Source: Microbacterium sp. ProA8 (GTDB lineage: Bacteria > Actinomycetota > Actinomycetes > Actinomycetales > Microbacteriaceae). From it: a stretch of DNA of 64,000 bases. The notes beneath the pieces are model-generated. The model worked only from the letters and a program-made list of their open reading frames with translations. It searched no databases and was not told the origin of the DNA. This document shows, piece after piece, positions 1 through 64,000 of the stretch (the first letter of the stretch is position 1; the number at the start of each line of letters is the position of its first letter). The stretch spans positions 1,922,001-1,986,000 of the forward strand of contig NZ_CP157000.1 of assembly GCF_039905635.1 (NCBI RefSeq), given 5' to 3'. Both the position numbers and the translations under genes were made by a program.

Positions 1-356
1 TGGCTACCGGAGGCAACGCGATCCGCGGCACCCGTGTCGGTGCCGGTCCGATGGGCGAGCAGGATCACGGCTACCACGCCGAGCGCGTGGCCATCTCGTA
101 CTGGGACGCCCTGGGCAACGAGACGGTCCGCTACTTCGCGGCGGGCATCCCCGAAGAGGAGATCCCCGAGACGATCGACTCGCCGCACTCCGGTCTGCCG
201 GCCGGCCGCGACAAGGAGAACCCTCCCGCTGTCGCCAAGAGCGAGCCGTACAAGACCCACCTCGCGTACGTGAAGGAGCGCCGCACCGAAGAGGAAGCCG
301 AGACGCTCCTTGACGACGCGCTGCAGCAGCTGCGCGAGCGGCGCGGTCAGGGCTGA
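1..356 (+). CDS. rbpA: RNA polymerase-binding protein RbpA (5' base missing)
   Basis: The reading frame is open from the first base; the window begins with the last two bases of the start codon, so the protein is essentially complete at 118 residues. RbpA is an actinobacterial transcription factor that binds the RNA polymerase core and group 1/2 sigma factors and stabilises the open promoter complex. The N-terminal RVGAGPMGE stretch, the central YFAAGIPEEEIPETID segment and the acidic helical C-terminus are typical of the family. It stands alone here, converges on pgl, and is followed by a strong hairpin terminator. Its promoter lies outside the window. Confidence 0.93.
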   Translation, partial: ATGGNAIRGTRVGAGPMGEQDHGYHAERVAISYWDALGNETVRYFAAGIPEEEIPETIDSPHSGLPAGRDKENPPAVAKSEPYKTHLAYVKERRTEEEAETLLDDALQQLRERRGQG

Positions 357-384
357 CCGGCCACGCAGACAGACAGAGAGACGA

Positions 385-416
385 AGAAGAGCGGATGCCG
401 AGGCATCCGCTCTTCT
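385..416. terminator. Hairpin terminator after rbpA
   Basis: Near-perfect inverted repeat with arms of about 14-15 bp (positions 385-399 and 402-416) and a very short loop, 28 bases after the rbpA stop. There is no long T-run, as is usual in high-GC actinobacteria. Confidence 0.8.
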
Positions 417-437
417 CCATTCACGAGGGTTGCTCGT

Positions 438-523
438 GGGTTTCGACTCGCTCCGCTCGCTCGACCTTGACCCGCCTCGCATCAACGCTCGCTGGCGCTC
501 GCATTGATCCGAGTCGCGTCAAT
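438..523. repeat. 86-bp dispersed hairpin repeat, copy 1
   Basis: About 85% identical over 86 bp to 21624-21709 (13 differences by eye). It has a constant 5' block (TTTCGACTCGCTCCGCTCGC) and a long stem with arms at 467-485 and 504-522 that pair at 16 of 19 positions, closed by an 18-nt loop identical in both copies. It lies between the convergent genes rbpA and pgl and overlaps the pgl stop codon. The middle of the stem differs between copies but stays paired. Confidence 0.8.
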
Positions 524-1298
524 ACTCGCGGTCGATGAGCTCCGGCGGCACCTGGGAGGCGGCGGCCTGGTCGACGAAGAACGTCGTGCGCTTGCGACCC
601 TTCGCACCGGCGGCGGGGACGCTCGCATAGCTGGCACCGGCCAGAGCGAGACCCAGCGCGGCCGCCTTGTCGGTGCCCGACAGCACGAGCCACACGCGCT
701 TGGAGCTGTTGATGACCGGACGGGTCATCGAGATCCGCTCCGGCGGAGGCTTGGGGGAGTCGCGCACCGCGACCACCGAGCGATCCGTGATCTGGATCTC
801 GCCGCGGTCGGGGAACAGTGACGCGATGTGGCCGTCCGGACCGACGCCGAGGAAGCAGACGTCGAACGAGGGCCACGCGCCTTCGCCGCCGGGGAAGCGG
901 GCGAGCTCGTCGGCATACGCGGCGGCGGCGGCATCCAGATCCACGCCGTCATCGCTGCTGAGCATGGTGTGGATGTTCTCCGCCGGGATGTCCAGACCGT
1001 TCAGGAACGCCTCACGCGCCTGGTGGTCGTTGCGATCGGCGTCGGCGCGGGGGAGGAACCGCTCGTCGCTCCACCAGAAGTGGACGCGCGACCAATCGAT
1101 GCGGGCCGCGCGCGGACTGCGTCCTGCGGCGCCGAGCACGGCGGCGCCCATCGCCCCGCCCGTCAGGGAGATGTGGGCGAGCTTGCCCTCGTCGACGCGC
1201 TTGGCGACCCGGTTCAAGAAGCGCGGAGCGACGGAATCGACGAGCGCAGCGGGATCGGAACTGATGATGACGCGTTTCTCGGCCCAGCCCTCAGGCAT
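519..1298 (-). CDS. pgl: 6-phosphogluconolactonase
   Basis: Hydrolyses 6-phosphogluconolactone to 6-phosphogluconate, the second oxidative step of the pentose phosphate pathway, in the cytoplasm. The 259-residue length is normal for the DevB/SOL family. Visible family motifs are LTGG near residue 45, WWSDERF at 75-81 and GVGPDGHIASLFP at 151-163. It is the last gene of the tkt-tal-pgi-zwf-opcA-pgl operon, 36 bases after opcA. Its stop codon falls inside the 86-bp hairpin repeat shared with 21624-21709, which may end transcription from both sides. Confidence 0.95.
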   Translation of the reverse strand: MPEGWAEKRVIISSDPAALVDSVAPRFLNRVAKRVDEGKLAHISLTGGAMGAAVLGAAGRSPRAARIDWSRVHFWWSDERFLPRADADRNDHQAREAFLNGLDIPAENIHTMLSSDDGVDLDAAAAAYADELARFPGGEGAWPSFDVCFLGVGPDGHIASLFPDRGEIQITDRSVVAVRDSPKPPPERISMTRPVINSSKRVWLVLSGTDKAAALGLALAGASYASVPAAGAKGRKRTTFFVDQAAASQVPPELIDREY

Positions 1299-1334
1299 TC
1301 GTCTTCGTCCTGTCCGTCACCCGCGCACCGTCCA

Positions 1335-2291
1335 TCAGGCCTGCGTCCCCTTCGTCGCCGGAGGGTTGAGCAGCTGCCAGCCCTCGGTGATGACTCGACC
1401 ATACAGGACGTCCGGGTCGAGCCGACGGAGCTCCTCGGCCAGGCACTCACGCAGTGTCCGGCGCGGGAACGCCAGGTCGTGCGTAGGCTGTCCGGGCTGC
1501 GTGAGGATCGCCACGCCGGGCGTCGGGCGCTCCAGGAGCACCTCGCCGCTCGGGCGCACGAGCGCGACGGACTTGATGCCGTGGGGCCACTCCTCGGCAT
1601 CGAGATACGCCCAGTCGACGGGCACGTCGAGGGTGAGGCGCAGCCAGGCCGCGAGGAGCGCGGTCGAGGGCGAGTCGGCCGCGCCACGCACCCGGACGCC
1701 GACGACGGGCTCGTAGGGCGGCTGGTCGAGGATCGCGGCCAGCTGCTCGCGCCAGCGCGTCAACCGCGTCCACGCGAGGTCGGTGTCGCCGGGCGCGTAC
1801 TGCTCGCCGAGGTCCGCGACCCAGGCTGACGGGTCGGACTTCGTGGCGGCATCCGTGATCCGGCGCTGCGCGATCCGACCGATGGAGGTCTTCGAGATGT
1901 GCTCGGGCGTGCGATTCGGCCACCACACCACGACGGGCGCGTCGGGCAGCAGAAGCCCCGTCACCAGGCTCTCGAGGTTCGAGTGGCCCGCATCTCCATA
2001 GGCCCGCAGCATCACGACCTCGCTGGCGCCGGCGTCGCCGCCGACCCGGATCTGCGCGTCCAGGCGCGGCTCCGCGTCGTAGCCGTCGGGGATCAGCAGC
2101 ACGATCACCCGCATCGGGTGCTCGCGCGACGCGTCGTTCGCCGCCTCGATGACCTCTTCGACCGCTCCCTCACGGGTGAGGATGACGAGGGTCAGCACGC
2201 GGCCGAGCGCGACCGCGCCGCCCTCCTCGCGCACGTTGACGAGCGCACGCGAGATCTTGCTGACAGTGGTGTCGGGAAGATCGACGATCAC
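1335..2291 (-). CDS. opcA: Glucose-6-phosphate dehydrogenase assembly protein OpcA
   Basis: OpcA is an actinobacterial and cyanobacterial partner that activates or assembles Zwf. The GTG start at 2291 gives a 318-residue protein beginning VIVDLPDTTVSKI, a well-conserved OpcA N-terminus, and overlaps the zwf stop by four bases (GTGA), so the two are translationally coupled. The frame stays open upstream to 2426, but that part is antisense-frame coding inside zwf and is not OpcA-like. Conserved WWPNRTP and PVDWAYLDAEEWPHG segments are present. In Corynebacterium and mycobacteria opcA has the same place between zwf and pgl. Confidence 0.94.
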   Translation of the reverse strand: MIVDLPDTTVSKISRALVNVREEGGAVALGRVLTLVILTREGAVEEVIEAANDASREHPMRVIVLLIPDGYDAEPRLDAQIRVGGDAGASEVVMLRAYGDAGHSNLESLVTGLLLPDAPVVVWWPNRTPEHISKTSIGRIAQRRITDAATKSDPSAWVADLGEQYAPGDTDLAWTRLTRWREQLAAILDQPPYEPVVGVRVRGAADSPSTALLAAWLRLTLDVPVDWAYLDAEEWPHGIKSVALVRPSGEVLLERPTPGVAILTQPGQPTHDLAFPRRTLRECLAEELRRLDPDVLYGRVITEGWQLLNPPATKGTQA

Positions 2292-3838
2292 GGGCGCCTC
2301 CAGGTCCGTCCGTCGCGGGCGAGCATCTCGTCCGCGGAGTCCGGGCCCCACGACCCGGGTGAGTACTGTTCGAGCGGGCCGCCCTGGGCGTCCCAGAACT
2401 GCTCGATCGGATCGAGGATCTTCCACGAAAGCTCGACCTCTTCGTGCCGCGGGAACAGCGGCGGGTCGCCGAGCAGCACGTCGAGGATGAGACGCTCGTA
2501 GGCCTCGGGGCTGGCCTCGGTGAACGCGTGCCCATAGCCGAAGTCCATCGTGACGTCGCGCACCTGGGCGCCCGCACCGGGCACCTTCGAGCCGAAGCGG
2601 ATCGTGACGCCCTCGTCGGGCTGCACACGGATCACCAGGGCGTTCTGCCCCTGGCCCGAGGTCTGGCTGCGTGAGAACAGCAGCTCGGGCGCGCGCTTGA
2701 AGACCACGGCGATCTCGGTGACGCGGCGGCCGAGGCGCTTGCCGGTGCGGAGGTAGAACGGCACGCCCGCCCAGCGACGGGTGTTCACCTCGAGGGTGAC
2801 GGCGGCGTACGTCTCGGTCGTCGAGCGAGGGTTCATGCCGTCCTCCTCGAGGAAGCCGAGCACCTTCTCGCCGCCCTGCCAGCCGCCTGCGTACTGACCG
2901 CGCGCGGTCGAGCGGGCGAGGTCCTCCGGTAGGGTGACGGCGGCGAGCACCTTCTCCTTCTCGGCGCGAAGATCCTTCGCGTCGAACGAGATGGGCTCCT
3001 CCATCGCCGTCAGCGCCATGAGCTGCAGCAGGTGGTTCTGGATCACGTCGCGCGCGGCGCCGACGCCGTCGTAGTAGCCGGCACGGCCGCCCACGCCGAT
3101 GTCTTCGGCCATCGTGATCTGCACGTGGTCGACGTAGTTGCGGTTCCAGATCGGCTCGTACAGCTCGTTGGCGAAGCGCAGGGCCAGGATGTTCTGGACC
3201 GTCTCCTTGCCGAGGTAGTGGTCGATGCGGAAGATCGAGTCCGTCGGGAACGCCGAGCGGAGCACGTCGTTGAGGGCCCGTGCCGACTCCTGGTCGTGCC
3301 CGAACGGCTTCTCGATCACGACACGGCGCCAGCGGTCGGGCTGGTCGGCGGTGTCGTCGACGAGACCCGAGGACTTCAGCTGCTCAGCCACCAGCGGGAA
3401 CGCCTTGGGCGGGATCGACAGGTAGAACGCGTGGTTGCCCATCGTGCCGCGCTCGGTGTCCAGCCGGTCGACGGTCTCCCTGAGGCGGCGGAACGCGTCG
3501 GGGTCGTCGAACTCGCCCGACACGAAGCGGATGCCCTGGAGCAGCTGCTGCCACGTCTCGTCACGGAACTCGGTGCGCGCATGCTGGCGCACCGCGTCGT
3601 AGACGACCTGGGCGAAGTCCTGGTCCGCCCAGTCGCGGCGCGCGAAGCCGACGAGCGCGAACCCGGGAGGCAGCAGACCGCGGTTCGCGAGGTCGTAGAC
3701 GGCGGGCATGAGCTTCTTGCGGGAGAGGTCTCCCGTGACGCCGAAGATGACGAGTGCGCTCGGACCGGCGATGCGGTTGAGGCGACGGTCTTCGGGGTCG
3801 CGCAACGGGTTGTGCCCGCGCGAGATCTCGACGGTCAT
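2288..3838 (-). CDS. zwf: Glucose-6-phosphate 1-dehydrogenase
   Basis: Oxidises glucose 6-phosphate to 6-phosphogluconolactone with NADP, the entry point of the oxidative pentose phosphate pathway. The 516-residue protein has the dinucleotide-binding GVTGDLSRKKL at residues 33-43, EKPFGHD at 176-182 and the substrate-binding signature RIDHYLGKE at 204-212. It lies 15 bases downstream of pgi and is coupled to opcA by a GTGA overlap. Its place after tal and pgi in a single operon fits joint control of the oxidative and non-oxidative branches. Confidence 0.97.
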   Translation of the reverse strand: MTVEISRGHNPLRDPEDRRLNRIAGPSALVIFGVTGDLSRKKLMPAVYDLANRGLLPPGFALVGFARRDWADQDFAQVVYDAVRQHARTEFRDETWQQLLQGIRFVSGEFDDPDAFRRLRETVDRLDTERGTMGNHAFYLSIPPKAFPLVAEQLKSSGLVDDTADQPDRWRRVVIEKPFGHDQESARALNDVLRSAFPTDSIFRIDHYLGKETVQNILALRFANELYEPIWNRNYVDHVQITMAEDIGVGGRAGYYDGVGAARDVIQNHLLQLMALTAMEEPISFDAKDLRAEKEKVLAAVTLPEDLARSTARGQYAGGWQGGEKVLGFLEEDGMNPRSTTETYAAVTLEVNTRRWAGVPFYLRTGKRLGRRVTEIAVVFKRAPELLFSRSQTSGQGQNALVIRVQPDEGVTIRFGSKVPGAGAQVRDVTMDFGYGHAFTEASPEAYERLILDVLLGDPPLFPRHEEVELSWKILDPIEQFWDAQGGPLEQYSPGSWGPDSADEMLARDGRTWRRP

Positions 3839-3853
3839 GTGGGGCTCGAACTC

Positions 3854-5476
3854 CTACTGGGCCGCTTCGAAGAGCGAGAGCACTTCGATCTGGGGATCGG
3901 TGAGGGTCAGGGTCACGACGGGTCGGCCGTGGCCATCGGCGAGAACGGCCGCATCTCCGGCAGCCTGCGCCTGGATGAGCTGACCGAACGTGAACGGCCG
4001 GCCCGGGATCTCGAGGTCGACGTCGGTCTGCTCGAGGATCTGCACGAAGACGCCGTTCGCGGGGCCGCCCTTGTGGAACTGGCCCGTCGAGTGCAGGAAC
4101 CGCGGTCCCCAGCCGAACGTCGTGGGCCGACCGGAGTCGGCCGCGACCAGCTCGCGCAGGCCCGCGAGCTGCGACAGCTCGAGCCGGTTGACGTACGCGT
4201 GGATCGCGACGTAGCCGTCCTCGGGCAGACGTGCCCACAGCGCGTCGAGCACGCCGGCGACGGTTCCGGATGCCGCGAGCGCCGGCTCCGACACGCGCAC
4301 CTCGACGCCCTCCACAGCGAACGCCGGCGCGGTGGGTGCGGGACGCGCGTCGAGAAGGCCGCGCGCAGCCACCTTGGCGGACTCGACATCGGGCTGATCG
4401 AAGGGATTGATGCCGAGCATCCGTCCCGCGATCGCCGTGGCGTACTCCCAGACCACCAGCTGCGCACCGAGCGAGCCGCTCACGAGCAGCTCGCCCTCGT
4501 GGTGCTCGAACAGGTGGAACTGCTTCGCCTCGTCGACGAACCGGACGATCTGCAGATCGGCCGGCTTCGCGTCGACCTCCGGAGAGACCGGCAGCAGGAC
4601 GACGGGAAGGATGCCGGTGCCCTCCTTGCCGGTGGACTCGGCGACGAGCTGCTCGATCCAGTCCGGCAGGCCCACGATGTGGGTGCCGTCGGTGACCAGG
4701 CCCAGCTTGTCCTTGCGAGGCTGGCCGCCGGCGATCGCGGCCGCGAGCACCAGTGCGGGGTTGTCGGGGCTGTCGATGGACACCTCGAGCAGCGTCGCCT
4801 CGGCCTCGTCGAGGAGCTCGGAGATGTCGGCGCCCGCGAGACCCGAGGGCACCAGCCCGAAGGCGGTGAGGGCGGAGTAGCGGCCGCCGACGGTCGGGTC
4901 GGCGTTGAAGACGGTGTAGCCGTCCGCGCGGGCCTCCTGGTCGAGCGGCGAGCCCGGGTCGGTCACGACGATGATGCGCTCGGCGGGGTCGATGCCCAGG
5001 TCGCGGAACGCGGCCTCGAACGCCCGCTTGGCGGAATCGGTCTCGACCGTCGATCCCGACTTCGACGAGACGACCAGAGCGGTGCGGGTGAGGTCGCCGG
5101 CCTGGGAGTCGCCGTCGATCGCGGCGAGCACCTGACCGGGAGCCGTGGAGTCCAGGATCACCAGCGGCACGCCGGATGTCTGCGCGATGACCTCGGGGGC
5201 GAGCGACGAGCCGCCCATTCCCGCGAGCACGATCCGTGTGACGTTGCGCGAGCGCAGCCGCTCGCGGAGCGCCAGGATCTCCGGCACCAGCGGGCGCGAG
5301 ACGCTGACGGCCTCGACCCAGCCGAGGCGGCGCGAGGCCTCGTCCTCGGCGTCGGGACCCCACAGCGACGCGTCGCCGCCGGTGATGCCCGACGCCACGA
5401 GGCTCGAGACGAGCTCGGGCAGCGTGGCCTCGACGACCGACTTGACGTGTCCGCTGAGGTGGATGTCGAAGCTCAT
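3854..5476 (-). CDS. pgi: Glucose-6-phosphate isomerase
   Basis: Interconverts glucose 6-phosphate and fructose 6-phosphate. The ATG at 5476 overlaps the tal stop (ATGA) and gives 540 residues; the open frame continues far upstream only as an out-of-frame shadow of tal and tkt. The sequence has two SIS sugar-isomerase lobes, with [11 protein letters not shown] and [13 protein letters not shown] as the first-lobe sugar-phosphate site. It looks more like the PGI half of known transaldolase/PGI fusion proteins than like E. coli Pgi; that is an inference from the [17 protein letters not shown] segment and from the direct coupling to tal. Its insertion between tal and zwf departs from the corynebacterial operon order. 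Confidence 0.92.
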
Positions 5477-6594
5477 CGGGTGGCCTGGAGCGCGTCCTCG
5501 AGCGCCGTCTTCACGGTGCCCTGCAGGTCGTGCCAGGAGGCGATGAACTTGTCGACCCCTTCGTCTTCGAGCACCTGGGTGACGTCGGCGAAGTCCACAC
5601 CGACGGCGGCGAGGCGGTCGAAGACCTCGTGCGCGGCCGTGTAGGTGCCGGTGACCGCGTCCCCGGCGATCTGGCCGTGGTCGAAGGTCGCCTCGAGCGT
5701 CTTCTCGGGCATCGTGTTGACGGTGCCGCGGGCGACGAGCTCCGTCACGTAGAGGGTGTCGGGCAGCGAGGGGTCCTTGACGCCGGTCGAGGCCCAGAGC
5801 GGCCGCTGGACGTGGGCGCCGGCATCCGTCAGCGCCTTCGCGCGGTCGCTGGCGAACTCCTGCTCGAACAGCTCGTACGCGAGGCGCGCGTTCGCGACGC
5901 CGGCGAGCGACTTGAGCGCGGTGGCCTCGTCCGTGCCGACGGCGACGAGCCGCCTGTCGACCTCCGTGTCCACGCGCGAGACGAAGAACGACGCGACCGA
6001 GTGGATCTTGGAGATGTCGTGGCCGTTCGCCTGGGCCTGCTCGAGACCCGACAGGTAGGCGTCGATGACCTCGGAGTAGCGCTCCAGGCTGAAGATCAGC
6101 GTGACATTGACCGAGATGCCCTCGGCCAGCACCGCGGTGATGGCCGGCAGGCCGGCCTTCGTCGCAGGGATCTTGATGTGCACGTTGGGGCGGTCGACCT
6201 TCGCCCACAGCTCCTTGGCCTGCGCGATCGTCGCGTCGGTGTCGTGGGCGAGGTCGGGGGAGACCTCGATCGACACGCGACCGTCGATGCCGTCGGTCGC
6301 GTCGTAGACCGGGCGGAAGATGTCCGCCGCGTCGCGCACGTCGTCGGTGGTCGCGGCGAAGATCGCGTCGTCGACCGATGCGCCGGCCGCGGCGAGCTCC
6401 GTGATCTGGGCGGCGTACGCGTGACCGCCGCCGCCGATGGCGCCCTGGAAGATCGTCGGGTTCGTCGTGACGCCGCTGACGTTGCGCGTCGAGATGAGCT
6501 CGGTCAGATTGCCCGACGTGATGCGCTCGCGCGACAGGTCGTCGAGCCAGATGCTCACGCCTTCGGCGACCAGCTTCTCGGTGGGGGTGCTCAT
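5473..6594 (-). CDS. tal: Transaldolase
   Basis: Transfers a dihydroxyacetone unit between sugar phosphates in the non-oxidative pentose phosphate branch. The 373-residue protein belongs to the long actinobacterial subfamily. [11 protein letters not shown] at residues 40-50 is the TAL signature, and K141 in HIKIPAT is the expected Schiff-base lysine. The gene starts 18 bases after tkt, and its TGA overlaps the pgi ATG, so Tal and Pgi should be made in step. Confidence 0.96.
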
Positions 6595-6612
6595 GCTGCC
6601 TTCTCCTCGTGC

Positions 6613-8718
6613 TTACTCTGCCGACGAAGCGGCCGCGATGGTGGCGCGGGCGGCTTCGACGACGGCGTCGGCGGTGATGCCGAACTTCTGGAACAGGGTC
6701 TTGTAATCGGCCGACGCACCGAAGTGGTCGATCGCGACGGAGCGGCCGGCGTCGCCGACGATGCCGCGCCAGGTGAGCGCCGAGCCGGCCTCGACCGACA
6801 CGCGCGCCTTCACCGCGGTGGGGAGCACCTGCTCGCGGTAGGCGGCATCCTGCTCGTCGAACCACTCCAGCGACGGCGCCGACACCACGCGGGCGTTCAC
6901 GCCCTCGGCGGCCAGCGTCTCGCGGGCGGAGACCGCCAGCTGCACCTCGGAGCCCGTCGCGATGAGGATGACGTCGGGCGTGCCGCCCGGCGCCTCGGCG
7001 AGGACGTACGCGCCCTTCGCGACGCCGTCCGTCGACGCGAAGACGTCGCCGTCGGCCTCGCCCGTGCCCCGCTCGAACACCGGGATGTTCTGACGGGTGA
7101 GCGCGATGCCCACGGGTCCTCCCTGGCGACGCACGATCTCGAGCCATGCGGCCGAGGTCTCGTTCGCATCGGCCGGGCGCACGACGGTGAAGTTCGGGAT
7201 GGCGCGCAGCGTCGCGAGCTGCTCGACCGGCTGGTGGGTCGGTCCGTCCTCGCCGAGCGCGACCGAGTCGTGCGTCCACACGAAGATCGACGGGATGTCC
7301 ATCAGCGCGGCCAGGCGCACCGAGGGGCGCATGTAGTCGCTGAAGATCAGGAACGTGCCGCCGAACGGGCGGGTCGGACCGTGCAGCTTGATGCCGTTGA
7401 CGATCGCGCCCATCGCGTGCTCGCGGATGCCGAAGTGCAGCACCCGGCCGTACGGGTCGCCCGACCACTCGTGCGTCGACCACTCGGACGGAATGAACGA
7501 CTTCGCGTCCTTGATCGTCGTGAGGTTCGACTCGGCGAGGTCAGCGGAGCCGCCCCACAGCTCCGGCAGCTCGGCGGCGAGGGCGTTGATCACGACGCCC
7601 GACGCGGCGCGCGTGGAGACGTCCTTGCCGGCCTCGAAAGAGGGGAGAGCGGATGCCACATCATCGGGCAGGTCGCCGGCCTCGAGACGGTCGAACAGCG
7701 CCTTGCGCTCGGGGTTCGCGGCCGCCCAGGAGTCGAACGACTCCTGCCAGGCCGCGCGCTCCTCGGCGGCGCGGTCCTTCAGCGAGCGCGTGTGCGCGAG
7801 GATGTCGTCGGCGACGACGAAGGACTGCTCAGGGTCGAATCCGAGGACCTTCTTCGTCGCGGCGAGCTCGTCGCCGCCCAGCGCGGAGCCGTGGATCTTG
7901 CCCGTGTTCTGCTTGCCGGGCGAGGGCCAGCCGATGATGGTGCGGAGGATGATGAGCGACGGCTTCGCCGTCTCGCCCTTGGCCGCCTCGAGCGCCGCGT
8001 GCAGTTCGGCGACGTCCTCGACGTACTCGCCCGTCTTCTTCCAGTCCACGACCTGCACCTGCCAGCCGTAGGCCTCGTAGCGCTTGGCGACGTCCTCGGT
8101 GAAGGCGACGTTGGTGTCGTCCTCGATCGAGATCTGGTTCGAGTCGTAGATCGCGATGAGGTTGCCGAGGGCCTGGTGACCGGCGAGCGACGACGCCTCG
8201 GAGGTGATGCCCTCCTGCAGGTCGCCGTCACCGGCGATCACGTAGATGTGGTGGTCGAACGGCGACGTGCCGGCGGCGGCGTCCGGATCGAACAGGCCGC
8301 GCTCGTAGCGCGCGGCGTAGGCGAAGCCCACGGCGGACGCGAGGCCCTGGCCGAGGGGGCCGGTCGTGATCTCGACGCCCTTGGTGTGCCCGTACTCCGG
8401 GTGGCCGGGCGTGAGCGAGCCCCAGGTGCGCAGCGCCTTCAGGTCGTCGAGCTCGAGCCCGAACCCGCCGAGGTAGAGCTGCACGTACTGGGTGAGCGAG
8501 GAGTGCCCGGCCGACAGGATGAACCGGTCGCGCCCGACCCAATGGGTGTCGGCGGGGTCGTGCCGCAGCACGCGCTGGTAGAGCAGGTACGCCGCCGGCG
8601 CCAGGCTCATCGCGGTGCCGGGGTGGCCGTTGCCGACCTTCTCCACCGCATCCGCAGCCAGGACGCGGGCAGTGTCCACCGCGCGCCGATCGATCTCATC
8701 CCAACGCAGTTCCGACAC
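6613..8718 (-). CDS. tkt: Transketolase
   Basis: Thiamine diphosphate enzyme that moves two-carbon ketol units between sugar phosphates; first gene of the pentose-phosphate operon. I place the start at the GTG at 8718, giving 701 residues that begin [14 protein letters not shown]. This is preceded by an AAAGG ribosome site and matches the family N-terminus; the frame is open to 8904, but the extra residues are arginine-rich and not transketolase-like. [11 protein letters not shown] lies at residues 31-41 and the ThDP-binding GDGDLQEG at 163-170. It is transcribed divergently from ctaB across about 330 bases. Confidence 0.95.
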
Positions 8719-9051
8719 CGGGCCGCCTTTCTCGAGGAGGTGCGCCCAGAATGTGGCCGGATCGCGGCCCTTGTCCGGATGGAGAAGGGGGAATCGGCGA
8801 CGGGCGCGCGTGTTTCTCAGCATAGCGAAGGGGTGGGCCACCGAGGCCATGCGAGATCTGTATGTGTCGCAGTCTTGCGAAGGCCGCCACGCCGTCGATG
8901 ACATCCCGGTGTCGCGGGGGTCACGTTCTGCTCACCACGGGCTGCGCGGCGATGTGATCCTCCGCGGGAGGGTCGAGGGGTCCCGGCGCGGGGCGCGACA
9001 CGCCGATGCCCTAGACTTGGCGGGAATCTGCAGGCGGCGATTGCGGGGGTC
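8719..9051. other. Intergenic region between tkt and ctaB (333 bases)
   Basis: No convincing gene is present. The tkt frame extends into it but has no family similarity there. It must hold the divergent promoters. The only motif I would point to is TAGACT at 9012-9017, a possible -10 for ctaB. I see no riboswitch-like or operator-like dyad. Confidence 0.5.
9012..9017 (+). promoter_or_regulatory. Possible -10 element of ctaB
   Basis: TAGACT fits the actinobacterial TANNNT consensus and would start transcription about 28-30 nt before the ctaB ATG. No clear -35 is visible. Confidence 0.35.
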
Positions 9052-10011
9052 ATGGACAGCACGAAGACGGCCGGGGCTGCGGCCGTTCCCACTCCTGTGG
9101 GGACCCTCGACACACCCCGCCGGCCTCGGCAGAGCTTCGGTCGCACCGTCCGCGCCTATGTCGCGCTGATGAAGCCGCGCGTGCTCGAACTGCTGCTCGT
9201 CACCACCGTTCCGGTGATGATCCTGGCGCAGGGCGGCTTCCCCGACGTCTGGCTCGTCGTGGCGACCGTCATCGGCGGCACGGCCAGCGCCGGCTCGGCC
9301 GCCGCCTTCAACATGTACCTCGACCGCGACATCGACGCGCACATGCAGCGCACGGTGAACCGGCCCCTCGTGACCGGAGAGGTGTCGCCCCGGGGCGCGC
9401 TGATCTTCGCCTGGTCGCTCGCGGTGTTCTCGACGGTGTGGCTCTGGCTCACCACGAACTGGCTCGCAGCGACGCTGTCCGCCGTCGCCATCTTCTTCTA
9501 TGTCGTGATCTACACGATGATCCTCAAGCGCCGCACCGAGCAGAACATCGTGTGGGGCGGCATCGCCGGCTGCTTCCCGGTGGTGATCGGCTGGACGGCC
9601 GTGACGGGTTCGCTGGCGTGGCCCCCCGTCATCCTGTTCGCTCTCGTCTTCCTCTGGACGCCGCCGCACTACTGGCCGCTGTCGATGAAGTACAGGGAGC
9701 AGTACGAAGGCGTCCAGGTGCCGATGCTCGGCGCGACCCGCGGCGGTTCGCAGGTCGGCCTTCAGGTCATCCTGTACGCGTGGGCCACCGTCGTCTGCTC
9801 GCTGCTGCTGATCCCCGTCGCCGGCATGGGGCTGGTGTACACGGTGTCGGCCGTGGTCTTCGGCGGCTGGTTCATCTACGAGTCGCACGTGCTCTACAAC
9901 CGCGCGGTGCGGGGAACCGAGCCGCGTCCGATGCGCGTGTTCCACGCCTCGATCACCTATCTGACGCTGCTCTTCGTCGCCATCGCGGTCGACCCGCTGC
10001 TGCCGTTCTGA
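9052..10011 (+). CDS. ctaB: Protoheme IX farnesyltransferase (heme O synthase)
   Basis: UbiA-family membrane prenyltransferase that adds a farnesyl group to heme B to make heme O, the precursor of heme A for aa3-type cytochrome oxidase. The 319-residue protein has the polar Asp-rich motif [12 protein letters not shown] at residues 87-98, followed by NRP at 103-105, and roughly eight or nine hydrophobic segments. Its partner ctaA lies 2.3 kb downstream on the other strand, with an unrelated sigma-factor pair between them. ctaB next to tkt is the usual actinobacterial arrangement. Confidence 0.95.
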
Positions 10012-10014
10012 TCC

Positions 10015-10044
10015 CGAGCCCCTGTCGATTGCGGCGGGGGCTCG
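10015..10044. terminator. Possible hairpin terminator after ctaB
   Basis: 8-bp perfect arms CGAGCCCC (10015-10022) and GGGGCTCG (10037-10044) around a 14-nt loop, just after the ctaB stop. The loop is long, so the call is moderate. Confidence 0.5.
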
Positions 10045-10096
10045 TTCGTCGGATCAATGAGGGGCACAATGCCTCTCGACGACGAAGGAGGACGAC

Positions 10097-10450
10097 ATGG
10101 CGCAGTATCTGATCCTGATCTACGGCGACGAGGCGCAGTGGGATGCCCGCAGCGACGATGAGAAGCGGGCGGTGGATGCCGCGCACGGCGCGTTCCGCGA
10201 ACGGGCCGGGTCGGCGATCGTCGCCTCGGGTGAACTCGAGTCGAGCCGTATGGCGACCACCCTGCGAGCCAGGGGAGACAGGCCGCTCGTGACCGACGGC
10301 CCGTTCCTGGAGACGAAGGAGGTCCTCGGCGGGTTCTACGTCGTCGACGTGCCCGACCTGGATGCGGCGCTCGGTCTCGCCGGACTGCTGCACGAGACCA
10401 CCGAGGGCCACGGCGGCGTGCAGGTGCAACCGCTCGTCGATCACTCCTGA
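10097..10450 (+). CDS. YCII/DGPF-domain protein, partner of an ECF sigma factor
   Basis: 117-residue YCII-related protein with the DGPF signature (TDGPFLETKEVLGGFYVVD near residue 75). Its molecular function is unknown; the fold resembles ferredoxin-like dimeric alpha/beta-barrel enzymes. A strong ribosome site (AAGGAGG) precedes the ATG. The ECF sigma gene starts only 3 bases after its stop, an arrangement typical of the ECF42 group, in which one or more DGPF genes accompany the sigma factor and are often its targets. No anti-sigma gene is nearby. Confidence 0.85.
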   Translation: MAQYLILIYGDEAQWDARSDDEKRAVDAAHGAFRERAGSAIVASGELESSRMATTLRARGDRPLVTDGPFLETKEVLGGFYVVDVPDLDAALGLAGLLHETTEGHGGVQVQPLVDHS

Positions 10451-10453
10451 GCG

Positions 10454-11749
10454 ATGGTGCCCACGTCTCCTTCATCCGGCGCCGGCGCGCTCGGGGGAGC
10501 TCCCGGCCGCGCGGGCCGGGCTGCTTCGCCGACCGCTCCTGCCGCGCAGGTCGGTGCCGCCCTCGCCGATGCGCACCGCGCCGAGTGGGCGGCGGTCGTC
10601 GCGTCGACGGCCCGGCTGACCGGCGACCTGGACCTCGCCGAGGAGTGCGCGCAGGAGGCGTTCGCGAGGGCCGTCGAGGTGTGGCCGAGGCGCGGCATCC
10701 CGGATCGTCCCGGTGCCTGGCTGACGACCGTCGCGGCGAACCGTGCAAGAGACGTGCTGCGGCGGGACGCGGCGCTTCGGCGCCGGCTTCCGCTGCTCGT
10801 CCGCGAGGCTCCGACGGACGACGGCGCGTCGTGGCATTCGGACGATCGGCTGCGGCTGATCTTCACCTGCTGCCACCCCGCCCTGGCGCGGGAGGCGCAG
10901 GTCGCCCTCACGCTGCGCCTGGTGTGCGGCGTGTCGACCGGCGACGTCGCGGCGGCCTTCCTCGTGGGGGAGTCGGCGATGGCGGCACGCGTGACGCGCG
11001 CGAAGCACAAGATCGCCACCGCGCGCATCCCATTCCGGGTGCCCGACGCGTGGGAGCTGCCGGACCGTGTGGCGGTGGTGTGCGACGTCCTCTACCTGGT
11101 CTTCACGGTGGGGCACGCGCCTCCTTCCGGAGACGCCGTCGTGCGCGCGGACCTCGTGGAGGAGGCCGTCGCGCTCACCCGCCTGCTGCACGGTCTGCTC
11201 CCCGCCGATCGCTCGGTGGCGGGTCTGCTGGCCCTCATGCTCCTGATCGACGCCCGGCGCGCCACACGCGAGGAGCTGCTCGCCGACCAGGATCGCTCGA
11301 GGTGGGATTCGGCGCTCATCGACGAGGGGATCGCCCTTCTCGCGACGGCGTCGGCGGGAGCGGTGGACCGCTTTGCGATCTCGGCGGCGATCGCCGCCGA
11401 GCACGCGCAGGCGCCGACGTGGGGCGACACCGACTGGGCGAGGATCGCCGACCTGTACCGGCTGCTCGCGCAGGCCTGGCAGAGTCCCGTCGTCGCGCTC
11501 AACAGCGCGGTCGCCGTGGGCATGCGCGACGGGCCTGCCGCGGGCATTGCCGCCGTCGACGCCGTCGCCGACGACCCCGCGCTCGCGCGGTATCCGTATC
11601 TTCCCGCGGCGCGAGCCGCGTTCCTCATGGACCTCGGCCGTTGGGACGAGGCGGCGGACGCCTACGCCGCTGCCGCCCTCCTCGCCGGGACCGAGGCGGA
11701 GCGGCAGCGGCTGCGGGGGCAGGCGGCGCGGGCGCGTTCGTCCGCCTGA
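10454..11749 (+). CDS. ECF-family RNA polymerase sigma factor with C-terminal extension (ECF42-like)
   Basis: 431-residue sigma factor. The sigma2 region covers roughly residues 40-105 (TARLTGDLDLAEECAQEAF, then LTTVAANRARDVLRRD), the sigma4 helix-turn-helix roughly 130-190 (LRLVCGVSTGDVAAAFLV), and a long alpha-helical, TPR-like tail of about 220 residues ends the protein. In ECF42 sigma factors this tail is needed for activity and stands in for an anti-sigma factor. Coupling to a DGPF gene supports the assignment. The start could also be the GTG three bases later. A 16-bp hairpin ends the unit. Confidence 0.88.
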   Translation: MVPTSPSSGAGALGGAPGRAGRAASPTAPAAQVGAALADAHRAEWAAVVASTARLTGDLDLAEECAQEAFARAVEVWPRRGIPDRPGAWLTTVAANRARDVLRRDAALRRRLPLLVREAPTDDGASWHSDDRLRLIFTCCHPALAREAQVALTLRLVCGVSTGDVAAAFLVGESAMAARVTRAKHKIATARIPFRVPDAWELPDRVAVVCDVLYLVFTVGHAPPSGDAVVRADLVEEAVALTRLLHGLLPADRSVAGLLALMLLIDARRATREELLADQDRSRWDSALIDEGIALLATASAGAVDRFAISAAIAAEHAQAPTWGDTDWARIADLYRLLAQAWQSPVVALNSAVAVGMRDGPAAGIAAVDAVADDPALARYPYLPAARAAFLMDLGRWDEAADAYAAAALLAGTEAERQRLRGQAARARSSA

Positions 11750-11772
11750 GGTCGCGTCGGGGCCGGACACGC

Positions 11773-11809
11773 CGAAGCCGCAGGGAGTACGGGACTCCCT
11801 GCGGCTTCG
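11773..11809. terminator. Strong bidirectional hairpin terminator
   Basis: Perfect 16-bp stem (11773-11788 with 11794-11809) and a 5-nt loop, placed between the convergent sigma-factor gene and the small membrane protein gene. It probably serves both. Confidence 0.9.
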
Positions 11810-11817
11810 AGGTGGTG

Positions 11818-12216
11818 TCAGCGCGAGGCGACGGGTGCGTCGACCTTTTCGGCCGGCTCCGCCGCGACGGCGGGCTGGGCGTCGGTGCTGACGGCTCCGG
11901 TGGTGTCGGCCTCGGAGTCCCAGTCGATGGGCTCGACGACCTCGACCGGCGCGTGCGGGCGCAGCGTCGAGAGAGCGGCGATGCCGAGCGAGAGGAGGAT
12001 GCCGACGATGCCGGCGCCGATGAGGATGCCGCCGAGCTGGGCCATCGACTGGCCGACGTACACGTCGACACCGGTCGCGGTGCCGTCGGTCAGCGTCGAC
12101 GTCATCGAGGCGATCTTGTCGGTGGTGATGAACCAGCCGCCGGCGACGGTCGCCAGCGAGACGACGACGAGGCCCCAGAACGGGATGCTGCGGGTGAGAC
12201 GGGGACGGGTGGACAT
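11818..12216 (-). CDS. Small two-helix membrane protein of unknown function
   Basis: 132 residues from the ATG at 12216, chosen because GAGGAG lies about 10 bases upstream; the frame is open to 12267 but without a ribosome site. Two hydrophobic segments (about residues 13-30 and 56-78) flank a short polar loop. The C-terminal 45 residues are acidic and rich in Ala/Pro/Thr, probably a cytoplasmic tail. I do not recognise a characterised family. It lies between the sigma-factor unit and ctaA and shares their strand switch. Confidence 0.75.
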   Translation of the reverse strand: MSTRPRLTRSIPFWGLVVVSLATVAGGWFITTDKIASMTSTLTDGTATGVDVYVGQSMAQLGGILIGAGIVGILLSLGIAALSTLRPHAPVEVVEPIDWDSEADTTGAVSTDAQPAVAAEPAEKVDAPVASR

Positions 12217-12310
12217 GTGTCGATCACTCCTCGGGATGCGCGACCCGTGGTGGCCGCGGCATCCCACCCTGGCAAAGGACTCCGTGCGGCGCCAATCGGG
12301 TTGCTATGGA

Positions 12311-13267
12311 TCAGCTGTGGACGGCCGCGGCTGCCGGCGCCTTCAGATGCATGACCACGGCGGTCATCGCCGCGACGAGTCCGACGGCGAGCACCATGTG
12401 GATGTTGACCAGCACGATCGGCAGACCCGTGCGCGCCTGCCAGAGCCCGATGACGATCTGCACGAGCTCGACCGCGAGGAGCAGCAGCGTCCAGAGGCGC
12501 AGGCGCAGGGCAGGGGGAGTGCGCCACGAGCCGGCCACGAGCACCAGCGTGAGCGCGAAGGTGATGTACCCCGGCCAGGCGTGGATGTGCTGCATCAGCT
12601 CGGGGTTCAGCCCGTTGCGTGCGGCGCCGCCGTCCCCCGCGTGCGGGCCGGAGCCGGTCACGAGGATGCCGACCACGACCGTCAGGAGCACGAAGGCCGT
12701 CGTGATGTGCGTCACCGCCGCGTACCAGCGGGGCACGGCGAGCACGCGCGGGCCGGGCTCGGCGTACACGCGCACGACGAGGACGGTCGCCAGCGCGACC
12801 AGCAGCACCGAGGCGAAATAGTGCAGACCCACCACGTAGGGATTGAGGTTCGTGAGCACCGTGATGCCGCCGATGACCGCCTGCAGCGGCACGTAGAGGC
12901 CGATCAGCAGCGAGAGCCAGAAGAGGTCGCGGCGCTCCCGGCGCATCCGCACGACGAACAGGAACATGATGATCGCGACCGCGACCAGCACGAAGGTCAG
13001 CAGGCGGTTGCCGAACTCGATGAAGCCGTGCACCCCCGACACCTCGGGGACGGGGACGAACGAGTCCTCGGTGCAGCGGGGCCAGGTCTCGCAGCCGAGT
13101 CCCGAGCCGGTCAGGCGGACGAGCCCGCCGGTGCCGACGATGCCGATCTGCACCACGAGCGTGGCCCACGCGGCGGCGATCACGCGCCGGTCGACCCGAT
13201 CCGGCAGCCAGCGCCAGATGCGCTGCCCGATTCCGGGGGCGGTCGTCGTGGACTGATGCGCGGACAT
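12311..13267 (-). CDS. ctaA: Heme A synthase (COX15/CtaA)
   Basis: Converts heme O to heme A by oxidising a methyl group, downstream of CtaB. The 318 residues include about eight membrane helices and conserved heme-ligand histidines in FIEFGNRLLT (helix 2 region), GLHYFASV, MQHIHAW and NIHMVLAV. A conserved Cys pair (CETWPRC) sits in the first extracytoplasmic loop. The ATG at 13267 has AGGAGG ten bases upstream; the open frame extends to 13477 without support. It is divergent from the suf operon. Confidence 0.94.
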   Translation of the reverse strand: MSAHQSTTTAPGIGQRIWRWLPDRVDRRVIAAAWATLVVQIGIVGTGGLVRLTGSGLGCETWPRCTEDSFVPVPEVSGVHGFIEFGNRLLTFVLVAVAIIMFLFVVRMRRERRDLFWLSLLIGLYVPLQAVIGGITVLTNLNPYVVGLHYFASVLLVALATVLVVRVYAEPGPRVLAVPRWYAAVTHITTAFVLLTVVVGILVTGSGPHAGDGGAARNGLNPELMQHIHAWPGYITFALTLVLVAGSWRTPPALRLRLWTLLLLAVELVQIVIGLWQARTGLPIVLVNIHMVLAVGLVAAMTAVVMHLKAPAAAAVHS

Positions 13268-13345
13268 GCGGGTGGTCGCCTCCTGGCAGAGGCTCCGAAT
13301 GCCGTGCGAGACGCACGGGGCGCGTCCGCGCCGGGGTGGAACCTG

Positions 13346-13351
13346 TAGAAT
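13346..13351 (+). promoter_or_regulatory. Probable -10 element of the suf operon
   Basis: TAGAAT is the best -10 match in the ctaA-sufB intergenic region. It would give a leader of about 165 nt before sufB. No good -35 is seen. Confidence 0.5.
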
Positions 13352-13441
13352 CGAGGGGTCGGTGGCGGTGCAGTTCAAGGCACCGCGCACCACTGACAGT
13401 CTAGGCGCGATGATCGGCGCCGCTTGAGAGGGCCCGAGAAG

Positions 13442-13485
13442 CGGCATCCCCCCTCCGGTATCTCCACCGGAGAACACGGATGCCG
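13442..13485 (+). promoter_or_regulatory. Structured leader upstream of sufB
   Basis: Nested inverted repeats: outer arms CGGCATCC (13442-13449) and GGATGCCG (13478-13485) enclose an inner hairpin CTCCGGT (13453-13459) / ACCGGAG (13466-13472). It lies 40 bases before the sufB start, inside the presumed leader, and could be a regulatory RNA element or an attenuator. Confidence 0.5.
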
Positions 13486-13525
13486 GGGCGGATCACACCG
13501 CTAGGACCCGGAGGAGAACGTGACG

Positions 13526-14944
13526 ATGTCTGATGTGCTGATCGACCGCCCGGAGCTGGACAGCCTGGGTGTCTACGAGTTCGGGTGGCATGACGCCGAC
13601 GCCGCGGGCGCCGTGGCGAAACGCGGCATCGACGAGGGCGTGGTGCGCGGCATCTCGGCGCTCAAGAACGAGCCCGAATGGATGCTGAAGACCCGTCTGA
13701 AGGGCTACCAGCTGTTCGGCCGCAAGCCGATGCCGACGTGGGGTGCCGACCTCAGCGACATCGACTTCGACAACATCAAGTACTTCGTGCGCTCCACTGA
13801 GAAGCAGGCGCAGTCGTGGGAGGACCTCCCCGAGGACATCCGCAACACGTACGAGAAGCTCGGCATCCCGGAGGCCGAGCGTCAGCGCCTGGTGGCCGGC
13901 GTCGCCGCCCAGTACGAGTCCGAGGTCGTGTACCACCAGATCCGCGAGGACCTCGAGGCGCAGGGCGTCATCTTCATGGACACCGACACCGCGCTGCGCG
14001 AGCACCCCGAGTTCTTCGAGGAGTACTTCGGCACCGTCATCCCGGCCGGCGACAACAAGTTCGCCGCGCTCAACACCGCGGTGTGGTCGGGCGGCTCGTT
14101 CGTCTACGTCCCGCCGGGCGTGCACGTCGAGATCCCGCTGCAGGCGTACTTCCGCATCAACACCGAGAACATGGGCCAGTTCGAGCGGACGCTCATCATC
14201 GCCGACGAGGGCTCGTACGTGCACTACATCGAGGGCTGCACCGCCCCGATCTACAAGAGCGACTCCCTGCACTCGGCCGTCGTCGAGATCATCGTGAAGA
14301 AGAACGCGCGCGTTCGGTACACGACGATCCAGAACTGGTCGAACAACGTCTACAACCTCGTCACCAAGCGCGCCATCGCCCACGAGGGCGCGACCATGGA
14401 GTGGATCGACGGAAACATCGGGTCCAAGGTCACGATGAAGTACCCGTCGATCTTCCTGGTCGGCGAGCACGCCAAGGGCGAGACCCTCTCCGTCGCCTTC
14501 GCCGGCCCGGGACAGCACCAGGACGCCGGCGCGAAGATGATCCACATGGCGCCCTACACGCAGTCGTCGATCGTCTCGAAGTCGATCGCCCGCGGGGGCG
14601 GCCGTGCGGGCTACCGCGGCGAGGTCCGCGTGGACGCCAACGCGCACCACTCGGCCAACACCGTCCGCTGCGACGCGCTGCTGGTCGACACCATCTCGCG
14701 CTCCGACACGTACCCCGCGATCGACATCCGGGTGGACGACGTGCAGCTCGGCCACGAGGCCACGGTCTCGAAGGTGAGCGAGGAGCAGCTCTTCTATCTG
14801 ATGAGCCGCGGCATGCCCGAGGACGAAGCCATGGCCATGATCGTGCGCGGCTTCATCGAGCCGATCGCGCGTGAGCTGCCCATGGAGTACGCGCTCGAAC
14901 TCAACAAGCTCATCGAGATGGGCATGGAAGGATCCGTCGGCTAG
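13526..14944 (+). CDS. sufB: Fe-S cluster assembly protein SufB
   Basis: Core scaffold subunit of the SUF iron-sulfur cluster assembly complex SufBCD. 472 residues from the ATG at 13526, chosen over the GTG at 13520 because GAGGAG at 13511-13516 is then at normal distance. The C-terminal beta-helix core is complete, with the conserved [17 protein letters not shown] region and [17 protein letters not shown], which holds the functional cysteine. First gene of the operon; sufD follows with no gap. No sufR repressor gene precedes it, unlike in mycobacteria and Streptomyces. Confidence 0.96.
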
Positions 14945-16132
14945 ATGAGCCCCACCACTGAGGCCCCCACCATTCCCGGCGCGAAGGGCCACACCGACGG
15001 TGCCGGCGCGTTCGTGCCGGTTCAGACCCGCTCCGAGCGTCCCTGGTCGTTCGACCCCGCGGACTTCGAGGTGCCCACCGGCCGCGAGGTCAACTGGAAG
15101 CACACGCCGATCGCCAAGGTCCAGCCGCTGTTCGCGGACGAGGCCGGTCCCCACGGCATCATCCAGGTCGAGGTCGACGCCCCGGCCGGTCTGGTGCAGG
15201 AGCGTCTGACGATCGGCACCGCGCCCCGCGGCGAGGTGTTCCGCCCCGAGGATCTGCCGAGCGCGATCGCCTGGAAGCAGGAGACCGAGGCGCCGCTGCT
15301 GCGCATCCCGGCCGGCGCCGAGTACACCGAGCCGATCGTGGTGTCGCTGACCGGCACCGGCGGCCTGGCGCACGCGCACGTCGTCGTAGAGGCGCAGGCG
15401 AACTCGCACGCCACGGTGGTCTTCCGTCACAGCGGCACCGCCCACCATGCGCAGAACGTCGAGATCATCGTGCGCGAGGGCGCACACCTCGAGCTCGTGA
15501 CCGTGCAGCGGTGGGACGACGACGCCGTGCACGTCGCCTCGCACCAGGCGCGCGTCGAGCGCGACGCGACCCTCCGTCACGTCGTCGTCAGCTTCGGCGG
15601 CGGCGTCGTGCGCGTCAACCCGACCGTCGAGCTCGCCGGCGCCGGCTCGCGCGCCGAGCTCTACGGCCTCAGCTACTCCGACTCGGGGCAGCACCTCGAG
15701 AGCCAGGTGTACCTGCACCACAAGGGCGCCGAGACCTCCGGCGACGTGCTCTACAAGAGCGCGCTGCAGGGCGCGGCGGCGCGCACCGTGTGGATCGGCG
15801 ACGTCCTCATCGGATCGGATGCCGTGGGCACCGACTCGTACGAGGCCAACCGCAACCTCGTCCTGACCGAAGGCGCGCGCGCCGAGTCGATCCCGAACCT
15901 CGAGATCGAGACCGGCGACATCCGCGGCGCAGGCCACGCGAGCGCCACCGGGCGCTTCGACGACGAGCAGCTGTTCTACCTGCAGGCGCGCGGCATCGCC
16001 GAGGACGAGGCGCGACGGCTCGTCGTGCTCGGCTTCCTCGCCGAGATCGTGCAGAAGATCGGTGTCGCAGACCTCGAGGCGGAGCTGTTCGCCGCGATCG
16101 AGGAAGAACTCGCCAAGGAGGCCGGCCGATGA
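14945..16132 (+). CDS. sufD: Fe-S cluster assembly protein SufD
   Basis: 395-residue SufB paralogue that pairs with SufB and SufC; it helps iron acquisition and cluster assembly on the complex. It starts on the base after the sufB stop and ends in an ATGA overlap with the ferredoxin gene, so the genes are tightly coupled. The C-terminal SufBD domain is recognisable from GHASATGRFDDEQLFYLQARGI-type sequence near residue 330. The first 40 residues are low-complexity and variable. Confidence 0.94.
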   Translation: MSPTTEAPTIPGAKGHTDGAGAFVPVQTRSERPWSFDPADFEVPTGREVNWKHTPIAKVQPLFADEAGPHGIIQVEVDAPAGLVQERLTIGTAPRGEVFRPEDLPSAIAWKQETEAPLLRIPAGAEYTEPIVVSLTGTGGLAHAHVVVEAQANSHATVVFRHSGTAHHAQNVEIIVREGAHLELVTVQRWDDDAVHVASHQARVERDATLRHVVVSFGGGVVRVNPTVELAGAGSRAELYGLSYSDSGQHLESQVYLHHKGAETSGDVLYKSALQGAAARTVWIGDVLIGSDAVGTDSYEANRNLVLTEGARAESIPNLEIETGDIRGAGHASATGRFDDEQLFYLQARGIAEDEARRLVVLGFLAEIVQKIGVADLEAELFAAIEEELAKEAGR

Positions 16133-16458
16133 CCGCGCAGCGCGTGTGCGCCCTCAGCGACCTCGTCCAGGACGAGGCCCGCCGGGTCGAGGTGGACGGC
16201 GTCGCGATCGCCCTCGTGCTGGACTCCAGCGGCGAGGTGCACGCGATCGGCGACGTCTGCACCCACGGCGACATCTCGCTCTCCGAAGGCTTCGTCGACG
16301 GCGAGTCGCTCGAATGCTGGGCTCACGGCTCGGCGTTCTCGCTGCGCACCGGCAAGCCCCTCAATCTCCCCGCGTACGAGCCGGTCCCGGTGTTCGCGGT
16401 CACCGTCGACGGCGATGACGTGCTCGTCGACGCGACCGTCACGCTCGAAGTGAACTGA
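16129..16458 (+). CDS. Rieske-type [2Fe-2S] ferredoxin in the suf operon
   Basis: 109-residue single-domain Rieske protein of the non-heme-oxygenase ferredoxin type. Cluster ligands are visible as CTHG at 44-47 and CWAHG at 63-67 (C44, H46, C63, H66). The ATG overlaps the sufD TGA. No oxygenase gene is nearby. Its position between sufD and sufC, conserved in actinobacterial suf operons, suggests it supplies electrons to or receives clusters from the SUF machinery; that role is an inference. Confidence 0.92.
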   Translation: MTAQRVCALSDLVQDEARRVEVDGVAIALVLDSSGEVHAIGDVCTHGDISLSEGFVDGESLECWAHGSAFSLRTGKPLNLPAYEPVPVFAVTVDGDDVLVDATVTLEVN

Positions 16459-16473
16459 AGAAGGTACTGAAGA

Positions 16474-17268
<795 letters not shown>

Positions 17269-17277
17269 GATCGACCT

Positions 17278-17607
17278 ATGACGGCGACCCTCACTTCCGA
17301 GAAGTACGACGAGGTGACCGAGGCTCTCAAGGACGTCATGGATCCGGAGCTCGGGATCAACGTCGTCGACCTCGGCCTCATCTACGACCTCGCCTGGGAC
17401 GACGAGAACGACGCGCTGGTCATCCACATGACCCTCACGTCGGCCGGCTGCCCGCTCACCGACGTGCTCGAGGAGCAGACCGCACAGGCCCTGGACGACG
17501 TCGTCGAGCGGTTCCGCATCAACTGGGTGTGGATGCCGCCGTGGGGCCCGGAGCGCATCACCGATGACGGGCGCGACATGATGCGCGCGCTCGGCTTCGC
17601 GATCTGA
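17278..17607 (+). CDS. sufT: SufT-like metal-sulfur cluster protein (DUF59/MIP18 family)
   Basis: 109-residue MIP18-family protein thought to help mature Fe-S proteins. Motifs DPELGINVVDLGLIYD (22-37) and the conserved cysteine C58 in TLTSAGCPLTD are present. It ends the suf cluster. Neither sufS (cysteine desulfurase) nor sufU is found next to it, so the sulfur donor must be encoded elsewhere. It has no ribosome site and a -10-like hexamer 6 nt before the ATG, so it may also be made from its own leaderless mRNA. Confidence 0.92.
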   Translation: MTATLTSEKYDEVTEALKDVMDPELGINVVDLGLIYDLAWDDENDALVIHMTLTSAGCPLTDVLEEQTAQALDDVVERFRINWVWMPPWGPERITDDGRDMMRALGFAI

Positions 17608-17620
17608 CGCACCGCCACAC

Positions 17621-18571
17621 CTATTCCTCGAGGTAGCGCCGCCCGGTCAGCGCCATGGACGCGTTCCACAGCGCGACGGCTGCACGCCCGTCGGTGGCCA
17701 CCGGCGCGAACGGCACGCCCTCGACGTCGGGCCGGGTCCTCGAGCCGACCGGGCCCCAGAACAGGTCCGGCGTCACGTCCGCGGCGGTGGCGGCGGCGAG
17801 GATGCCCGCATCGGCAGGCTCCGGCTCACGGCCGATGGCACGGGCCAGCAGCGCGGTGACGGCGCGGGTCGTCGCTGACGGGTACGTCCCGTGCAGCGGT
17901 GTCCTCGCCATGCCGGGGTGGGCGGCGAAGCTGCGGATGCTGCTCTCCGCCCGGCGGAGCCGGCGCTCGAGCTCCGCCGCGAACATCGTGTTCGCGAGCT
18001 TCGCGCGCAGGTATCCGCGCCCGGGGGAGTACCCGGCGGCGTCTCCCAGCCGATCGAGGTCGAGGCTGCCTCTCGTGTACAGCGCCGAGGAGACCGTCAC
18101 GACGCGCGCGTCCGCGCCCGCTTCGAGCTGATCGAGCAGCTGACCGGCGAGGGCGAAGTGACCGAGGTGGTTGGTGGCGAACTGGCTCTCGACACCTTCC
18201 CGGCTGGTGCGGAACGGGACGCTGCTGCTCGCGGCGTTCAGCACGAGCAGATCCACCGGTGCGGCGCCGGCGACGCGTCCGAATCGATCCACGGAATCGA
18301 GGTCGAACAGATCCAGGCGCGCGACCGTCACCCGGTCAGCCGAGAGCCCGAGGTCGTCGAGGAGGCGCCGACGCACCTCAGTGGCGCGCTCGACATCGCG
18401 CGCTCCGACGACCACCGAGGCACCCCAGGCGGCGAAGGCGCGCGTCGTGACGAGGCCGAGGCCGCTCGTGCCGCCGGTGACCACGGCGCGACGACCGCTG
18501 AGATCCGGCTGGCTGAGCGGGGTGGTGAGGCGGGTGCGCGAGGGCGATGCGGGGCGTGATGTCGTCGTCAT
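17621..18571 (-). CDS. Short-chain dehydrogenase/reductase under MerR control
   Basis: 316-residue SDR of the retinol-dehydrogenase-like type: cofactor motif TGGTSGLG at 32-39, LNAAS at 111-115 and active site Y187-x3-K191 with serines at 161-162. Substrate unknown. It is transcribed divergently from a MerR regulator, and the 66-base gap holds a dyad inside a long-spacer promoter, so it is very likely the regulator's target. The -10 hexamer ends 6 nt before the ATG, which implies a leaderless transcript. Confidence 0.9.
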   Translation of the reverse strand: MTTTSRPASPSRTRLTTPLSQPDLSGRRAVVTGGTSGLGLVTTRAFAAWGASVVVGARDVERATEVRRRLLDDLGLSADRVTVARLDLFDLDSVDRFGRVAGAAPVDLLVLNAASSSVPFRTSREGVESQFATNHLGHFALAGQLLDQLEAGADARVVTVSSALYTRGSLDLDRLGDAAGYSPGRGYLRAKLANTMFAAELERRLRRAESSIRSFAAHPGMARTPLHGTYPSATTRAVTALLARAIGREPEPADAGILAAATAADVTPDLFWGPVGSRTRPDVEGVPFAPVATDGRAAVALWNASMALTGRRYLEE

Positions 18572-18577
18572 GTCGGC

Positions 18578-18609
18578 AGGCTAGAGTCTGACATCAGTGT
18601 CAGGGTCAA
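18578..18609 (-). promoter_or_regulatory. MerR-type promoter and operator for the SDR gene
   Basis: On the minus strand a -35 TTGACC (18604-18609) and a -10 TAGCCT (18578-18583) are separated by 20 bp, the stretched spacer typical of MerR-activated promoters. The spacer contains the dyad CTGACA-TCAG-TGTCAG (18588-18603). The inferred start of transcription coincides with the SDR ATG. Confidence 0.65.
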
Positions 18610-18637
18610 GCCGGGCATCAGGACACGAGGAGGGGCC

Positions 18638-18982
18638 GTGCAGATCGGAGAGCTGAGCAGTCGCACCGGGGCGAGCGTCCGGTCGCTGCGCTACTACGAA
18701 CAGCAGGGGCTGCTGACGTCGGACCGATTGCCCAACGGCTACCGCGTGTACCCCGACAACTCGGTCGCGATGGTGGAGACCATCCGTTCCCTCCTGGACA
18801 TCGGCCTTCCCACCGCGTTGATCGCGGGTGTGCTGCCCTGCACCGTGGGAGAACGATCGGAAGCGGCATGCCCGGCACTGCTCGAGCAGATCGAGGCGCT
18901 GCGCGCCGATGTCCGCGCGCGCGCCGAGCGGCTCACGACGATCGAGAAGTCGCTCACCTCGTATCTCCTCGCCAACGCCTGA
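18638..18982 (+). CDS. MerR-family transcriptional regulator
   Basis: 114 residues from a GTG with AGGAGG-type ribosome site. The N-terminal winged helix-turn-helix (residues 1-70, starting IGELSSRTGASVRSLRYYEQQGLL) is typical, followed by a short dimerisation helix. One cysteine pair in the central and C-terminal part (LPCTVGERSEAACP) could sense redox or metal, but no metal-binding C-terminal loop is present. It is divergent from the SDR gene, which it probably controls. Confidence 0.92.
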   Translation: MQIGELSSRTGASVRSLRYYEQQGLLTSDRLPNGYRVYPDNSVAMVETIRSLLDIGLPTALIAGVLPCTVGERSEAACPALLEQIEALRADVRARAERLTTIEKSLTSYLLANA

Positions 18983-19065
18983 CGACGGGCCTTGCCCATA
19001 CCGGGGCCGGCGGCGCCGTCGTTTCGCACGGTGACACGCGGCGGCGCCATGTCATCGCGGCTCGA

Positions 19066-19071
19066 TAGGGT
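19066..19071 (+). promoter_or_regulatory. -10 element of the aminotransferase gene (leaderless)
   Basis: TAGGGT lies exactly 6 nt before GTG 19078, arguing that GTG 19078 rather than ATG 19075 is the start of both transcript and protein. Confidence 0.5.
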
Positions 19072-19077
19072 CGAATG

Positions 19078-20238
19078 GTGAGCGCCACCCCCCTGCACGC
19101 ACTGCCCCTCGACGAGCTGCGCCAGCGCACCAGCACGAAATGGCGGAAGTACGGGGAGGACGTGCTGCCGTTCTTCGTGGCCGAGACCGACTACGCGCTG
19201 GCTCCCGAGATCACGCGCGTGCTGACGCGCGCGGTGCAGCTCGGCGACACCGGCTACACCCCGCCCGACCCCGGCGTCCGTGAGGCCTTCGCAGGATTCG
19301 CCGAGCGTCGCTGGGGGTGGAACGTCGATCCGTCCGACGTGTTCTGGACGGGTGACGTCATGATGGGCGTCGTCGAGATCCTCCGCAAGGTCATCGAGCC
19401 CGGTGACCGCGTCGTGGTCATGCCGCCGGTGTACCCACCGTTCTACGACACCGTGGAAGAAGCCGGTGGCGTCGTCGAGCGTGTGCCACTCGCGGCGAGC
19501 GACGCCGGCTGGAAGATCGACCTCCCCGGTGTCGAGGCGGCCCTCGCGGGGGGCGCGCGCGCCGTGCTGCTGTGCAACCCGCACAACCCGACGGGCACCG
19601 TGCACACGCCCGAGAGCCTGGCGGCGCTCGCGGATATCGCCGAGGGGTTCGGCGCGACGGTGATCAGCGACGAGATCCACGGACCGCTGACCCATGCACC
19701 GACGGTCTTCACGCCGTTCCTCACCGCGTCGGAGGCGGCGCGGCGGGTCGGCTACGCGGTGACCAGCGCCAGCAAGACGTTCAATCTCGCCGGCCTGAAA
19801 TGCGCGGTGATGGTCGCCGGCGGTGACCCGCAGCGCTCGGCGCTGCGCTCCCTGCCCTGGGAGGTCGAGTGGCGCACCGGCCTGTTCGGCGCGCTCTCGA
19901 ACGTCGCGGCCTTCTCACCCGAGAGCGACGAGTGGCTGGAGAGCCTGCTGGCCGCCCTTGCCCACAATCGCGTGCTCCTGGCCGAGCTCCTCGCCGAGCA
20001 CCTGCCGCACGCGCGCTACCTGCCGCCCGACGCCGGCTTCCTCGCGTGGGTCGACCTGTCGGCGTACGGCTGGGGCGACAACCCGGCGGTGAAGGTGCTG
20101 CGCGACGCGAAGGTGGCACTGCATCACGGGCCTCTCTTCGGCACCGAGGGCACGGGGCACGTCCGCATCAACTTCGGCTGCGCGCCCGAGCTGCTCCGCG
20201 AGGCGGTGGAGCGCATCGGCGCCCTGGCGCGATCGTGA
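19078..20238 (+). CDS. MalY/PatB-type PLP aminotransferase / cystathionine beta-lyase
   Basis: 386-residue fold-type I PLP enzyme of the MalY/PatB class, which cleaves C-S bonds of cystathionine-like substrates or transaminates. The PLP lysine sits in SASKTFNLAGLK; NPHNPTGTVHT and ISDEIHGPLTH are the usual cofactor-contact motifs. The GTG at 19078 is preferred over the ATG three bases earlier because a TAGGGT hexamer lies 6 nt before it. Its last codons overlap the MFS gene start (GTGA), suggesting the enzyme and exporter work on the same compound. Confidence 0.9.
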   Translation: MSATPLHALPLDELRQRTSTKWRKYGEDVLPFFVAETDYALAPEITRVLTRAVQLGDTGYTPPDPGVREAFAGFAERRWGWNVDPSDVFWTGDVMMGVVEILRKVIEPGDRVVVMPPVYPPFYDTVEEAGGVVERVPLAASDAGWKIDLPGVEAALAGGARAVLLCNPHNPTGTVHTPESLAALADIAEGFGATVISDEIHGPLTHAPTVFTPFLTASEAARRVGYAVTSASKTFNLAGLKCAVMVAGGDPQRSALRSLPWEVEWRTGLFGALSNVAAFSPESDEWLESLLAALAHNRVLLAELLAEHLPHARYLPPDAGFLAWVDLSAYGWGDNPAVKVLRDAKVALHHGPLFGTEGTGHVRINFGCAPELLREAVERIGALARS

Positions 20239-21605
20239 CCACCGCGTCCGAGCCCGCAACGGGCATCTGGCAGGGCCGGTTCGTCTGGGTGACGGTCGGC
20301 GCCGTCGCCTTGATCTTCCTCGCGGCCATCCAGTCCCTCGCCGTGACCACGGTGATGCCGGTGGTGAGCGCCGATCTGGACGGCGAGCGCCTCTACGCGG
20401 TGGCCTTCGCGGGAACGCTCGCCACGAGCGTCATCGGCATGGTCGCCGTCGGCGCGTGGTGCGATCGCGGCGGTGTGCTCGCACCGCTGAGCACCGCGGT
20501 GGTGCTGTTCGTCGCCGGGCTGCTCATCTCGGGCCTCGCCCTCTCGATGCCGACGCTCGTCGTGGGACGCCTCGTGCAGGGCCTCGGCACCGGAGGGCAG
20601 ACGGTGGCGCTGTACGTGGTGGTCGCCCGCGTGTATCCGAGCGCCCTGCACGGCCGCGTCTTCGCCGCCTTCTCGGCGGCCTGGGTCGTGCCCTCGCTCA
20701 TCGGCCCGTTCCTGGCGGGTGCCGTCACGGAGTTCCTGCACTGGAGGTGGGTGTTCCTGGGGGTGGCCGCACTGACCGTCGTCGCATTCGCGATGGTGGT
20801 GGCGCGCCTTCACGGTCTCCCGCTCCATACCGATGAGCCCGCCACTTCACGCGTCGCGCCGCGGCTGGCGTGTGCGATGGCGGTCGCCATCGGAGCCCTG
20901 GGCCTTAGCCTCGCGGGCGAACTGGGGGCGTGGGCGTGGGCGGCGGTGGCGGCATCCGTCGGCGTCATCGCGCTGGCGTCGCGGCCCCTGCTGCCCCGCG
21001 GCACCCTTGTCGCCGGACGCGGCCTGCCGAGCGTCGTGCTGATGCGCGGGCTGATCGCGGGCGCGCTGTTCGGCGCCGAGATCTACGTGCCCTACCTGCT
21101 GATCGACGAGTATGGTTTCTCGCCGACGTGGGCGGGACTCGGCCTCACCGCCGCCGCGTTGGCATGGGCCGCCGCCGCGGACGTGCAGGGCAGGTTCGGC
21201 GACCGCATCGGCAACACCCGCATCACGCTGATCGGCATCGCGCTGCTCGTGGCCTCGCTGGCGGTGGCGGCGGCGACGGCGCTGCTCGGTCTGCACCCGG
21301 CCGTGCTGATCGCGGGATGGGGTCTCGCCGGAGGCGGCATGGGTCTCATGTACCCACGGCTGACCGTGCTGACGCTCGCGTACTCCACCCCGAAGAACCA
21401 GGGCTTCAACTCGTCGGCGCTGTCGATCTCGGACGCCGTGGGCTCGGCATCCTCGATCGCGGTGATGGGACTCGTCTTCACTGCGCTGGCGGGGACGGAT
21501 GCCGGATTCCCGGCCGTCTTCGCCATCGCCGTGGTGCTCGCCCTCGCGGCCCTCGTGCCGGGGCTCCGCCTCGGCCACGCCCACGAGGTCTCACCGGCGC
21601 GGTAA
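20235..21605 (+). CDS. MFS drug/metabolite exporter
   Basis: 456 residues with about fourteen hydrophobic segments. The pattern fits the DHA-type multidrug antiporter branch of the major facilitator superfamily; GAWCDRGG between early helices and VGRLVQGLGTGGQTVALYVV resemble motifs A and C. The GTG start overlaps the aminotransferase stop by four bases. The frame is open upstream only as a shadow of the aminotransferase gene. Substrate unknown; coupling to a C-S lyase or aminotransferase hints at an amino-acid or thiol-related compound. Confidence 0.88.
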   Translation: MTTASEPATGIWQGRFVWVTVGAVALIFLAAIQSLAVTTVMPVVSADLDGERLYAVAFAGTLATSVIGMVAVGAWCDRGGVLAPLSTAVVLFVAGLLISGLALSMPTLVVGRLVQGLGTGGQTVALYVVVARVYPSALHGRVFAAFSAAWVVPSLIGPFLAGAVTEFLHWRWVFLGVAALTVVAFAMVVARLHGLPLHTDEPATSRVAPRLACAMAVAIGALGLSLAGELGAWAWAAVAASVGVIALASRPLLPRGTLVAGRGLPSVVLMRGLIAGALFGAEIYVPYLLIDEYGFSPTWAGLGLTAAALAWAAAADVQGRFGDRIGNTRITLIGIALLVASLAVAAATALLGLHPAVLIAGWGLAGGGMGLMYPRLTVLTLAYSTPKNQGFNSSALSISDAVGSASSIAVMGLVFTALAGTDAGFPAVFAIAVVLALAALVPGLRLGHAHEVSPAR

Positions 21606-21623
21606 CGCATGCTCGGTGCTGAG

Positions 21624-21709
21624 GGGTTTCGACTCGCTTCGCTCGCTCAACCTTGAGTCGAGCTGCATCAACGCTCGCTGGCGCTCGCATTGATCCAGCT
21701 CGACTCAAT
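21624..21709. repeat. 86-bp dispersed hairpin repeat, copy 2
   Basis: Second copy of the element at 438-523. Stem arms at 21653-21671 and 21690-21708 pair at 18 of 19 positions around the same 18-nt loop. It lies between the convergent MFS and siderophore-interacting-protein genes and overlaps the stop of the latter, as copy 1 does with pgl. Confidence 0.8.
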
Positions 21710-22613
21710 TCTCGGCGCGGCCGAGGCGCCAGTAGCCCATGAAGGCCACGGCGCGACGGTCCACGCCGCGCTCTGACACGAGGTGGCGACGAAGTGCCTT
21801 GATCGCCCCCGCCTCGCCGGCCAGCCACGCGTAGAGCCGCGCGCTCTTCAGCGCGGCTCCGCCCTTGGCCGTACGCGGCACCTCCCAGAGGATGTCGGTG
21901 TCGACGTCGACCTCTTCGACCTCCGAGCCCGTGCCGGCGGGTGCCAGCCGGGCTGCGGCGTCCGTCACCGACTCGACCAGGTGGGCGTGACGATCGCCGT
22001 CCCCCCGCGCCCCGATCCGGTATTCGAAGCCCGGGTGCTGCGGCAGATACGCGGCGTCGTCGGCGTGCGGAAGCTCGACGGCGACCACCCCGCGGGCGTC
22101 CGCCGGCAGCTGCTCGAGGATCGCGGCGATGGCCGGTGCGGCCGTCTCGTCGCCGGCGAGCAGGATGGCGTCGACGCGCGCCGGCGGCACGAAGTCGATG
22201 CCGAAGCTCACGCCGCTGTGCGCGGCCGTCGGCGCGAAGATCAGCACCTCGTCGTCGACACGGGCGCGGGCGATCCAGTCGGATGCCGGTCCGATCACGT
22301 CGTGCGAGACCATGTCGACATCGACCTCGTTGAGGTGGTTGCGCACGTAGCGGGTCGTGTAGGTGCGGAACGGCAGGCGCCGCTCGTGGGGGAGGTCGCG
22401 CCACTGCGCGTACCAGTCGTCGCCCGTCGGCATCGCGTCGAGGCCCAGAGTGCGCGTCGGGAAGACGATCTTCACGCGCTGATCGAGTCCGGGGTCGCCG
22501 TAGTCGCCGAGGTCGTCGCCGCCGAAGGTGAAGCGGCGGAAGCTCGGCGTCACATCGGCGATCGCCGTCACGCGGGCGCGGAAGAAGCGGTAGGGCACAT
22601 CGGCGTCAGACAA
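21705..22613 (-). CDS. Siderophore-interacting protein (ferric-siderophore reductase)
   Basis: 302-residue SIP/ViuB-family flavoprotein that releases iron from imported siderophores by reduction. The FAD-binding RTYTTR motif lies at residues 83-88, and a C-terminal NAD(P)H-binding SIP domain with LAGDETAAPAI follows. The start is a TTG at 22613, supported by AGGAG six bases upstream. It is the last gene of the iron-uptake cluster, 12 bases after the ATPase gene. Cytoplasmic. Confidence 0.93.
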   Translation of the reverse strand: MSDADVPYRFFRARVTAIADVTPSFRRFTFGGDDLGDYGDPGLDQRVKIVFPTRTLGLDAMPTGDDWYAQWRDLPHERRLPFRTYTTRYVRNHLNEVDVDMVSHDVIGPASDWIARARVDDEVLIFAPTAAHSGVSFGIDFVPPARVDAILLAGDETAAPAIAAILEQLPADARGVVAVELPHADDAAYLPQHPGFEYRIGARGDGDRHAHLVESVTDAAARLAPAGTGSEVEEVDVDTDILWEVPRTAKGGAALKSARLYAWLAGEAGAIKALRRHLVSERGVDRRAVAFMGYWRLGRAEN

Positions 22614-22625
22614 TGGGGACTCCTG

Positions 22626-23471
22626 TCAGGAAGAGGCGGGGACGCCGAAGGACGCCGTAGCGGGCTGTGCGGCGGAGACGTGATGGCGACCACGGGGAAG
22701 GACGATCGGCGAGCCGGACACCGGATCGGGCACGACGAGGGCGTCGAGGTCGAACACCTCGCGAATGAGCTCGCTCGTCATGACGTCGCCGGGTGCGCCG
22801 TTCGCGATGATCCGTCCGGCGCGCAGCGCGAAGAGGTGGTCGGAGTAGCGCGCGGCGAGGTTCATGTCGTGCAGCACCATCACGATCGTCGTGCCGCGTT
22901 CGCGGTTGAGGTCGGTGAGCAGGTCGAGCACCTCCACCTGGTGCGCGACGTCGAGGAAGGTGGTCGGCTCGTCGAGCAGGAGGATGTCGGTCTCCTGCGC
23001 GAGCGCCATCGCGATCCAGGCGCGCTGACGCTGGCCGCCCGACAGCTCGTCGACCGAGCGGTCGGCGAGATCCTCGATGCCGGTGGCGGCGAGCGCCCCT
23101 GCGACCACCTCGTAGTCGTGGGCGCTCCATCGTGCGAGCAGCTTCTGATGGGGATGGCGTCCGCGCCCGACCAGATCGGCGACGGCGATGCCCTCGGGCG
23201 CGAGGGGGCTCTGCGGCAGCAGGCCGAGCGTCCGCGCGATCTCCTTCGTCGGGCGGCCGTGCAGCGCCTTGCCATCGAGGACGACCTGACCCGCGCGCGG
23301 CGAGATGAGACGCGCGAGCGCGCGCAGCAGCGTGGACTTGCCGCAACCGTTCGCTCCGACGATAGCGGTGATGCTCCCGGGCGGGATCGCCAGGTCGAGG
23401 TCCTCCACGATGGTGCGGTCGCCGTAGGACAGCGTCAGGGCTTCGGCCGACAGGCTGTGTGATGCGGTCAT
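22626..23471 (-). CDS. Iron-siderophore ABC transporter ATP-binding protein
   Basis: FepC/FecE-type ATPase of 281 residues powering the adjacent permeases. Walker [10 protein letters not shown] at 39-47, signature [10 protein letters not shown] and Walker [10 protein letters not shown] are present. The ATG overlaps the stop of the preceding permease gene (ATGA). The C-terminal 25 residues are an Ala/Pro-rich extension. Confidence 0.96.
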
Positions 23472-24547
23472 AGCGAGCCTCCCGCTCGATTCGTCTTGAT
23501 GAGGAGGTAGATGAGGAAGGGTGCGCCGAGCACGCCGGTGATCACCCCGACGGGGTAGCGGCTGTCGAACGCGAACTGGCCGACGAGATCGGCGAGCTGC
23601 ACCAGCAGCGCCCCGACCAGGGCGGACGGCAACAGCAGCGACCCGCCCGGCCCGACGATGCGCGCCGCGATCGGGCCCGCCATGAAGGCGACGAAGGCGA
23701 TCGGCCCGGTGGCGGCGGTCGCGAAGGCCAGCAGCGCGACGGCCGCGACGATCGTGATCACCCGGGTGCTCTGCAGGCGTACTCCGAGGCTGGCGGCCGC
23801 GTCGTCGCCGAGGCGCATGACGTTCAGGTCGCGTCCCCTCGACAGCAGCGCCGGCACGAGGAAGAGGCTGGCCAGCGCGAGCGGCAGCACCGCCGACCAC
23901 GTGGCGCCGTTGAGGCTGCCGGTGAGCCATCGCATGGCGGCCTGCAGGTCGTAGGAGGCGGCCTTCGAGAGGACGTACGTCACGACGGCATCGAGCATGG
24001 CGGCCACGCCGATGCCGATGAGGATCAGACGCGTTCCTGCGAAGCCGCCCTTGTTGGAGAGCAGGTAGATCGCCAGGGCCGTGAGCAGACCGCCTGCGAC
24101 CGCGAGGATCGAGACGGCGGTGTCGTTCAGCGACAGGATGACGATGCCGAACACCGCAGCCGCGCTCGCGCCGGCGGTGATGCCGATGATGTCGGGCGAC
24201 GCGAGCGGGTTGCGCAGCATCGTCTGGAAGGTGACGCCGGCGATGCCGAAGGCGGCTCCCTCGAGGATCGCCAGCACCGCCCGCGGCAGGCGCAGCTCGC
24301 CGACCGTGAACGAGGCGCCGGGCACGGTCTCACCGAGGATGACGCGCACGACGTCGTCGAGGCCGTAGAAGGTCTTGCCGATCATCAGCGAGGCCGCGAA
24401 GACGAGCACCACGCCCACGGCGAGCGCGACGGTCACCGCGGTGCGCCGGCGCGCACGACGGCGGCGGCCGGTGATCACGGCCTGCGTCGCCGCAGGGGAG
24501 AGGGCGTGCGTGCCCGCGGGCCTGGTGCTCGCTGTCTGAGCGCTCAC
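23468..24547 (-). CDS. Iron-siderophore ABC transporter permease (FecCD family)
   Basis: 359 residues from the GTG at 24547, which overlaps the stop of the upstream permease gene (GTGA). About ten membrane helices follow a basic cytoplasmic N-terminus (GRRRRARRR). FecCD hallmarks include [30 protein letters not shown] and a C-terminal GAPFLIYLL. It works as a heterodimer with the product of 24544-25590. Confidence 0.95.
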
Positions 24548-25590
24548 AGCTCCCTCACCTTCTGGCGACGCACGATCCAGATGAAGAACGGGGCGCCGAT
24601 CAGTGCCGTCAGGATGCCGACCTCGATCTCGTCGGGCCGGGCGATGACGCGGCCCACGACGTCGGCGGCGACCAGCAGTGCGGCTCCCGCCACGGCAGAG
24701 AAGGGCAGCAGCCAGCGATGGTCTGTGCCGACGAGCAGGCGGCAGAGGTGCGGGATGATGAGCCCGACGAACGCGATGGGGCCGGCGATGGCGGTCGCGG
24801 CGCCGCAGAGGATGACGGCGCCGGCCGCCGCGATCAGGCGCGTGCGCATCACGTGCTCGCCGAGACCCGTCGCCACGTCGTCGCCGAGCGCGAGCGAGTT
24901 CATGCCGCGGCCGCAGGCGATCGTGACGACGGCGCCGATCAAAAGCACCGGGAGGATGGTGGCGATGCGATCCCAGGTGGCGCCGCCGACGCCGCCGATC
25001 TGCCAGAACCGGAAGGTCTCGAGCAGATCGACGCGGGGGAGCAGCACGGCGCTCACGAGCGACATGAACGCGGCCGACGTCGCCGCGCCGGCCAGGGCCA
25101 GCTTCAGCGGCGTCGCGCCGCCGCGGCCCAGGGAGCCGACCGTGTACACGAAAACCGCGGCGCCGCCCGCGCCGATGATGGATGCGGCGATGAACGCGTA
25201 CGGGTCGGACATGCCGAAGAAGGCGATGCCGATCACCACGGCCAGCGCCGCCCCGCCCGAGATGCCCAGGATGCCGGGATCGGCGAGAGGGTTGCGGGTG
25301 ACGGCCTGCATGGCGGCGCCCGACATCGCGAGTGCCGCGCCCACGGCGATGGCGAGCACGGTCCGCGGCAGTCGGGCCACCACCGCGGCCTGGGCGACAC
25401 CGCTCGTGTCGCCGGCGAGACCGGCGACGATGTCGCCCAGTCCGACATCGCGGACGCCGAATGCCACCGAGGCGACGCACAGCGCCGCGAGCACCACCAG
25501 GCACACCGCGAGCCACGCCAGCCGCACCGCCGCCGGACGCCGCAGGGTTGCGGCATCCGGCGCCGGAGCGGAGGTCTCGATGACGGCCAC
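24544..25590 (-). CDS. Iron-siderophore ABC transporter permease (FecCD family)
   Basis: 348 residues, first of two FecCD permeases. The motifs LPRTVLAIAVGAALAMSGA, NPLADPGILG and IGAPFFIWIV correspond one to one with those of its partner. About nine or ten membrane helices. It lies 20 bases after the binding-protein gene and is coupled to the second permease by a 4-base overlap. Confidence 0.95.
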   Translation of the reverse strand: MAVIETSAPAPDAATLRRPAAVRLAWLAVCLVVLAALCVASVAFGVRDVGLGDIVAGLAGDTSGVAQAAVVARLPRTVLAIAVGAALAMSGAAMQAVTRNPLADPGILGISGGAALAVVIGIAFFGMSDPYAFIAASIIGAGGAAVFVYTVGSLGRGGATPLKLALAGAATSAAFMSLVSAVLLPRVDLLETFRFWQIGGVGGATWDRIATILPVLLIGAVVTIACGRGMNSLALGDDVATGLGEHVMRTRLIAAAGAVILCGAATAIAGPIAFVGLIIPHLCRLLVGTDHRWLLPFSAVAGAALLVAADVVGRVIARPDEIEVGILTALIGAPFFIWIVRRQKVREL

Positions 25591-25610
25591 CGATCAGACT
25601 CCGGGGCGGA

Positions 25611-26639
25611 TCAGTCGAGCGCGCCGGCGAGCAGCGCGAAGTACTCGTCGATGCCCCAGCCGATCGAGAGCGGCGACGGGTTGGCCGAGGCGGCCAGCGG
25701 CGTCGACTCCTCGAGGATCGCGATGCGGCCCGCGGCGATGGCGGGGATCTGCGAGAGCAGCGGGTCGGCCTGGAGCTGCGGGATGATCGATCCGCTGGCG
25801 TCGCCGTAGGTGACGAAGACGTCGACGTCGGCGAAGCGGTCGGCCTGCTCGGCACTCACCGTCGTGTAGAAGGCCACTCCGTCCGACTCCTCGCCCACCA
25901 CGGTCGGCACCGGGAACCCGAGGCTCTCGAGGAAGCCGGGACGCGTGTCGGTGCTCGTGTAGAAGCCGACCTGACTGAAGTCCGACGGGTCGATGTACGA
26001 GAAGAGCACGCGGGACTCCGCCAGCTCCGGGTAGTTCGCCAGCGCGGCGTCGACCTCGCCCTGCAGCTCTTCGATGAGGGCGTCGCCTTCCTCGGCCAGG
26101 CCGAGAGCCTGCGAGTTCAGGCGGATCATGTCCTCGTACGAGGTGCCCCAGGCGGCACCCGGGTATGCCACGACCGGCGCGATCTTCGACAGCGTGTCGT
26201 ACTCCTCCTGCGTGATGCCGGAGTTGGCGGCGAGGATCACGTCGGGCTGCGTGTCGGCGACGGCCTCGAAGTCGATGCCGTCGGTCTCGTCGAAAAGCAC
26301 CGGGGTCTCGGCGCCGAGCTCCTCGAGCTTGTCCTCGACCCAGGGCAGCACGCCGTCGGCGTCGTCGTCGCCCCACGTCACCTCTGCCATGCCGACGGGC
26401 ACGACACCGAGCGCGAGCGGCACCTCCTGGTTCGACCAGGCGACCGTCGCGACGCGCTCGGGCTTCGACTCGATCACGGTCTCGCCGAACGCGTGCTCGA
26501 TCGTGACGGGGAAGCCGTCGCCCGACGAGGATCCTGTCGTGGTGGCTGCGTCGTCGGCGGCCGCACCGGCGCACCCGACGAGGGTGAGCGCGGCGATGGC
26601 GAGCATCGCAGTGGCGGCGACGGGGCGGTTGGGGCGCAC
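25611..26639 (-). CDS. Iron-siderophore ABC transporter substrate-binding lipoprotein
   Basis: 342-residue periplasmic-binding-type protein (FepB/BtuF fold) anchored as a lipoprotein: signal peptide residues 1-22 with lipobox LVGC, Cys23 modified. It should capture a ferric siderophore outside the membrane and pass it to the two permeases. The GTG at 26639 has GGAGG at good distance. First gene of the cluster; iron-box-like sites lie directly upstream, so the cluster is probably repressed by DtxR/IdeR when iron is plentiful. Confidence 0.95.
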   Translation of the reverse strand: MRPNRPVAATAMLAIAALTLVGCAGAAADDAATTTGSSSGDGFPVTIEHAFGETVIESKPERVATVAWSNQEVPLALGVVPVGMAEVTWGDDDADGVLPWVEDKLEELGAETPVLFDETDGIDFEAVADTQPDVILAANSGITQEEYDTLSKIAPVVAYPGAAWGTSYEDMIRLNSQALGLAEEGDALIEELQGEVDAALANYPELAESRVLFSYIDPSDFSQVGFYTSTDTRPGFLESLGFPVPTVVGEESDGVAFYTTVSAEQADRFADVDVFVTYGDASGSIIPQLQADPLLSQIPAIAAGRIAILEESTPLAASANPSPLSIGWGIDEYFALLAGALD

Positions 26640-26657
26640 GGAATCCTCCGGAAGATT

Positions 26658-26676
26658 TTAGGTAAGGATGCCCTTA
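26658..26676. promoter_or_regulatory. Iron-box-like site 1 (DtxR/IdeR)
   Basis: 19-bp TTAGGTAAGGATGCCCTTA matches the DtxR/IdeR consensus at about 14 of 19 positions, 19 bases upstream of the binding-protein start and inside the expected promoter. Confidence 0.65.
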
Positions 26677-26686
26677 TTCGGGCGGA

Positions 26687-26702
26687 GTAAGGCCAACCTT
26701 AC
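26687..26702. promoter_or_regulatory. Iron-box-like site 2
   Basis: Perfect inverted repeat GTAAGG-CCAA-CCTTAC. It resembles half of a DtxR/IdeR box (AGGCCAACCTTA) and sits 10 bp from site 1, so two dimers could bind side by side. Confidence 0.55.
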
Positions 26703-26753
26703 CCAGCCGTTTTACAGAATGCCAATCCGATCCGACACACACCGCACAACGGC

Positions 26754-26784
26754 GACAGCCCCGGCCGATGGGGCCGGGGCTGTC
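26754..26784. terminator. Hairpin between bioY and iron cluster
   Basis: 13-bp perfect stem (26754-26766 with 26772-26784), loop of 5. Second of two tandem hairpins downstream of bioY. Confidence 0.75.
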
Positions 26785-26789
26785 GATCA

Positions 26790-26814
26790 CGGATGCCGCG
26801 TGAGGCGGCATCCG
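26790..26814 (-). terminator. Terminator of bioY
   Basis: 10-bp perfect stem CGGATGCCGC/GCGGCATCCG with a 5-nt loop, one base after the bioY stop codon on the minus strand. Confidence 0.8.
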
Positions 26815-26815
26815 T

Positions 26816-27463
26816 TCACTCCTTGGTCTTGTCCGCCTTGCGCACGAGAGCCCAGGCGCCGGGGATGATGGCGGCCGCGAGCGCCGCCTTCACCAGTCCG
26901 CCGACGATGAACGGCAGCAGGCCGGCCGCCAGCAGGGCGGAGAACGAGTAGTCGAGGCCCATCACGACGTTGAGGATGAACGCCATGTACGGGATGCCGA
27001 AGAGGAACGGCACCGCACTGGCCGCGGCGAAGCCGAGGAACGCGAGCCCGGGGCGTCGATCCCACGCCCGCTCGGCGAACCAGCCGGCGACGAACGCCGA
27101 GAAGATGAAGCCGATGACGAAGCCGAAGCTCGGCTTGCCCACTGCGGCGAGGGTGCCCGTGAAGCCGGCGAAGACCGGGAGCCCCGCGAGGCCGACGAGC
27201 ATGTAGGTGGTGAGCGCCGCCGCTCCGCGCCAGGCGCCCAGGGCGGCGCCGACGACGATCACGCCGAGCGTCTGACCCGTGATGGGGACCGGCCAGAGCG
27301 GGATCTCGACCTGGGCGAGGAGCGCCACGATGGTCGCGCCGGCGATCACGAGACCGGCGTCGAGGGCGAACGCGCGAGCGCGCGAGGACGGGCGGGCGAT
27401 GACGTCGGCGAGCACGCGACGGGTCCCTGCGGAGGCGGTCGGGGCGGCGGCGATGGATGACAT
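26816..27463 (-). CDS. bioY: Biotin transporter BioY
   Basis: 215-residue substrate-capture component of the ECF-type biotin transporter, about six membrane helices. PVPITGQTLGVIVVGAALG and the YMLVGLAGLPVFAG region are characteristic. bioM and bioN are not adjacent, so it works either with a shared ECF module or alone. A TAGGCT hexamer 7 nt before the ATG suggests a leaderless mRNA. Biotin supply matters here because the leucine pathway at 51.8-55.6 kb uses a biotin carboxylase. Confidence 0.94.
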   Translation of the reverse strand: MSSIAAAPTASAGTRRVLADVIARPSSRARAFALDAGLVIAGATIVALLAQVEIPLWPVPITGQTLGVIVVGAALGAWRGAAALTTYMLVGLAGLPVFAGFTGTLAAVGKPSFGFVIGFIFSAFVAGWFAERAWDRRPGLAFLGFAAASAVPFLFGIPYMAFILNVVMGLDYSFSALLAAGLLPFIVGGLVKAALAAAIIPGAWALVRKADKTKE

Positions 27464-27470
27464 GGCACTC

Positions 27471-27476
27471 AGCCTA
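27471..27476 (-). promoter_or_regulatory. -10 element of bioY (leaderless)
   Basis: TAGGCT on the minus strand, 7 nt before the bioY ATG; no ribosome site is present. Confidence 0.5.
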
Positions 27477-27589
27477 GGGGGCGTGGGAGAGGGGTACTTG
27501 GACGCCGTCCACCAATGATCGGCCGATCCGCTGTCCGCGTTCTACGACGGCGGCGAGACCCCTCGAGGCGCGGAACGCCAGAGACGCGA

Positions 27590-28885
27590 TCATGCGAGTG
27601 CGATGCGGGGCACGCCCGCCACGGGCCCGCGGGCAGTCCGCAGGGCCACTCCCAGCAGCGCGACGGCGATCGCGGCGGTGACGACGGAGGTGCCCGCGAC
27701 CAGCAGCATCGCTACCGCCGCCGTTCCTGCGACGGCGGCCATGCCCACCCGCCATGCGCCACGCGCGGGCGCCGGTGCCGGCAGCGCCTCGATCGGGGCG
27801 AGCCGCCGCGCGACGAGAGCCGTGAACACGAGCGCCGCGGCGAGCCACAGCGGACGGGTGAGCCACCAGGACGGACTGTCCAGCGCGGGCAGCGGCAGTC
27901 CGCTGATCATCGCGCCCGCCGCGCTCAGTCCGGCGAGACACAGCAGCACCGGCATGTGCCAGAGGTACACCGTCATCGCACGGGGCGTCACGAACGCGGT
28001 CAGCGCGGACGGCAGGCGCCCCGCGGCGAGTCGATCCAGCGGGCGACGGAACAGCGACAGCAGGGCCGTGTGCGCGATGCCGACCAGCAGCAGCGCCGTC
28101 GTGGGCGGGTTGATGTTGGCGACCAGATCGGGGGAGTGGATGCCGCTGGAGAAGGAGAGCGCGAGAGCCGCCACCGCTCCGGCGAGCCAGAGCACGCGCG
28201 CGCGTCGCGAAAGTGCGTCGATCCGGCCATCGGCGAGGAAGAACCCGAGCTGCTGCATCGCCAGCCACACGAACGCGAGGTTGAGGAAGCCGAGCGCTTC
28301 GAGTCCCGTCGTGAGGCGCGCGATGTCGACGAGGGCCGCCGCGGCGGCGAGCGCCGCGATGCTGCGCAGCGGCGCCTTGTCGTGGAGTCGCAGCAGCGCG
28401 GGGAGCAGCGCCTGGCAGATCAGGAAGACGCCGAGGAACCACAGCGGCTGCGCGAACCGGAAGCCTGCCAGCGTCACGAGGTCGGAGGGCGCCCCCGACG
28501 CGGCGAGGAGCGCCAGCATTCCTCCGGCCGCACCGATCGTCACGAGCGCCGGAAGGAGCAGTCGGTGGATGCGGCCGGCGACGAAGCCCACGCCGTCGAC
28601 GCCCCGTGCGCGGGCCCTGCGGAACGCGGTGGCCCCCGAGAAGCCGCCGATCACGAAGAACAGCGGCATGACCTGCAGCGCCCAGCTGAGGGGCACGACC
28701 CATGCGGTGCCGTCGCTGGCGTTGACGAACGACGGGCCGGCATCGGTCACGGTGACGCCGACCATCATCGCGTGCAGCACCACCACGGCGCTGATGCAGA
28801 GGGCACGGACCAGGTCGACCGCGCGGTCTCTGCCCGCGGGGATGGTCGCGGCGACCGCGGGGGCGGTGGGTCGGACGATGGTCAT
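27590..28885 (-). CDS. Acyltransferase 3 family membrane protein
   Basis: 431-residue multi-spanning protein (about ten helices) of the acyltransferase-3/OafA-type family, which O-acylates sugars, peptidoglycan or lipids. The N-terminal RDRAVDLVRALCISAVVVLHA contains the family's R-x10-H arrangement. A GAGGAGG ribosome site supports the ATG at 28885. Substrate unknown. It lies downstream of the two-component genes on the same strand (about 96 bases away), so it could belong to their regulon, but nothing in the sequence proves this. Confidence 0.87.
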   Translation of the reverse strand: MTIVRPTAPAVAATIPAGRDRAVDLVRALCISAVVVLHAMMVGVTVTDAGPSFVNASDGTAWVVPLSWALQVMPLFFVIGGFSGATAFRRARARGVDGVGFVAGRIHRLLLPALVTIGAAGGMLALLAASGAPSDLVTLAGFRFAQPLWFLGVFLICQALLPALLRLHDKAPLRSIAALAAAAALVDIARLTTGLEALGFLNLAFVWLAMQQLGFFLADGRIDALSRRARVLWLAGAVAALALSFSSGIHSPDLVANINPPTTALLLVGIAHTALLSLFRRPLDRLAAGRLPSALTAFVTPRAMTVYLWHMPVLLCLAGLSAAGAMISGLPLPALDSPSWWLTRPLWLAAALVFTALVARRLAPIEALPAPAPARGAWRVGMAAVAGTAAVAMLLVAGTSVVTAAIAVALLGVALRTARGPVAGVPRIALA

Positions 28886-28981
28886 GAGGCCTCCTCGGGG
28901 GTGCGTCCCGGAAGGCTATGGAGACGGTGACGCCGACGGCATCGCCCCGTGGTGCCGTCGTCGTCTCACCCCGTGGGGTGA

Positions 28982-29653
28982 TCAGGAGGCGGGTTCGACC
29001 AGCCCCGCGTCGTAGGCGAAGATGACGGCCTGCACGCGGTCACGGGCGCCGAGCTTGGCGAGGACCTTGCCGACGTGGGTCTTCACGGTCTGCTCCGAGA
29101 TGAACAGGTCCCGGGCGATCTCGGCGTTCGCCCGGCCGCGGCCGATGAGGGTGAGCACCTCGCGCTCACGATCGGTGAGCTCGTGGAGGGTCGCCGTCGC
29201 GCGTCCTGCACGGGGCCGGCGCGCGGCGAAGTGCTCGATCATCCGGCGGGTGACGCTCGGCGCCAGCAGTGCATCGCCCGCGGCGACGACGCGCACCGCA
29301 TGCACGAGGTCCTCCGGCAGCGCGTCCTTGAGGAGGAAGCCGCTCGCTCCGGCTTCGAGCGCGTCGTAGACGTAGTCGTCGATGTCGAAGGTCGTGAGCA
29401 TGAGGATGCGCGGCACGCGGGCGGCGGGATACGTCGGGCCCAGGATGCGGCGGGTCGCGGCGATGCCGTCGAGCTCCGGCATCCGCACGTCCATCAGCAC
29501 GACATCGGGGTTCAGCCGCGCGGACAGCGAGACGGCCTCCGCGCCGTCGGCTGCCTGGCCGACCACGCGGATGTCCTCCTGTGCGTCGAGCAGGGCGGCG
29601 AAGCCGGCTCGCACCATGGCCTGGTCGTCGGCGATGAGCACGCTGATCGTCAC
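28982..29653 (-). CDS. NarL/LuxR-type response regulator
   Basis: 223 residues: an N-terminal receiver domain with acidic pair D9-D10 and phosphoacceptor D55 (VVLMDVRMPELDG), and a C-terminal LuxR helix-turn-helix (residues about 155-215; LTDREREVLTLIGRG, then NAEIARDLFISEQTVKTH). The ATG overlaps the histidine kinase stop (ATGA), so it is the cognate partner. A small dyad (CACCCC-GT-GGGGTG, 28967-28980) directly follows the stop. Target genes unknown. Confidence 0.95.
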   Translation of the reverse strand: MTISVLIADDQAMVRAGFAALLDAQEDIRVVGQAADGAEAVSLSARLNPDVVLMDVRMPELDGIAATRRILGPTYPAARVPRILMLTTFDIDDYVYDALEAGASGFLLKDALPEDLVHAVRVVAAGDALLAPSVTRRMIEHFAARRPRAGRATATLHELTDREREVLTLIGRGRANAEIARDLFISEQTVKTHVGKVLAKLGARDRVQAVIFAYDAGLVEPAS

Positions 29654-30945
29654 TGCGGGCCTCCTGTGGCGGGGTCGGTGGATCTGACGGCCGTGGGGTC
29701 GCCCGCGATGGATCCGATCGGCGGTGCGGTGAGGGGGAGGACCGCGCGGACGGTCCAGCCGCCGTCGTCGTCGGGCGCGGCACGGACGGTGCCGCCGACG
29801 AGTGCGGCGCGTTCGCGCATCCCCAGCAACCCGTGCCCGCGCTGTGACGGAGCACCCGAGGTCATCTCGGCGGCAGCGGGAGGCCCGTTGCGGACGACGA
29901 CGCGGACGGCCGCGGCATCCGCCTGCATCGAGAGCGCGATCCGCGCGTGCGGAGCGTGTCGCACCGCGTTGCTCAAGGCCTCCTGCACGATGCGGAAGGC
30001 GGCGATGTCGACCGCGCTCGGCACGCCTTCCGGCGAAGGAGCGAGGTCGGCGTCGATCTCCGCACCCGCGCGGCGCAGGGCCTGCACGAGCTCAGGGATG
30101 TCGCGCAGCCCCTGCTGCGGGGCGAGGTCGGCCTGCTGATCCTCGGTGCGCAGCACGCCGAGCAGTCGTCGCATCTCGGTCAGGCCTTCACGCGCCGTCT
30201 GCGCGATCTCGTCGAACTCGTGCCGCGCCTCGTCGGAGAGCGCCGGCACGCGGTAGCGCGCCGTCGACGCCTGAACCTGGATGAGCGACATCCCGTGCGC
30301 CACGACGTCGTGCAGTTCCCGCGCGATGCGGGTGCGCTCCTCGACCAGCACCCGCCGGGACTGCTCGATCGCGGTGAGCTCCCGCTCGCGGGTGAGCTCG
30401 GCCCCGACCCGCAGCCGGCTCGCCACCAGCACCGCGACCAGCAGCGCGGCACCGGATACGGACGTCACGATCACGAGGTTCACGATCCCCGCGACCACGG
30501 GGACGGTGCCCGACGATGCGATGACCACGATCAGGGTGCCCGCGATGGCCGGCAGCCACGCGGCGAGCGCGAGGCGCCAGCCGTGCACGATCGCGAGCAC
30601 GCCGACGAAGACGATGAGCACCAGCATCGCCGGGACCGACCAGGGCCAGGGCCAGACGGCGGCACCCGCTTCGGCGACAGGAAGCGGCAGCGCGACCGCA
30701 GACACGGTGAACAGGGCGATCGACCACCGCGGGAAGCGCACCGCCAAGAGGGGGGCCGCGCAGAGCATCGCCCCGAACAGGAACGCGAGCGGTGCCGGCT
30801 GCAGGTAGAGCGTGATGTGGACGGGAACGAGCACTGAGAAGAGCGCGACCAGCGCCAGTGCGAGCGCACCGAAGGCGAATGTCCGCGGGTTCAGCCGTCG
30901 GCCGCTGCCGGGAGCGGGCGGTGCGGGCGGGGGAGTGTCGTGCAC
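29650..30945 (-). CDS. Sensor histidine kinase (HPK7/NarX-DesK-like)
   Basis: 431 residues from a GTG start. About six hydrophobic segments between residues 20 and 180 form a membrane sensor with no large extracytoplasmic domain. They are followed by the HisKA_3 dimerisation box RIARELHDVVAHGMSLIQ with phosphoacceptor H212, and a HATPase domain (EALSNAVRHA; GHGLLGMRERAALVGG). This architecture usually senses membrane state or envelope stress; the signal here is unknown. Coupled to the response regulator by a 4-base overlap. Confidence 0.94.
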   Translation of the reverse strand: MHDTPPPAPPAPGSGRRLNPRTFAFGALALALVALFSVLVPVHITLYLQPAPLAFLFGAMLCAAPLLAVRFPRWSIALFTVSAVALPLPVAEAGAAVWPWPWSVPAMLVLIVFVGVLAIVHGWRLALAAWLPAIAGTLIVVIASSGTVPVVAGIVNLVIVTSVSGAALLVAVLVASRLRVGAELTRERELTAIEQSRRVLVEERTRIARELHDVVAHGMSLIQVQASTARYRVPALSDEARHEFDEIAQTAREGLTEMRRLLGVLRTEDQQADLAPQQGLRDIPELVQALRRAGAEIDADLAPSPEGVPSAVDIAAFRIVQEALSNAVRHAPHARIALSMQADAAAVRVVVRNGPPAAAEMTSGAPSQRGHGLLGMRERAALVGGTVRAAPDDDGGWTVRAVLPLTAPPIGSIAGDPTAVRSTDPATGGPQ

Positions 30946-30971
30946 GGTGTCATCCTGTCAGCCGGCAGCCA

Positions 30972-31580
30972 TCAGACGGATGCCGCGACACGGCGCGTGC
31001 GCCGGGCGACGACGCGATCGACCACCAGACCGATGGCGAGGGCGAGGACGATGCCGAACACGGCGCTCAGGAGCGGCTGGTCCTTCAGCCACGCCCCGGC
31101 CAGCAGGCCGATCGCGATGCTGTACGCCGACCAGCAGAGGCCGGCCGCCACCGTCAGCAGGGCGAACCGCCGCCACGGATAGCGCAGCGCACCTGCCGAG
31201 AGATTGACCGCCACCCGCCCGACCGGGATGAAGCGCGCGCCGAGGATGAGGCCGGCGCCGCGCCTCTCCAGCGCCGTGCCCGCCCACGCGAACGCCCCCG
31301 CCACGCGGGGGCGCCGCATCCACGCGAACCTGGTGGGGCCGGTGCGTCTTCCGATGGCGAACGCGATGTTGTCGCCGACCACGGCTCCGGCGGCGGCGAC
31401 GACACCCAGCAGCGCCAGATCCGGTCCGCCGGTGGATGCCGCCACTGCCGCCGCCGCCACCAGCACGGTCTCGCTCGGCACCGGCGGGAAGAAGCCGTCG
31501 ACGACCGCCACGACGAACATGGCGAGGTAGAGCCACGGCGACGAGACGGCCTGCAAGACGATGTCGGTGATGAGATCCAC
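30972..31580 (-). CDS. DedA-family membrane protein
   Basis: 202-residue DedA/VTT-domain protein, four to six membrane helices. FFPPVPSETVLV and GARFIPVGRVAVNLSAG are the family motifs, with the conserved Glu and Arg thought to act in proton-coupled transport of undecaprenyl phosphate or other lipids. The start is GTG 31580, with TAGCTT 6 nt upstream and no ribosome site, so probably leaderless. It precedes the two-component genes by 26 bases and may be co-transcribed with them. Confidence 0.9.
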   Translation of the reverse strand: MDLITDIVLQAVSSPWLYLAMFVVAVVDGFFPPVPSETVLVAAAAVAASTGGPDLALLGVVAAAGAVVGDNIAFAIGRRTGPTRFAWMRRPRVAGAFAWAGTALERRGAGLILGARFIPVGRVAVNLSAGALRYPWRRFALLTVAAGLCWSAYSIAIGLLAGAWLKDQPLLSAVFGIVLALAIGLVVDRVVARRTRRVAASV

Positions 31581-31586
31581 TCCCGC

Positions 31587-31592
31587 AAGCTA
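31587..31592 (-). promoter_or_regulatory. -10 element of the DedA gene (leaderless)
   Basis: TAGCTT on the minus strand ends 6 nt before GTG 31580. Confidence 0.5.
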
Positions 31593-31699
31593 TGCGGCGG
31601 GTGCAGGGCGAGGCATCCCTCTGCGGTATAGACCGTGTCACCCCGTGGAGGTATCCCTGAGGAGAACTCGGGCTGCCCCGGGCGGATGACGCCGCCCCG

Positions 31700-31705
31700 T
31701 ATACT
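31700..31705 (+). promoter_or_regulatory. Probable -10 element of the ABC-F gene
   Basis: TATACT, the most AT-rich hexamer of the 180-base intergenic region, 55 nt before the GTG start. It would give a leader of about 48 nt. Confidence 0.5.
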
Positions 31706-31760
31706 GGATGGCTGGCCACTCGGCCATTCCCCCACTCCACCGACGGAACGGACATCCGCT

Positions 31761-33359
31761 GTGCTCGCCGTGCACGACCTCGAGATCCGCGTGGGCGCTC
31801 GCGTGCTCATGACGGACGTCTCCTTCCGCGTGTCGGACGGCGACAAGATCGGACTGGTCGGCCGCAACGGCGCCGGCAAGACCACACTGACCAAGGTGCT
31901 CGCCGGAGACCTCATCCCGGCCGACGGCAAGGTCGATCGCTCGGGAGAGCTGGGCTATCTGCCCCAGGACCCGCGTTCGGGCGACCCCGAGATGCTGGCT
32001 CGCACCCGCATCCTCGACGCGCGCGGACTGGGCACGCTCGCGATCGGCATGCACGACGCCTCGCTCGCGATGGCGAGCGAGGACGAGGCGGTGGCCGCGC
32101 GCGCGATGCGCAAGTACGCCAACCTGACCGAGCGGTTCGAAGCGCTCGGCGGCTACACGGCCGAGGCCGAAGCGGCCTCGATCGCGCACAACCTGTCGCT
32201 GCCCGACCGGATCCTCGACCAGCCGCTGAAGACCCTGTCGGGCGGTCAGCGCCGTCGCATCGAGCTGGCCCGCATCCTGTTCTCGGACGCCCAGACGATG
32301 ATCCTCGACGAGCCGACCAACCACCTCGACGCCGACAGCGTGGTATGGCTGCGCGAGTTCCTCAAGGGCTACAAGGGCGGCCTGATCGTCATCAGCCACG
32401 ACGTGGAGCTCGTCGGCGAGACGGTGAACCGCGTGTTCTACCTCGACGCGAACCGACAGGTCATCGACGTCTACAACATGAACTGGAAGAACTACCTGCG
32501 TCAGCGGGTGGCGGACGAGGAGCGCCGCAAGAAGGAGCGCGCCAACGTCGAGAAGAAGGCGACCGTCCTGCAGCAGCAGGCGGCGCGGTTCGGCGCCAAG
32601 GCGTCGAAGGCCGCCGCCGCGCATCAGATGGTCGCACGCGCCGAGAAGATGCTGGCCGGCCTCGACGAGGTGCGCCAGGAGGAGCGCGTGGCCAAGCTGC
32701 GCTTCCCGAAGCCGGCGCCCTGCGGCAAGACGCCCCTCATGGCGTCGGGGCTGTCGAAGTCGTACGGCTCGCTCGAGATCTTCACCGACGTCGACCTGGC
32801 GATCGACCGGGGGTCGAAGGTCGTCATCCTCGGTCTCAACGGTGCCGGAAAAACGACGCTGCTGCGCATCCTGGCCGGCGTCGACCAGCCGGACACCGGT
32901 CAGCTGGAGCCCGGCCACGGGCTCAAGATCGGCTACTACGCGCAGGAGCACGAGAACCTCGACGTCTCGCGGTCGGTGCTTGAGAACATGATGTCGGCCG
33001 CTCCCGACATCACCGCGACCGAGGCGCGCAAGGTGCTCGGCTCGTTCCTGTTCACCGGCGACGACGTGCTCAAGCCCGCCGGTGTGCTGTCGGGTGGCGA
33101 GAAGACCCGCCTGTCGCTGGCCACGCTGGTCGTGTCGTCGGCGAACATGCTGCTGCTCGACGAGCCCACCAACAACCTCGACCCCGCGTCGCGCGAGGAG
33201 ATCCTCGGCGCGCTCGCGCACTACGAGGGCGCCGTCGTGCTCGTGTCGCACGACGAGGGCGCGGTCGAGGCGCTCAACCCCGAGCGCGTGCTGATCCTCC
33301 CCGACGGCGTCGAAGACATCTGGGGCCGCGACTATGCGGACCTCATCGCGCTCGCCTAG
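31761..33359 (+). CDS. ABC-F family ATPase (Rv1473-like)
   Basis: 532 residues: two ABC ATPase domains in one chain and no membrane helices, the ABC-F plan of ribosome-acting translation factors. First Walker A is GRNGAGKT at 34-41, signature LSGGQRRRIEL; second Walker A is GLNGAGKTT, signature LSGGEKTRLSL; both Walker B sites end DEPTN. A charged linker (about residues 240-300, EERRKKERANVEKKATVLQQ) is the P-site tRNA interaction motif region. It resembles mycobacterial Rv1473 more than EttA. The GTG start is chosen at the beginning of family similarity. Whether it protects ribosomes from antibiotics cannot be told from sequence. Confidence 0.92.
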   Translation: MLAVHDLEIRVGARVLMTDVSFRVSDGDKIGLVGRNGAGKTTLTKVLAGDLIPADGKVDRSGELGYLPQDPRSGDPEMLARTRILDARGLGTLAIGMHDASLAMASEDEAVAARAMRKYANLTERFEALGGYTAEAEAASIAHNLSLPDRILDQPLKTLSGGQRRRIELARILFSDAQTMILDEPTNHLDADSVVWLREFLKGYKGGLIVISHDVELVGETVNRVFYLDANRQVIDVYNMNWKNYLRQRVADEERRKKERANVEKKATVLQQQAARFGAKASKAAAAHQMVARAEKMLAGLDEVRQEERVAKLRFPKPAPCGKTPLMASGLSKSYGSLEIFTDVDLAIDRGSKVVILGLNGAGKTTLLRILAGVDQPDTGQLEPGHGLKIGYYAQEHENLDVSRSVLENMMSAAPDITATEARKVLGSFLFTGDDVLKPAGVLSGGEKTRLSLATLVVSSANMLLLDEPTNNLDPASREEILGALAHYEGAVVLVSHDEGAVEALNPERVLILPDGVEDIWGRDYADLIALA

Positions 33360-33484
33360 GGCCGGCGAGCGCGGGTAGGCGCGCACAGAGTCGGAGATTC
33401 CGGCAAACGCGTCGCGGACGGATGCCTCGCCCCGGCGTTTCGCCGATGATCTCCGCTGCGGCGTTCTCGGCGGCCTGCCCGCGG

Positions 33485-34387
33485 TCAGCGGCCGGCGGCG
33501 TCGAGGAGTGCGTCCTCGTCCTCGGCGTCGCGGTCGCGGCTTCTCCGCGGGGCCTGAGCGACCCCTGGAGCGGCATCCGTTCCCTCCGCTGCGAGTTCGG
33601 CGGCCTGGGCGTCCTCGGCGTCTTCGCGGCGGTGCCGCCGCTCGGTGCGGATGACGTAGCCGATGAAGATGAAGCCCATCACGGCGAAGAGGATCCACTG
33701 GATCGCGTACGAGAGGTGCGGGCCGGGGTCGTCGGAGGGCGGCTCGAGAGCGCGCGGCGCGGCCGCCGGCGCCGGGTCCTCCGAGACCATCACGCCGTAG
33801 GCGCTCTGCTCGAGGGCGTCGCCGGCGTCGGCGGGGAGGGCGTCGGCGACGAGCCCCAGATTGATCGTCGGCACCTGCCCCTCGGGCGCGGAGCGTCCCG
33901 ACGACGGCAGCGCCTCACCGGGGCGCAGCCGCACGATGACGGTCGCCTCGCCGGACGGGGGAGCGGGCACCGCATCGGGCTCGGGCTGATCCTTGCCGGG
34001 CGCCACCCAGCCGCGGTCGACCAGCAGCACCCGGCCGTCGTCGAGGCGGAACGGCACGAGCACCTCGAACGCCGAAGTGCCGCCGTGCGGACGGTTGCGG
34101 GCGAGAAGCTCGTCATCGGCCAGATAGGTTCCGGTGAGGACCACCGGACGCCACTCGTCCTGCGGATCGAGTTCGCCGCCCGTGGGGATGAGGTCGGCGA
34201 GGGGCACCGGCGGGGCGTCGTAGTTCTCCGCGACCAGCGCGAGCTGCCCGGAGCGCTCCTGATTGCGCGTGAACTGCCAGTTCGACAGGAATGCGCACGC
34301 GATGGCGAAGACCACCGCCAGCGCGATGTAGATCGCCCAGCGCCCCGCGCGGGGAAGACGCTGCATGCTGACCGAGCGGCCGCTCAT
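33485..34387 (-). CDS. SURF1-family cytochrome oxidase biogenesis protein
   Basis: 300 residues with two membrane helices (about residues 15-32 and 228-246) flanking a large extracytoplasmic domain, the SURF1 plan; LSNWQFTRNQER and LLVDRGWVAPGKDQ are recognisable. SURF1 assists heme A insertion into cytochrome oxidase, so it complements CtaA and CtaB elsewhere in the window. The acidic, Ala/Asp-rich C-terminal 45 residues are probably a cytoplasmic tail. The two upstream genes overlap in series (ATGA-type), forming one operon. Confidence 0.92.
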   Translation of the reverse strand: MSGRSVSMQRLPRAGRWAIYIALAVVFAIACAFLSNWQFTRNQERSGQLALVAENYDAPPVPLADLIPTGGELDPQDEWRPVVLTGTYLADDELLARNRPHGGTSAFEVLVPFRLDDGRVLLVDRGWVAPGKDQPEPDAVPAPPSGEATVIVRLRPGEALPSSGRSAPEGQVPTINLGLVADALPADAGDALEQSAYGVMVSEDPAPAAAPRALEPPSDDPGPHLSYAIQWILFAVMGFIFIGYVIRTERRHRREDAEDAQAAELAAEGTDAAPGVAQAPRRSRDRDAEDEDALLDAAGR

Positions 34388-34620
34388 CGCGTCGTCTCCG
34401 TCTCGGCGGGGGACAGCGGTGCTACCCAGACGGGGAAGTCGCGGGCGGCGAGGAACTCGCGCAGGTACCCGACGTGCTCATCGCATGCGACCCACGTCTT
34501 GCGCCGATCGGCGGCGTGGATCCGTGGGTTTCGCCAGTCGATGCGCCAGCCCGCCACGGCACGGCAGCCGGCCCGCGAGCAGGTCGCGTCGACGCCCTGC
34601 CCGTGGGCGAGGTCGCTCAT
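34384..34620 (-). CDS. Small Cys/His protein, possible zinc site
   Basis: 78 residues; I do not recognise a characterised family. C14-x4-C19 and C46-x2-H49 could form one four-ligand zinc site, and tryptophans (25, 29, 43) sit between the pairs. It overlaps the SURF1 start (stop-start overlap 34384-34387) and the DUF3099 gene end (34617-34620), so it is translated within the same operon. The overlaps and conserved-looking core argue it is real. Confidence 0.8.
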   Translation of the reverse strand: MSDLAHGQGVDATCSRAGCRAVAGWRIDWRNPRIHAADRRKTWVACDEHVGYLREFLAARDFPVWVAPLSPAETETTR

Positions 34621-34988
34621 GCGGCCCCGTCCCGCGCGCCGTCGGCGCCTGGCCGCGTCTCGTCGATGCGGATCACGCGCACCTCAGGTGCGGCGGGTGC
34701 CGAGGGCTCCGAGGGCGCTGCGGGAAGAGCGGCCTCGGGATCCTCGCGCCGGTTGCGCCGCCCCTCGTGGCCGACGTTCGCCGAGACCACGGCGACGTAG
34801 GGGAGGAAGATCGCGGCGGCGCCGAACACCCAGGTGTACCAGCCGTAGGGAGTGATCACGACCATCAGGACGAAGCACGCGATGCGGATGCCCATCGTGA
34901 CGAGATATCGCACCGAGCGCGCGTCGACGTCGTCGCGCGGTGCGCGCGGCAGGGACGTGGCCGATGGGGCGTGGCTCGAACTCTTCAC
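34617..34988 (-). CDS. DUF3099-family membrane protein
   Basis: 123 residues from GTG 34988: a short N-terminus, two adjacent membrane helices (about 27-45 and 50-68; RIACFVLMVVITPYGWYTW) and a long disordered Pro/Ala-rich cytoplasmic tail. DUF3099 proteins are restricted to actinobacteria and of unknown function. First gene of the operon with the small Cys protein and SURF1. TACCCT lies 9 nt before the start, a weak -10 candidate. Confidence 0.88.
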   Translation of the reverse strand: MKSSSHAPSATSLPRAPRDDVDARSVRYLVTMGIRIACFVLMVVITPYGWYTWVFGAAAIFLPYVAVVSANVGHEGRRNRREDPEAALPAAPSEPSAPAAPEVRVIRIDETRPGADGARDGAA

Positions 34989-35022
34989 GGTACTTCCAGG
35001 GTACGCCGCTCCCGCCGCGTGG

Positions 35023-35048
35023 GCGCCCCGGAAACGTGTCCGGGGCGC
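35023..35048 (-). terminator. Terminator of the DUF4190 gene
   Basis: 10-bp perfect stem (35023-35032 with 35039-35048) and a 6-nt loop, 7 bases after the stop codon on the minus strand. Confidence 0.8.
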
Positions 35049-35054
35049 TGGGAT

Positions 35055-35579
35055 TCAGGACGTGCCGCCGCTTTCCTGGTAGACCGCCAGGAAGAATCCG
35101 AAGAACGCGATCGCCGCGATGATGCCGAGGATCGCGAGGCCGAGACCGACCCAGCCGACGATGGTGCCGGCGAGCGCCATCCCGCGGCCCTGCTCGCCGC
35201 TCGTCTTGAGCTGGTTGAGCGACATGTGGCCGGTGATCACGCCCACGATCGACCCGACGAACGGCACGATGATGAAGGCCGCGATCGAGGCGATGAGCGA
35301 GACGATCGCGAGCGTGTTGGTCTTCGCCTGCGCGCCGTAGCCATACCCCGCAGCGGTGCCGTAGGCGGGCGCCGCCCCGTAGGCGGGGGCTGCGCCGTAC
35401 GACGGAGCCGCGGTCGATTCGGAAGCGCCGTAGGCGGGCGGGGGATAGGCGCCCTGAGCGGGCGGCGGGTACGCGCCCGGCGCGGCGGGAGGCGCCGGCT
35501 GCGCGGCTGCCGGCGCGGGCGGAACCGGCGGGTATGCGCCGGGCTCGGGTGCGGGGTTCTGGGGGTTGGGGTCGCTCAC
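35055..35579 (-). CDS. DUF4190-domain membrane protein with Pro/Tyr-rich N-terminus
   Basis: 174 residues from GTG 35579 (AAAGG upstream). Residues 1-90 are a disordered repeat-like region of PPAYGA/AYPPP and APAYGA units. Residues 95-170 form a DUF4190 domain with two membrane helices (LAIVSLIASIAAFIIVPFVG and GLGLAILGIIAAIAFFGFF). Such proteins are common and poorly understood in actinobacteria; the Pro-rich part may bind partner proteins at the membrane. It stands alone between a terminator and the divergent fabG. Confidence 0.85.
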   Translation of the reverse strand: MSDPNPQNPAPEPGAYPPVPPAPAAAQPAPPAAPGAYPPPAQGAYPPPAYGASESTAAPSYGAAPAYGAAPAYGTAAGYGYGAQAKTNTLAIVSLIASIAAFIIVPFVGSIVGVITGHMSLNQLKTSGEQGRGMALAGTIVGWVGLGLAILGIIAAIAFFGFFLAVYQESGGTS

Positions 35580-35665
35580 GGCGGGCCTTTCGTCGATGTC
35601 TGTGCCCAGCGTCCCAGCGGGGCACGAGGGTGTCAAACGAGCCGGGGGCGCTTCCCTGCCGCCGA

Positions 35666-35671
35666 TAGGCT
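35666..35671 (+). promoter_or_regulatory. -10 element of fabG
   Basis: TAGGCT; transcription would start near 35678, giving a 29-nt leader that carries a GGGAG ribosome site. Confidence 0.5.
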
Positions 35672-35706
35672 GGTGCGGATCCGCCACAACCCCCGGGAGT
35701 GCCACC

Positions 35707-36417
35707 ATGTCCACCGATCGCGTCGTCCTCGTCACCGGCGGAAACCGCGGCATCGGCCGTGCCATCGCGGAGCGCTTCGTCGCCGAGGGCTACCGGGTCG
35801 CCGTCACCGCACGTTCCGGGGAGGGTCCCGCGGGCACGCTCACCGTCCGGGCGGACGTGACGGATGCCGCGGCCGTCGACGCGGCGTTCACCGAGGTCGA
35901 GAAGGCCCTCGGCCCGGTCGAGATCGTCGTCGCGAACGCCGGCATCACGAAGGACACCCTCCTGCTGCGCATGACCGAGGACGACTTCGACAGCGTCGTG
36001 GCGACGAACCTCGGCGGCGCTTTTCGAGTGGTCAAGCGCGCGTCGAAGGGCATGCTGCGCGCACGCTGGGGCCGCGTCGTGCTCATCTCGAGCGTCGTCG
36101 GCCTCTACGGCTCCGCCGGGCAGATCAACTACGCCGCCTCGAAGAGCGCGCTCGTGGGCTTCGCCCGCTCGCTCACGCGCGAACTCGGCGGACGCGGCAT
36201 CACCGCCAACGTCGTGGCGCCGGGCTTCATCGAGACCGACATGACGGCCGAGCTCTCGGACGAGACGCAGGCCGAGTACAAGAAGAACATTCCGGCGGGA
36301 CGCTTCGCCTCGGCGGAGGAAGTGGCCGGCGTCGTCACCTGGATGGCGTCCGACGACGCCGCCTACATCTCGGGCGCCGTGATTCCGGTCGACGGCGGCC
36401 TCGGCATGGGTCACTGA
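35707..36417 (+). CDS. fabG: 3-oxoacyl-ACP reductase (FabG/MabA-like)
   Basis: 236-residue SDR: TGGNRGIG at 10-17, NAGIT at 77-81, and catalytic S129, Y142, K146 (INYAASKSAL). It reduces 3-oxoacyl-ACP in fatty acid synthesis. The N-terminus and QINYAASKSALVGFARSLT core are closest in style to mycobacterial FabG1/MabA, but inhA does not follow; it is monocistronic here. Ends 19 bases before a palindromic dispersed repeat. Confidence 0.88.
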   Translation: MSTDRVVLVTGGNRGIGRAIAERFVAEGYRVAVTARSGEGPAGTLTVRADVTDAAAVDAAFTEVEKALGPVEIVVANAGITKDTLLLRMTEDDFDSVVATNLGGAFRVVKRASKGMLRARWGRVVLISSVVGLYGSAGQINYAASKSALVGFARSLTRELGGRGITANVVAPGFIETDMTAELSDETQAEYKKNIPAGRFASAEEVAGVVTWMASDDAAYISGAVIPVDGGLGMGH

Positions 36418-36435
36418 CCCCGACGCACCTCTGCG

Positions 36436-36484
36436 CTTCGACAGGCTCAGCGACCGGGCCAAGCGGTCCCTGAGCCGGTCGAGG
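36436..36484. repeat. Dispersed palindrome between convergent genes
   Basis: Imperfect palindrome: CTTCGACAGGCTCAGCGACC-type left arm and its near complement on the right, three mismatches in 21, loop of about 7. This is the familiar TTCGACAGGCTCAG element scattered through Microbacteriaceae genomes. It sits between fabG and a convergent hydrolase gene and likely ends both transcripts. Confidence 0.75.
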
Positions 36485-36485
36485 G

Positions 36486-37193
36486 TCAGCCGAGCGCGCG
36501 CAGGATCGCCTCGGCGACCGCACCGGGCCGGGAGAACTGCGGCCAATGGCCCGTGGCGTCGCCGGGTGCCCCGAGTTCGATCACGTCGAGATGCTGCAGT
36601 GCGGCGAGCTCGGCCGCCCACGGTGGGGCCTGCTGGACGATCTCCCTGATCTGCGCCGCGGGCACCGTTCCCGTGATGATGGTGGCGGGCACGGCGCGTC
36701 GTCGCTCGTCCGTGAGCCGGATCGGGTCGGTCGGCACCCGCTCCGGCACCGACTGGGCGCGAGCGGCGACCTCCGCCCGTGTCTGCGGGTCGAGGTCGGC
36801 GACGTCGGACTCGTCGAAGAAGTCCCAGCCCGGGAACGGGATCACCCCGTCCACGACGGGGAACTCCGAGATGGAGCCGCCCTCTCCCGGCGGGAAGGTG
36901 TCGAGGAACACCACGCGCTGGACGCGGTCGGGACGCGCGTCGACCGCGCCGTAGGCGACGTTTCCGCCGCCGGAATGGCCGACGACGGCCACGTCGCCGT
37001 CGAGGCGGTCCAGCTCCTCGACCGTCGCGGCGACCCAATCGGCGATTCCGATGCCGGCCGACTCGGCGCCCGATGCGCCGACGCCGGGCATGGTCAGCGC
37101 GTGGGTGCGGTGTCCCGCGGATTCGAGGGCAGGGGCGACCTCGCCCCAGGAAGACGCATCGAGCCACAGCCCGGGTACGAGGATGATGTGCAT
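36486..37193 (-). CDS. Alpha/beta-hydrolase
   Basis: 235 residues from ATG 37193, where family similarity begins (MHIILVPGLWLDASSW) and where TACGGT lies 6 nt upstream; the frame is open to 37250 without support. The nucleophile elbow GHSGG (72-76) gives S74. The sequence is of the EstA/RsbQ-like small-esterase kind; substrate unknown. A separate transcript from the serB gene, which ends 74 bases upstream on the same strand. Confidence 0.88.
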   Translation of the reverse strand: MHIILVPGLWLDASSWGEVAPALESAGHRTHALTMPGVGASGAESAGIGIADWVAATVEELDRLDGDVAVVGHSGGGNVAYGAVDARPDRVQRVVFLDTFPPGEGGSISEFPVVDGVIPFPGWDFFDESDVADLDPQTRAEVAARAQSVPERVPTDPIRLTDERRRAVPATIITGTVPAAQIREIVQQAPPWAAELAALQHLDVIELGAPGDATGHWPQFSRPGAVAEAILRALG

Positions 37194-37199
37194 GACTCG

Positions 37200-37205
37200 A
37201 CCGTA
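37200..37205 (-). promoter_or_regulatory. -10 element of the hydrolase gene (leaderless)
   Basis: TACGGT on the minus strand, exactly 6 nt before ATG 37193. Confidence 0.45.
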
Positions 37206-37266
37206 GTGAGGGTGGCAGACATCCGGAGCCTCCCCGCGGCTCCCCGTCACGCCGGCGAGATTCGGC

Positions 37267-37908
37267 CTACGGCAGCAGGGCGATGACCTCGGCGAGGTCG
37301 ACCGGCCCGACGACCAGGTCGGCGCGGGCGCGCACCGCGGGCTTGGCGTTGAAGGCGACCCCGAGCCCGGCGGCGGCCATCATATCGAGGTCGTTCGCCC
37401 CGTCGCCGATCGCGATGGTGCGGGTGACGGGCACGCCGCGTTCGGCGGCCCATTCGCGCAGCGCGGCGGCCTTGCCCGCGGCATCCACGATCACGCCGTC
37501 CACGACGCCGCTCAGCGCGCCGTCGCGCGTCGCCAGCCGGTTCGCGCGCCAGACGTCCACCCCGAGGTCGGGGGCGACGGTGTCGAGGATCTCGTGGAAT
37601 CCGCCCGATACGACGCCGACCGCGCCGCCGCGCTCGTGCACCGCGGCGATGAGCTCGCGCACTCCCGGGGTCGGCTCGATGCGCGACAGCACGCGGGCGA
37701 ACGCCGTGAGCGGCACGCCTTCGAGCGCCTCGACCCGCGACCGCAGGCTGCTCGCGAAGTCGACCTCGCCGCGCATCGCGGCCTCGGTCGCCGCCGCCAC
37801 CTCGGCCCCGCGCCCCGCCTCGTCGGCAATGAGCTCGATGACCTCGTTGCGGATCAGGGTCGAATCGGCGTCGAGCACCACGAGGAAGCGGGCGGGGGCA
37901 ACGGGCAT
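37267..37908 (-). CDS. serB: Phosphoserine phosphatase
   Basis: Last step of serine synthesis. 213-residue HAD-family enzyme: DADST at 13-17 (nucleophile D13, acid D15), SGG at 101-103, K146, and GDGANDLDM at 168-176 for Mg2+. It lacks the N-terminal ACT domains of mycobacterial SerB2. The TAGCGT hexamer 6 nt before the ATG points to a leaderless mRNA separate from glgC upstream. Confidence 0.93.
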   Translation of the reverse strand: MPVAPARFLVVLDADSTLIRNEVIELIADEAGRGAEVAAATEAAMRGEVDFASSLRSRVEALEGVPLTAFARVLSRIEPTPGVRELIAAVHERGGAVGVVSGGFHEILDTVAPDLGVDVWRANRLATRDGALSGVVDGVIVDAAGKAAALREWAAERGVPVTRTIAIGDGANDLDMMAAAGLGVAFNAKPAVRARADLVVGPVDLAEVIALLP

Positions 37909-37914
37909 CCCTCC

Positions 37915-37920
37915 ACGCTA
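37915..37920 (-). promoter_or_regulatory. -10 element of serB (leaderless)
   Basis: TAGCGT on the minus strand, 6 nt before ATG 37908. Confidence 0.5.
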
Positions 37921-37951
37921 GCGAAAGCGGGGAGCCGCACCCGACCGTGCG

Positions 37952-39196
<1,245 letters not shown>

Positions 39197-39203
39197 GGCC
39201 CCC

Positions 39204-39209
39204 ACACTA
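39204..39209 (-). promoter_or_regulatory. -10 element of glgC (leaderless)
   Basis: TAGTGT on the minus strand, 7 nt before ATG 39196. No ribosome site. Confidence 0.45.
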
Positions 39210-39231
39210 TGACGCGTTCCGGGCCGTGTAC

Positions 39232-39237
39232 TAGCGT
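39232..39237 (+). promoter_or_regulatory. -10 element of glgA (leaderless)
   Basis: TAGCGT, 7 nt before ATG 39245. The two divergent -10 elements are only 22 bp apart. Confidence 0.45.
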
Positions 39238-39244
39238 TCGAGGC

Positions 39245-40438
39245 ATGCGAGTCGACATCGTCACCAAGGAGTACCCTCCGGAGATCTACGGCGGCGCCGG
39301 CGTGCACGTGACGGAGCTCGTGAAGGCGCTGCGGTCGACCATCGATGTGCGCGTGCGCGCGTTCGGGGCCGAGCGCGACGAAGCGGGCACGACGTCGTAC
39401 GGCGTGCCGGCCGAGCTCTCCGGTGCGAACGCGGCGGTGCAGACACTCGGCACGGACCTCGAGATCGTGTCCGATGTGGCCGGCGCCGACGTCGTGCACA
39501 GTCACACCTGGTACGCGAACCTCGCCGGCCAGCTCGCGTCGCTGCTCCACGGCATCCCGCACATCGTGACCGCCCACAGCCTCGAGCCGCTGCGGCCGTG
39601 GAAGGCCGAGCAGCTCGGCGGCGGCTACGCCGTCTCGAGCTGGATCGAGAAGTCGGCGTACGAGGGCGCCGCGGCGATCGTCGCGGTGAGCAACGGCATG
39701 CGCGAGGACATCCTCCGCAGCTACCCGGCGCTGGATCCGGAGCGGGTGCGAGTCATCTACAACGGCATCGACGTCGAGGCGTGGCACCCGGTCGAGGATC
39801 CCGCGCTGCTCGCAGAGCTCGGCATCGACCCGGCGAGGCCCTCGGTGGTGTTCGTCGGCCGCATCACACGACAGAAGGGCCTGCCGTACTTCCTGCGCGC
39901 CGCGGAGCGGCTGCCGGCCGACGTGCAGGTGATCCTCGCCGCCGGCGCTCCCGACACCCCGCAGATCATGGCCGAGGTGGAGGGCCTCGTGCGCGGGCTG
40001 CAGGACACCCGAGCCGGTGTCGTCTGGCTCGACCGGATGCTGTCGCGCCACGAGCTGTGCACCATCCTCAGTGCGGCCACGACGTTCGTGTGCCCGTCCG
40101 TGTACGAGCCGCTGGGCATCGTGAACCTCGAGGCGATGGCCTGCGGTGCGGCCGTCGTCGGGACGGCGACGGGCGGCATCCCGGAGGTCGTCGTCGACGG
40201 CGTCACGGGGCGGCTCGTCCCGATCGAGCAGGTGCAGGACGGCACGGGCACGCCGACCGACCCCGAGCGCTACGTGGCGGATCTCGCGCGCGTGCTCACC
40301 GAGGTCGTGAGCGATCCGGAACGGGCACGCGAGTACGGCGCCGCCGGACGCCGGCGTGCGACGGAGGATTTCAGCTGGCAGCGCATCGCCGATCAGACGG
40401 CTGCGCTCTACGCGGAGGTGGCCGCCGGCGGCCGTTAG
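39245..40438 (+). CDS. glgA: GT4-family glycogen synthase / maltose-1-phosphate synthase
   Basis: 397-residue GT-B retaining glycosyltransferase using ADP-glucose. [16 protein letters not shown] at the N-terminus is the donor-binding loop; [17 protein letters not shown] and [17 protein letters not shown] (E-x7-E motif) are in the C-terminal lobe. It is the short GT4 type found beside glgC in mycobacteria (Rv1212c), where the enzyme acts mainly as GlgM, making maltose 1-phosphate for GlgE; the same activity is plausible here. It may be labelled glgA or glgM. Confidence 0.93.
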
Positions 40439-40441
40439 GCT
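40436..40441 (+). promoter_or_regulatory. Stop-codon-embedded -10 for the ABC ATPase gene
   Basis: TAGGCT begins at the glgA TAG stop codon and lies exactly 6 nt before ATG 40448, giving an internal leaderless promoter. Confidence 0.55.
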
Positions 40442-40447
40442 GGTCGC

Positions 40448-41233
40448 ATGCCACAGGTGCTCGAGTTCTCCGACGTCGTCGTCCGCCGAAACGCCAGGAA
40501 CATCGTCGACCACCTGAACTGGACCGTCAACGACGACGAGCGCTGGGTCGTCCTCGGACCCAACGGTGCCGGCAAGACCACGGTGCTCCAGATGGCCGAC
40601 ACGCTCCTGCACCCCACCTCGGGAACGGTGACGATCCTCAGCGAACGGCTGGGGCGCACGGATGTGTTCGAACTGCGCCCGCGGATCGGGTTCGCATCGT
40701 CGGCGATGGCGCGTCGCGTGCCGCCCGAGGAGACCGTGCTCAACGTCGTGCTCACCGCCGCCTACTCGGTGCTGGGCCGCTGGCGCGAGGACTACGAGGA
40801 CATCGACGAGCGCCGCGCGCTGCGGGTGCTCGCGGAGTGGAAGCTCGACCACCTCGCCGACCGCACCTTCGGCACGCTCAGCGACGGCGAGCAGAAGCGC
40901 GTGCAGATCGCACGAGCCGTCATGACGGACCCCGAGCTGCTCCTGCTCGACGAGCCGACCGCGAGCCTGGATCTCGGGGCGCGCGAAGAGCTGCTCATCC
41001 TCTTGGGCGGCTACGCCCAGGCCCCCACGACTCCCGCGATGATCATGGTCACGCACCACGTCGAGGAGATCCCGGTCGGCTTCACCCACGTGCTGCTGCT
41101 GCGCGACGGACAGGCGGTGGCATCCGGTCCCGTCCGCGAGACCCTCACGTCCGAGACGCTCACCGACACGTTCGGCGTCCCGATCCGCCTCACCGAAGAC
41201 GGCGGCCGCTACGCCGCACGCGCGGCGCACTGA
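40448..41233 (+). CDS. Lone ABC transporter ATP-binding protein
   Basis: 261-residue single-domain ABC ATPase without a permease gene nearby. Walker [10 protein letters not shown] near residue 39; Walker [13 protein letters not shown]; the signature is LSDGEQKRV instead of the usual LSGGQ, as in ModF/YlmA-like ATPases of unknown partner. It starts 9 bases after glgA, but from its own TAGGCT hexamer, so it may not be tied to glycogen synthesis. No ribosome site. Confidence 0.88.
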
Positions 41234-41273
41234 CGCCCGCAGAGACTGGTTCGGCAACCGGCCGGGAGCCTGG

Positions 41274-41279
41274 TAGAAT
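41274..41279 (+). promoter_or_regulatory. -10 element of rpmE2
   Basis: Extended -10 TGG-TAGAAT; TTCGGC at 41250-41255 is a possible -35 at 18 bp. The leader of about 68 nt carries AAAGGA before the ATG. No Zur-like palindrome seen. Confidence 0.6.
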
Positions 41280-41354
41280 CTTTCTTTGGTGCGCTCGCAC
41301 CCCAGACTTTGACCGCGCTGGCAAAATCCAGGGCATCACCCTCAAAGGACCATC

Positions 41355-41612
41355 ATGAAGACTGACCTCCACCCGGACTACCAGGCCGTCGTGTTCCGTG
41401 ACCTCGGCTCGGGCGAGACGTTCCTCACCCGCTCGACGGTGAGCAGCGACAAGAAGATCGAGCTCGACGGCGTCGAGTACCCCGTCATCGACGTGGAGAT
41501 CTCGTCGGCCTCGCACCCGTTCTACACGGGCAAGCAGCGCATCATGGACTCGGCCGGCCGCGTCGAGAAGTTCAACCAGCGCTTCAAGAACTTCGGCGGC
41601 GCTTCCAAGTAA
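41355..41612 (+). CDS. rpmE2: 50S ribosomal protein L31 type B
   Basis: 85-residue L31 of the zinc-free (C-minus) type: no cysteine at all, so the CxxC zinc site is absent. The core [15 protein letters not shown] and SHPFYTGKQ are diagnostic. In many bacteria this form replaces zinc-binding L31 under zinc starvation; here the promoter looks constitutive. Monocistronic, ended by a 13-bp hairpin. Confidence 0.97.
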
Positions 41613-41665
41613 GCCCCCCGCGCGTTCGACGGCGCTCGACGACCGGTCAGCGGTCCGCCTCGGAT

Positions 41666-41695
41666 CAGAAGACCCCGCTACGGCGGGGTCTTCTG
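41666..41695. terminator. Terminator of rpmE2
   Basis: Perfect 13-bp stem (41666-41678 with 41683-41695), TACG tetraloop, followed by a T-containing tract (TTTCC). Bidirectional: it also faces the end of the convergent exonuclease gene. Confidence 0.92.
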
Positions 41696-41707
41696 CGTTT
41701 CCGCCGC

Positions 41708-42439
41708 TCAGCGGATAGGCCAGCGGCCGTCGAGCTGCTCGTCCGCATCGAGCCGGCCGATGCGGACGAAGTACTCGGTGAGGCTCTCGGCCTGCGCGCG
41801 TGCCCAGCCGATCTGGCGGGTGTGGAGTTCGTGGACGGTGTCGGGCAGCCACGGCGCGTAGCGCTCGGCGAGCGCCTGGGCGACCCGCCCGGCCGCCACG
41901 GCGTCTGCGGAGGCCTCGTGGGCGGCGTCCAGCCTGACGGCGTAGTGCGCCGCCACCACTTCCAGCGTGCGCTTGCCCTTGCGCCAGCGGTCGTACGCCT
42001 TGTCGACGACGAGCGGGTCGATCACCGGGGACGGTTCGTGGATCGGCGCGATGTCGTGGCGCAGCGACTCGTACTTCAGCAGCGAGAAGTCGAACGGCGC
42101 GTTGTAGGCGACGACGGGGATGCCGGCGTCCAGCAGCGCGCGCACCGCCTCGACGACCTCGCTCACGACCTCGGCGGCCGGGCGCCCCTGTGCGCGCGCG
42201 TGTGCGGTCGATATGCCGTGGATCGCACTCGCGCCCTCGGGGATGTCGACGCCGGGATCCGCGAGCCAGTCACGCGCGCGGATCACCCGGCCCGCGGCAT
42301 CCAGCAGTCCGACGTGGGCCGTGACGATGCGGTCGGCGGTGACGTCGATGCCCGTGGTCTCGAGGTCGAACACCCCGATCATGCGCACCCAGTCCGGTAC
42401 ATCCCACAGCGGCAGCTGTTCGGGACGCGGGCGGCTCAT
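41708..42439 (-). CDS. DnaQ-like 3'-5' exonuclease
   Basis: 243 residues from ATG 42439. DEDDh fold: ExoI VFDLETTGID with Asp and Glu, ExoII NAPFDFSLL, ExoIII HEASADAVAA, like the epsilon subunit of DNA polymerase III and mycobacterial Rv2179c-type relatives. A second ATG 30 bases upstream (42469) is open, but TACCGT lies 7 nt before 42439 and nothing supports the longer form. Probably a stand-alone DNA- or RNA-trimming enzyme. Confidence 0.9.
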   Translation of the reverse strand: MSRPRPEQLPLWDVPDWVRMIGVFDLETTGIDVTADRIVTAHVGLLDAAGRVIRARDWLADPGVDIPEGASAIHGISTAHARAQGRPAAEVVSEVVEAVRALLDAGIPVVAYNAPFDFSLLKYESLRHDIAPIHEPSPVIDPLVVDKAYDRWRKGKRTLEVVAAHYAVRLDAAHEASADAVAAGRVAQALAERYAPWLPDTVHELHTRQIGWARAQAESLTEYFVRIGRLDADEQLDGRWPIR

Positions 42440-42446
42440 GCCGATC

Positions 42447-42452
42447 ACGGTA
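42447..42452 (-). promoter_or_regulatory. -10 element of the exonuclease gene (leaderless)
   Basis: TACCGT on the minus strand, 7 nt before ATG 42439. Confidence 0.45.
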
Positions 42453-42515
42453 TGCGCCGCTTCCGACATCGCGGCGCAGGCGCTCCGCTCACACCGGAGG
42501 CGAAGCCGCGCCTCG

Positions 42516-42521
42516 TAGACT
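42516..42521 (+). promoter_or_regulatory. -10 element of the 42.5-kb hydrolase gene (leaderless)
   Basis: TAGACT exactly 6 nt before GTG 42528. Confidence 0.5.
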
Positions 42522-42527
42522 CGACGG

Positions 42528-43427
42528 GTGACCGCCCCGAATCCGTACGCCCCGCTGCTCGACGTGATCCCGGTCGAGCGGCGTGAGGTCGACGTGCTCG
42601 GCGGCGTGACGGCGTACTGGGTCTACGGCCCCGCCGACGCGGCCGTCACGCTCGTGGCGGTGCACGGCTTCCGCGGCGAGCATCACGGCCTCGAGCCGGT
42701 GGTGGCGCACCTCCCGTCGGTGCGGGTGATCTCGCCCGACCTGCCGGGGTTCGGCGAGACGGCGCCCGTGCCGGGGCGCCGGCACGACCTCGACCTCTAC
42801 GCCGAGTGGCTGCGCGAGTTCGCGGCGGCCGTGTCTCCGGGCGCCGTGATCCTCGGCCACTCGTTCGGCTCGATCGTGGTGGCGGCCGCCGTCGCCGGCG
42901 GGCTCGCGACGCCCCGCGTCATCCTGGTGAACCCGATCGGCGCACCGGCGCTCGAGGGACCGCGCGGCGTGCTCACGCGACTGGCCGTCTTCTACTACTG
43001 GGCTGGGGCGAAGCTGCCGAAGCGCCTCGGCGACGCGCTGCTGCGCAACGGCCTCATCGTCCGGGTGATGAGCGTGTCGATGGCGAAGACCAAGGACCCC
43101 GGCATCCGTCGATTCGTGCACGATCAGCACGACACCTACTTCTCGCGCTTCGCGGACCGGGATGTGCTGCACGACGCGTTCCTCGCCTCGGTGTCGAACG
43201 ACGTGCGCGCGTTCGCGCCGCGCATCGCGCAGCCGACGCTGCTCGTCGCCGCGCAGCGCGACGACATCACGCCGATCGAGGCTGAGCGACGGCTGGCCAG
43301 GATGTTCCCCGATGCGGAGCTGGTGGAGATCCCCGACGTCGGGCACCTGATCCACTACGAGACGCCGGCTCCCGCCGCCGACGCGATCACGCGCTTTCTC
43401 GCGCCTTCCGACGCCGATACGCGTTGA
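42528..43427 (+). CDS. Alpha/beta-hydrolase
   Basis: 299 residues from GTG 42528. Nucleophile elbow GHSFGS, oxyanion region HGFRGEHHG, and C-terminal His in VGHLIHYE with an Asp in QRDDITPIE complete the catalytic triad. Substrate unknown; the sequence is of the general epoxide-hydrolase/esterase type. Its last 41 bases overlap the 3' end of the convergent CGNR gene. Confidence 0.9.
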   Translation: MTAPNPYAPLLDVIPVERREVDVLGGVTAYWVYGPADAAVTLVAVHGFRGEHHGLEPVVAHLPSVRVISPDLPGFGETAPVPGRRHDLDLYAEWLREFAAAVSPGAVILGHSFGSIVVAAAVAGGLATPRVILVNPIGAPALEGPRGVLTRLAVFYYWAGAKLPKRLGDALLRNGLIVRVMSVSMAKTKDPGIRRFVHDQHDTYFSRFADRDVLHDAFLASVSNDVRAFAPRIAQPTLLVAAQRDDITPIEAERRLARMFPDAELVEIPDVGHLIHYETPAPAADAITRFLAPSDADTR

Positions 43428-43941
43428 CGTTCATACGGTTGCCGCAGTTGCCGATGTCGCAGTAGCGCTTCGAGCCGTTCTTCGAGAAGTCCACGTAGAC
43501 ACCGTCGCAGTCGTCGGCGGCGCAGATGCGCACGCGGTCGTATTCGTCGGCCCGGATGACGTCGACGAAGGCCAGCGCCGCCTCGACCATGATGCGGGTC
43601 GCGAGCGGCGCGTCGTCGCTCGTCGCGTGGATGTGCCAGTCGAATCCGTCGTGGATGACCAGGCGGGGGAGCGCGTGGCCGTCGCGGAGCATCTCGTTGA
43701 CGAGCGGCACGGCACCGTCGCGGTCGACTTCCCACAGCTGCCGCAGCCGGGGCCGGACGGCGCGGATCGCGGCGAGCTCGGCATCATCCCGCCGGATCAG
43801 CCCGGTGTAGGGGTTGACGCGCAGGTAGTCCTCGAAGTCCTCGAGGGTCGACAGGGTGTCTTCGTCGTCGTAGCCGGGCAGGGTGTTCACGAGGTACGAC
43901 GCCGCGCGCAGATTCTGCTCCGTGTCATGAATGAAAACCAT
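43387..43941 (-). CDS. CGNR zinc-finger transcriptional regulator (ABATE domain)
   Basis: 184 residues. An N-terminal ABATE domain (stress-sensing, function inferred from family) precedes the zinc finger, C-A-A-D-D-C then RYCDIGNCGNRMNVNAYR, whose CGNR motif names the family. The ATG at 43941 is preferred over 43956 because AGGAG lies five bases before it. Divergent from an EamA exporter gene; short dyads lie in the 74-base gap, so it probably controls that gene and itself. Its 3' end overlaps the hydrolase gene. Confidence 0.92.
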   Translation of the reverse strand: MVFIHDTEQNLRAASYLVNTLPGYDDEDTLSTLEDFEDYLRVNPYTGLIRRDDAELAAIRAVRPRLRQLWEVDRDGAVPLVNEMLRDGHALPRLVIHDGFDWHIHATSDDAPLATRIMVEAALAFVDVIRADEYDRVRICAADDCDGVYVDFSKNGSKRYCDIGNCGNRMNVNAYRRRKARESA

Positions 43942-43942
43942 G

Positions 43943-43972
43943 TTGACTCCTGACATACCCCTCGGCTACTGT
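43943..43972 (+). promoter_or_regulatory. Promoter of the EamA gene with possible operator
   Basis: TTGACT (43943-43948), 18-bp spacer, TACTGT (43967-43972). The dyad ACTG-TCAC-CAGT (43968-43979) overlaps the -10 and runs into a TACACT hexamer on the opposite strand (43977-43982), a possible -10 for the CGNR gene. Confidence 0.5.
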
Positions 43973-44015
43973 CACCAGTGTAAGCATGTTTCACCCCTGA
44001 CGGACGGATGTCGCC

Positions 44016-45029
44016 ATGGCCGCCTCGACCGCAACACGCCCGGCAGCGATGCTGGGCGTGGCTCCCCGCCCGAGTGCGCGACTGCGCACCAGCGGATTGG
44101 TCATGGGTGTCGCCTCCGCCCTGGCGTTCTCGTCGAGCGGGCCGTTCGTCAAGCCGCTCCTCGAAGCCGGCTGGTCGCTGGGAGCCGCCCTGCTCGTGCG
44201 CATGGGCGTCGCCGGACTCGTCCTGTCGCCGGCGCTGTTCCTGGCGATGAGGCGGCAGCGCGGCTTCCTCCGCCGCCACTGGCGGCTGATCGCCGGCTTC
44301 GGCCTGATGCCCGTGCTGGGCTGCCAGCTGTTCTTCTTCTCGGCGATGCAGCGGATGCCGGTGGCCGTCGCCCTGCTGATCCAGTACCTCGCCCCGGTCA
44401 TGCTCGTCGTGGCCGTGTGGGTGCGCACCCGCAAGGCGCCGTCGGCGCTCGTGCTGTGGGGGTCGCTGGTGGCCATCGTCGGACTGGTGCTCGTGGTGGA
44501 CATCTCAGGAGCGTCGTTCGATCTGATCGGCACGCTGCTGGCCCTCGCCGCGGCCGTGTGCGTGTGCGCCTACTTCGTGATCTCGGAACGAGCCGGCGAC
44601 GATCTGCCGCCGCTGGCGCTCGCGGCGAGCGGGCTGCTGACGGGCGCGATCGTCATGGGGATCCTCTGCGCCACCGGCATCATGCCGTTCCACGCGCCCG
44701 CGGTGTCGGTCGTGCTCGCCGGGGTGTCCGTGCCGTGGTGGATGCCGCTGCTCTGGGTGGCCGGCATCGCGACGACGCTCGGCTATGCGCTCGGCGTGAT
44801 GGCGGTTCCGCGTATCGGCTCGCGCGTCGCGTCGTTCGTGGGGCTGTCGGAAGTGCTGTTCGCCCTCATGTTCGCGTGGATCTTCCTCGCCGAGGTGCCG
44901 GCGCCCGTGCAGTTCGCGGGCGGGGCGCTCATCCTGGTCGGGGTCGTGCTGGTGCGCGCCGACGCCTCGTCGACGGTCACCCCACAGCTCGCTCCCGCCG
45001 TGCCTACTCCTGCCGCGCCAGGTCCATGA
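44016..45029 (+). CDS. EamA/DMT-family metabolite exporter
   Basis: 337 residues, ten membrane helices in two EamA repeats (about residues 28-160 and 165-310), like RhtA/YdcZ-type amino-acid and metabolite exporters. LIQYLAPVMLVVAVW and LAEVPAPVQFAGGALILVG mark the ends of the repeats. Regulated in all likelihood by the divergent CGNR protein. The last 26 bases overlap the 3' end of the convergent lrp-type gene. Confidence 0.92.
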   Translation: MAASTATRPAAMLGVAPRPSARLRTSGLVMGVASALAFSSSGPFVKPLLEAGWSLGAALLVRMGVAGLVLSPALFLAMRRQRGFLRRHWRLIAGFGLMPVLGCQLFFFSAMQRMPVAVALLIQYLAPVMLVVAVWVRTRKAPSALVLWGSLVAIVGLVLVVDISGASFDLIGTLLALAAAVCVCAYFVISERAGDDLPPLALAASGLLTGAIVMGILCATGIMPFHAPAVSVVLAGVSVPWWMPLLWVAGIATTLGYALGVMAVPRIGSRVASFVGLSEVLFALMFAWIFLAEVPAPVQFAGGALILVGVVLVRADASSTVTPQLAPAVPTPAAPGP

Positions 45030-45474
45030 GCGGGGTGACGCGGTGGGGGATGACCTCGCCCATCACCAGGGACGTCTCGGTGCGCTCGACGCCTTCGATG
45101 GCGAGGATGCGCGCGTCGGTGTCGAACAGGTGCTGCGTGTCGCGGCAGGCGACGCGCACCAGCAGATCGACCTGACCCGACAGGCCGTGGGCCTGCACGA
45201 CCTCGGGCACACGCGCGAGTTCGATCGCGATGCGGGGGAGATCGGCCTGCCGCACGATGACGCTGATGAACGCCTCGATCGGGAATCCCAGCGAGGCGGA
45301 TGAGATGGCCCGCTCGTACGACAGGAACACGCCCGCCTTCTCCAGACGAGACATGCGCGCCTGAACCGTGTTGCGCGAAAGTCCGAGGCGCTCCGCGAGG
45401 GCGACGACGGTGGCTCGGGGATCGGCGGAGAGCGCGGCCAGCAGTTCCAGGTCGACATGATCGAGGGCACTCAT
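45004..45474 (-). CDS. Lrp/AsnC-family regulator (likely bkd regulator)
   Basis: 156 residues from ATG 45474 (TAGCGT 8 nt upstream, no ribosome site); the frame is open to 45507 but without support. N-terminal winged helix (LLAALSADPRATVVALAERL, recognition helix around SRNTVQARMSRLEKAGV) and C-terminal RAM ligand-binding domain (LSGQVDLLVRVACRD). Divergent from the branched-chain oxoacid dehydrogenase genes, as bkdR is in Streptomyces and Pseudomonas. A 9-bp perfect inverted repeat in the gap is its probable operator; a branched-chain amino acid is the likely effector (inference). Confidence 0.92.
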   Translation of the reverse strand: MSALDHVDLELLAALSADPRATVVALAERLGLSRNTVQARMSRLEKAGVFLSYERAISSASLGFPIEAFISVIVRQADLPRIAIELARVPEVVQAHGLSGQVDLLVRVACRDTQHLFDTDARILAIEGVERTETSLVMGEVIPHRVTPLMDLARQE

Positions 45475-45482
45475 AGTGCGAA

Positions 45483-45488
45483 ACGCTA
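45483..45488 (-). promoter_or_regulatory. -10 element of the lrp-type gene
   Basis: TAGCGT on the minus strand, 8 nt before ATG 45474; the transcript probably starts at or one base before the ATG. Confidence 0.4.
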
Positions 45489-45520
45489 GCACGCTATGGG
45501 TGCTCATTACTTATCAACAT

Positions 45521-45547
45521 GCTCAAGCAGATCACGAATGCTTGAGC
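45521..45547. promoter_or_regulatory. Probable Lrp-type operator
   Basis: Perfect inverted repeat GCTCAAGCA (45521-45529) / TGCTTGAGC (45539-45547) with a 9-nt spacer. An extra TGCTCA half-site lies at 45501-45506, about two helical turns upstream of the TGCTCA at 45520-45525. Confidence 0.65.
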
Positions 45548-45570
45548 GAGGTGCGATGCGGACGTAGCCT
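45542..45570 (+). promoter_or_regulatory. Promoter of the bkd operon
   Basis: TTGAGC (-35, 45542-45547), 17-bp spacer, TAGCCT (-10, 45565-45570). The -35 lies within the right arm of the inverted repeat, so regulator binding would overlap polymerase contacts. Confidence 0.55.
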
Positions 45571-45645
45571 CGATGTAGTCGGCGACGAAGCCGGCGCACG
45601 CGAAGCGGCTCCTCACGAGGGAGCCCGCAACGAGGAGTGATGACG

Positions 45646-46770
45646 ATGACGCACACCCTGACACCGACAGCGGATCTCGCCACCGACATCGACGATGTCG
45701 CGCGACTGCTGACGCCCGACGGCGAACGGATCGCCGACCCCGAGCTCGACCGCTGGATCGGCGACATCGATGCCGGGACGCTGCGCGGCCTGTACCGCGA
45801 CATGGTTCTCCTGCGACGCATCGACACCGAGGGCGTCGCGCTCCAGCGACAGGGTCAGCTGGCCTTGTGGCCGCCCTGCCAGGGCCAGGAGGCGACGCAG
45901 ATCGGCACCGCGCGAGCGCTGCGAGCCGACGACTTCGCATTCCCGAGCTACCGCGAGACGGGCGTGGTCTACGCCCGCGGCGGCAAGCCCGCCGACTTCG
46001 TGCTGGCGTGGCGCGGCGAGGAGCACTCGACCTACAACCCGTACGACATCAACACCGCGACGCAGCAGATCATCATCGGCGCGCAGGCGCTGCACGCGGT
46101 CGGCTACGCGATGGGCGTGCAGCGGGACGGCACCGACCAGGTCTCCGTGGCGTACTTCGGCGACGGTGCGTCCAGTCAGGGCGACGTGAACGAGGCGATG
46201 GTCTTCGCCGCCTCCTTCGGCGCCCCGGTCGTCTTCGTGTGCACCAACAACCAGTGGGCGATCTCCGAGCCCGTCAGCGTGCAGGCGAAGTTCCCCATTG
46301 CCGGGCGGGCGCCGGGCTTCGGCATCCCGAGCATGCGTGTGGACGGCAACGACGTGCTCGCATGCTTCGCCGCGATGCGCTGGGCGCTCGACAACGCCCG
46401 CCGGGGCAACGGGCCGGCCTTCATCGAGGCGGTCACGTATCGCATGGGCCCGCACACCACCTCGGACGACCCCACGCGCTACCGCGACAAGGACGAGGTC
46501 GAGAAGTGGCGCCGCCGTGACCCGATCACGCGCCTCGAGGCGCTGCTGCGCGCACGCGGCGAGTTCGACGAGGCGTTCGTCGCCGCCGTCGAGACGGATG
46601 CCGATGCCCTCGCCGTGGCCGTCCGCGAGGCGGCGATGACGGCGACGACCCGACCGCCGCTGACGGTCCTCGACAACGTCTACGCCGAGCCGCATTCCGG
46701 ACTCGAGGAGCAGCGCGCGTGGTTCGGCGCCTACCTCGACGGATTCGCTCCCGCGGCCGAGGGGGTGTGA
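45646..46770 (+). CDS. bkdA: Branched-chain 2-oxoacid (or pyruvate) dehydrogenase E1 alpha
   Basis: 374-residue ThDP-dependent E1 alpha subunit. The ThDP motif GDGASSQGD followed by CTNNQW is intact, and YRMGPHTTSDDPTRYR is the phosphorylation-loop region conserved in E1 alpha. ATG 45646 has GAGGAG at normal distance; GTG 45637 and ATG 45640 are too close. It forms a heterotetramer with the next gene's product and decarboxylates 2-oxoacids. Often annotated pdhA; the branched-chain role is inferred from the Lrp neighbour and the leucine operon at 51.8 kb. Confidence 0.9.
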   Translation: MTHTLTPTADLATDIDDVARLLTPDGERIADPELDRWIGDIDAGTLRGLYRDMVLLRRIDTEGVALQRQGQLALWPPCQGQEATQIGTARALRADDFAFPSYRETGVVYARGGKPADFVLAWRGEEHSTYNPYDINTATQQIIIGAQALHAVGYAMGVQRDGTDQVSVAYFGDGASSQGDVNEAMVFAASFGAPVVFVCTNNQWAISEPVSVQAKFPIAGRAPGFGIPSMRVDGNDVLACFAAMRWALDNARRGNGPAFIEAVTYRMGPHTTSDDPTRYRDKDEVEKWRRRDPITRLEALLRARGEFDEAFVAAVETDADALAVAVREAAMTATTRPPLTVLDNVYAEPHSGLEEQRAWFGAYLDGFAPAAEGV

Positions 46771-46772
46771 CG

Positions 46773-47783
46773 ATGGCGCAGCTCACGATGGCGAAGGCCA
46801 TCAACGAAGGACTCCGACGAGCCATGGCGGACGACCCCAAGGTGCTCGTGATGGGCGAGGACATCGGCAAGCTCGGCGGCGTGTTCCGCATCACCGACGG
46901 GCTCCTCGATGAGTTCGGGGCCCAGCGGGTCGTCGACACCCCGCTCGCCGAGGCGGGCATCATGGGCACCGCGGTCGGGCTCGCCTTCCGCGGGTATCGA
47001 CCCGTCGTCGAGATCCAGTTCGACGGCTTCGTGTACCCGGCGTTCGACCAGATCGTGTGCCAGGTGGCCAAGCTCCACTACCGCACGCGCGGCAACGTCA
47101 CGATGCCGATCACCATCCGCATCCCGTGGGCGGGCGGGGTCGGCGCGGCCGAACACCACTCGGAATCTCCGGAGGCGTACTTCGTCCACACCTCGGGACT
47201 TCGCGTGATCGCGGTCTCGAACCCTCAGGACGCGTACGTCATGCTGCGGCAGGCCATCGCCTCGAACGATCCCGTGGTCTACTTCGAGCCGAAGCGCCTG
47301 TATCACTCCAAGGGCGAGGTCGACCTCGACGTGCCGCTGGCCGACGCACCGCCGATGGGCCTGGCGCGCATCGCCCGCGAGGGCAGCGACGTGACGCTCC
47401 TGACCTACGGCTCGCAGGTCGCGACCGCCATGGATGCCGCCACCGCCGCCGAGGACGACGGCGTGTCGATCGAGGTCATCGACCTGCGATCGATCTCGCC
47501 GGTCGACTACCGCACGGTGACGGCATCCGTCCGCAAGACCGGCCGCGTCGTCGTCACCCACGAGGCGGCTCGCGAGGCGGGCGTCGGCGCCGAGCTCATC
47601 GCCAGCGTGACCGAGCGCTGCTTCAACTATCTGGAGGCGGCGCCGCAGCGCGTCACCGGGCACGACATCCCGTACCCGCCCGCGAAGCTCGAGAAGCACC
47701 ACCTCCCCGATCTCGACCGGATCCTCGACGCCGTCGATCGCGTCATGGACCGGCCGAACAGCCTGAGCGGGGTGCTCGACTGA
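46773..47783 (+). CDS. bkdB: 2-oxoacid dehydrogenase E1 beta
   Basis: 336-residue E1 beta subunit, partner of the E1 alpha gene two bases upstream. Typical segments: MGEDIGKLGGVFRIT, TPLAEAGIMGTAVGLA, EIQFDGFVYPAFDQI and a C-terminal transketolase-like domain (VVVTHEAAREAGVGAEL). The stop overlaps the E2 start by one base (TGATG), so the three subunits are coupled. Confidence 0.93.
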   Translation: MAQLTMAKAINEGLRRAMADDPKVLVMGEDIGKLGGVFRITDGLLDEFGAQRVVDTPLAEAGIMGTAVGLAFRGYRPVVEIQFDGFVYPAFDQIVCQVAKLHYRTRGNVTMPITIRIPWAGGVGAAEHHSESPEAYFVHTSGLRVIAVSNPQDAYVMLRQAIASNDPVVYFEPKRLYHSKGEVDLDVPLADAPPMGLARIAREGSDVTLLTYGSQVATAMDAATAAEDDGVSIEVIDLRSISPVDYRTVTASVRKTGRVVVTHEAAREAGVGAELIASVTERCFNYLEAAPQRVTGHDIPYPPAKLEKHHLPDLDRILDAVDRVMDRPNSLSGVLD

Positions 47784-49201
47784 TGGCGCAGGACTTCCGT
47801 CTTCCCGACCTCGGCGAGGGTCTTCCCGAGGCCGAGCTCGTGCAGTGGCTCGTCGCCGTCGGCGACACCGTCGCCCTCAATCAGACCATCGCCGAGGTCG
47901 AGACGGCCAAGGCGGTCGTCGAGCTGCCGTCGCCGTATGCGGGCACCGTCACGGCGCTCCACGCCGAGGCGGGCGACGTCATCGCCGTCGGCTCGGTGCT
48001 GATCTCGTTCGACACCGGTGCGACTGCACCGACGCCGCCGGCACCTGCCGCGCAGGCCGAGGCATCCGCTGCCGACGCCGCTGCGAACGGCACGGCGGCC
48101 GCGCCTGCCGCCCCGGCCGCCGAGCCGAACCTCGTCGGCTACGGCGCGGCGCCCCGCGGAACCGCGCGGCCGCAGCGTCGCGCCCGCGTCGCGGCGTCGC
48201 GGGCGGCAGCATCCGACACCGCCGTGCTGGAGGCCGCGCCGCACGACGCGATTCAGTTCGCCGATGTCGTCGAGCGACCGCTCGAGCGTCCGCGTTCGAC
48301 CCCGCCCGTGCGCAAGTTCGCGAAGCAGCTGGGCGTGGACCTCGCCCTCGTCGAGGCGACCGGTGCGTCCGGCGTGATCACCCGCGCCGACGTCGAGGCG
48401 TACGCCGAACGGGTGGGAGCGGTCGCCGCCCCGGGAGTCGCCTCCGAATCGGGCGAGCCGGCCGAGCGGTTCGATCTGCCCGCACCGGACAGCGGGGGAG
48501 AGCGCACGACCCGCACGGCGATCCGCGGCGTCCGGCGCATGACCGCGGAGGCGATGGTGCGCAGCGCCTTCACGGCGCCGCACGTCACCACCTTCCTGAC
48601 GGTCGACGTCACGGCGACGAGCGAGCTCATCGCCTCGCTGCGCGCCGACCGCCAGCTGCAGGATCACCGGATCGGCGTCATGGCGGTCGCCGCGAAGGCC
48701 GTGTGCCTCGCGCTGGCGCGCCACCCCGGCCTCAACTCGAAGTGGGACGAAGAGGCCGGCGAGATCGTCGAGCACCACTACGTGAACCTCGGGATCGCGG
48801 CGGCCACGGGGCGGGGACTGGTCGTGCCCAACATCCGCGACGCCCAGGAGCTGAACCTGGTGGAGCTGGCCGACGCCATCCGCGGCCTCGCCGAGACGGC
48901 ACGCGCGGGCAGGACGGCGCCGGCCGACATGATGGGCGGGACGTTCTCGATCACCAACGTCGGCGTGTTCGGCGTCGATGCCGGCACGCCGATCATCAAC
49001 CCCGGGGAGGCCGGCATCCTCGCGATCGGCGCGGTGCGGCGTCAGCCCTGGGAGCACCGCGGTGAGATCGCCCTGCGCGACGTGATGACGCTCGCACTGT
49101 CGTTCGACCATCGCCTGGTCGACGGCGAGCAGGGCTCGCGCTTCCTCGTCGACGTGGCCGACATCCTCCGCGAGCCCGGGCGGGCGATGCTGCTGCGCTA
49201 G
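47783..49201 (+). CDS. bkdC: Dihydrolipoamide acyltransferase E2
   Basis: 472 residues: one lipoyl domain (1-76) with lipoyl-lysine K43 in EVETAKAVV, an Ala/Pro-rich linker (78-160), a peripheral-subunit-binding domain (about 165-205) and a catalytic CoA-acyltransferase domain ending SFDHRLVDGEQGSRF with H443 and D447. It passes the acyl group to CoA. No E3 (lpd) gene is in the cluster; a general E3 must serve. A 14-bp hairpin ends the operon. Confidence 0.93.
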   Translation: MAQDFRLPDLGEGLPEAELVQWLVAVGDTVALNQTIAEVETAKAVVELPSPYAGTVTALHAEAGDVIAVGSVLISFDTGATAPTPPAPAAQAEASAADAAANGTAAAPAAPAAEPNLVGYGAAPRGTARPQRRARVAASRAAASDTAVLEAAPHDAIQFADVVERPLERPRSTPPVRKFAKQLGVDLALVEATGASGVITRADVEAYAERVGAVAAPGVASESGEPAERFDLPAPDSGGERTTRTAIRGVRRMTAEAMVRSAFTAPHVTTFLTVDVTATSELIASLRADRQLQDHRIGVMAVAAKAVCLALARHPGLNSKWDEEAGEIVEHHYVNLGIAAATGRGLVVPNIRDAQELNLVELADAIRGLAETARAGRTAPADMMGGTFSITNVGVFGVDAGTPIINPGEAGILAIGAVRRQPWEHRGEIALRDVMTLALSFDHRLVDGEQGSRFLVDVADILREPGRAMLLR

Positions 49202-49207
49202 CAGGCC

Positions 49208-49243
49208 GCTGACCGGCCGGCACCATTGGGCCGGCCGGTCAGC
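49208..49243. terminator. Bidirectional terminator after bkdC
   Basis: Perfect 14-bp stem (49208-49221 with 49230-49243), 8-nt loop, followed by TCTTCTT. The right arm includes the stop codon of the convergent phosphoesterase gene. Confidence 0.92.
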
Positions 49244-51050
49244 TCTTCTTCGGGTAGAAGAGACCGAGGCCGTGCTGCTGGAGCACGTCGTACGCCTCGG
49301 CGTACGTCTCGGGCTCGGCTGCGTCCGGCGGTCCGTACCGCGCGAGCAGGAGCCCCAGCAGCCCGCGCCCGGGAGGGCTGAGCGGCTTGGCCTTGTGCGC
49401 GCCGTCACGAAGGTCGATGTGCTCTTCCTCGTGCGGATTGGGCGGCACGTACATCGGGTGCACGACGGGCCACGTGGACGGGTCTCGCGGGGTCTCGAGG
49501 TTGACCACAGAGAACAGGTCGCCCGCCGTCGCGTCGCGACGGGTGAGCGGGCGCAGGCCGTGCAGTCGGGCGAGGGTCGCGATGACGGCGCCGTGATGCA
49601 TCTCGTCGTGCACGATGGTGCCGCTGCGCGTGTACGCCGAGACGGCGATCGCCGGAACGCGGACTCCCAGGCGGTCGAACATGAAGCCCATCTCACCGGG
49701 TGCGTCCTCGGCGACGGGTGGCACGGCGGACGGAGGCGGGACATGGTCGTACGTGCCCCCGTGCTCGTCGAACGTGATCAGCAGGAGCGTGTTCAGCGCG
49801 TTCGAGCCGTCCGGCGTGGTGCCGGCCTTGACGGCGTTGTAGACGTCGGCGATGAGCTTCTCGCCGGCGCGCACATCCGAGACGGCGGAATCGAGCACCG
49901 GCGTGCCGTCGACCTCGCTCTCGCGGTACACGCCGAAGGGCGGGTGGAAGTCGTTGTGGTTGTAGACCATCCGCGGCTCGATGAACGCGTACGCGGGCAG
50001 CCGACCGGCGGCGGCGTCGTCGAAGAACTCCGACATGTGGCCGAAGCGGCCGGTGCGCCAGTACTGCTCGACAGCCGGCGCGTGCATCATGCCGGTGAGT
50101 GAGACGAGCTGCATCTCGTCGAAGTACACCTTCCACGGGATCCCGGCCTCTTCGAGGCGGTTGAAGATCGTGGGCGCGGCGGGTGCGTCCAGCCATTTGT
50201 CATAGCCGCCGCCATGCTTGTTCGTGACGAAGCCGTGCGACGTGGACGCGTGGAAGAAGGACCGGTTGCAGTAGGTCTGCGAGGGGACCGCGGCGAACCA
50301 GGCGTCGAAGACCGCGAAGCCCTTCGCGAGAGTGGAGAGCACCGGCAGCTGCTCGGGTGAGAAGCCGCCCATGATGTGGGAGGCCTCCTCCACCGTCGGC
50401 GCCTTCCCGTGACGCAGCCGCTCGACGTTGTTCCAGTAGTCGCGGACGAAGCCGTCCATCGTCGGCACGGTGCCGCCGGGCGGTGCATTGAAGGGCGCCG
50501 CCATGTCGCCGACCTGGCTGGTCGCATTGGTGGCGGGCGTCACGGTGTCGAACAGCTGCGTGTTGACGTGCGGGAACTCTTCGCCGGGATCGGGGTTCGG
50601 GCGGCCCATCACCTCGTCGGTGGGGCCGCTGTAGGTGTGTGCGGCGATGCGCTCGCCGCCGGGCGCCGAGTTGGCGTAGTCCCCGAACGCGAGCCCATCG
50701 AACGTCTCGCCGTCCGGGAGGGTGTCGGGCGTGTAGAGCCACCCGAGCAGGTTGTCGAACGAGCGATTCTCGCCCATCACGACGACCACGTGATCGAAGC
50801 CGGGTTCGGAGCGCGCGGGCATGGCGGCCAGATCGAGCGAACCCTCGCGCACACCGAGCTCGTGCCCGATGGCGGCGCCCGCCGCCGCTCCGACCGCTCC
50901 ACCGACCACGAGCCCTGCGGTCGCGATGCCGCCGAGCTTCAGGAAGTCGCGCCGCGAGCTGTCCAGGCCGTCGGGGTGCCGGCGCGCGACGTCGCTCGCT
51001 TCGCCGTTCGTCGCCGGCTGCGCGTCGTCCGTCTGGCCGTCCCCCGCCAT
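49239..51050 (-). CDS. Tat-exported phosphoesterase (phospholipase C / AcpA family)
   Basis: 603 residues. A twin-arginine signal (SRRDFLKLGGIATAG, about residues 31-45) follows a long acidic N-region, so the folded enzyme is exported by Tat. The phosphoesterase domain has MGENRSFDNLLG near its start, PSQTYCNRSF and ITFDEHGGTYDHV with metal-binding Asp, Glu and His. Such enzymes hydrolyse phospholipids or phosphate esters outside the cell. It separates the bkd operon from the rest of the leucine genes on the opposite strand and has no evident link to the pathway. Confidence 0.92.
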   Translation of the reverse strand: MAGDGQTDDAQPATNGEASDVARRHPDGLDSSRRDFLKLGGIATAGLVVGGAVGAAAGAAIGHELGVREGSLDLAAMPARSEPGFDHVVVVMGENRSFDNLLGWLYTPDTLPDGETFDGLAFGDYANSAPGGERIAAHTYSGPTDEVMGRPNPDPGEEFPHVNTQLFDTVTPATNATSQVGDMAAPFNAPPGGTVPTMDGFVRDYWNNVERLRHGKAPTVEEASHIMGGFSPEQLPVLSTLAKGFAVFDAWFAAVPSQTYCNRSFFHASTSHGFVTNKHGGGYDKWLDAPAAPTIFNRLEEAGIPWKVYFDEMQLVSLTGMMHAPAVEQYWRTGRFGHMSEFFDDAAAGRLPAYAFIEPRMVYNHNDFHPPFGVYRESEVDGTPVLDSAVSDVRAGEKLIADVYNAVKAGTTPDGSNALNTLLLITFDEHGGTYDHVPPPSAVPPVAEDAPGEMGFMFDRLGVRVPAIAVSAYTRSGTIVHDEMHHGAVIATLARLHGLRPLTRRDATAGDLFSVVNLETPRDPSTWPVVHPMYVPPNPHEEEHIDLRDGAHKAKPLSPPGRGLLGLLLARYGPPDAAEPETYAEAYDVLQQHGLGLFYPKKS

Positions 51051-51078
51051 GGTGGATCCAGATTAGGGCACGTGGGGA

Positions 51079-51675
51079 TCAGGCGGTCAGCGAGGCGTGG
51101 GCCATCGAGTGGAGGATGCCGCGGAGGTCGCGTTCGCCGGGGCGAGAGCGCGACGCGTGCACGGTGTGGGGCGTCGAGTTGATGAGCCCGAAGCACGCGT
51201 GCGCGCGCACGCGCAGATCGTCCTCGTCGCGGTCCGGATGGATGGTGGAGAGGATGCCGATCCACACCTCGACGTATTCGCGCTGGAGGCGGCGCACGGT
51301 GTGCCGGTCGTCGTCGCTGAGGCTGGCGAGATCGCGATCCTGGACGCGGATGACGTCGGCGTCGCGGAGGGCGAACTCGACGTGGAACGCGATGATGGCG
51401 TCCAGCTGGTCGGCCGGCTGCTCGTGCGCGGACAGCACGGCTCGCCCTCCCGCCAGCAGCCGTTGGCTCACCTCGACGAGGATGGCACCGAGGAGCGCCT
51501 GCTTGTTGGCGAAGTGCCGGTACAGGGCGGGCCCGCTCACGCCGACAGCGCCGCCGATGTCTTCCAGGCTGACGCCGCTGAAGCCGCGCTCGGCGAACAG
51601 GGTGGCCGCCTCGCGGAGGATGGCCGCGTGGCGGTCCGCCTTCGCGCGGTCGCGGTCGGTGCCGGCGCTCGTCAT
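51079..51675 (-). CDS. TetR-family repressor of the leucine operon (BkaR-like)
   Basis: 198 residues from ATG 51675, which has GGAGT upstream; a second in-frame ATG at 51714 has none. N-terminal HTH (AAILREAATLFAERGFSGVS, GGAVGVSGPALYRHFANKQAL) and a C-terminal ligand pocket. Divergent from the acyl-CoA carboxylase gene, in the same place as Rv2506/BkaR next to the branched-chain catabolic operon of mycobacteria. Two dyads lie in the gap. The ligand is probably an acyl-CoA of the pathway (inference). Confidence 0.92.
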   Translation of the reverse strand: MTSAGTDRDRAKADRHAAILREAATLFAERGFSGVSLEDIGGAVGVSGPALYRHFANKQALLGAILVEVSQRLLAGGRAVLSAHEQPADQLDAIIAFHVEFALRDADVIRVQDRDLASLSDDDRHTVRRLQREYVEVWIGILSTIHPDRDEDDLRVRAHACFGLINSTPHTVHASRSRPGERDLRGILHSMAHASLTA

Positions 51676-51718
51676 TTCCGTACTCCGCTGGTCGTTCCCG
51701 TGAGGGCTTGTCATTTCA

Positions 51719-51734
51719 GTTAAGGATCGCTAAC
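51719..51734. promoter_or_regulatory. TetR operator candidate 1 (imperfect)
   Basis: GTTA-AG-GATC-GC-TAAC: arms GTTA/TAAC with a central GATC, same outer bases as candidate 2 and 26 bp from it. Confidence 0.5.
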
Positions 51735-51744
51735 CTGAACCTCA

Positions 51745-51760
51745 GTTAGTGAACACTAAC
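51745..51760. promoter_or_regulatory. TetR operator candidate 2 (perfect)
   Basis: Perfect 7-bp inverted repeat GTTAGTG-AA-CACTAAC in the divergent promoter region of the TetR and carboxylase genes, 72 bases before the carboxylase ATG. Confidence 0.75.
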
Positions 51761-51831
51761 CAATCCGATCGCGTCCGACAACGGGCGTGATCCGATCGTG
51801 ACGTCGACGCAGACGACACGGGAGGGCGCAG

Positions 51832-53436
51832 ATGACCGTGCTGAGCACCGCGGCGGTGCGTGATGACGCCTTCGCACGCGCCCATGCCGCCCAGCAGGAG
51901 CTGGCCGACGGACTGCGCGCGAGACTGGCCGCGGCCTCCCTCGGCGGCCCGGCCGCCTCACGGGAGCGCCACGTCGCCCGCGGCAAGCTGCTCCCGCGTG
52001 ACCGTGTCGCGCGGCTGCTCGACGAGGGGAGCCCGTTCCTCGAGGTCGCGCCCCTCGCCGCGGAGGGTCTGTACGGCGGGGACGCCCCGGCGGCCGGCGT
52101 CATCGCGGGCATCGGGCTGGTCCACGGACGCCAGGTGATGGTGGTGTGCAACGACGCCACGGTCAAGGGCGGCACGTACTATCCGCTCACCGTGAAGAAG
52201 CACCTGCGCGCGCAGGAGATCGCGTTCGAGAACCGCCTGCCGTGCGTGTACCTGGTCGACTCGGGGGGCGCGTTCCTGCCGATGCAGGACGAGGTCTTCC
52301 CCGACCGCGACCACTTCGGGCGCATCTTCTTCAACCAGGCGCGTCTCTCGGCCGCCGGCATCCCGCAGCTCGCCGCGGTCCTCGGCTCGTGCACCGCCGG
52401 CGGCGCGTATGTCCCTGCGATGAGCGACGAGACGATCATCGTCCGGGGCCAAGGCACCATCTTCCTGGGCGGTCCGCCGCTCGTCAAAGCAGCGATCGGC
52501 GAGGTCGTCACCGCCGAGGAGCTCGGCGGGGGAGAGCTGCACGCCCGCCGCTCGGGCGTCGTGGACCACCTCGCGGAAGACGACGAGCACGCCCTCGAGA
52601 TCGTCCGCGACATCGTCGCCACCCTGCCGCTGCCGGTTGCGCCCGCGTGGGACGTCGTGCCGAGCGTGCCGCCGGCGGTCGACCCGTCCGACCTGTACGG
52701 GGTCGTCCCCGTCGACGTCAACCAGCCGTACGACGTGCGCGAGGTCATCGCGCGCCTCGTCGACGGCAGCGAGTTCCACGAGTTCAAGCGGGAGTACGGC
52801 GACACGCTGGTCACCGGCTTCGCCCGCCTCCACGGGCACCCTGTCGGCATCGTCGCAAACAACGGCGTGCTGTTCAGCGAGTCGGCGCAGAAGGGCGCGC
52901 ACTTCATCGAGCTGTGCGACCAGCGCGGCACGCCGCTGCTGTTCCTGCAGAACATCTCCGGATTCATGGTGGGTCGGGATGCCGAGGCCGGCGGCATCGC
53001 GAAGGACGGCGCCAAGATGGTCACCGCCGTCGCCACCACGCGCGTCCCCAAGCTCACCGTCGTGATCGGCGGCTCGTTCGGCGCCGGCAACTATTCGATG
53101 TGCGGCCGGGCGTACTCGCCGCGATTCCTGTGGACCTGGCCCGCGAGCCGCATCTCGGTGATGGGCGGGAACCAGGCCGCCTCGGTGCTCTCGACCGTCA
53201 AGCGCGACCAGCTGGAGGCCCGCGGCGAGGACTGGTCGCAAGCGGACCAGGCGGCGTTCGAAGCGCCGATCCGTGCCAAGTACGAGGAGCAGGGGAGCCC
53301 CTACTACGCCACCGCCCGGCTCTGGGACGACGGCGTCGTCGACCCGCTCGACACCCGCGACCTGCTCGGACTCGCGCTGGACGTCGTCTCGCGCACACCG
53401 CTGCCCGAACCGCGCTTCGGCGTCTTCCGGATGTGA
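51832..53436 (+). CDS. accD1: Methylcrotonyl-CoA carboxylase beta (carboxyltransferase) subunit
   Basis: 534-residue carboxyltransferase with two crotonase-fold halves: [35 protein letters not shown] in the N-half and [31 protein letters not shown] in the C-half. Length and these motifs match 3-methylcrotonyl-CoA carboxylase beta (AccD1 of mycobacteria) better than propionyl-CoA carboxylase. It transfers CO2 from biotin to 3-methylcrotonyl-CoA in leucine breakdown. First gene of the TetR-controlled operon; GGGAGG ribosome site. Confidence 0.93.
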
Positions 53437-55556
53437 TCCCCGTGACTCCTGCTCCGACCATCGAGCCCGCCGGCGGCCCGCCCTTCGAGACGGTGCTGGT
53501 CGCGAATCGCGGCGAGATCGCACGCCGGGTGATCCGCACGCTGCAGCGGCTCGGCATCCGCTCGGTCGCCGTCTACAGCGATGCCGACGTCGCTGCGCCC
53601 CACGTGCGCGAAGCCGACGTCGCGGTGCGGATCGGGCCGGCGGCGGCATCAGCGTCGTATCTCGACATCGCCGCGGTGATCGCCGCCGCCCGCGAGACCG
53701 GCGCCGAGGCCATCCATCCCGGCTACGGGTTCCTCTCCGAGAACGCCGGCTTCGCGCGCGCCTGCGCCGACGCCGGGATCGTGTTCATCGGTCCGGGGGA
53801 GCGCGCGCTCGACGTGATGGGCGACAAGATCCGCGCCAAAGAGCACGTGAGCGCGCACGACGTGCCGACCGTGCCCGGCTTCAGCGCCGTGAGAGACGAC
53901 GGCACTGCGATGACGGATGCCGACATCGCCGCGGCTGCGGACGACACGGGCTACCCGCTCCTGGTCAAGCCCTCCGCGGGCGGGGGCGGCAAGGGCATGC
54001 AGGTGGTGCGCGCGGCGACCGAGCTGCCGGAGGCGCTGGCCACGGCCCGGCGGGTCGCCGCCGCGGCGTTCGGCGACGACACGCTGCTGCTGGAGCGTCT
54101 CATCGAGCGCCCGCGTCACATCGAGGTGCAGGTGCTCGCGGACGCGCAGGGCACCGTCATCCATCTCGGCGAGCGCGAGTGCACGCTGCAGCGCCGGCAT
54201 CAGAAGGTCATCGAGGAAGCACCTTCGCCAGTGGTGGATGCCGCCACCCGCGAGCGCCTCGGAGCGGCCGCGTGCGCGGCCGCCGCGAGCGTCGACTACC
54301 GCGGCGCCGGCACCGTCGAGTTCCTCGTGGCGGGCGACCGGCCCGACGAGTTCTTCTTCATCGAGATGAACACGCGACTGCAGGTCGAGCATCCGGTGAC
54401 CGAGCTCGTGACCGGCGTCGACCTCGTCGAGCAGCAGCTCCTGGTCGCCGCCGGCCGTCCGCTCGCTCTCGCGCAGGAGGACATCCGCCTCGACGGGCAT
54501 GCGATCGAGGCCCGTGTGTACGCCGAGAGCCCCGCGCGCGGCTTCCTGCCCGCCTCAGGTGACGTGCTCGTGTGGCGTGAGCCCCGCGGGGTGCGGACGG
54601 ACGCCGCTGTCCAGTCGGGCAGCGTGGTGTCATCCGACTACGACCCGATGATCGCCAAGGTCATCGCCCACGCCGGCGACCGCGCCGAGGCGATCGCGCG
54701 GCTCGACGCCGCCCTCGCCGAGACGGTGCTGCTCGGCGTCGACAGCAACCTCGGATTCCTGCGCGCGCTGCTGGCCGATCCCGGCGTCCGCGCCGGCGAC
54801 ATGGACACCGGACTCATCGACCGGATGCCCCCCTACACGGCTCCGAAGCCGGGGGAGGCGGCGCTCGCCGCGGCAGCCGTGGCGGGCGAGCTCACTCGCG
54901 TGCGGGGCGGGGAGCCGGTGCGATCGGCGGCCGGCCCGCTGTGGCTCGCCGGCACCGGCTGGCGCGCGGGAAGCGCACCGGTCGGCCGAACGGTCGCGAT
55001 CGAGGAGGAGGGTGGTGCCGTGGTCGCCGTCGCCGCTCCCGACCTCGCCCCGGCGTCGTTCTCCGCCATGGATCCGCGGCGAGTGAGCGGGTCGCCGGAG
55101 GGTGACGGCGCCGAGGCCGCCCACCGCGTGCCGTCGAACGCCGCCTCCACGGGGCACCACACCCTCCCCGGCGTGACGGTGGCGACAGATCCCACAGGAT
55201 GGATCTGGGTGCACGCGGACGCCGCGACACATCGGCTTCGCCCCCTCACCCGTCGCCAGGCGATGGAGAAGCGCCTCGCCGCGCGTCAGCGCGATGCCGC
55301 CGCCACGGATCCCGAGCTGCGCGCCCCGATGCCGGGCGCGGTCGTCGCGCTCCACGTCGCCGACGGCGCGACCGTCGCTTCCGGCGACCGCATCGTGACC
55401 ATCGAGGCCATGAAGATGGAGCACCCCGTCGTCGCCCCCCACCCGGGCGTCGTGCGCCTCGACGTCTCCACCGGTGACCAGGTGCGCCGCGACCAGGTGC
55501 TGGCGCACGTCACCGCCGCAGAACCCGCCCACGAGGCATCCGACACCCCCTCCTGA
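53433..55556 (+). CDS. accA1: Methylcrotonyl-CoA carboxylase alpha (biotin carboxylase + biotin carrier)
   Basis: 707 residues. Biotin carboxylase/ATP-grasp domain (about 15-465; [39 protein letters not shown]), a linker/BT domain, and a C-terminal biotinyl domain with EAMKMEHP, biotin on K661. The GTG start overlaps the accD1 stop (GTGA); GTG 53442 is an alternative. It carboxylates biotin with bicarbonate and ATP for AccD1. The linker at about residues 500-590 is longer and more Ala/Gly-rich than in mycobacterial AccA1. Confidence 0.93.
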
Positions 55557-55570
55557 AACCCGAGGAAGCC

Positions 55571-56722
55571 ATGGACCACTCCAACCTGACCGACGACGAG
55601 CGAGAGCTCGCCCGCACGGTGCGCGACTTCGCCGACCAGGTCGTCGCGCCGCAGGCCTACGAGGCCGACCGCACGAAGACGCTGCCGATGGACGTCGTCG
55701 CCCAGATGGGGGAGCTGGGCCTGTTCGGGCTGCCGTTCCCCGAGGAGTACGGCGGGCAGGGCGGCGACTACTTCGCCCTGTGCCTGGCGATCGAGGCGCT
55801 CGGCCGCGTCGACCAGTCCCTGGCGATCACGCTCGAGGCCGGCGTGAGTCTCGGCGCCATGCCGGTGTTCCGCTTCGGCACCGAGGAGCAGAAGCAGGCG
55901 CTGCTGCCCGATCTGCTGGCAGGCCGCGCGCTCGCCGGTTTCGGGCTGACCGAGCCGGAGGCGGGCTCGGACGCGGGCGCGACCCGCACCACGGCGACGC
56001 TGGACGGCGGGGAGTGGGTGATCAACGGCTCGAAGCAGTTCATCACCAACTCGGGCACGTCCATCACCCGGTTCGTGACCGTGACGGCGGTCACGGGGGA
56101 GCAGGACGGCCGCAAGCAGATCTCGACGATCATCGTGCCGTCCGGCACCCCGGGGTTCACCGTGGAGCCCGGCTACGACAAGGTCGGCTGGCACGCCTCC
56201 GACACGCACCCGCTGACCTTCCAGGACGCGCGGGTGCCCGAGGCGAACCTCCTCGGCGAGCGCGGTCGCGGCTTCGCGAACTTCCTGCACATCCTCGACG
56301 AGGGACGCATCGCCATCGCCGCGCTGTCGACCGGCGCCGCGGAAGGATGCCTGGAGGCCGCCGTCGACTACGCCAAGAAGCGCACGGTGTTCGGCGACGC
56401 GCTGGCGACCCGACAGGGCATCCAGTTCCTGCTCGCACGCATGCAGCTGCGCGTGCACAACGCGCGCCTGGCGTGGCACCACGCGGCTCGTCTGCGTGAC
56501 GCCGGCAAGCCCTTCAAGACCGAGGCCGCGATCGCCAAGCTCACGGCGAGCGACGCCGCGATGGACAACGCCCGCGACGCGACCCAGGTGTTCGGGGGCA
56601 ACGGGTTCATGAACGAGTACCCGGTCGCGCGGCACTACCGCGACTCGAAGATCCTCGAGATCGGCGAGGGCACGAACGAGGTGCAGCTGCTCGTGATCGC
56701 GCGGGCGCTCGGAGTGGCGTGA
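55571..56722 (+). CDS. Acyl-CoA dehydrogenase (isovaleryl-CoA type, FadE19-like)
   Basis: 383-residue FAD enzyme with the standard three-domain plan: GFGLTEPEAGSDAGATRT, the WVINGSKQFITNSG flavin site and the C-terminal QVFGGNGFMNEYPVARHYRD with IGEGTNEVQ. It is placed after the carboxylase pair as FadE19 is in mycobacteria, so the likely reaction is isovaleryl-CoA to 3-methylcrotonyl-CoA. GAGGAAG ribosome site. Confidence 0.92.
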   Translation: MDHSNLTDDERELARTVRDFADQVVAPQAYEADRTKTLPMDVVAQMGELGLFGLPFPEEYGGQGGDYFALCLAIEALGRVDQSLAITLEAGVSLGAMPVFRFGTEEQKQALLPDLLAGRALAGFGLTEPEAGSDAGATRTTATLDGGEWVINGSKQFITNSGTSITRFVTVTAVTGEQDGRKQISTIIVPSGTPGFTVEPGYDKVGWHASDTHPLTFQDARVPEANLLGERGRGFANFLHILDEGRIAIAALSTGAAEGCLEAAVDYAKKRTVFGDALATRQGIQFLLARMQLRVHNARLAWHHAARLRDAGKPFKTEAAIAKLTASDAAMDNARDATQVFGGNGFMNEYPVARHYRDSKILEIGEGTNEVQLLVIARALGVA

Positions 56723-56725
56723 GGG

Positions 56726-56731
56726 TAGCGT
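56726..56731 (+). promoter_or_regulatory. -10-like element before the maoC gene
   Basis: TAGCGT, 7 nt before GTG 56739, 4 bases after the dehydrogenase stop. A possible internal leaderless start within the operon. Confidence 0.4.
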
Positions 56732-56738
56732 GACAGGC

Positions 56739-57236
56739 GTGACCGACGAGATGCGCGCGATCATCCAACGCGGCCTGTACTACGACGAGCTCGAGCTGGG
56801 CGCCCGCTACCTGCATCGGCCCGGTCGAACCGCCACCGAGGCCGACAATGTGCTGTTCTCGTCGCTGACGATGAACACGCAGGCCCTCCACCTGGATGCC
56901 GCGTTCTCCGAGTCCCAGCCGTTCGGTCAGCGCCTCATGAACTCGATGTGGACGCTCGCGACGATGGTCGGGGCATCCGTCTCGCAGATCACGCAGGGAA
57001 CGCTGGTCGCGCAGCTCGGCCTCACCGACATCTCGTTTCCCGCACCACTGTTCCACGGCGACACGCTCTACACCGAGACCGAGGTCGTCGACAAGCGGCT
57101 CTCGGCATCGCGACCGGGGCAGGGGATCGTGACCCTGCGCCACACCGGCCGCAACCAGCGCGACGAGATCGTCGCCGTCGCCACGCGGACCGCCCTGATG
57201 TGGTGCGCGCCGTCGACCCCGGAGAGGACACCATGA
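56739..57236 (+). CDS. MaoC-family hydratase (Rv2499c-like)
   Basis: 165-residue hot-dog-fold hydratase. The N-terminal RGLYYDELELGARYLHRPGR and the ALHLDAAFSES region (conserved His/Asp of the active site) match the mycobacterial protein next to CitE. Predicted to hydrate 3-methylglutaconyl-CoA or a related unsaturated acyl-CoA. The GTG at 56739 is preferred over GTG 56730 because TAGCGT lies 7 nt before it. The stop overlaps the citE start (ATGA). Confidence 0.9.
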   Translation: MTDEMRAIIQRGLYYDELELGARYLHRPGRTATEADNVLFSSLTMNTQALHLDAAFSESQPFGQRLMNSMWTLATMVGASVSQITQGTLVAQLGLTDISFPAPLFHGDTLYTETEVVDKRLSASRPGQGIVTLRHTGRNQRDEIVAVATRTALMWCAPSTPERTP

Positions 57237-58042
57237 GCTTCGACCTCGGCCCCGCACTGCTGTTCTGCCCGGCGGACCGTCCCGAGCGTTACGCCAAGGC
57301 CTTCGATCGCGCCGACGCCGTCATCCTCGACCTCGAGGATGCCGTCGCACCCGGCGACAAGACGGCGGCGCGCGGCCACCTCATCGAATCGGAGCTCGAC
57401 CCCGCCCGCGTCGTCGTGCGGGTGAATCCGCCGGAGACGGATGCGTTCATCGCCGACATGGCGACGCTCTCGCAGACCGACTACCGGCGCATCATGGTGG
57501 CCAAGTCCGAGTCGCCGAAGCGGATCGCCCGCATCGATGCGCGCTTCGAGGTCGTCGCCCTGTGCGAGACCGCGAAGGGCGTCGCACAGGCCGACCGCAT
57601 CGCGGCGCTCGACAACGTCGTCGCGATGATGTGGGGTGCCGAGGACCTCGTGGCGAGCTTGGGCGGCACCTCCAGCCGCAAGCCCAACGGGCGCTACCGC
57701 GACATCGCGCGATACGCACGGTCGCGCGTGCTGCTGGCGGCTGGCGCACGCGGCAAGGCGGCCATCGATGCCGTGCACCTCGACATCGACGACGTGAAGC
57801 GCCTGGCCATCGAGGCGGCGGATGCCGCGGCATCCGGATTCCGTGCCACCGCCTGCATCCATCCGAGCCAGGTGCCGGTCATCCGCTCCGCGTACCGTCC
57901 CGATGAGAAGACCGTGCGGTGGGCGCGCGCGGTACTCTCGGCCGCCGAGTCGGAGCGCGGCGTGTTCTCGTACGAGGGGCGCATGGTCGACGAGCCGGTG
58001 CTGCGCCACGCGCGCGGCGTGCTGGCCCGCGCCGACGCATGA
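57233..58042 (+). CDS. CitE-like HpcH/HpaI aldolase (beta-hydroxyacyl-CoA lyase)
   Basis: 269 residues, TIM-barrel CitE family: RPERYAKAFDRADAVILDLEDAVAP with Mg2+ acid residues, and the WGAEDLVASLGG segment. Its mycobacterial relative Rv2498c is a beta-hydroxyacyl-CoA lyase acting on (R)-3-hydroxy-3-methylglutaryl-CoA-type and (S)-citramalyl-CoA substrates; here it would take the place of classical HMG-CoA lyase, giving acetyl-CoA and acetoacetate. Coupled on both sides by ATGA overlaps. The exact substrate is an inference. Confidence 0.9.
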   Translation: MSFDLGPALLFCPADRPERYAKAFDRADAVILDLEDAVAPGDKTAARGHLIESELDPARVVVRVNPPETDAFIADMATLSQTDYRRIMVAKSESPKRIARIDARFEVVALCETAKGVAQADRIAALDNVVAMMWGAEDLVASLGGTSSRKPNGRYRDIARYARSRVLLAAGARGKAAIDAVHLDIDDVKRLAIEAADAAASGFRATACIHPSQVPVIRSAYRPDEKTVRWARAVLSAAESERGVFSYEGRMVDEPVLRHARGVLARADA

Positions 58043-58236
58043 GCGCCGAATCCGAGCTCACCCCGCGCCTGGGCAAGGTCGCTCGGCGAGCGCTCGCCCT
58101 TCACAGCATCACCCGGTACGACCAGGTCGGCGCCCGCTCGCGCGCGGAGCTGCTCTCGATCCACGGCGTCGGCCCCAAGGCGATCCGGATCCTCGACGAG
58201 GAACTCGCCGCCCGCGGTCAGTCCTTCGCGGACTGA
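58039..58236 (+). CDS. Small helix-hairpin-helix protein
   Basis: 65 residues. A single HhH-like motif, SIHGVGPKAIRILDEELAARG (split over residues 40-60), resembles the RNA polymerase alpha C-terminal domain and DNA-repair HhH units, so it may bind DNA. The ATG overlaps the citE stop (ATGA), placing it in the leucine operon although the pathway needs no such function. The last 19 bases overlap the convergent DUF1801 gene. Function unknown. Confidence 0.82.
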   Translation: MSAESELTPRLGKVARRALALHSITRYDQVGARSRAELLSIHGVGPKAIRILDEELAARGQSFAD

Positions 58237-58598
58237 CGCACCCGCTCGTCGGCGACCTCACGTGCCACACGGCCGAGCAGGTCGTACGGGATGTCCTTCG
58301 CATGCGGGAAGACGACCGAATCCTTCTCGGCACGGTAGGGGGCGATCTCGGACTCCAGCGGGTCCGGGAGGCGCGGCACGGGGTACAGCCCGATGTGCTT
58401 CTTCCAGCCGGCGAAGTGCAGCGCGTAGCGGCCGCCGAGCATGATCGCGGCGATGCCGTAGCGCATCTTCTCTTCGGGCCGGCTGCCGGATGCCGCCGTG
58501 ACGGCGTCCACGATCTCGGCGCGGACACGGGTCAGCCGTGCCGCGACCTCGGGCGGAAAGCCCGCGATGTACTCGTCGACGGTGGCGGGAGCGGCCAT
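58218..58598 (-). CDS. DUF1801/YdhG-like protein
   Basis: 126 residues of the DUF1801 family (frataxin-like fold, sometimes called iron chaperone). PEEKMRYGIAAIM and YALHFAGWKKHIGLYP are diagnostic. Function not established. The gene has no ribosome site; a TAGGCT hexamer formed on the TAG stop of the upstream histidine phosphatase gene lies 7 nt before its ATG. Confidence 0.88.
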   Translation of the reverse strand: MAAPATVDEYIAGFPPEVAARLTRVRAEIVDAVTAASGSRPEEKMRYGIAAIMLGGRYALHFAGWKKHIGLYPVPRLPDPLESEIAPYRAEKDSVVFPHAKDIPYDLLGRVAREVADERVRQSAKD

Positions 58599-58605
58599 GA
58601 CGCTG

Positions 58606-58611
58606 AGCCTA
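58606..58611 (-). promoter_or_regulatory. Stop-codon-embedded -10 for the DUF1801 gene
   Basis: On the minus strand TAGGCT begins with the TAG stop of the histidine phosphatase gene (58609-58611) and ends 7 nt before ATG 58598. Confidence 0.5.
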
Positions 58612-59214
58612 GGCGACGAGTCCGGTGTAGGCGACGAGCCGCAGGTGATCGCGCTCGTAGACGAAGTCGTGGGCGGATCCGTTGAGCAGCCGCTCGCCCG
58701 CGGGAGGAAGCTCGTCGGCGGTGGCGTGGCGGATCATCTCGCGGATGAGCGCACCGTGGCTGACGACGATCAACGAGGACGCGGCGGGCGCCGTCGCGCG
58801 GCGGTGATCCCGCACGGCGCGGCCGAGCGCCGCGATGCCGCGGGTGCGCAGCTCGGCCCACGGCTCGGCGCCGGGCACCTCGGCCGTGTACGAGTCGCCC
58901 CACCGCTCGCGGAACTCGTCGAGACCCACGCCTTCCGCCTCGCCGTACGACCGCTCACGGAGCCCGCGGTATGCCCGTGGATCGGCCAGGCCCAGCTCGC
59001 CGGCGATGATCTCCGCCGTCTCCCGCGCCCTCGCGAGATCGCTCGACACGATGGTGGCGGGAAGCGAACCGTCCAGTCGCTCGCGGAGCAGCGCGGCGGT
59101 CGCACGCGCCTGCTCGCGCCCGGTGTCGTTGAGAGGGATGTCCGTCGCGCCCTGAATGCGCCGGTCGCGGTTCCAGTCGGTCTCGCCGTGGCGGATCAGG
59201 ATCAGGGCGGTCAC
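58609..59214 (-). CDS. Histidine phosphatase family protein
   Basis: 201 residues, phosphoglycerate-mutase-like fold: catalytic RHGE with H9 at the N-terminus (LIRHGETDWNRD), SSDLARARETAEII, and the second His in VVSHGALIREM. Such proteins are broad-specificity phosphatases; the exact substrate is unknown. GTG start with TAGGCT 6 nt upstream, so probably leaderless. Its own TAG stop is reused in the next gene's -10-like hexamer. Confidence 0.92.
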   Translation of the reverse strand: MTALILIRHGETDWNRDRRIQGATDIPLNDTGREQARATAALLRERLDGSLPATIVSSDLARARETAEIIAGELGLADPRAYRGLRERSYGEAEGVGLDEFRERWGDSYTAEVPGAEPWAELRTRGIAALGRAVRDHRRATAPAASSLIVVSHGALIREMIRHATADELPPAGERLLNGSAHDFVYERDHLRLVAYTGLVA

Positions 59215-59220
59215 CCTCCG

Positions 59221-59226
59221 AGCCTA
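59221..59226 (-). promoter_or_regulatory. -10 element of the histidine phosphatase gene (leaderless)
   Basis: TAGGCT on the minus strand, exactly 6 nt before GTG 59214. Confidence 0.5.
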
Positions 59227-59237
59227 CCCGGGCGGGA

Positions 59238-60092
59238 TCAGGCGAGCTCCGGCAGCCGGTCGGCGAGCGCGCGGAGCACCTCGCTCGTGCCGGCGTCGAT
59301 CTTGACCGTGGCTCGGGCGTCGGCGCGCGTCGCACCGCGGTTCACGATGATGACGGGCAGGCGGCGGCGTCGCGCGCGCTCGAGGAGGCGGATGCCCGAG
59401 TTCACCACGAGCGAAGACCCCGCCACGATGAGCGCCTCGCTGGTGTGCACGAGCTGCTCGGCCTCGCGGAACTTCTCGGCGGGGATGAACTCGCCGAAGA
59501 ACACGACGTCGGGCTTCAGCATCCCGCCGCAGACACTGCACTCGGGGATGCGGAAGCCCTCGGTGCTCTCGGGGAGCACGTCGCCGTCCGGGCCGAGGGG
59601 AACGTTCTCCGGCACCCGGATCCACGGATTGTCGTCCTCGACCCGGCGTGCGAGATCGCGTCGGTCGAACACCTGACCGCAGTGGGTGCAGAAGACGCGG
59701 CGCATGGTGCCGTGGAGCTCGACCACGCGCCGGCTGCCGGCGCGCACGTGGAGCCCGTCGACGTTCTGCGTGATCACCCCGGTAGCCAGCCCGCGCGCCT
59801 CGAGGTCGGCGAGAGCGCGGTGCCCGGCGTTCGGCTCGGCCGCCGCGAACGCCTTCCAGCCCAGGTGGCTGCCCACCCAGTACCGCCGTCGCGACGCGTC
59901 GCTCGAGAGGAACTGCTCTACGGTCATCGGGGTGCGCACCGGGGCGCCCGCTCCGCGGTAGTCGGGGATCCCGGAGTCGGTGGAGACGCCGGCACCGGTC
60001 AGCACCGCGATCCGGCGGCCGGCCAGCGTGGCGATCGCCTCGGCGACGGCATCCGTCGCACGGGCGTCGAATCCGGTCGCGATCGTCGTCAC
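59238..60092 (-). CDS. NAD-dependent protein deacetylase (Sir2 family)
   Basis: 284-residue sirtuin from GTG 60092 (AAGGGGG upstream). NAD-binding GAGVSTDSGIPDYRG, QNVDGLH, catalytic His in ELHGTM, and a zinc site of two cysteine pairs, CTHC and CSVC. Removes acyl groups from lysines, returning nicotinamide and O-acyl-ADP-ribose. The frame is open to 60758 as a shadow of the methyltransferase gene on the other strand. TACACT at 60114-60119 is the probable -10. Confidence 0.95.
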   Translation of the reverse strand: MTTIATGFDARATDAVAEAIATLAGRRIAVLTGAGVSTDSGIPDYRGAGAPVRTPMTVEQFLSSDASRRRYWVGSHLGWKAFAAAEPNAGHRALADLEARGLATGVITQNVDGLHVRAGSRRVVELHGTMRRVFCTHCGQVFDRRDLARRVEDDNPWIRVPENVPLGPDGDVLPESTEGFRIPECSVCGGMLKPDVVFFGEFIPAEKFREAEQLVHTSEALIVAGSSLVVNSGIRLLERARRRRLPVIIVNRGATRADARATVKIDAGTSEVLRALADRLPELA

Positions 60093-60113
60093 GGTGCACC
60101 CCCTTCGGGGTCG

Positions 60114-60119
60114 AGTGTA
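60114..60119 (-). promoter_or_regulatory. -10 element of the sirtuin gene
   Basis: TACACT on the minus strand; transcription would start near 60107, leaving a 15-nt leader with an AAGGGGG ribosome site. Confidence 0.45.
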
Positions 60120-60174
60120 GGCCCCGAGGTTTTCGGGGATGTTACGCCGGAGCGCCGCGTGCCAGGATGTGCGC

Positions 60175-60948
60175 GTGGGCAGCTTCCAGGGCGTCAGCGC
60201 CGAGGAGTACGCACGGTTCATGGGACGGTTCTCGACGCCCCTGGCGGTGCCGTTCGCCGCCGCCGGGCTCGACGGCATCGCATCGGATGCCCGTGTGCTC
60301 GACGTCGGGTGCGGACCGGGGATGCTCACGACGGAGCTGGTGCGGCGCCGCGGCGCGGCGGCGGTGAGCGCGGTCGATCCGGAGCCCGTCTTCGTCGCGG
60401 CGACGGCGGGGTCGTTTCCGGGAGTGGACACGCGCGTCGCCGGGGCGGAGGACCTGCCGTTCGAGGCCGGCGAGTTCGGTGCGGCCCTGGCCCAGCTCGT
60501 CGTGCACTTCATGGCGGATCCGGTGCGCGGCGTGTCGGAGATGGCGCGCGTGACCGCGTCAGGCGGGCGCGTGTCGGCGTGCGTGTGGGACCACGGCGGC
60601 GGCGGCGGACCCCTCTCGGGCTTCTGGCGCGTCGCCCAGCGGCTCGACCCGACCGCGCGCGGAGAAGCCTCGCTCCAGGGTGCGTCGGAGGGCCAGCTCG
60701 TCGAGATCTTCGAGCGGGCCGGACTCGCCGACGTCACGCAGCAGGTCATCGAGAGCACGGTGGCGTTCGAGGACTTCGACGACTGGTGGCAGCCGTTCCT
60801 CTTCGGCGTCGGGCCCGCCGGTCGCTACGTCGCCACGCTCGACGAGGCCGGTGTCGCGCGGCTGGAGCGGGCCCTGCGAGACGAGCTCGGCGACGGCGCC
60901 TTCTCGATCACCGCACGCGCCTGGACGGCGGTCGGCGTCGTCGCATGA
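60175..60948 (+). CDS. Class I SAM-dependent methyltransferase
   Basis: 257 residues from GTG 60175 (AGGA eight bases upstream); an ATG at 60139 is in frame but adds non-conserved residues. Motif I VLDVGCGPGML, acidic VDPEP, motif post-I and a UbiE/Methyltransf_11-type core. The C-terminal part (EDFDDWWQPFLFG) resembles actinobacterial small-molecule methyltransferases. Substrate unknown. Its stop overlaps a possible start of the next gene. Confidence 0.88.
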   Translation: MGSFQGVSAEEYARFMGRFSTPLAVPFAAAGLDGIASDARVLDVGCGPGMLTTELVRRRGAAAVSAVDPEPVFVAATAGSFPGVDTRVAGAEDLPFEAGEFGAALAQLVVHFMADPVRGVSEMARVTASGGRVSACVWDHGGGGGPLSGFWRVAQRLDPTARGEASLQGASEGQLVEIFERAGLADVTQQVIESTVAFEDFDDWWQPFLFGVGPAGRYVATLDEAGVARLERALRDELGDGAFSITARAWTAVGVVA

Positions 60949-60980
60949 GCACGGTCGGCCCCATGCGACGATGGGACGCG

Positions 60981-61781
60981 ATGCGTGCGACCTGGATCAC
61001 CGACCCCGCCGACGACCGGCTCGCGGATTACCGCGATCTCACGGATGTCGCCCTCCGGCGCGTGCTCGAGCCCGAGGGCGGTCTGTACATCGCCGAGTCG
61101 GCCAAGGTCATCGCGCGGGCGATCGCGGCCGGGCACCGCCCGCGGTCGGTGCTCGTGCAGGAGAAGTGGCTCGCCGACATCGAGGAGCTGGTGACCGACA
61201 CCGTGCCCGTGTACGTGGTCAGCCCCGGCATCGCCGAGGCGCTGACGGGGTATGCCGTGCACCGCGGCGCGTTGGCGGCGATGCATCGGCCGGTGCTCCC
61301 CGCCCTGGCCGAGGTCGTGTCCGGCGCTCGGCTCGTCGTCGTGCTGGAGGACATCGTCGATCACACCAACGTCGGGGCGATCTTCCGCGCGGCGGCAGGA
61401 CTCGGCGCCGACGCCGTGCTCGTCAGCCCGCGGTGCGCCGATCCGCTGTACCGGCGGAGCGTGCGGGTGAGCATGGGCACCGTGTTCCAGGTGCCGTGGA
61501 CGCGCCTGCCCGAGTGGAGCGAGGCCCGCGGCGCCCTGCACGACGCGGGCTTCGAACTCGCGGCCCTCGCGCTCGCCGACGGCGCGGTCGCGCTCGACGA
61601 GTTCAGCGCGCGCCGTCCGGAGCGTGTCGCCCTCATTCTCGGGGCCGAAGGAGACGGCCTCTCTCGGAAGGCGCTCGAGGCTGCCGATACGGTGGTGACG
61701 GTCCCGATGGCCGGCGGAGTCGACTCGCTCAACGTCGCGGCGGCGAGCGCGGTCGCGCTGTGGGAGCTCCGCGTGCGCTGA
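60981..61781 (+). CDS. TrmH/SpoU-family RNA 2'-O-methyltransferase
   Basis: 266-residue SPOUT methyltransferase. N-terminal substrate-binding region (YRDLTDVALRRVLEPEGGLYIAE) and trefoil-knot motifs NVGAIFRAAAGLGA (1), LILGAEGDGLS (2) and LNVAAASAVALWEL (3). Methylates a ribose in rRNA or tRNA; the site is not evident. ATG 60981 is where similarity starts; ATG 60945, which overlaps the upstream stop, is an alternative. Confidence 0.92.
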   Translation: MRATWITDPADDRLADYRDLTDVALRRVLEPEGGLYIAESAKVIARAIAAGHRPRSVLVQEKWLADIEELVTDTVPVYVVSPGIAEALTGYAVHRGALAAMHRPVLPALAEVVSGARLVVVLEDIVDHTNVGAIFRAAAGLGADAVLVSPRCADPLYRRSVRVSMGTVFQVPWTRLPEWSEARGALHDAGFELAALALADGAVALDEFSARRPERVALILGAEGDGLSRKALEAADTVVTVPMAGGVDSLNVAAASAVALWELRVR

Positions 61782-61798
61782 ACCGGCGCTCGGCCGGT
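61782..61798. terminator. Possible bidirectional hairpin terminator
   Basis: ACCGGC (61782-61787) / GCCGGT (61793-61798), loop of 5, between the convergent RNA methyltransferase and SDR genes. Short stem, moderate confidence. Confidence 0.5.
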
Positions 61799-61806
61799 CC
61801 AGGTGG

Positions 61807-62496
61807 TCAGGCGCCGGGGCGGACGGTCACCTCAGTGAGCTCGGCGTCGCGCGGCAGGTCGAGCGCCGCCAGGATCGTCGTCGCGACCGACGCGGGGTCG
61901 ATCCAGCGGGAAGCGTCGTAGTGCGCCCCCTCCTGCTGGTGCACCTTCTCCTGCATCGGGGTCGCCGTGCGGCCCGGGTACACCGTCGTCACGCGGATGC
62001 CGTTCGCCCGCTCCTCCTCGCGCAGCGCGTCGGCGATCGCGCGGACGGCGAACTTGCTCGCGGCGTAAGATCCCCACTCCGCGCTCACGCGAAGCCCAGC
62101 GCCGGAATTGACGAAGACCACCTGCCCGCGCGCCATGCGCAGGGCATGGATCAGGAGGCGGGTGACCTCGGCGGGGGCGATGGCGTTCACGGCGAGCTGC
62201 TGCTGCCATGTGGCGACGGGCGTCTCGGCGACCGCGCCGAGCTCGACGACGCCGGCGACGTGGATGAGCGCGTCCAGCCGGGCAGGAGTGCTCTGATGGC
62301 TGAACGCCCACGACAGCCGCGCGGGGTCGGCGAGATCGCCCACCAGCGTCTGCGCGCCCGGGAACCGCTCGCGCAGCTGGGCTGCCCGGCCGGCGTCACG
62401 TGCAAGGAGCCACAGGTCGTCGCCGCGCGCGGCCAGACGGTCGGCGAGCGCGGCGCCGATGCCGGAGCCCGCTCCGGTGACGAGATGCGTCGCCAT
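61807..62496 (-). CDS. Short-chain dehydrogenase/reductase
   Basis: 229 residues from ATG 62496 (family start MATHLVTGAGSGIGAALA). Cofactor motif TGAGSGIG at 7-14, NSGAG, and active site Y-x3-K in SYAASKFAV. Substrate unknown; the YPGRTATPMQ segment after the active site is usual for this subgroup. It starts one base after the SGNH hydrolase stop, so the two are co-transcribed. Confidence 0.9.
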   Translation of the reverse strand: MATHLVTGAGSGIGAALADRLAARGDDLWLLARDAGRAAQLRERFPGAQTLVGDLADPARLSWAFSHQSTPARLDALIHVAGVVELGAVAETPVATWQQQLAVNAIAPAEVTRLLIHALRMARGQVVFVNSGAGLRVSAEWGSYAASKFAVRAIADALREEERANGIRVTTVYPGRTATPMQEKVHQQEGAHYDASRWIDPASVATTILAALDLPRDAELTEVTVRPGA

Positions 62497-62497
62497 G

Positions 62498-63391
62498 TCA
62501 GTCCTCCTCGTCGCGGGAGGCGGCCGCCCCCGGGCTGAGCGAGGGGAGCGACGAGGCATCGGGCCGGGGGGTCAGGGTCGTCACCGGGAGCGGATCAGGG
62601 CGCTTCGCGGTGACGGTGTCGCCCGAGGACTGGTGGCGCAGACGCCGAAGGACCCAGGGCACCAGATGCGCGCGCGCCCACACCAGGTCGACGGCGCGCG
62701 CCTCGCGCCAGGTGCGGATCGGGAGCGGGCCGGGCTGCATCGGCTGGAGGTCGTTGGGAACGTTGAGCGCGCGCAGCACCATGCGCGCGACCTCGTGGTG
62801 ACCGAGCGAGTTGTAGTGGAGGCGGTCGTCGTCGAAGAAGCGCATGTCTTGCACTTCTTTGAGCGCCCATTGGTCGGCGACGATGCAGTCGTACCTGTCG
62901 GCGATCGAGCGGATGTTCTCGTTGTAGATCGCGACCTTGCCGCGGATGCCGCGGAACACCGGGGTGAACGCCGTGTCGATGCCGGTGAAGACCACGACCG
63001 TCGCCCCGTCGCGCGAGAGCCGCACGACCGCGTCCTCGAACAGCTGCGCCACCTTGTCGGGATCGCCGCTCGGACGGATGACGTCGTTGCCACCCGCCGA
63101 GAACGTCACGAGATCGGGTTTGAGCGCGATCGCCGGCTCGATCTGCTCCCGCACGATCTGCCCGATGAGGCGCCCGCGGATCGCCAGATTCGCGTACGCG
63201 AAGTCGTCGACCTGTTCCGACAGCACCTCCGCCACGCGGTCGGCCCAGCCGCGCAGACCGTTCGGCGCCGCAGGCTCCGGGTCGCCGACGCCCTCGGTGA
63301 ACGAGTCGCCGATGGCGACGTAGCGCCGCCACGGGTGCGGCCCCGCATTGTCGGCGTAGTCGGCCGTATGGGCATCTTGTGTCGTCGGCAT
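62498..63391 (-). CDS. SGNH/GDSL-family hydrolase
   Basis: 297 residues from ATG 63391 (GGAGG upstream). Block I GDSFTEG, block III GGND and block V D-x-x-H in DRLHYNSLGHHE form the SGNH catalytic set. No signal peptide, so cytoplasmic. The C-terminal 60 residues are a Pro/Ser-rich extension. Substrate unknown (esterase or lipase type). The frame is open far upstream to 63799, antisense to the next gene, which is ignored. Confidence 0.9.
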   Translation of the reverse strand: MPTTQDAHTADYADNAGPHPWRRYVAIGDSFTEGVGDPEPAAPNGLRGWADRVAEVLSEQVDDFAYANLAIRGRLIGQIVREQIEPAIALKPDLVTFSAGGNDVIRPSGDPDKVAQLFEDAVVRLSRDGATVVVFTGIDTAFTPVFRGIRGKVAIYNENIRSIADRYDCIVADQWALKEVQDMRFFDDDRLHYNSLGHHEVARMVLRALNVPNDLQPMQPGPLPIRTWREARAVDLVWARAHLVPWVLRRLRHQSSGDTVTAKRPDPLPVTTLTPRPDASSLPSLSPGAAASRDEED

Positions 63392-63595
63392 CCGTCCTCC
63401 GTTCCTCGGCTCCCGGGCCGGTGCCCAGGGTATCGCGCACGGCGGACGCCTGACGGCGCCGAGCGCTCGTCCGCGTGCGCCGCGGCGTCGCAGAGGATTC
63501 ACGCGTAGCACGGCCGCCGACCCGGGCGTCGGGCTCCCGATGTCGTCCCGGTCGTCTATCGTGGTGACTCGTTGTCTACGGGGGAGGTGCATTCG

Positions 63596-64000
63596 GTGAC
63601 GGACGAAACGGTGGTCGAATCGCCGCCCGCGCTCACCGAACCGCCGACGCACGACCGCACCGCATCGCGCACCGCCGAGTCCCACTCCTCTGCGCCGCAC
63701 GCTGCTGAGCCCCGCATTGCTGAGCCCCACACTGCTGATCCCCACGCCGCGCAGCCCCACAGCGCCGAGCCCCACATCGGCAGCTTCGCCGCGGAGCACC
63801 TGTCGCCCACCTACCCCCAGCGTGCGCCGTGGGGCACGGCGCAGCGCCTGCGCGCGTGGCAGGCCGAGGCGCTCGACCTGTACTTCGGGATGGACGGCCC
63901 CGACGGGCCGGGGGGCGGTCCCCGCGACTTCCTCGCGGCCGCGACGCCCGGCGCCGGCAAGACGACGTTCGCCCTCCGCCTGGCGAGCGAGCTCCTCCGG
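63596..64000 (+). CDS. P-loop helicase-like protein, 5' end only
   Basis: 135 residues to the window edge, GTG start with GGGGGAGG upstream. Residues 1-61 are disordered, including seven five-residue units of the AEPHx type (residues 27-61). The folded part follows: LRAWQAEALDLYFG (Q-motif-like) and Walker A ATPGAGKTTFALRLA. This fits superfamily II DEAD/DEAH-box helicases of actinobacteria. The rest lies beyond the window, so the call is tentative. Confidence 0.75.
   Translation, partial: MTDETVVESPPALTEPPTHDRTASRTAESHSSAPHAAEPRIAEPHTADPHAAQPHSAEPHIGSFAAEHLSPTYPQRAPWGTAQRLRAWQAEALDLYFGMDGPDGPGGGPRDFLAAATPGAGKTTFALRLASELLR
63674..63778 (+). repeat. 15-bp tandem repeat coding AEPHx units
   Basis: Seven in-frame 15-bp units encode AESHS, SAPHA, AEPRI, AEPHT, ADPHA, AQPHS and AEPHI near the N-terminus of the helicase-like gene. 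The 15-bp unit can expand or contract without frameshift. Confidence 0.75.

Follow-up and report, generated by a model that had tools for sequence, protein, structure and literature searches.

A two-hairpin repeat of Microbacteriaceae in which the first hairpin usually begins with a stop codon and keeps its pairing while its stem sequence varies

Two elements in the window (by which we mean the whole 64,000-nucleotide stretch of Microbacterium sp. ProA8 DNA that was analysed) belong to a Microbacteriaceae repeat of ~85–100 bp that is built from two hairpins in tandem. The first hairpin (H1) usually begins with the stop codon of the upstream gene, and its stem varies in sequence while its pairing is kept; the second (H2) is a REP-like hairpin that lies 3′ of H1 on the minus strand. 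We consider the element to be, more likely than not, a REP-like mobile repeat that is anchored at stop codons and that forms the first structure at the mRNA 3′ end, with its pairing kept by selection; within this proposal, both the mover and the function are what we infer.

Both elements were found where the original prediction had placed them, at 438–523 (copy 1) and 21624–21709 (copy 2). Read on the minus strand, each unit runs TTGA...H1...TCAA, followed directly by GG..GAG...H2...TCGAAACC. In copy 2, H1 (21653..21708, minus strand) has a 19-position stem in which 18 positions are paired and one is a G.G mismatch, and H2 (21625..21652, minus strand) contains the REP-like GGTTGAGCGAGCGAAGCGAGTCGAAACC with a GGTT/AACC closing stem and a GAA tip. 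The equivalent hairpins of copy 1, on the same strand, are at 467..522 (H1; 16 of 19 stem positions paired) and 439..466 (H2). These predicted pair counts agree with the alignment, as does the claim that at least four positions had changed on both sides of the stem: pairs 5, 10, 11 and 12 have each undergone a double change from one Watson-Crick pair to another. The 18-nt loop that the prediction described as identical in both copies is not a single open loop: in the fold, a T.G pair and GC pairs prolong the H1 stem as far as a GA/GA internal loop, where tandem G.A pairs could form, and further GC pairs lead on to a GCCA tip. The minus strand also folds better than the plus strand at both sites (z-scores of -6.16 versus -2.95 for copy 2, and -2.32 versus -0.89 for copy 1); for the gene that terminates within the element, this is the sense strand.

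For copy 2 that gene is 21705..22598 on the minus strand, presumably siderophore-interacting-protein-like (SIP-like), for which an orthologue gave no NCBIfam match; its TGA (21705..21707, minus strand) supplies element bases 2–4. The convergent gene on the plus strand (20235..21605; presumably MFS-transporter-like) ends ~20 bp from the element. Copy 1 has the same arrangement: the TGA at 519..521 (minus strand), again element bases 2–4, terminates the 6-phosphogluconolactonase gene pgl (519..1298, minus strand), an orthologue of which is named by NCBIfam. As predicted, both copies lie between convergent genes and overlap a stop codon, with the TGA of the minus-strand gene inside each. A separate hairpin, GAAGAGCGGATGC..GCATCCGCTCTTC (386..415), is situated outside copy 1, between pgl and the convergent gene that faces it (presumably RbpA-like); most of 30 pgl relatives retain it, whether or not they carry the element.

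The element had been described as having two copies. Both are real, but the host genome (4.37 Mb, one contig) holds six copies of the conserved inner part at ≤3 mismatches; a reversed-pattern control had no matches in that genome. Across 247 genomes of the genus, a near-exact version of this inner (loop) pattern was found at 22 sites in 11 genomes (reversed-pattern control, 0), and a covariance model built from 21 copies has matches (E ≤0.001) in 74 of the 247, or in 69 of the 226 good ones. In a family-wide draw, matches to the model were obtained in 8 of 299 genomes and 7 of 85 genera: the host genome, one more member of the genus, and six genomes from other genera with one match each; these searches took more than 40 genomes at a time, under stricter filters by which weak matches are lost. 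An exact pattern for the 3′ side of the element yielded 26 records, mostly titled Microbacterium, and no match in viral contigs. Similarity searches of plasmids and phages, with copy 2 as the query, were negative too, and none of 4227 Rfam models reached its gathering score in the window or E ≤1 around copy 2. In the titles and the beginnings of abstracts that our searches of an open-access library listed, no description of this element was found.

Some individual copies deserve mention. Tandem duplicates of the unit are present at L028 (genome G160) and L198 (G073); in these, the second copy is without the outer 5′ arm. Three of the six single copies in other genera (L243, L244 and L246) are located 3′ of a gene ending in DQVTKL, an ending that by eye resembles nusG in carriers; L236 is the same element as L243. 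The element is also carried by a record titled Planococcus sp. APC 4015 (L233, L239), an assembly that may be mislabelled or contaminated.

The proposal that the shape of the element is conserved, rather than its stem sequence, is strongly supported by comparing covariation with shuffled alignments. The first alignment was of 21 copies chosen by their near-exact loop (20 distinct rows, 24 pairs). Its covariation score of 0.166 compares with 0.082 after shuffling and was reached in 0 of 500 shuffles; when pairing partners were slid by 1–3 columns, the score fell to 0.016–0.067. Standard pairs occupy 87.9% of cells versus 83.2% in the shuffles (0/500), and 8 of the 24 pairs show double changes (1/500). 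The number of further standard pair types is a weaker measure (18 versus 15.3; equalled by 39 of 500 shuffles). We also analysed 27 matches to the 3′-side pattern, which specifies the inner and outer parts of the 3′ side but places no constraint on the core or the 5′ arm; 12 of these matches share element sequence with copies in the 100-copy set that is described below. Here, the three core pairs are formed in 67 of 81 cases (62 Watson-Crick, 5 G.T), against a mean of 33 (s.d. 4.3, maximum 48) in 2000 shuffles.

The 100-copy set combines the 21 near-exact-loop copies with 79 high scorers of the covariance model, from which ~16 matches in the same score range were omitted; being a set of model high scorers, it is biased towards well-paired stems. 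A3, which was fitted to the covariance model, was left unused for pair counts. Rows were dropped before counting: two of 100 (L091 and L128) for the outer pairs, 19 of 98 for mismatches, and 15 of 98 for wobble pairs and the H2 stem. When each of 46 gene families is represented by a single copy, 94% of the outer five pairs are Watson-Crick, compared with 77% (maximum 83%) under the null. The genome is GC-rich and short two-copy repeats are common, so that chance or composition might be thought to generate GC-rich inverted repeats with shared words; the covariation shuffles, the core-pair shuffles, the control stop codons (see below) and the empty reversed-pattern control all speak against this explanation, which we find exceedingly improbable.

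A more substantial challenge to selection on shape is that the covariation could be a mutational by-product, generated by template switching within a quasi-palindrome that copies one arm onto the other. Neighbouring pairs do differ together between SIP-like orthologues (G000, G198 and G073), and some stems are perfect. Nevertheless, G.G mismatches persist at pairs 6 and 14 (58 of 79 and 62 of 79 copies, respectively), positions that in the remaining copies are mostly paired, and G.T exceeds A.C; neither property is expected if the arms are routinely corrected against each other, and we regard template switching as a rather improbable origin of the covariation. The frequency of G.G at these two positions also means that pairing is not required at every position of the stem. 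Regarding the wobble pairs, we counted 28 distinct G.T versus 9 A.C on the sense strand (p = 0.0026) with positions 1, 6 and 14 excluded; the raw counts including position 1 are 31 versus 14, and position 1 alone runs the opposite way. This excess suggests that the strand that folds is the gene's sense strand, either as RNA or as that strand of the DNA, although it could instead reflect strand-biased mutation. A hairpin that is bound by protein, again as RNA or as DNA, is possible.

The position of the element relative to stop codons, which had been put forward as a check, is highly constrained. When genes were called from codon usage, a called gene ended at a stop codon within the first four bases of the element in 79 of the 100 high-scoring copies, leaving 21 without a called gene that ends at the element; in contrast, none of 280 control TGA or TAG triplets located 100–300 bases downstream coincided with a called gene end. 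A called gene also ends at the element in 21 of the 27 matches to the 3′-side pattern. A looser test, which asks for an open frame of at least 40 codons, was passed by 87 of the 100 copies (TGA at bases 2–4 in 79, and TAG at bases 1–3 in 8; in two more the stop lies at a different offset, and 11 do not pass) and by 23 of 26 assessable copies among the 27; because 121 of the 280 control stops also pass the looser test, we rely upon the called-gene count. The far arm of H1 matches the choice of stop codon: TCAA is present in 69 copies, all of which have TGA, and TCTA in 8 copies from four gene families (five of the copies are at rpoC), all of which have TAG. The foot of H1 is TTGA/TCAA or covarying variants of it, and in seven of the 98 parsed copies it carries GCAA without the usual stop. 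In this TTGC...GCAA minority (L087, L107, L126, L133, L136, L137 and L148), foot pairing is mostly kept; L136 starts with CTGC.

We also compared orthologous sites with and without the element. Among the 30 closest pgl orthologues, the full element is present in G000 and G094, a single arm is present in G109, and a short TTGACGC beginning is seen in each of G061 and G129. The gene ends in TAC TGA in 24 of the 30 and in TAT TGA in six, namely these five plus the element-free G051. Two other element-free orthologues, G105 and G223, read CTGACGCGGCTC, which resembles the 5′ arm of the element and is either a remnant or native sequence. At the SIP-like gene, four of 30 orthologues carry the element (one of them diverged) and that of G051 looks like an internal-deletion remnant; all five end in AAT TGA, as does the element-free G223. 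Since element-free TTGA stops exist (pgl in G051, the SIP-like gene in G223), the T of TTGA is no proof of insertion. A joined-flank search of fetched loci disclosed empty sites in close relatives that read CTGA at rpmJ (8/8), nrdF (3/3), lemA (4/4) and one further gene (2/2), where the host genome's copies read TTGA, except for the lemA copy, which reads CTGA. At rpoC, the element or a remnant is found in 6 of 30 orthologues, all six with TAG; the 24 that are element-free have TGA (22) or TAA (2), and never TAG. From this comparison of orthologues, empty sites included, and from the restriction of rpoC TAG to genes with the element or a remnant, we conclude that the stop codon tends to come with the element. 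Integron attC sites combine a conserved architecture with a variable stem sequence and adjoin gene ends; the element resembles them in its fixed architecture, its variable stem and its place next to gene ends. Integron attC, selenocysteine insertion and read-through were considered and dropped because, for the genes compared, orthologues that lack the element terminate at an identical or almost identical codon.

Copies at the same gene in different genomes are alike in outer arm, core and tip (for each, 0 of 200 label shuffles were as high), and copies in the same genome are alike in tip (0/200) and outer arm (3/200), but not clearly in core (30/200). To judge from these likenesses, old insertions may have been inherited with the gene while tips spread or were exchanged within genomes; subfamilies or shared genome ancestry could be responsible instead. 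The patchy presence at the same genes could reflect old insertions followed by many losses, rather than present mobility.

H2 links the element to a larger family, with 61 REP-like sites in the host genome (≤3 mismatches) and 6 composite H1+H2 units. These 61 sites, and the orthologues that show presence, absence and remnants, fit the earlier suggestion of a REP-like element spread by copying. The closing stem of H2 also covaries: among 83 that were recognised, GGTT/AACC occurs in 46, GATC/GATC in 16, GGTC/GACC in 11, and others in ten. GAGTAG is read in 38 of 98 H2 units (for example, L088 and L123), which puts a GTAG immediately ahead of the inner hairpin, and GAGCGA in 44; given the former, a tie between H2 and GTAG REPs is possible. 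Most members of the 61-site family itself read CGTTGAGCGAGCGAAGCGAGACGAAACG, and an inverted relative is often close by. A drawing of the stem can accommodate tandem G.A pairs and a GNA tip, and in 3 of 25 inspected copies the repeat provides the TGA of the preceding gene. The accompanying suggestion of a RAYT is not supported: the Y1/RAYT transposase model PF01797 matched nothing in the 26 genomes searched, a set that includes the host genome and all 11 with the strict loop (of the high-copy genomes, G189 is inside this set, and G173, G190 and G225 are outside it). Nor did inspection by eye between clustered REPs or paired elements reveal a common transposase-like gene that might be an autonomous partner.

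The preceding observations bear upon an alternative in which the hairpin operates at the level of DNA only, as an IS200/IS605-like or REP-like substrate for single-strand transposition; the mRNA would play no part, and the outer arm (TCAA, TCTA or GCAA) would guide the element to its target (TTGA, TAGA or TTGC, respectively). Insertion by IS200/IS605 is not known to make a target duplication, and our element is similar in this respect: flank repeats of at least 4 bases were found at 2 of 83 ends (the longest being 7), against 0.7 expected, which amounts to no consistent duplication. Its left edge is TTGA, and in 82 of 83 cases a pyrimidine directly follows its right end. The outer arm is complementary to the gene-side bases, TAG cases included, and the GTAG in 38 of 98 H2 units is a further point in favour. 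As described in PMC6006769, the ends of IS200/IS605 and their non-autonomous relatives have subterminal hairpins and use base pairing between guide and target, with a guide tetranucleotide beside the foot of the hairpin. On the other hand, the element differs from IS200/IS605 in that no Y1 transposase was found in the 26 genomes and in how strongly it is confined to in-frame stop codons. If insertion at TTGA were random, such codons would seldom be hit: of 102 TTGA sites, noncoding or at stops, that were sampled in the host genome, 7 are in-frame stops, as compared with 79 of 100 copies of the element. Moreover, the TAGA target is found in 0 of 24 element-free rpoC orthologues; since TAG at rpoC is confined to genes with the element or its remnant, it becomes less plausible that the outer arm simply copies a pre-existing target. 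For these reasons we view a role confined to DNA as unlikely.

We next consider transcription termination, since a bidirectional terminator had been among the original suggestions. A Rho-independent or bidirectional terminator that has been copied around the genome might be expected directly after stop codons, where the element is indeed placed, and 51 of 90 copies are then followed by a convergent gene. However, in 37 of 90 the next gene is co-directional, and the element occupies the rpmJ–rpsM and nusG–rplK intervals (rpsM and rplK being presumed identities). A U-run follows H1 in 0 of 90 copies and H2 in 0 of 77, there is no terminator call at either window site, and most pgl relatives retain their own hairpin downstream. 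The element is no ordinary intrinsic terminator, and we deem it very unlikely to be a terminator of the wider description given above.

The 100 copies are distributed over 47 gene families, 17 of which were seen more than once. We scanned 27 proteins, one per family; several are partial frames and three have no NCBIfam name. Conserved proteins among them include ribosomal proteins L36 (rpmJ) and L9, GroEL, a GyrB/ParE-type topoisomerase, RpoC, Pgl, NusG, CysE, peptide deformylase, lipoamide dehydrogenase, class II DAHP synthase, pantothenate kinase, NrdF, SerC, PyrE, NucS, GlnE, an EF-Tu-domain protein and LemA. A bias towards housekeeping genes is our impression.

We file the element as a REP-like palindromic repeat that is set apart from RAYT REPs. 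In Di Nocera et al. 2013 (PMC3733652), the GTAG and CGTC REP families are short palindromes near gene 3′ ends, and most of them lie where the flanking genes converge or run in the same direction; TAG stops are often provided by REP termini, CGTC REPs are without a transposase, and the word ‘actinobacteria’ is absent from the main text. The element is like these families in being palindromic near gene 3′ ends and in the GTAG that precedes the inner hairpin of many H2 units. It is unlike them in several ways: the foot of H1 carries neither tag (by eye), there are two hairpins in a fixed order, the stop codon is within a covarying stem whose far arm follows the switch between TGA and TAG, and the host is actinobacterial. 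Furthermore, CGTC REPs are defined by a CGTC tag and a stem of 8–9 bp, whereas H1 has 19 stem positions and, by eye, no CGTC. A second comparison is with E. coli REPs that are ≤15 nt from a stop codon, for which ribosome stalling and lower translation have been proposed (RepRanger; PMC12306157). Our element shares with these a hairpin near the stop codon, but differs in that its hairpin opens with the stop codon itself, the register of which hardly varies.

We hypothesize that the element is a non-autonomous mobile repeat that some enzyme would put beside stop codons, that once inserted it would stand at the head of the transcribed 3′ UTR, and that selection would keep its paired shape and not its letters. 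The most likely role of this shape may be that of a barrier to 3′-to-5′ decay or to read-through, or that of a hairpin close to the site of termination that would tune translation. A more elaborate scheme can also be drawn, in which some non-Y1 enzyme inserts folded two-hairpin DNA precisely at stop codons, the stop codon in the element's own foot replaces that of the gene, the far arm acts as the guide (TCAA for TGA, TCTA for TAG), and the stem is at once an address label and a regulatory RNA hairpin for conserved genes; as a whole, we hold this scheme to be distinctly doubtful.

REP-like sequences are generally portrayed as lying beside gene ends and at times supplying the stop codon. In the present repeat, the hairpin itself includes the stop codon in a near-fixed register, with compensating changes across many species. 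Its presence at conserved genes, such as rpoC, nusG, rpmJ, groEL, nrdF and those for L9 and the EF-Tu-domain protein, provides pairs of orthologues with and without the element that constitute a natural test of what stop-proximal hairpins do in gene expression, and the element points to a further way of moving short hairpin DNA in Actinomycetota.
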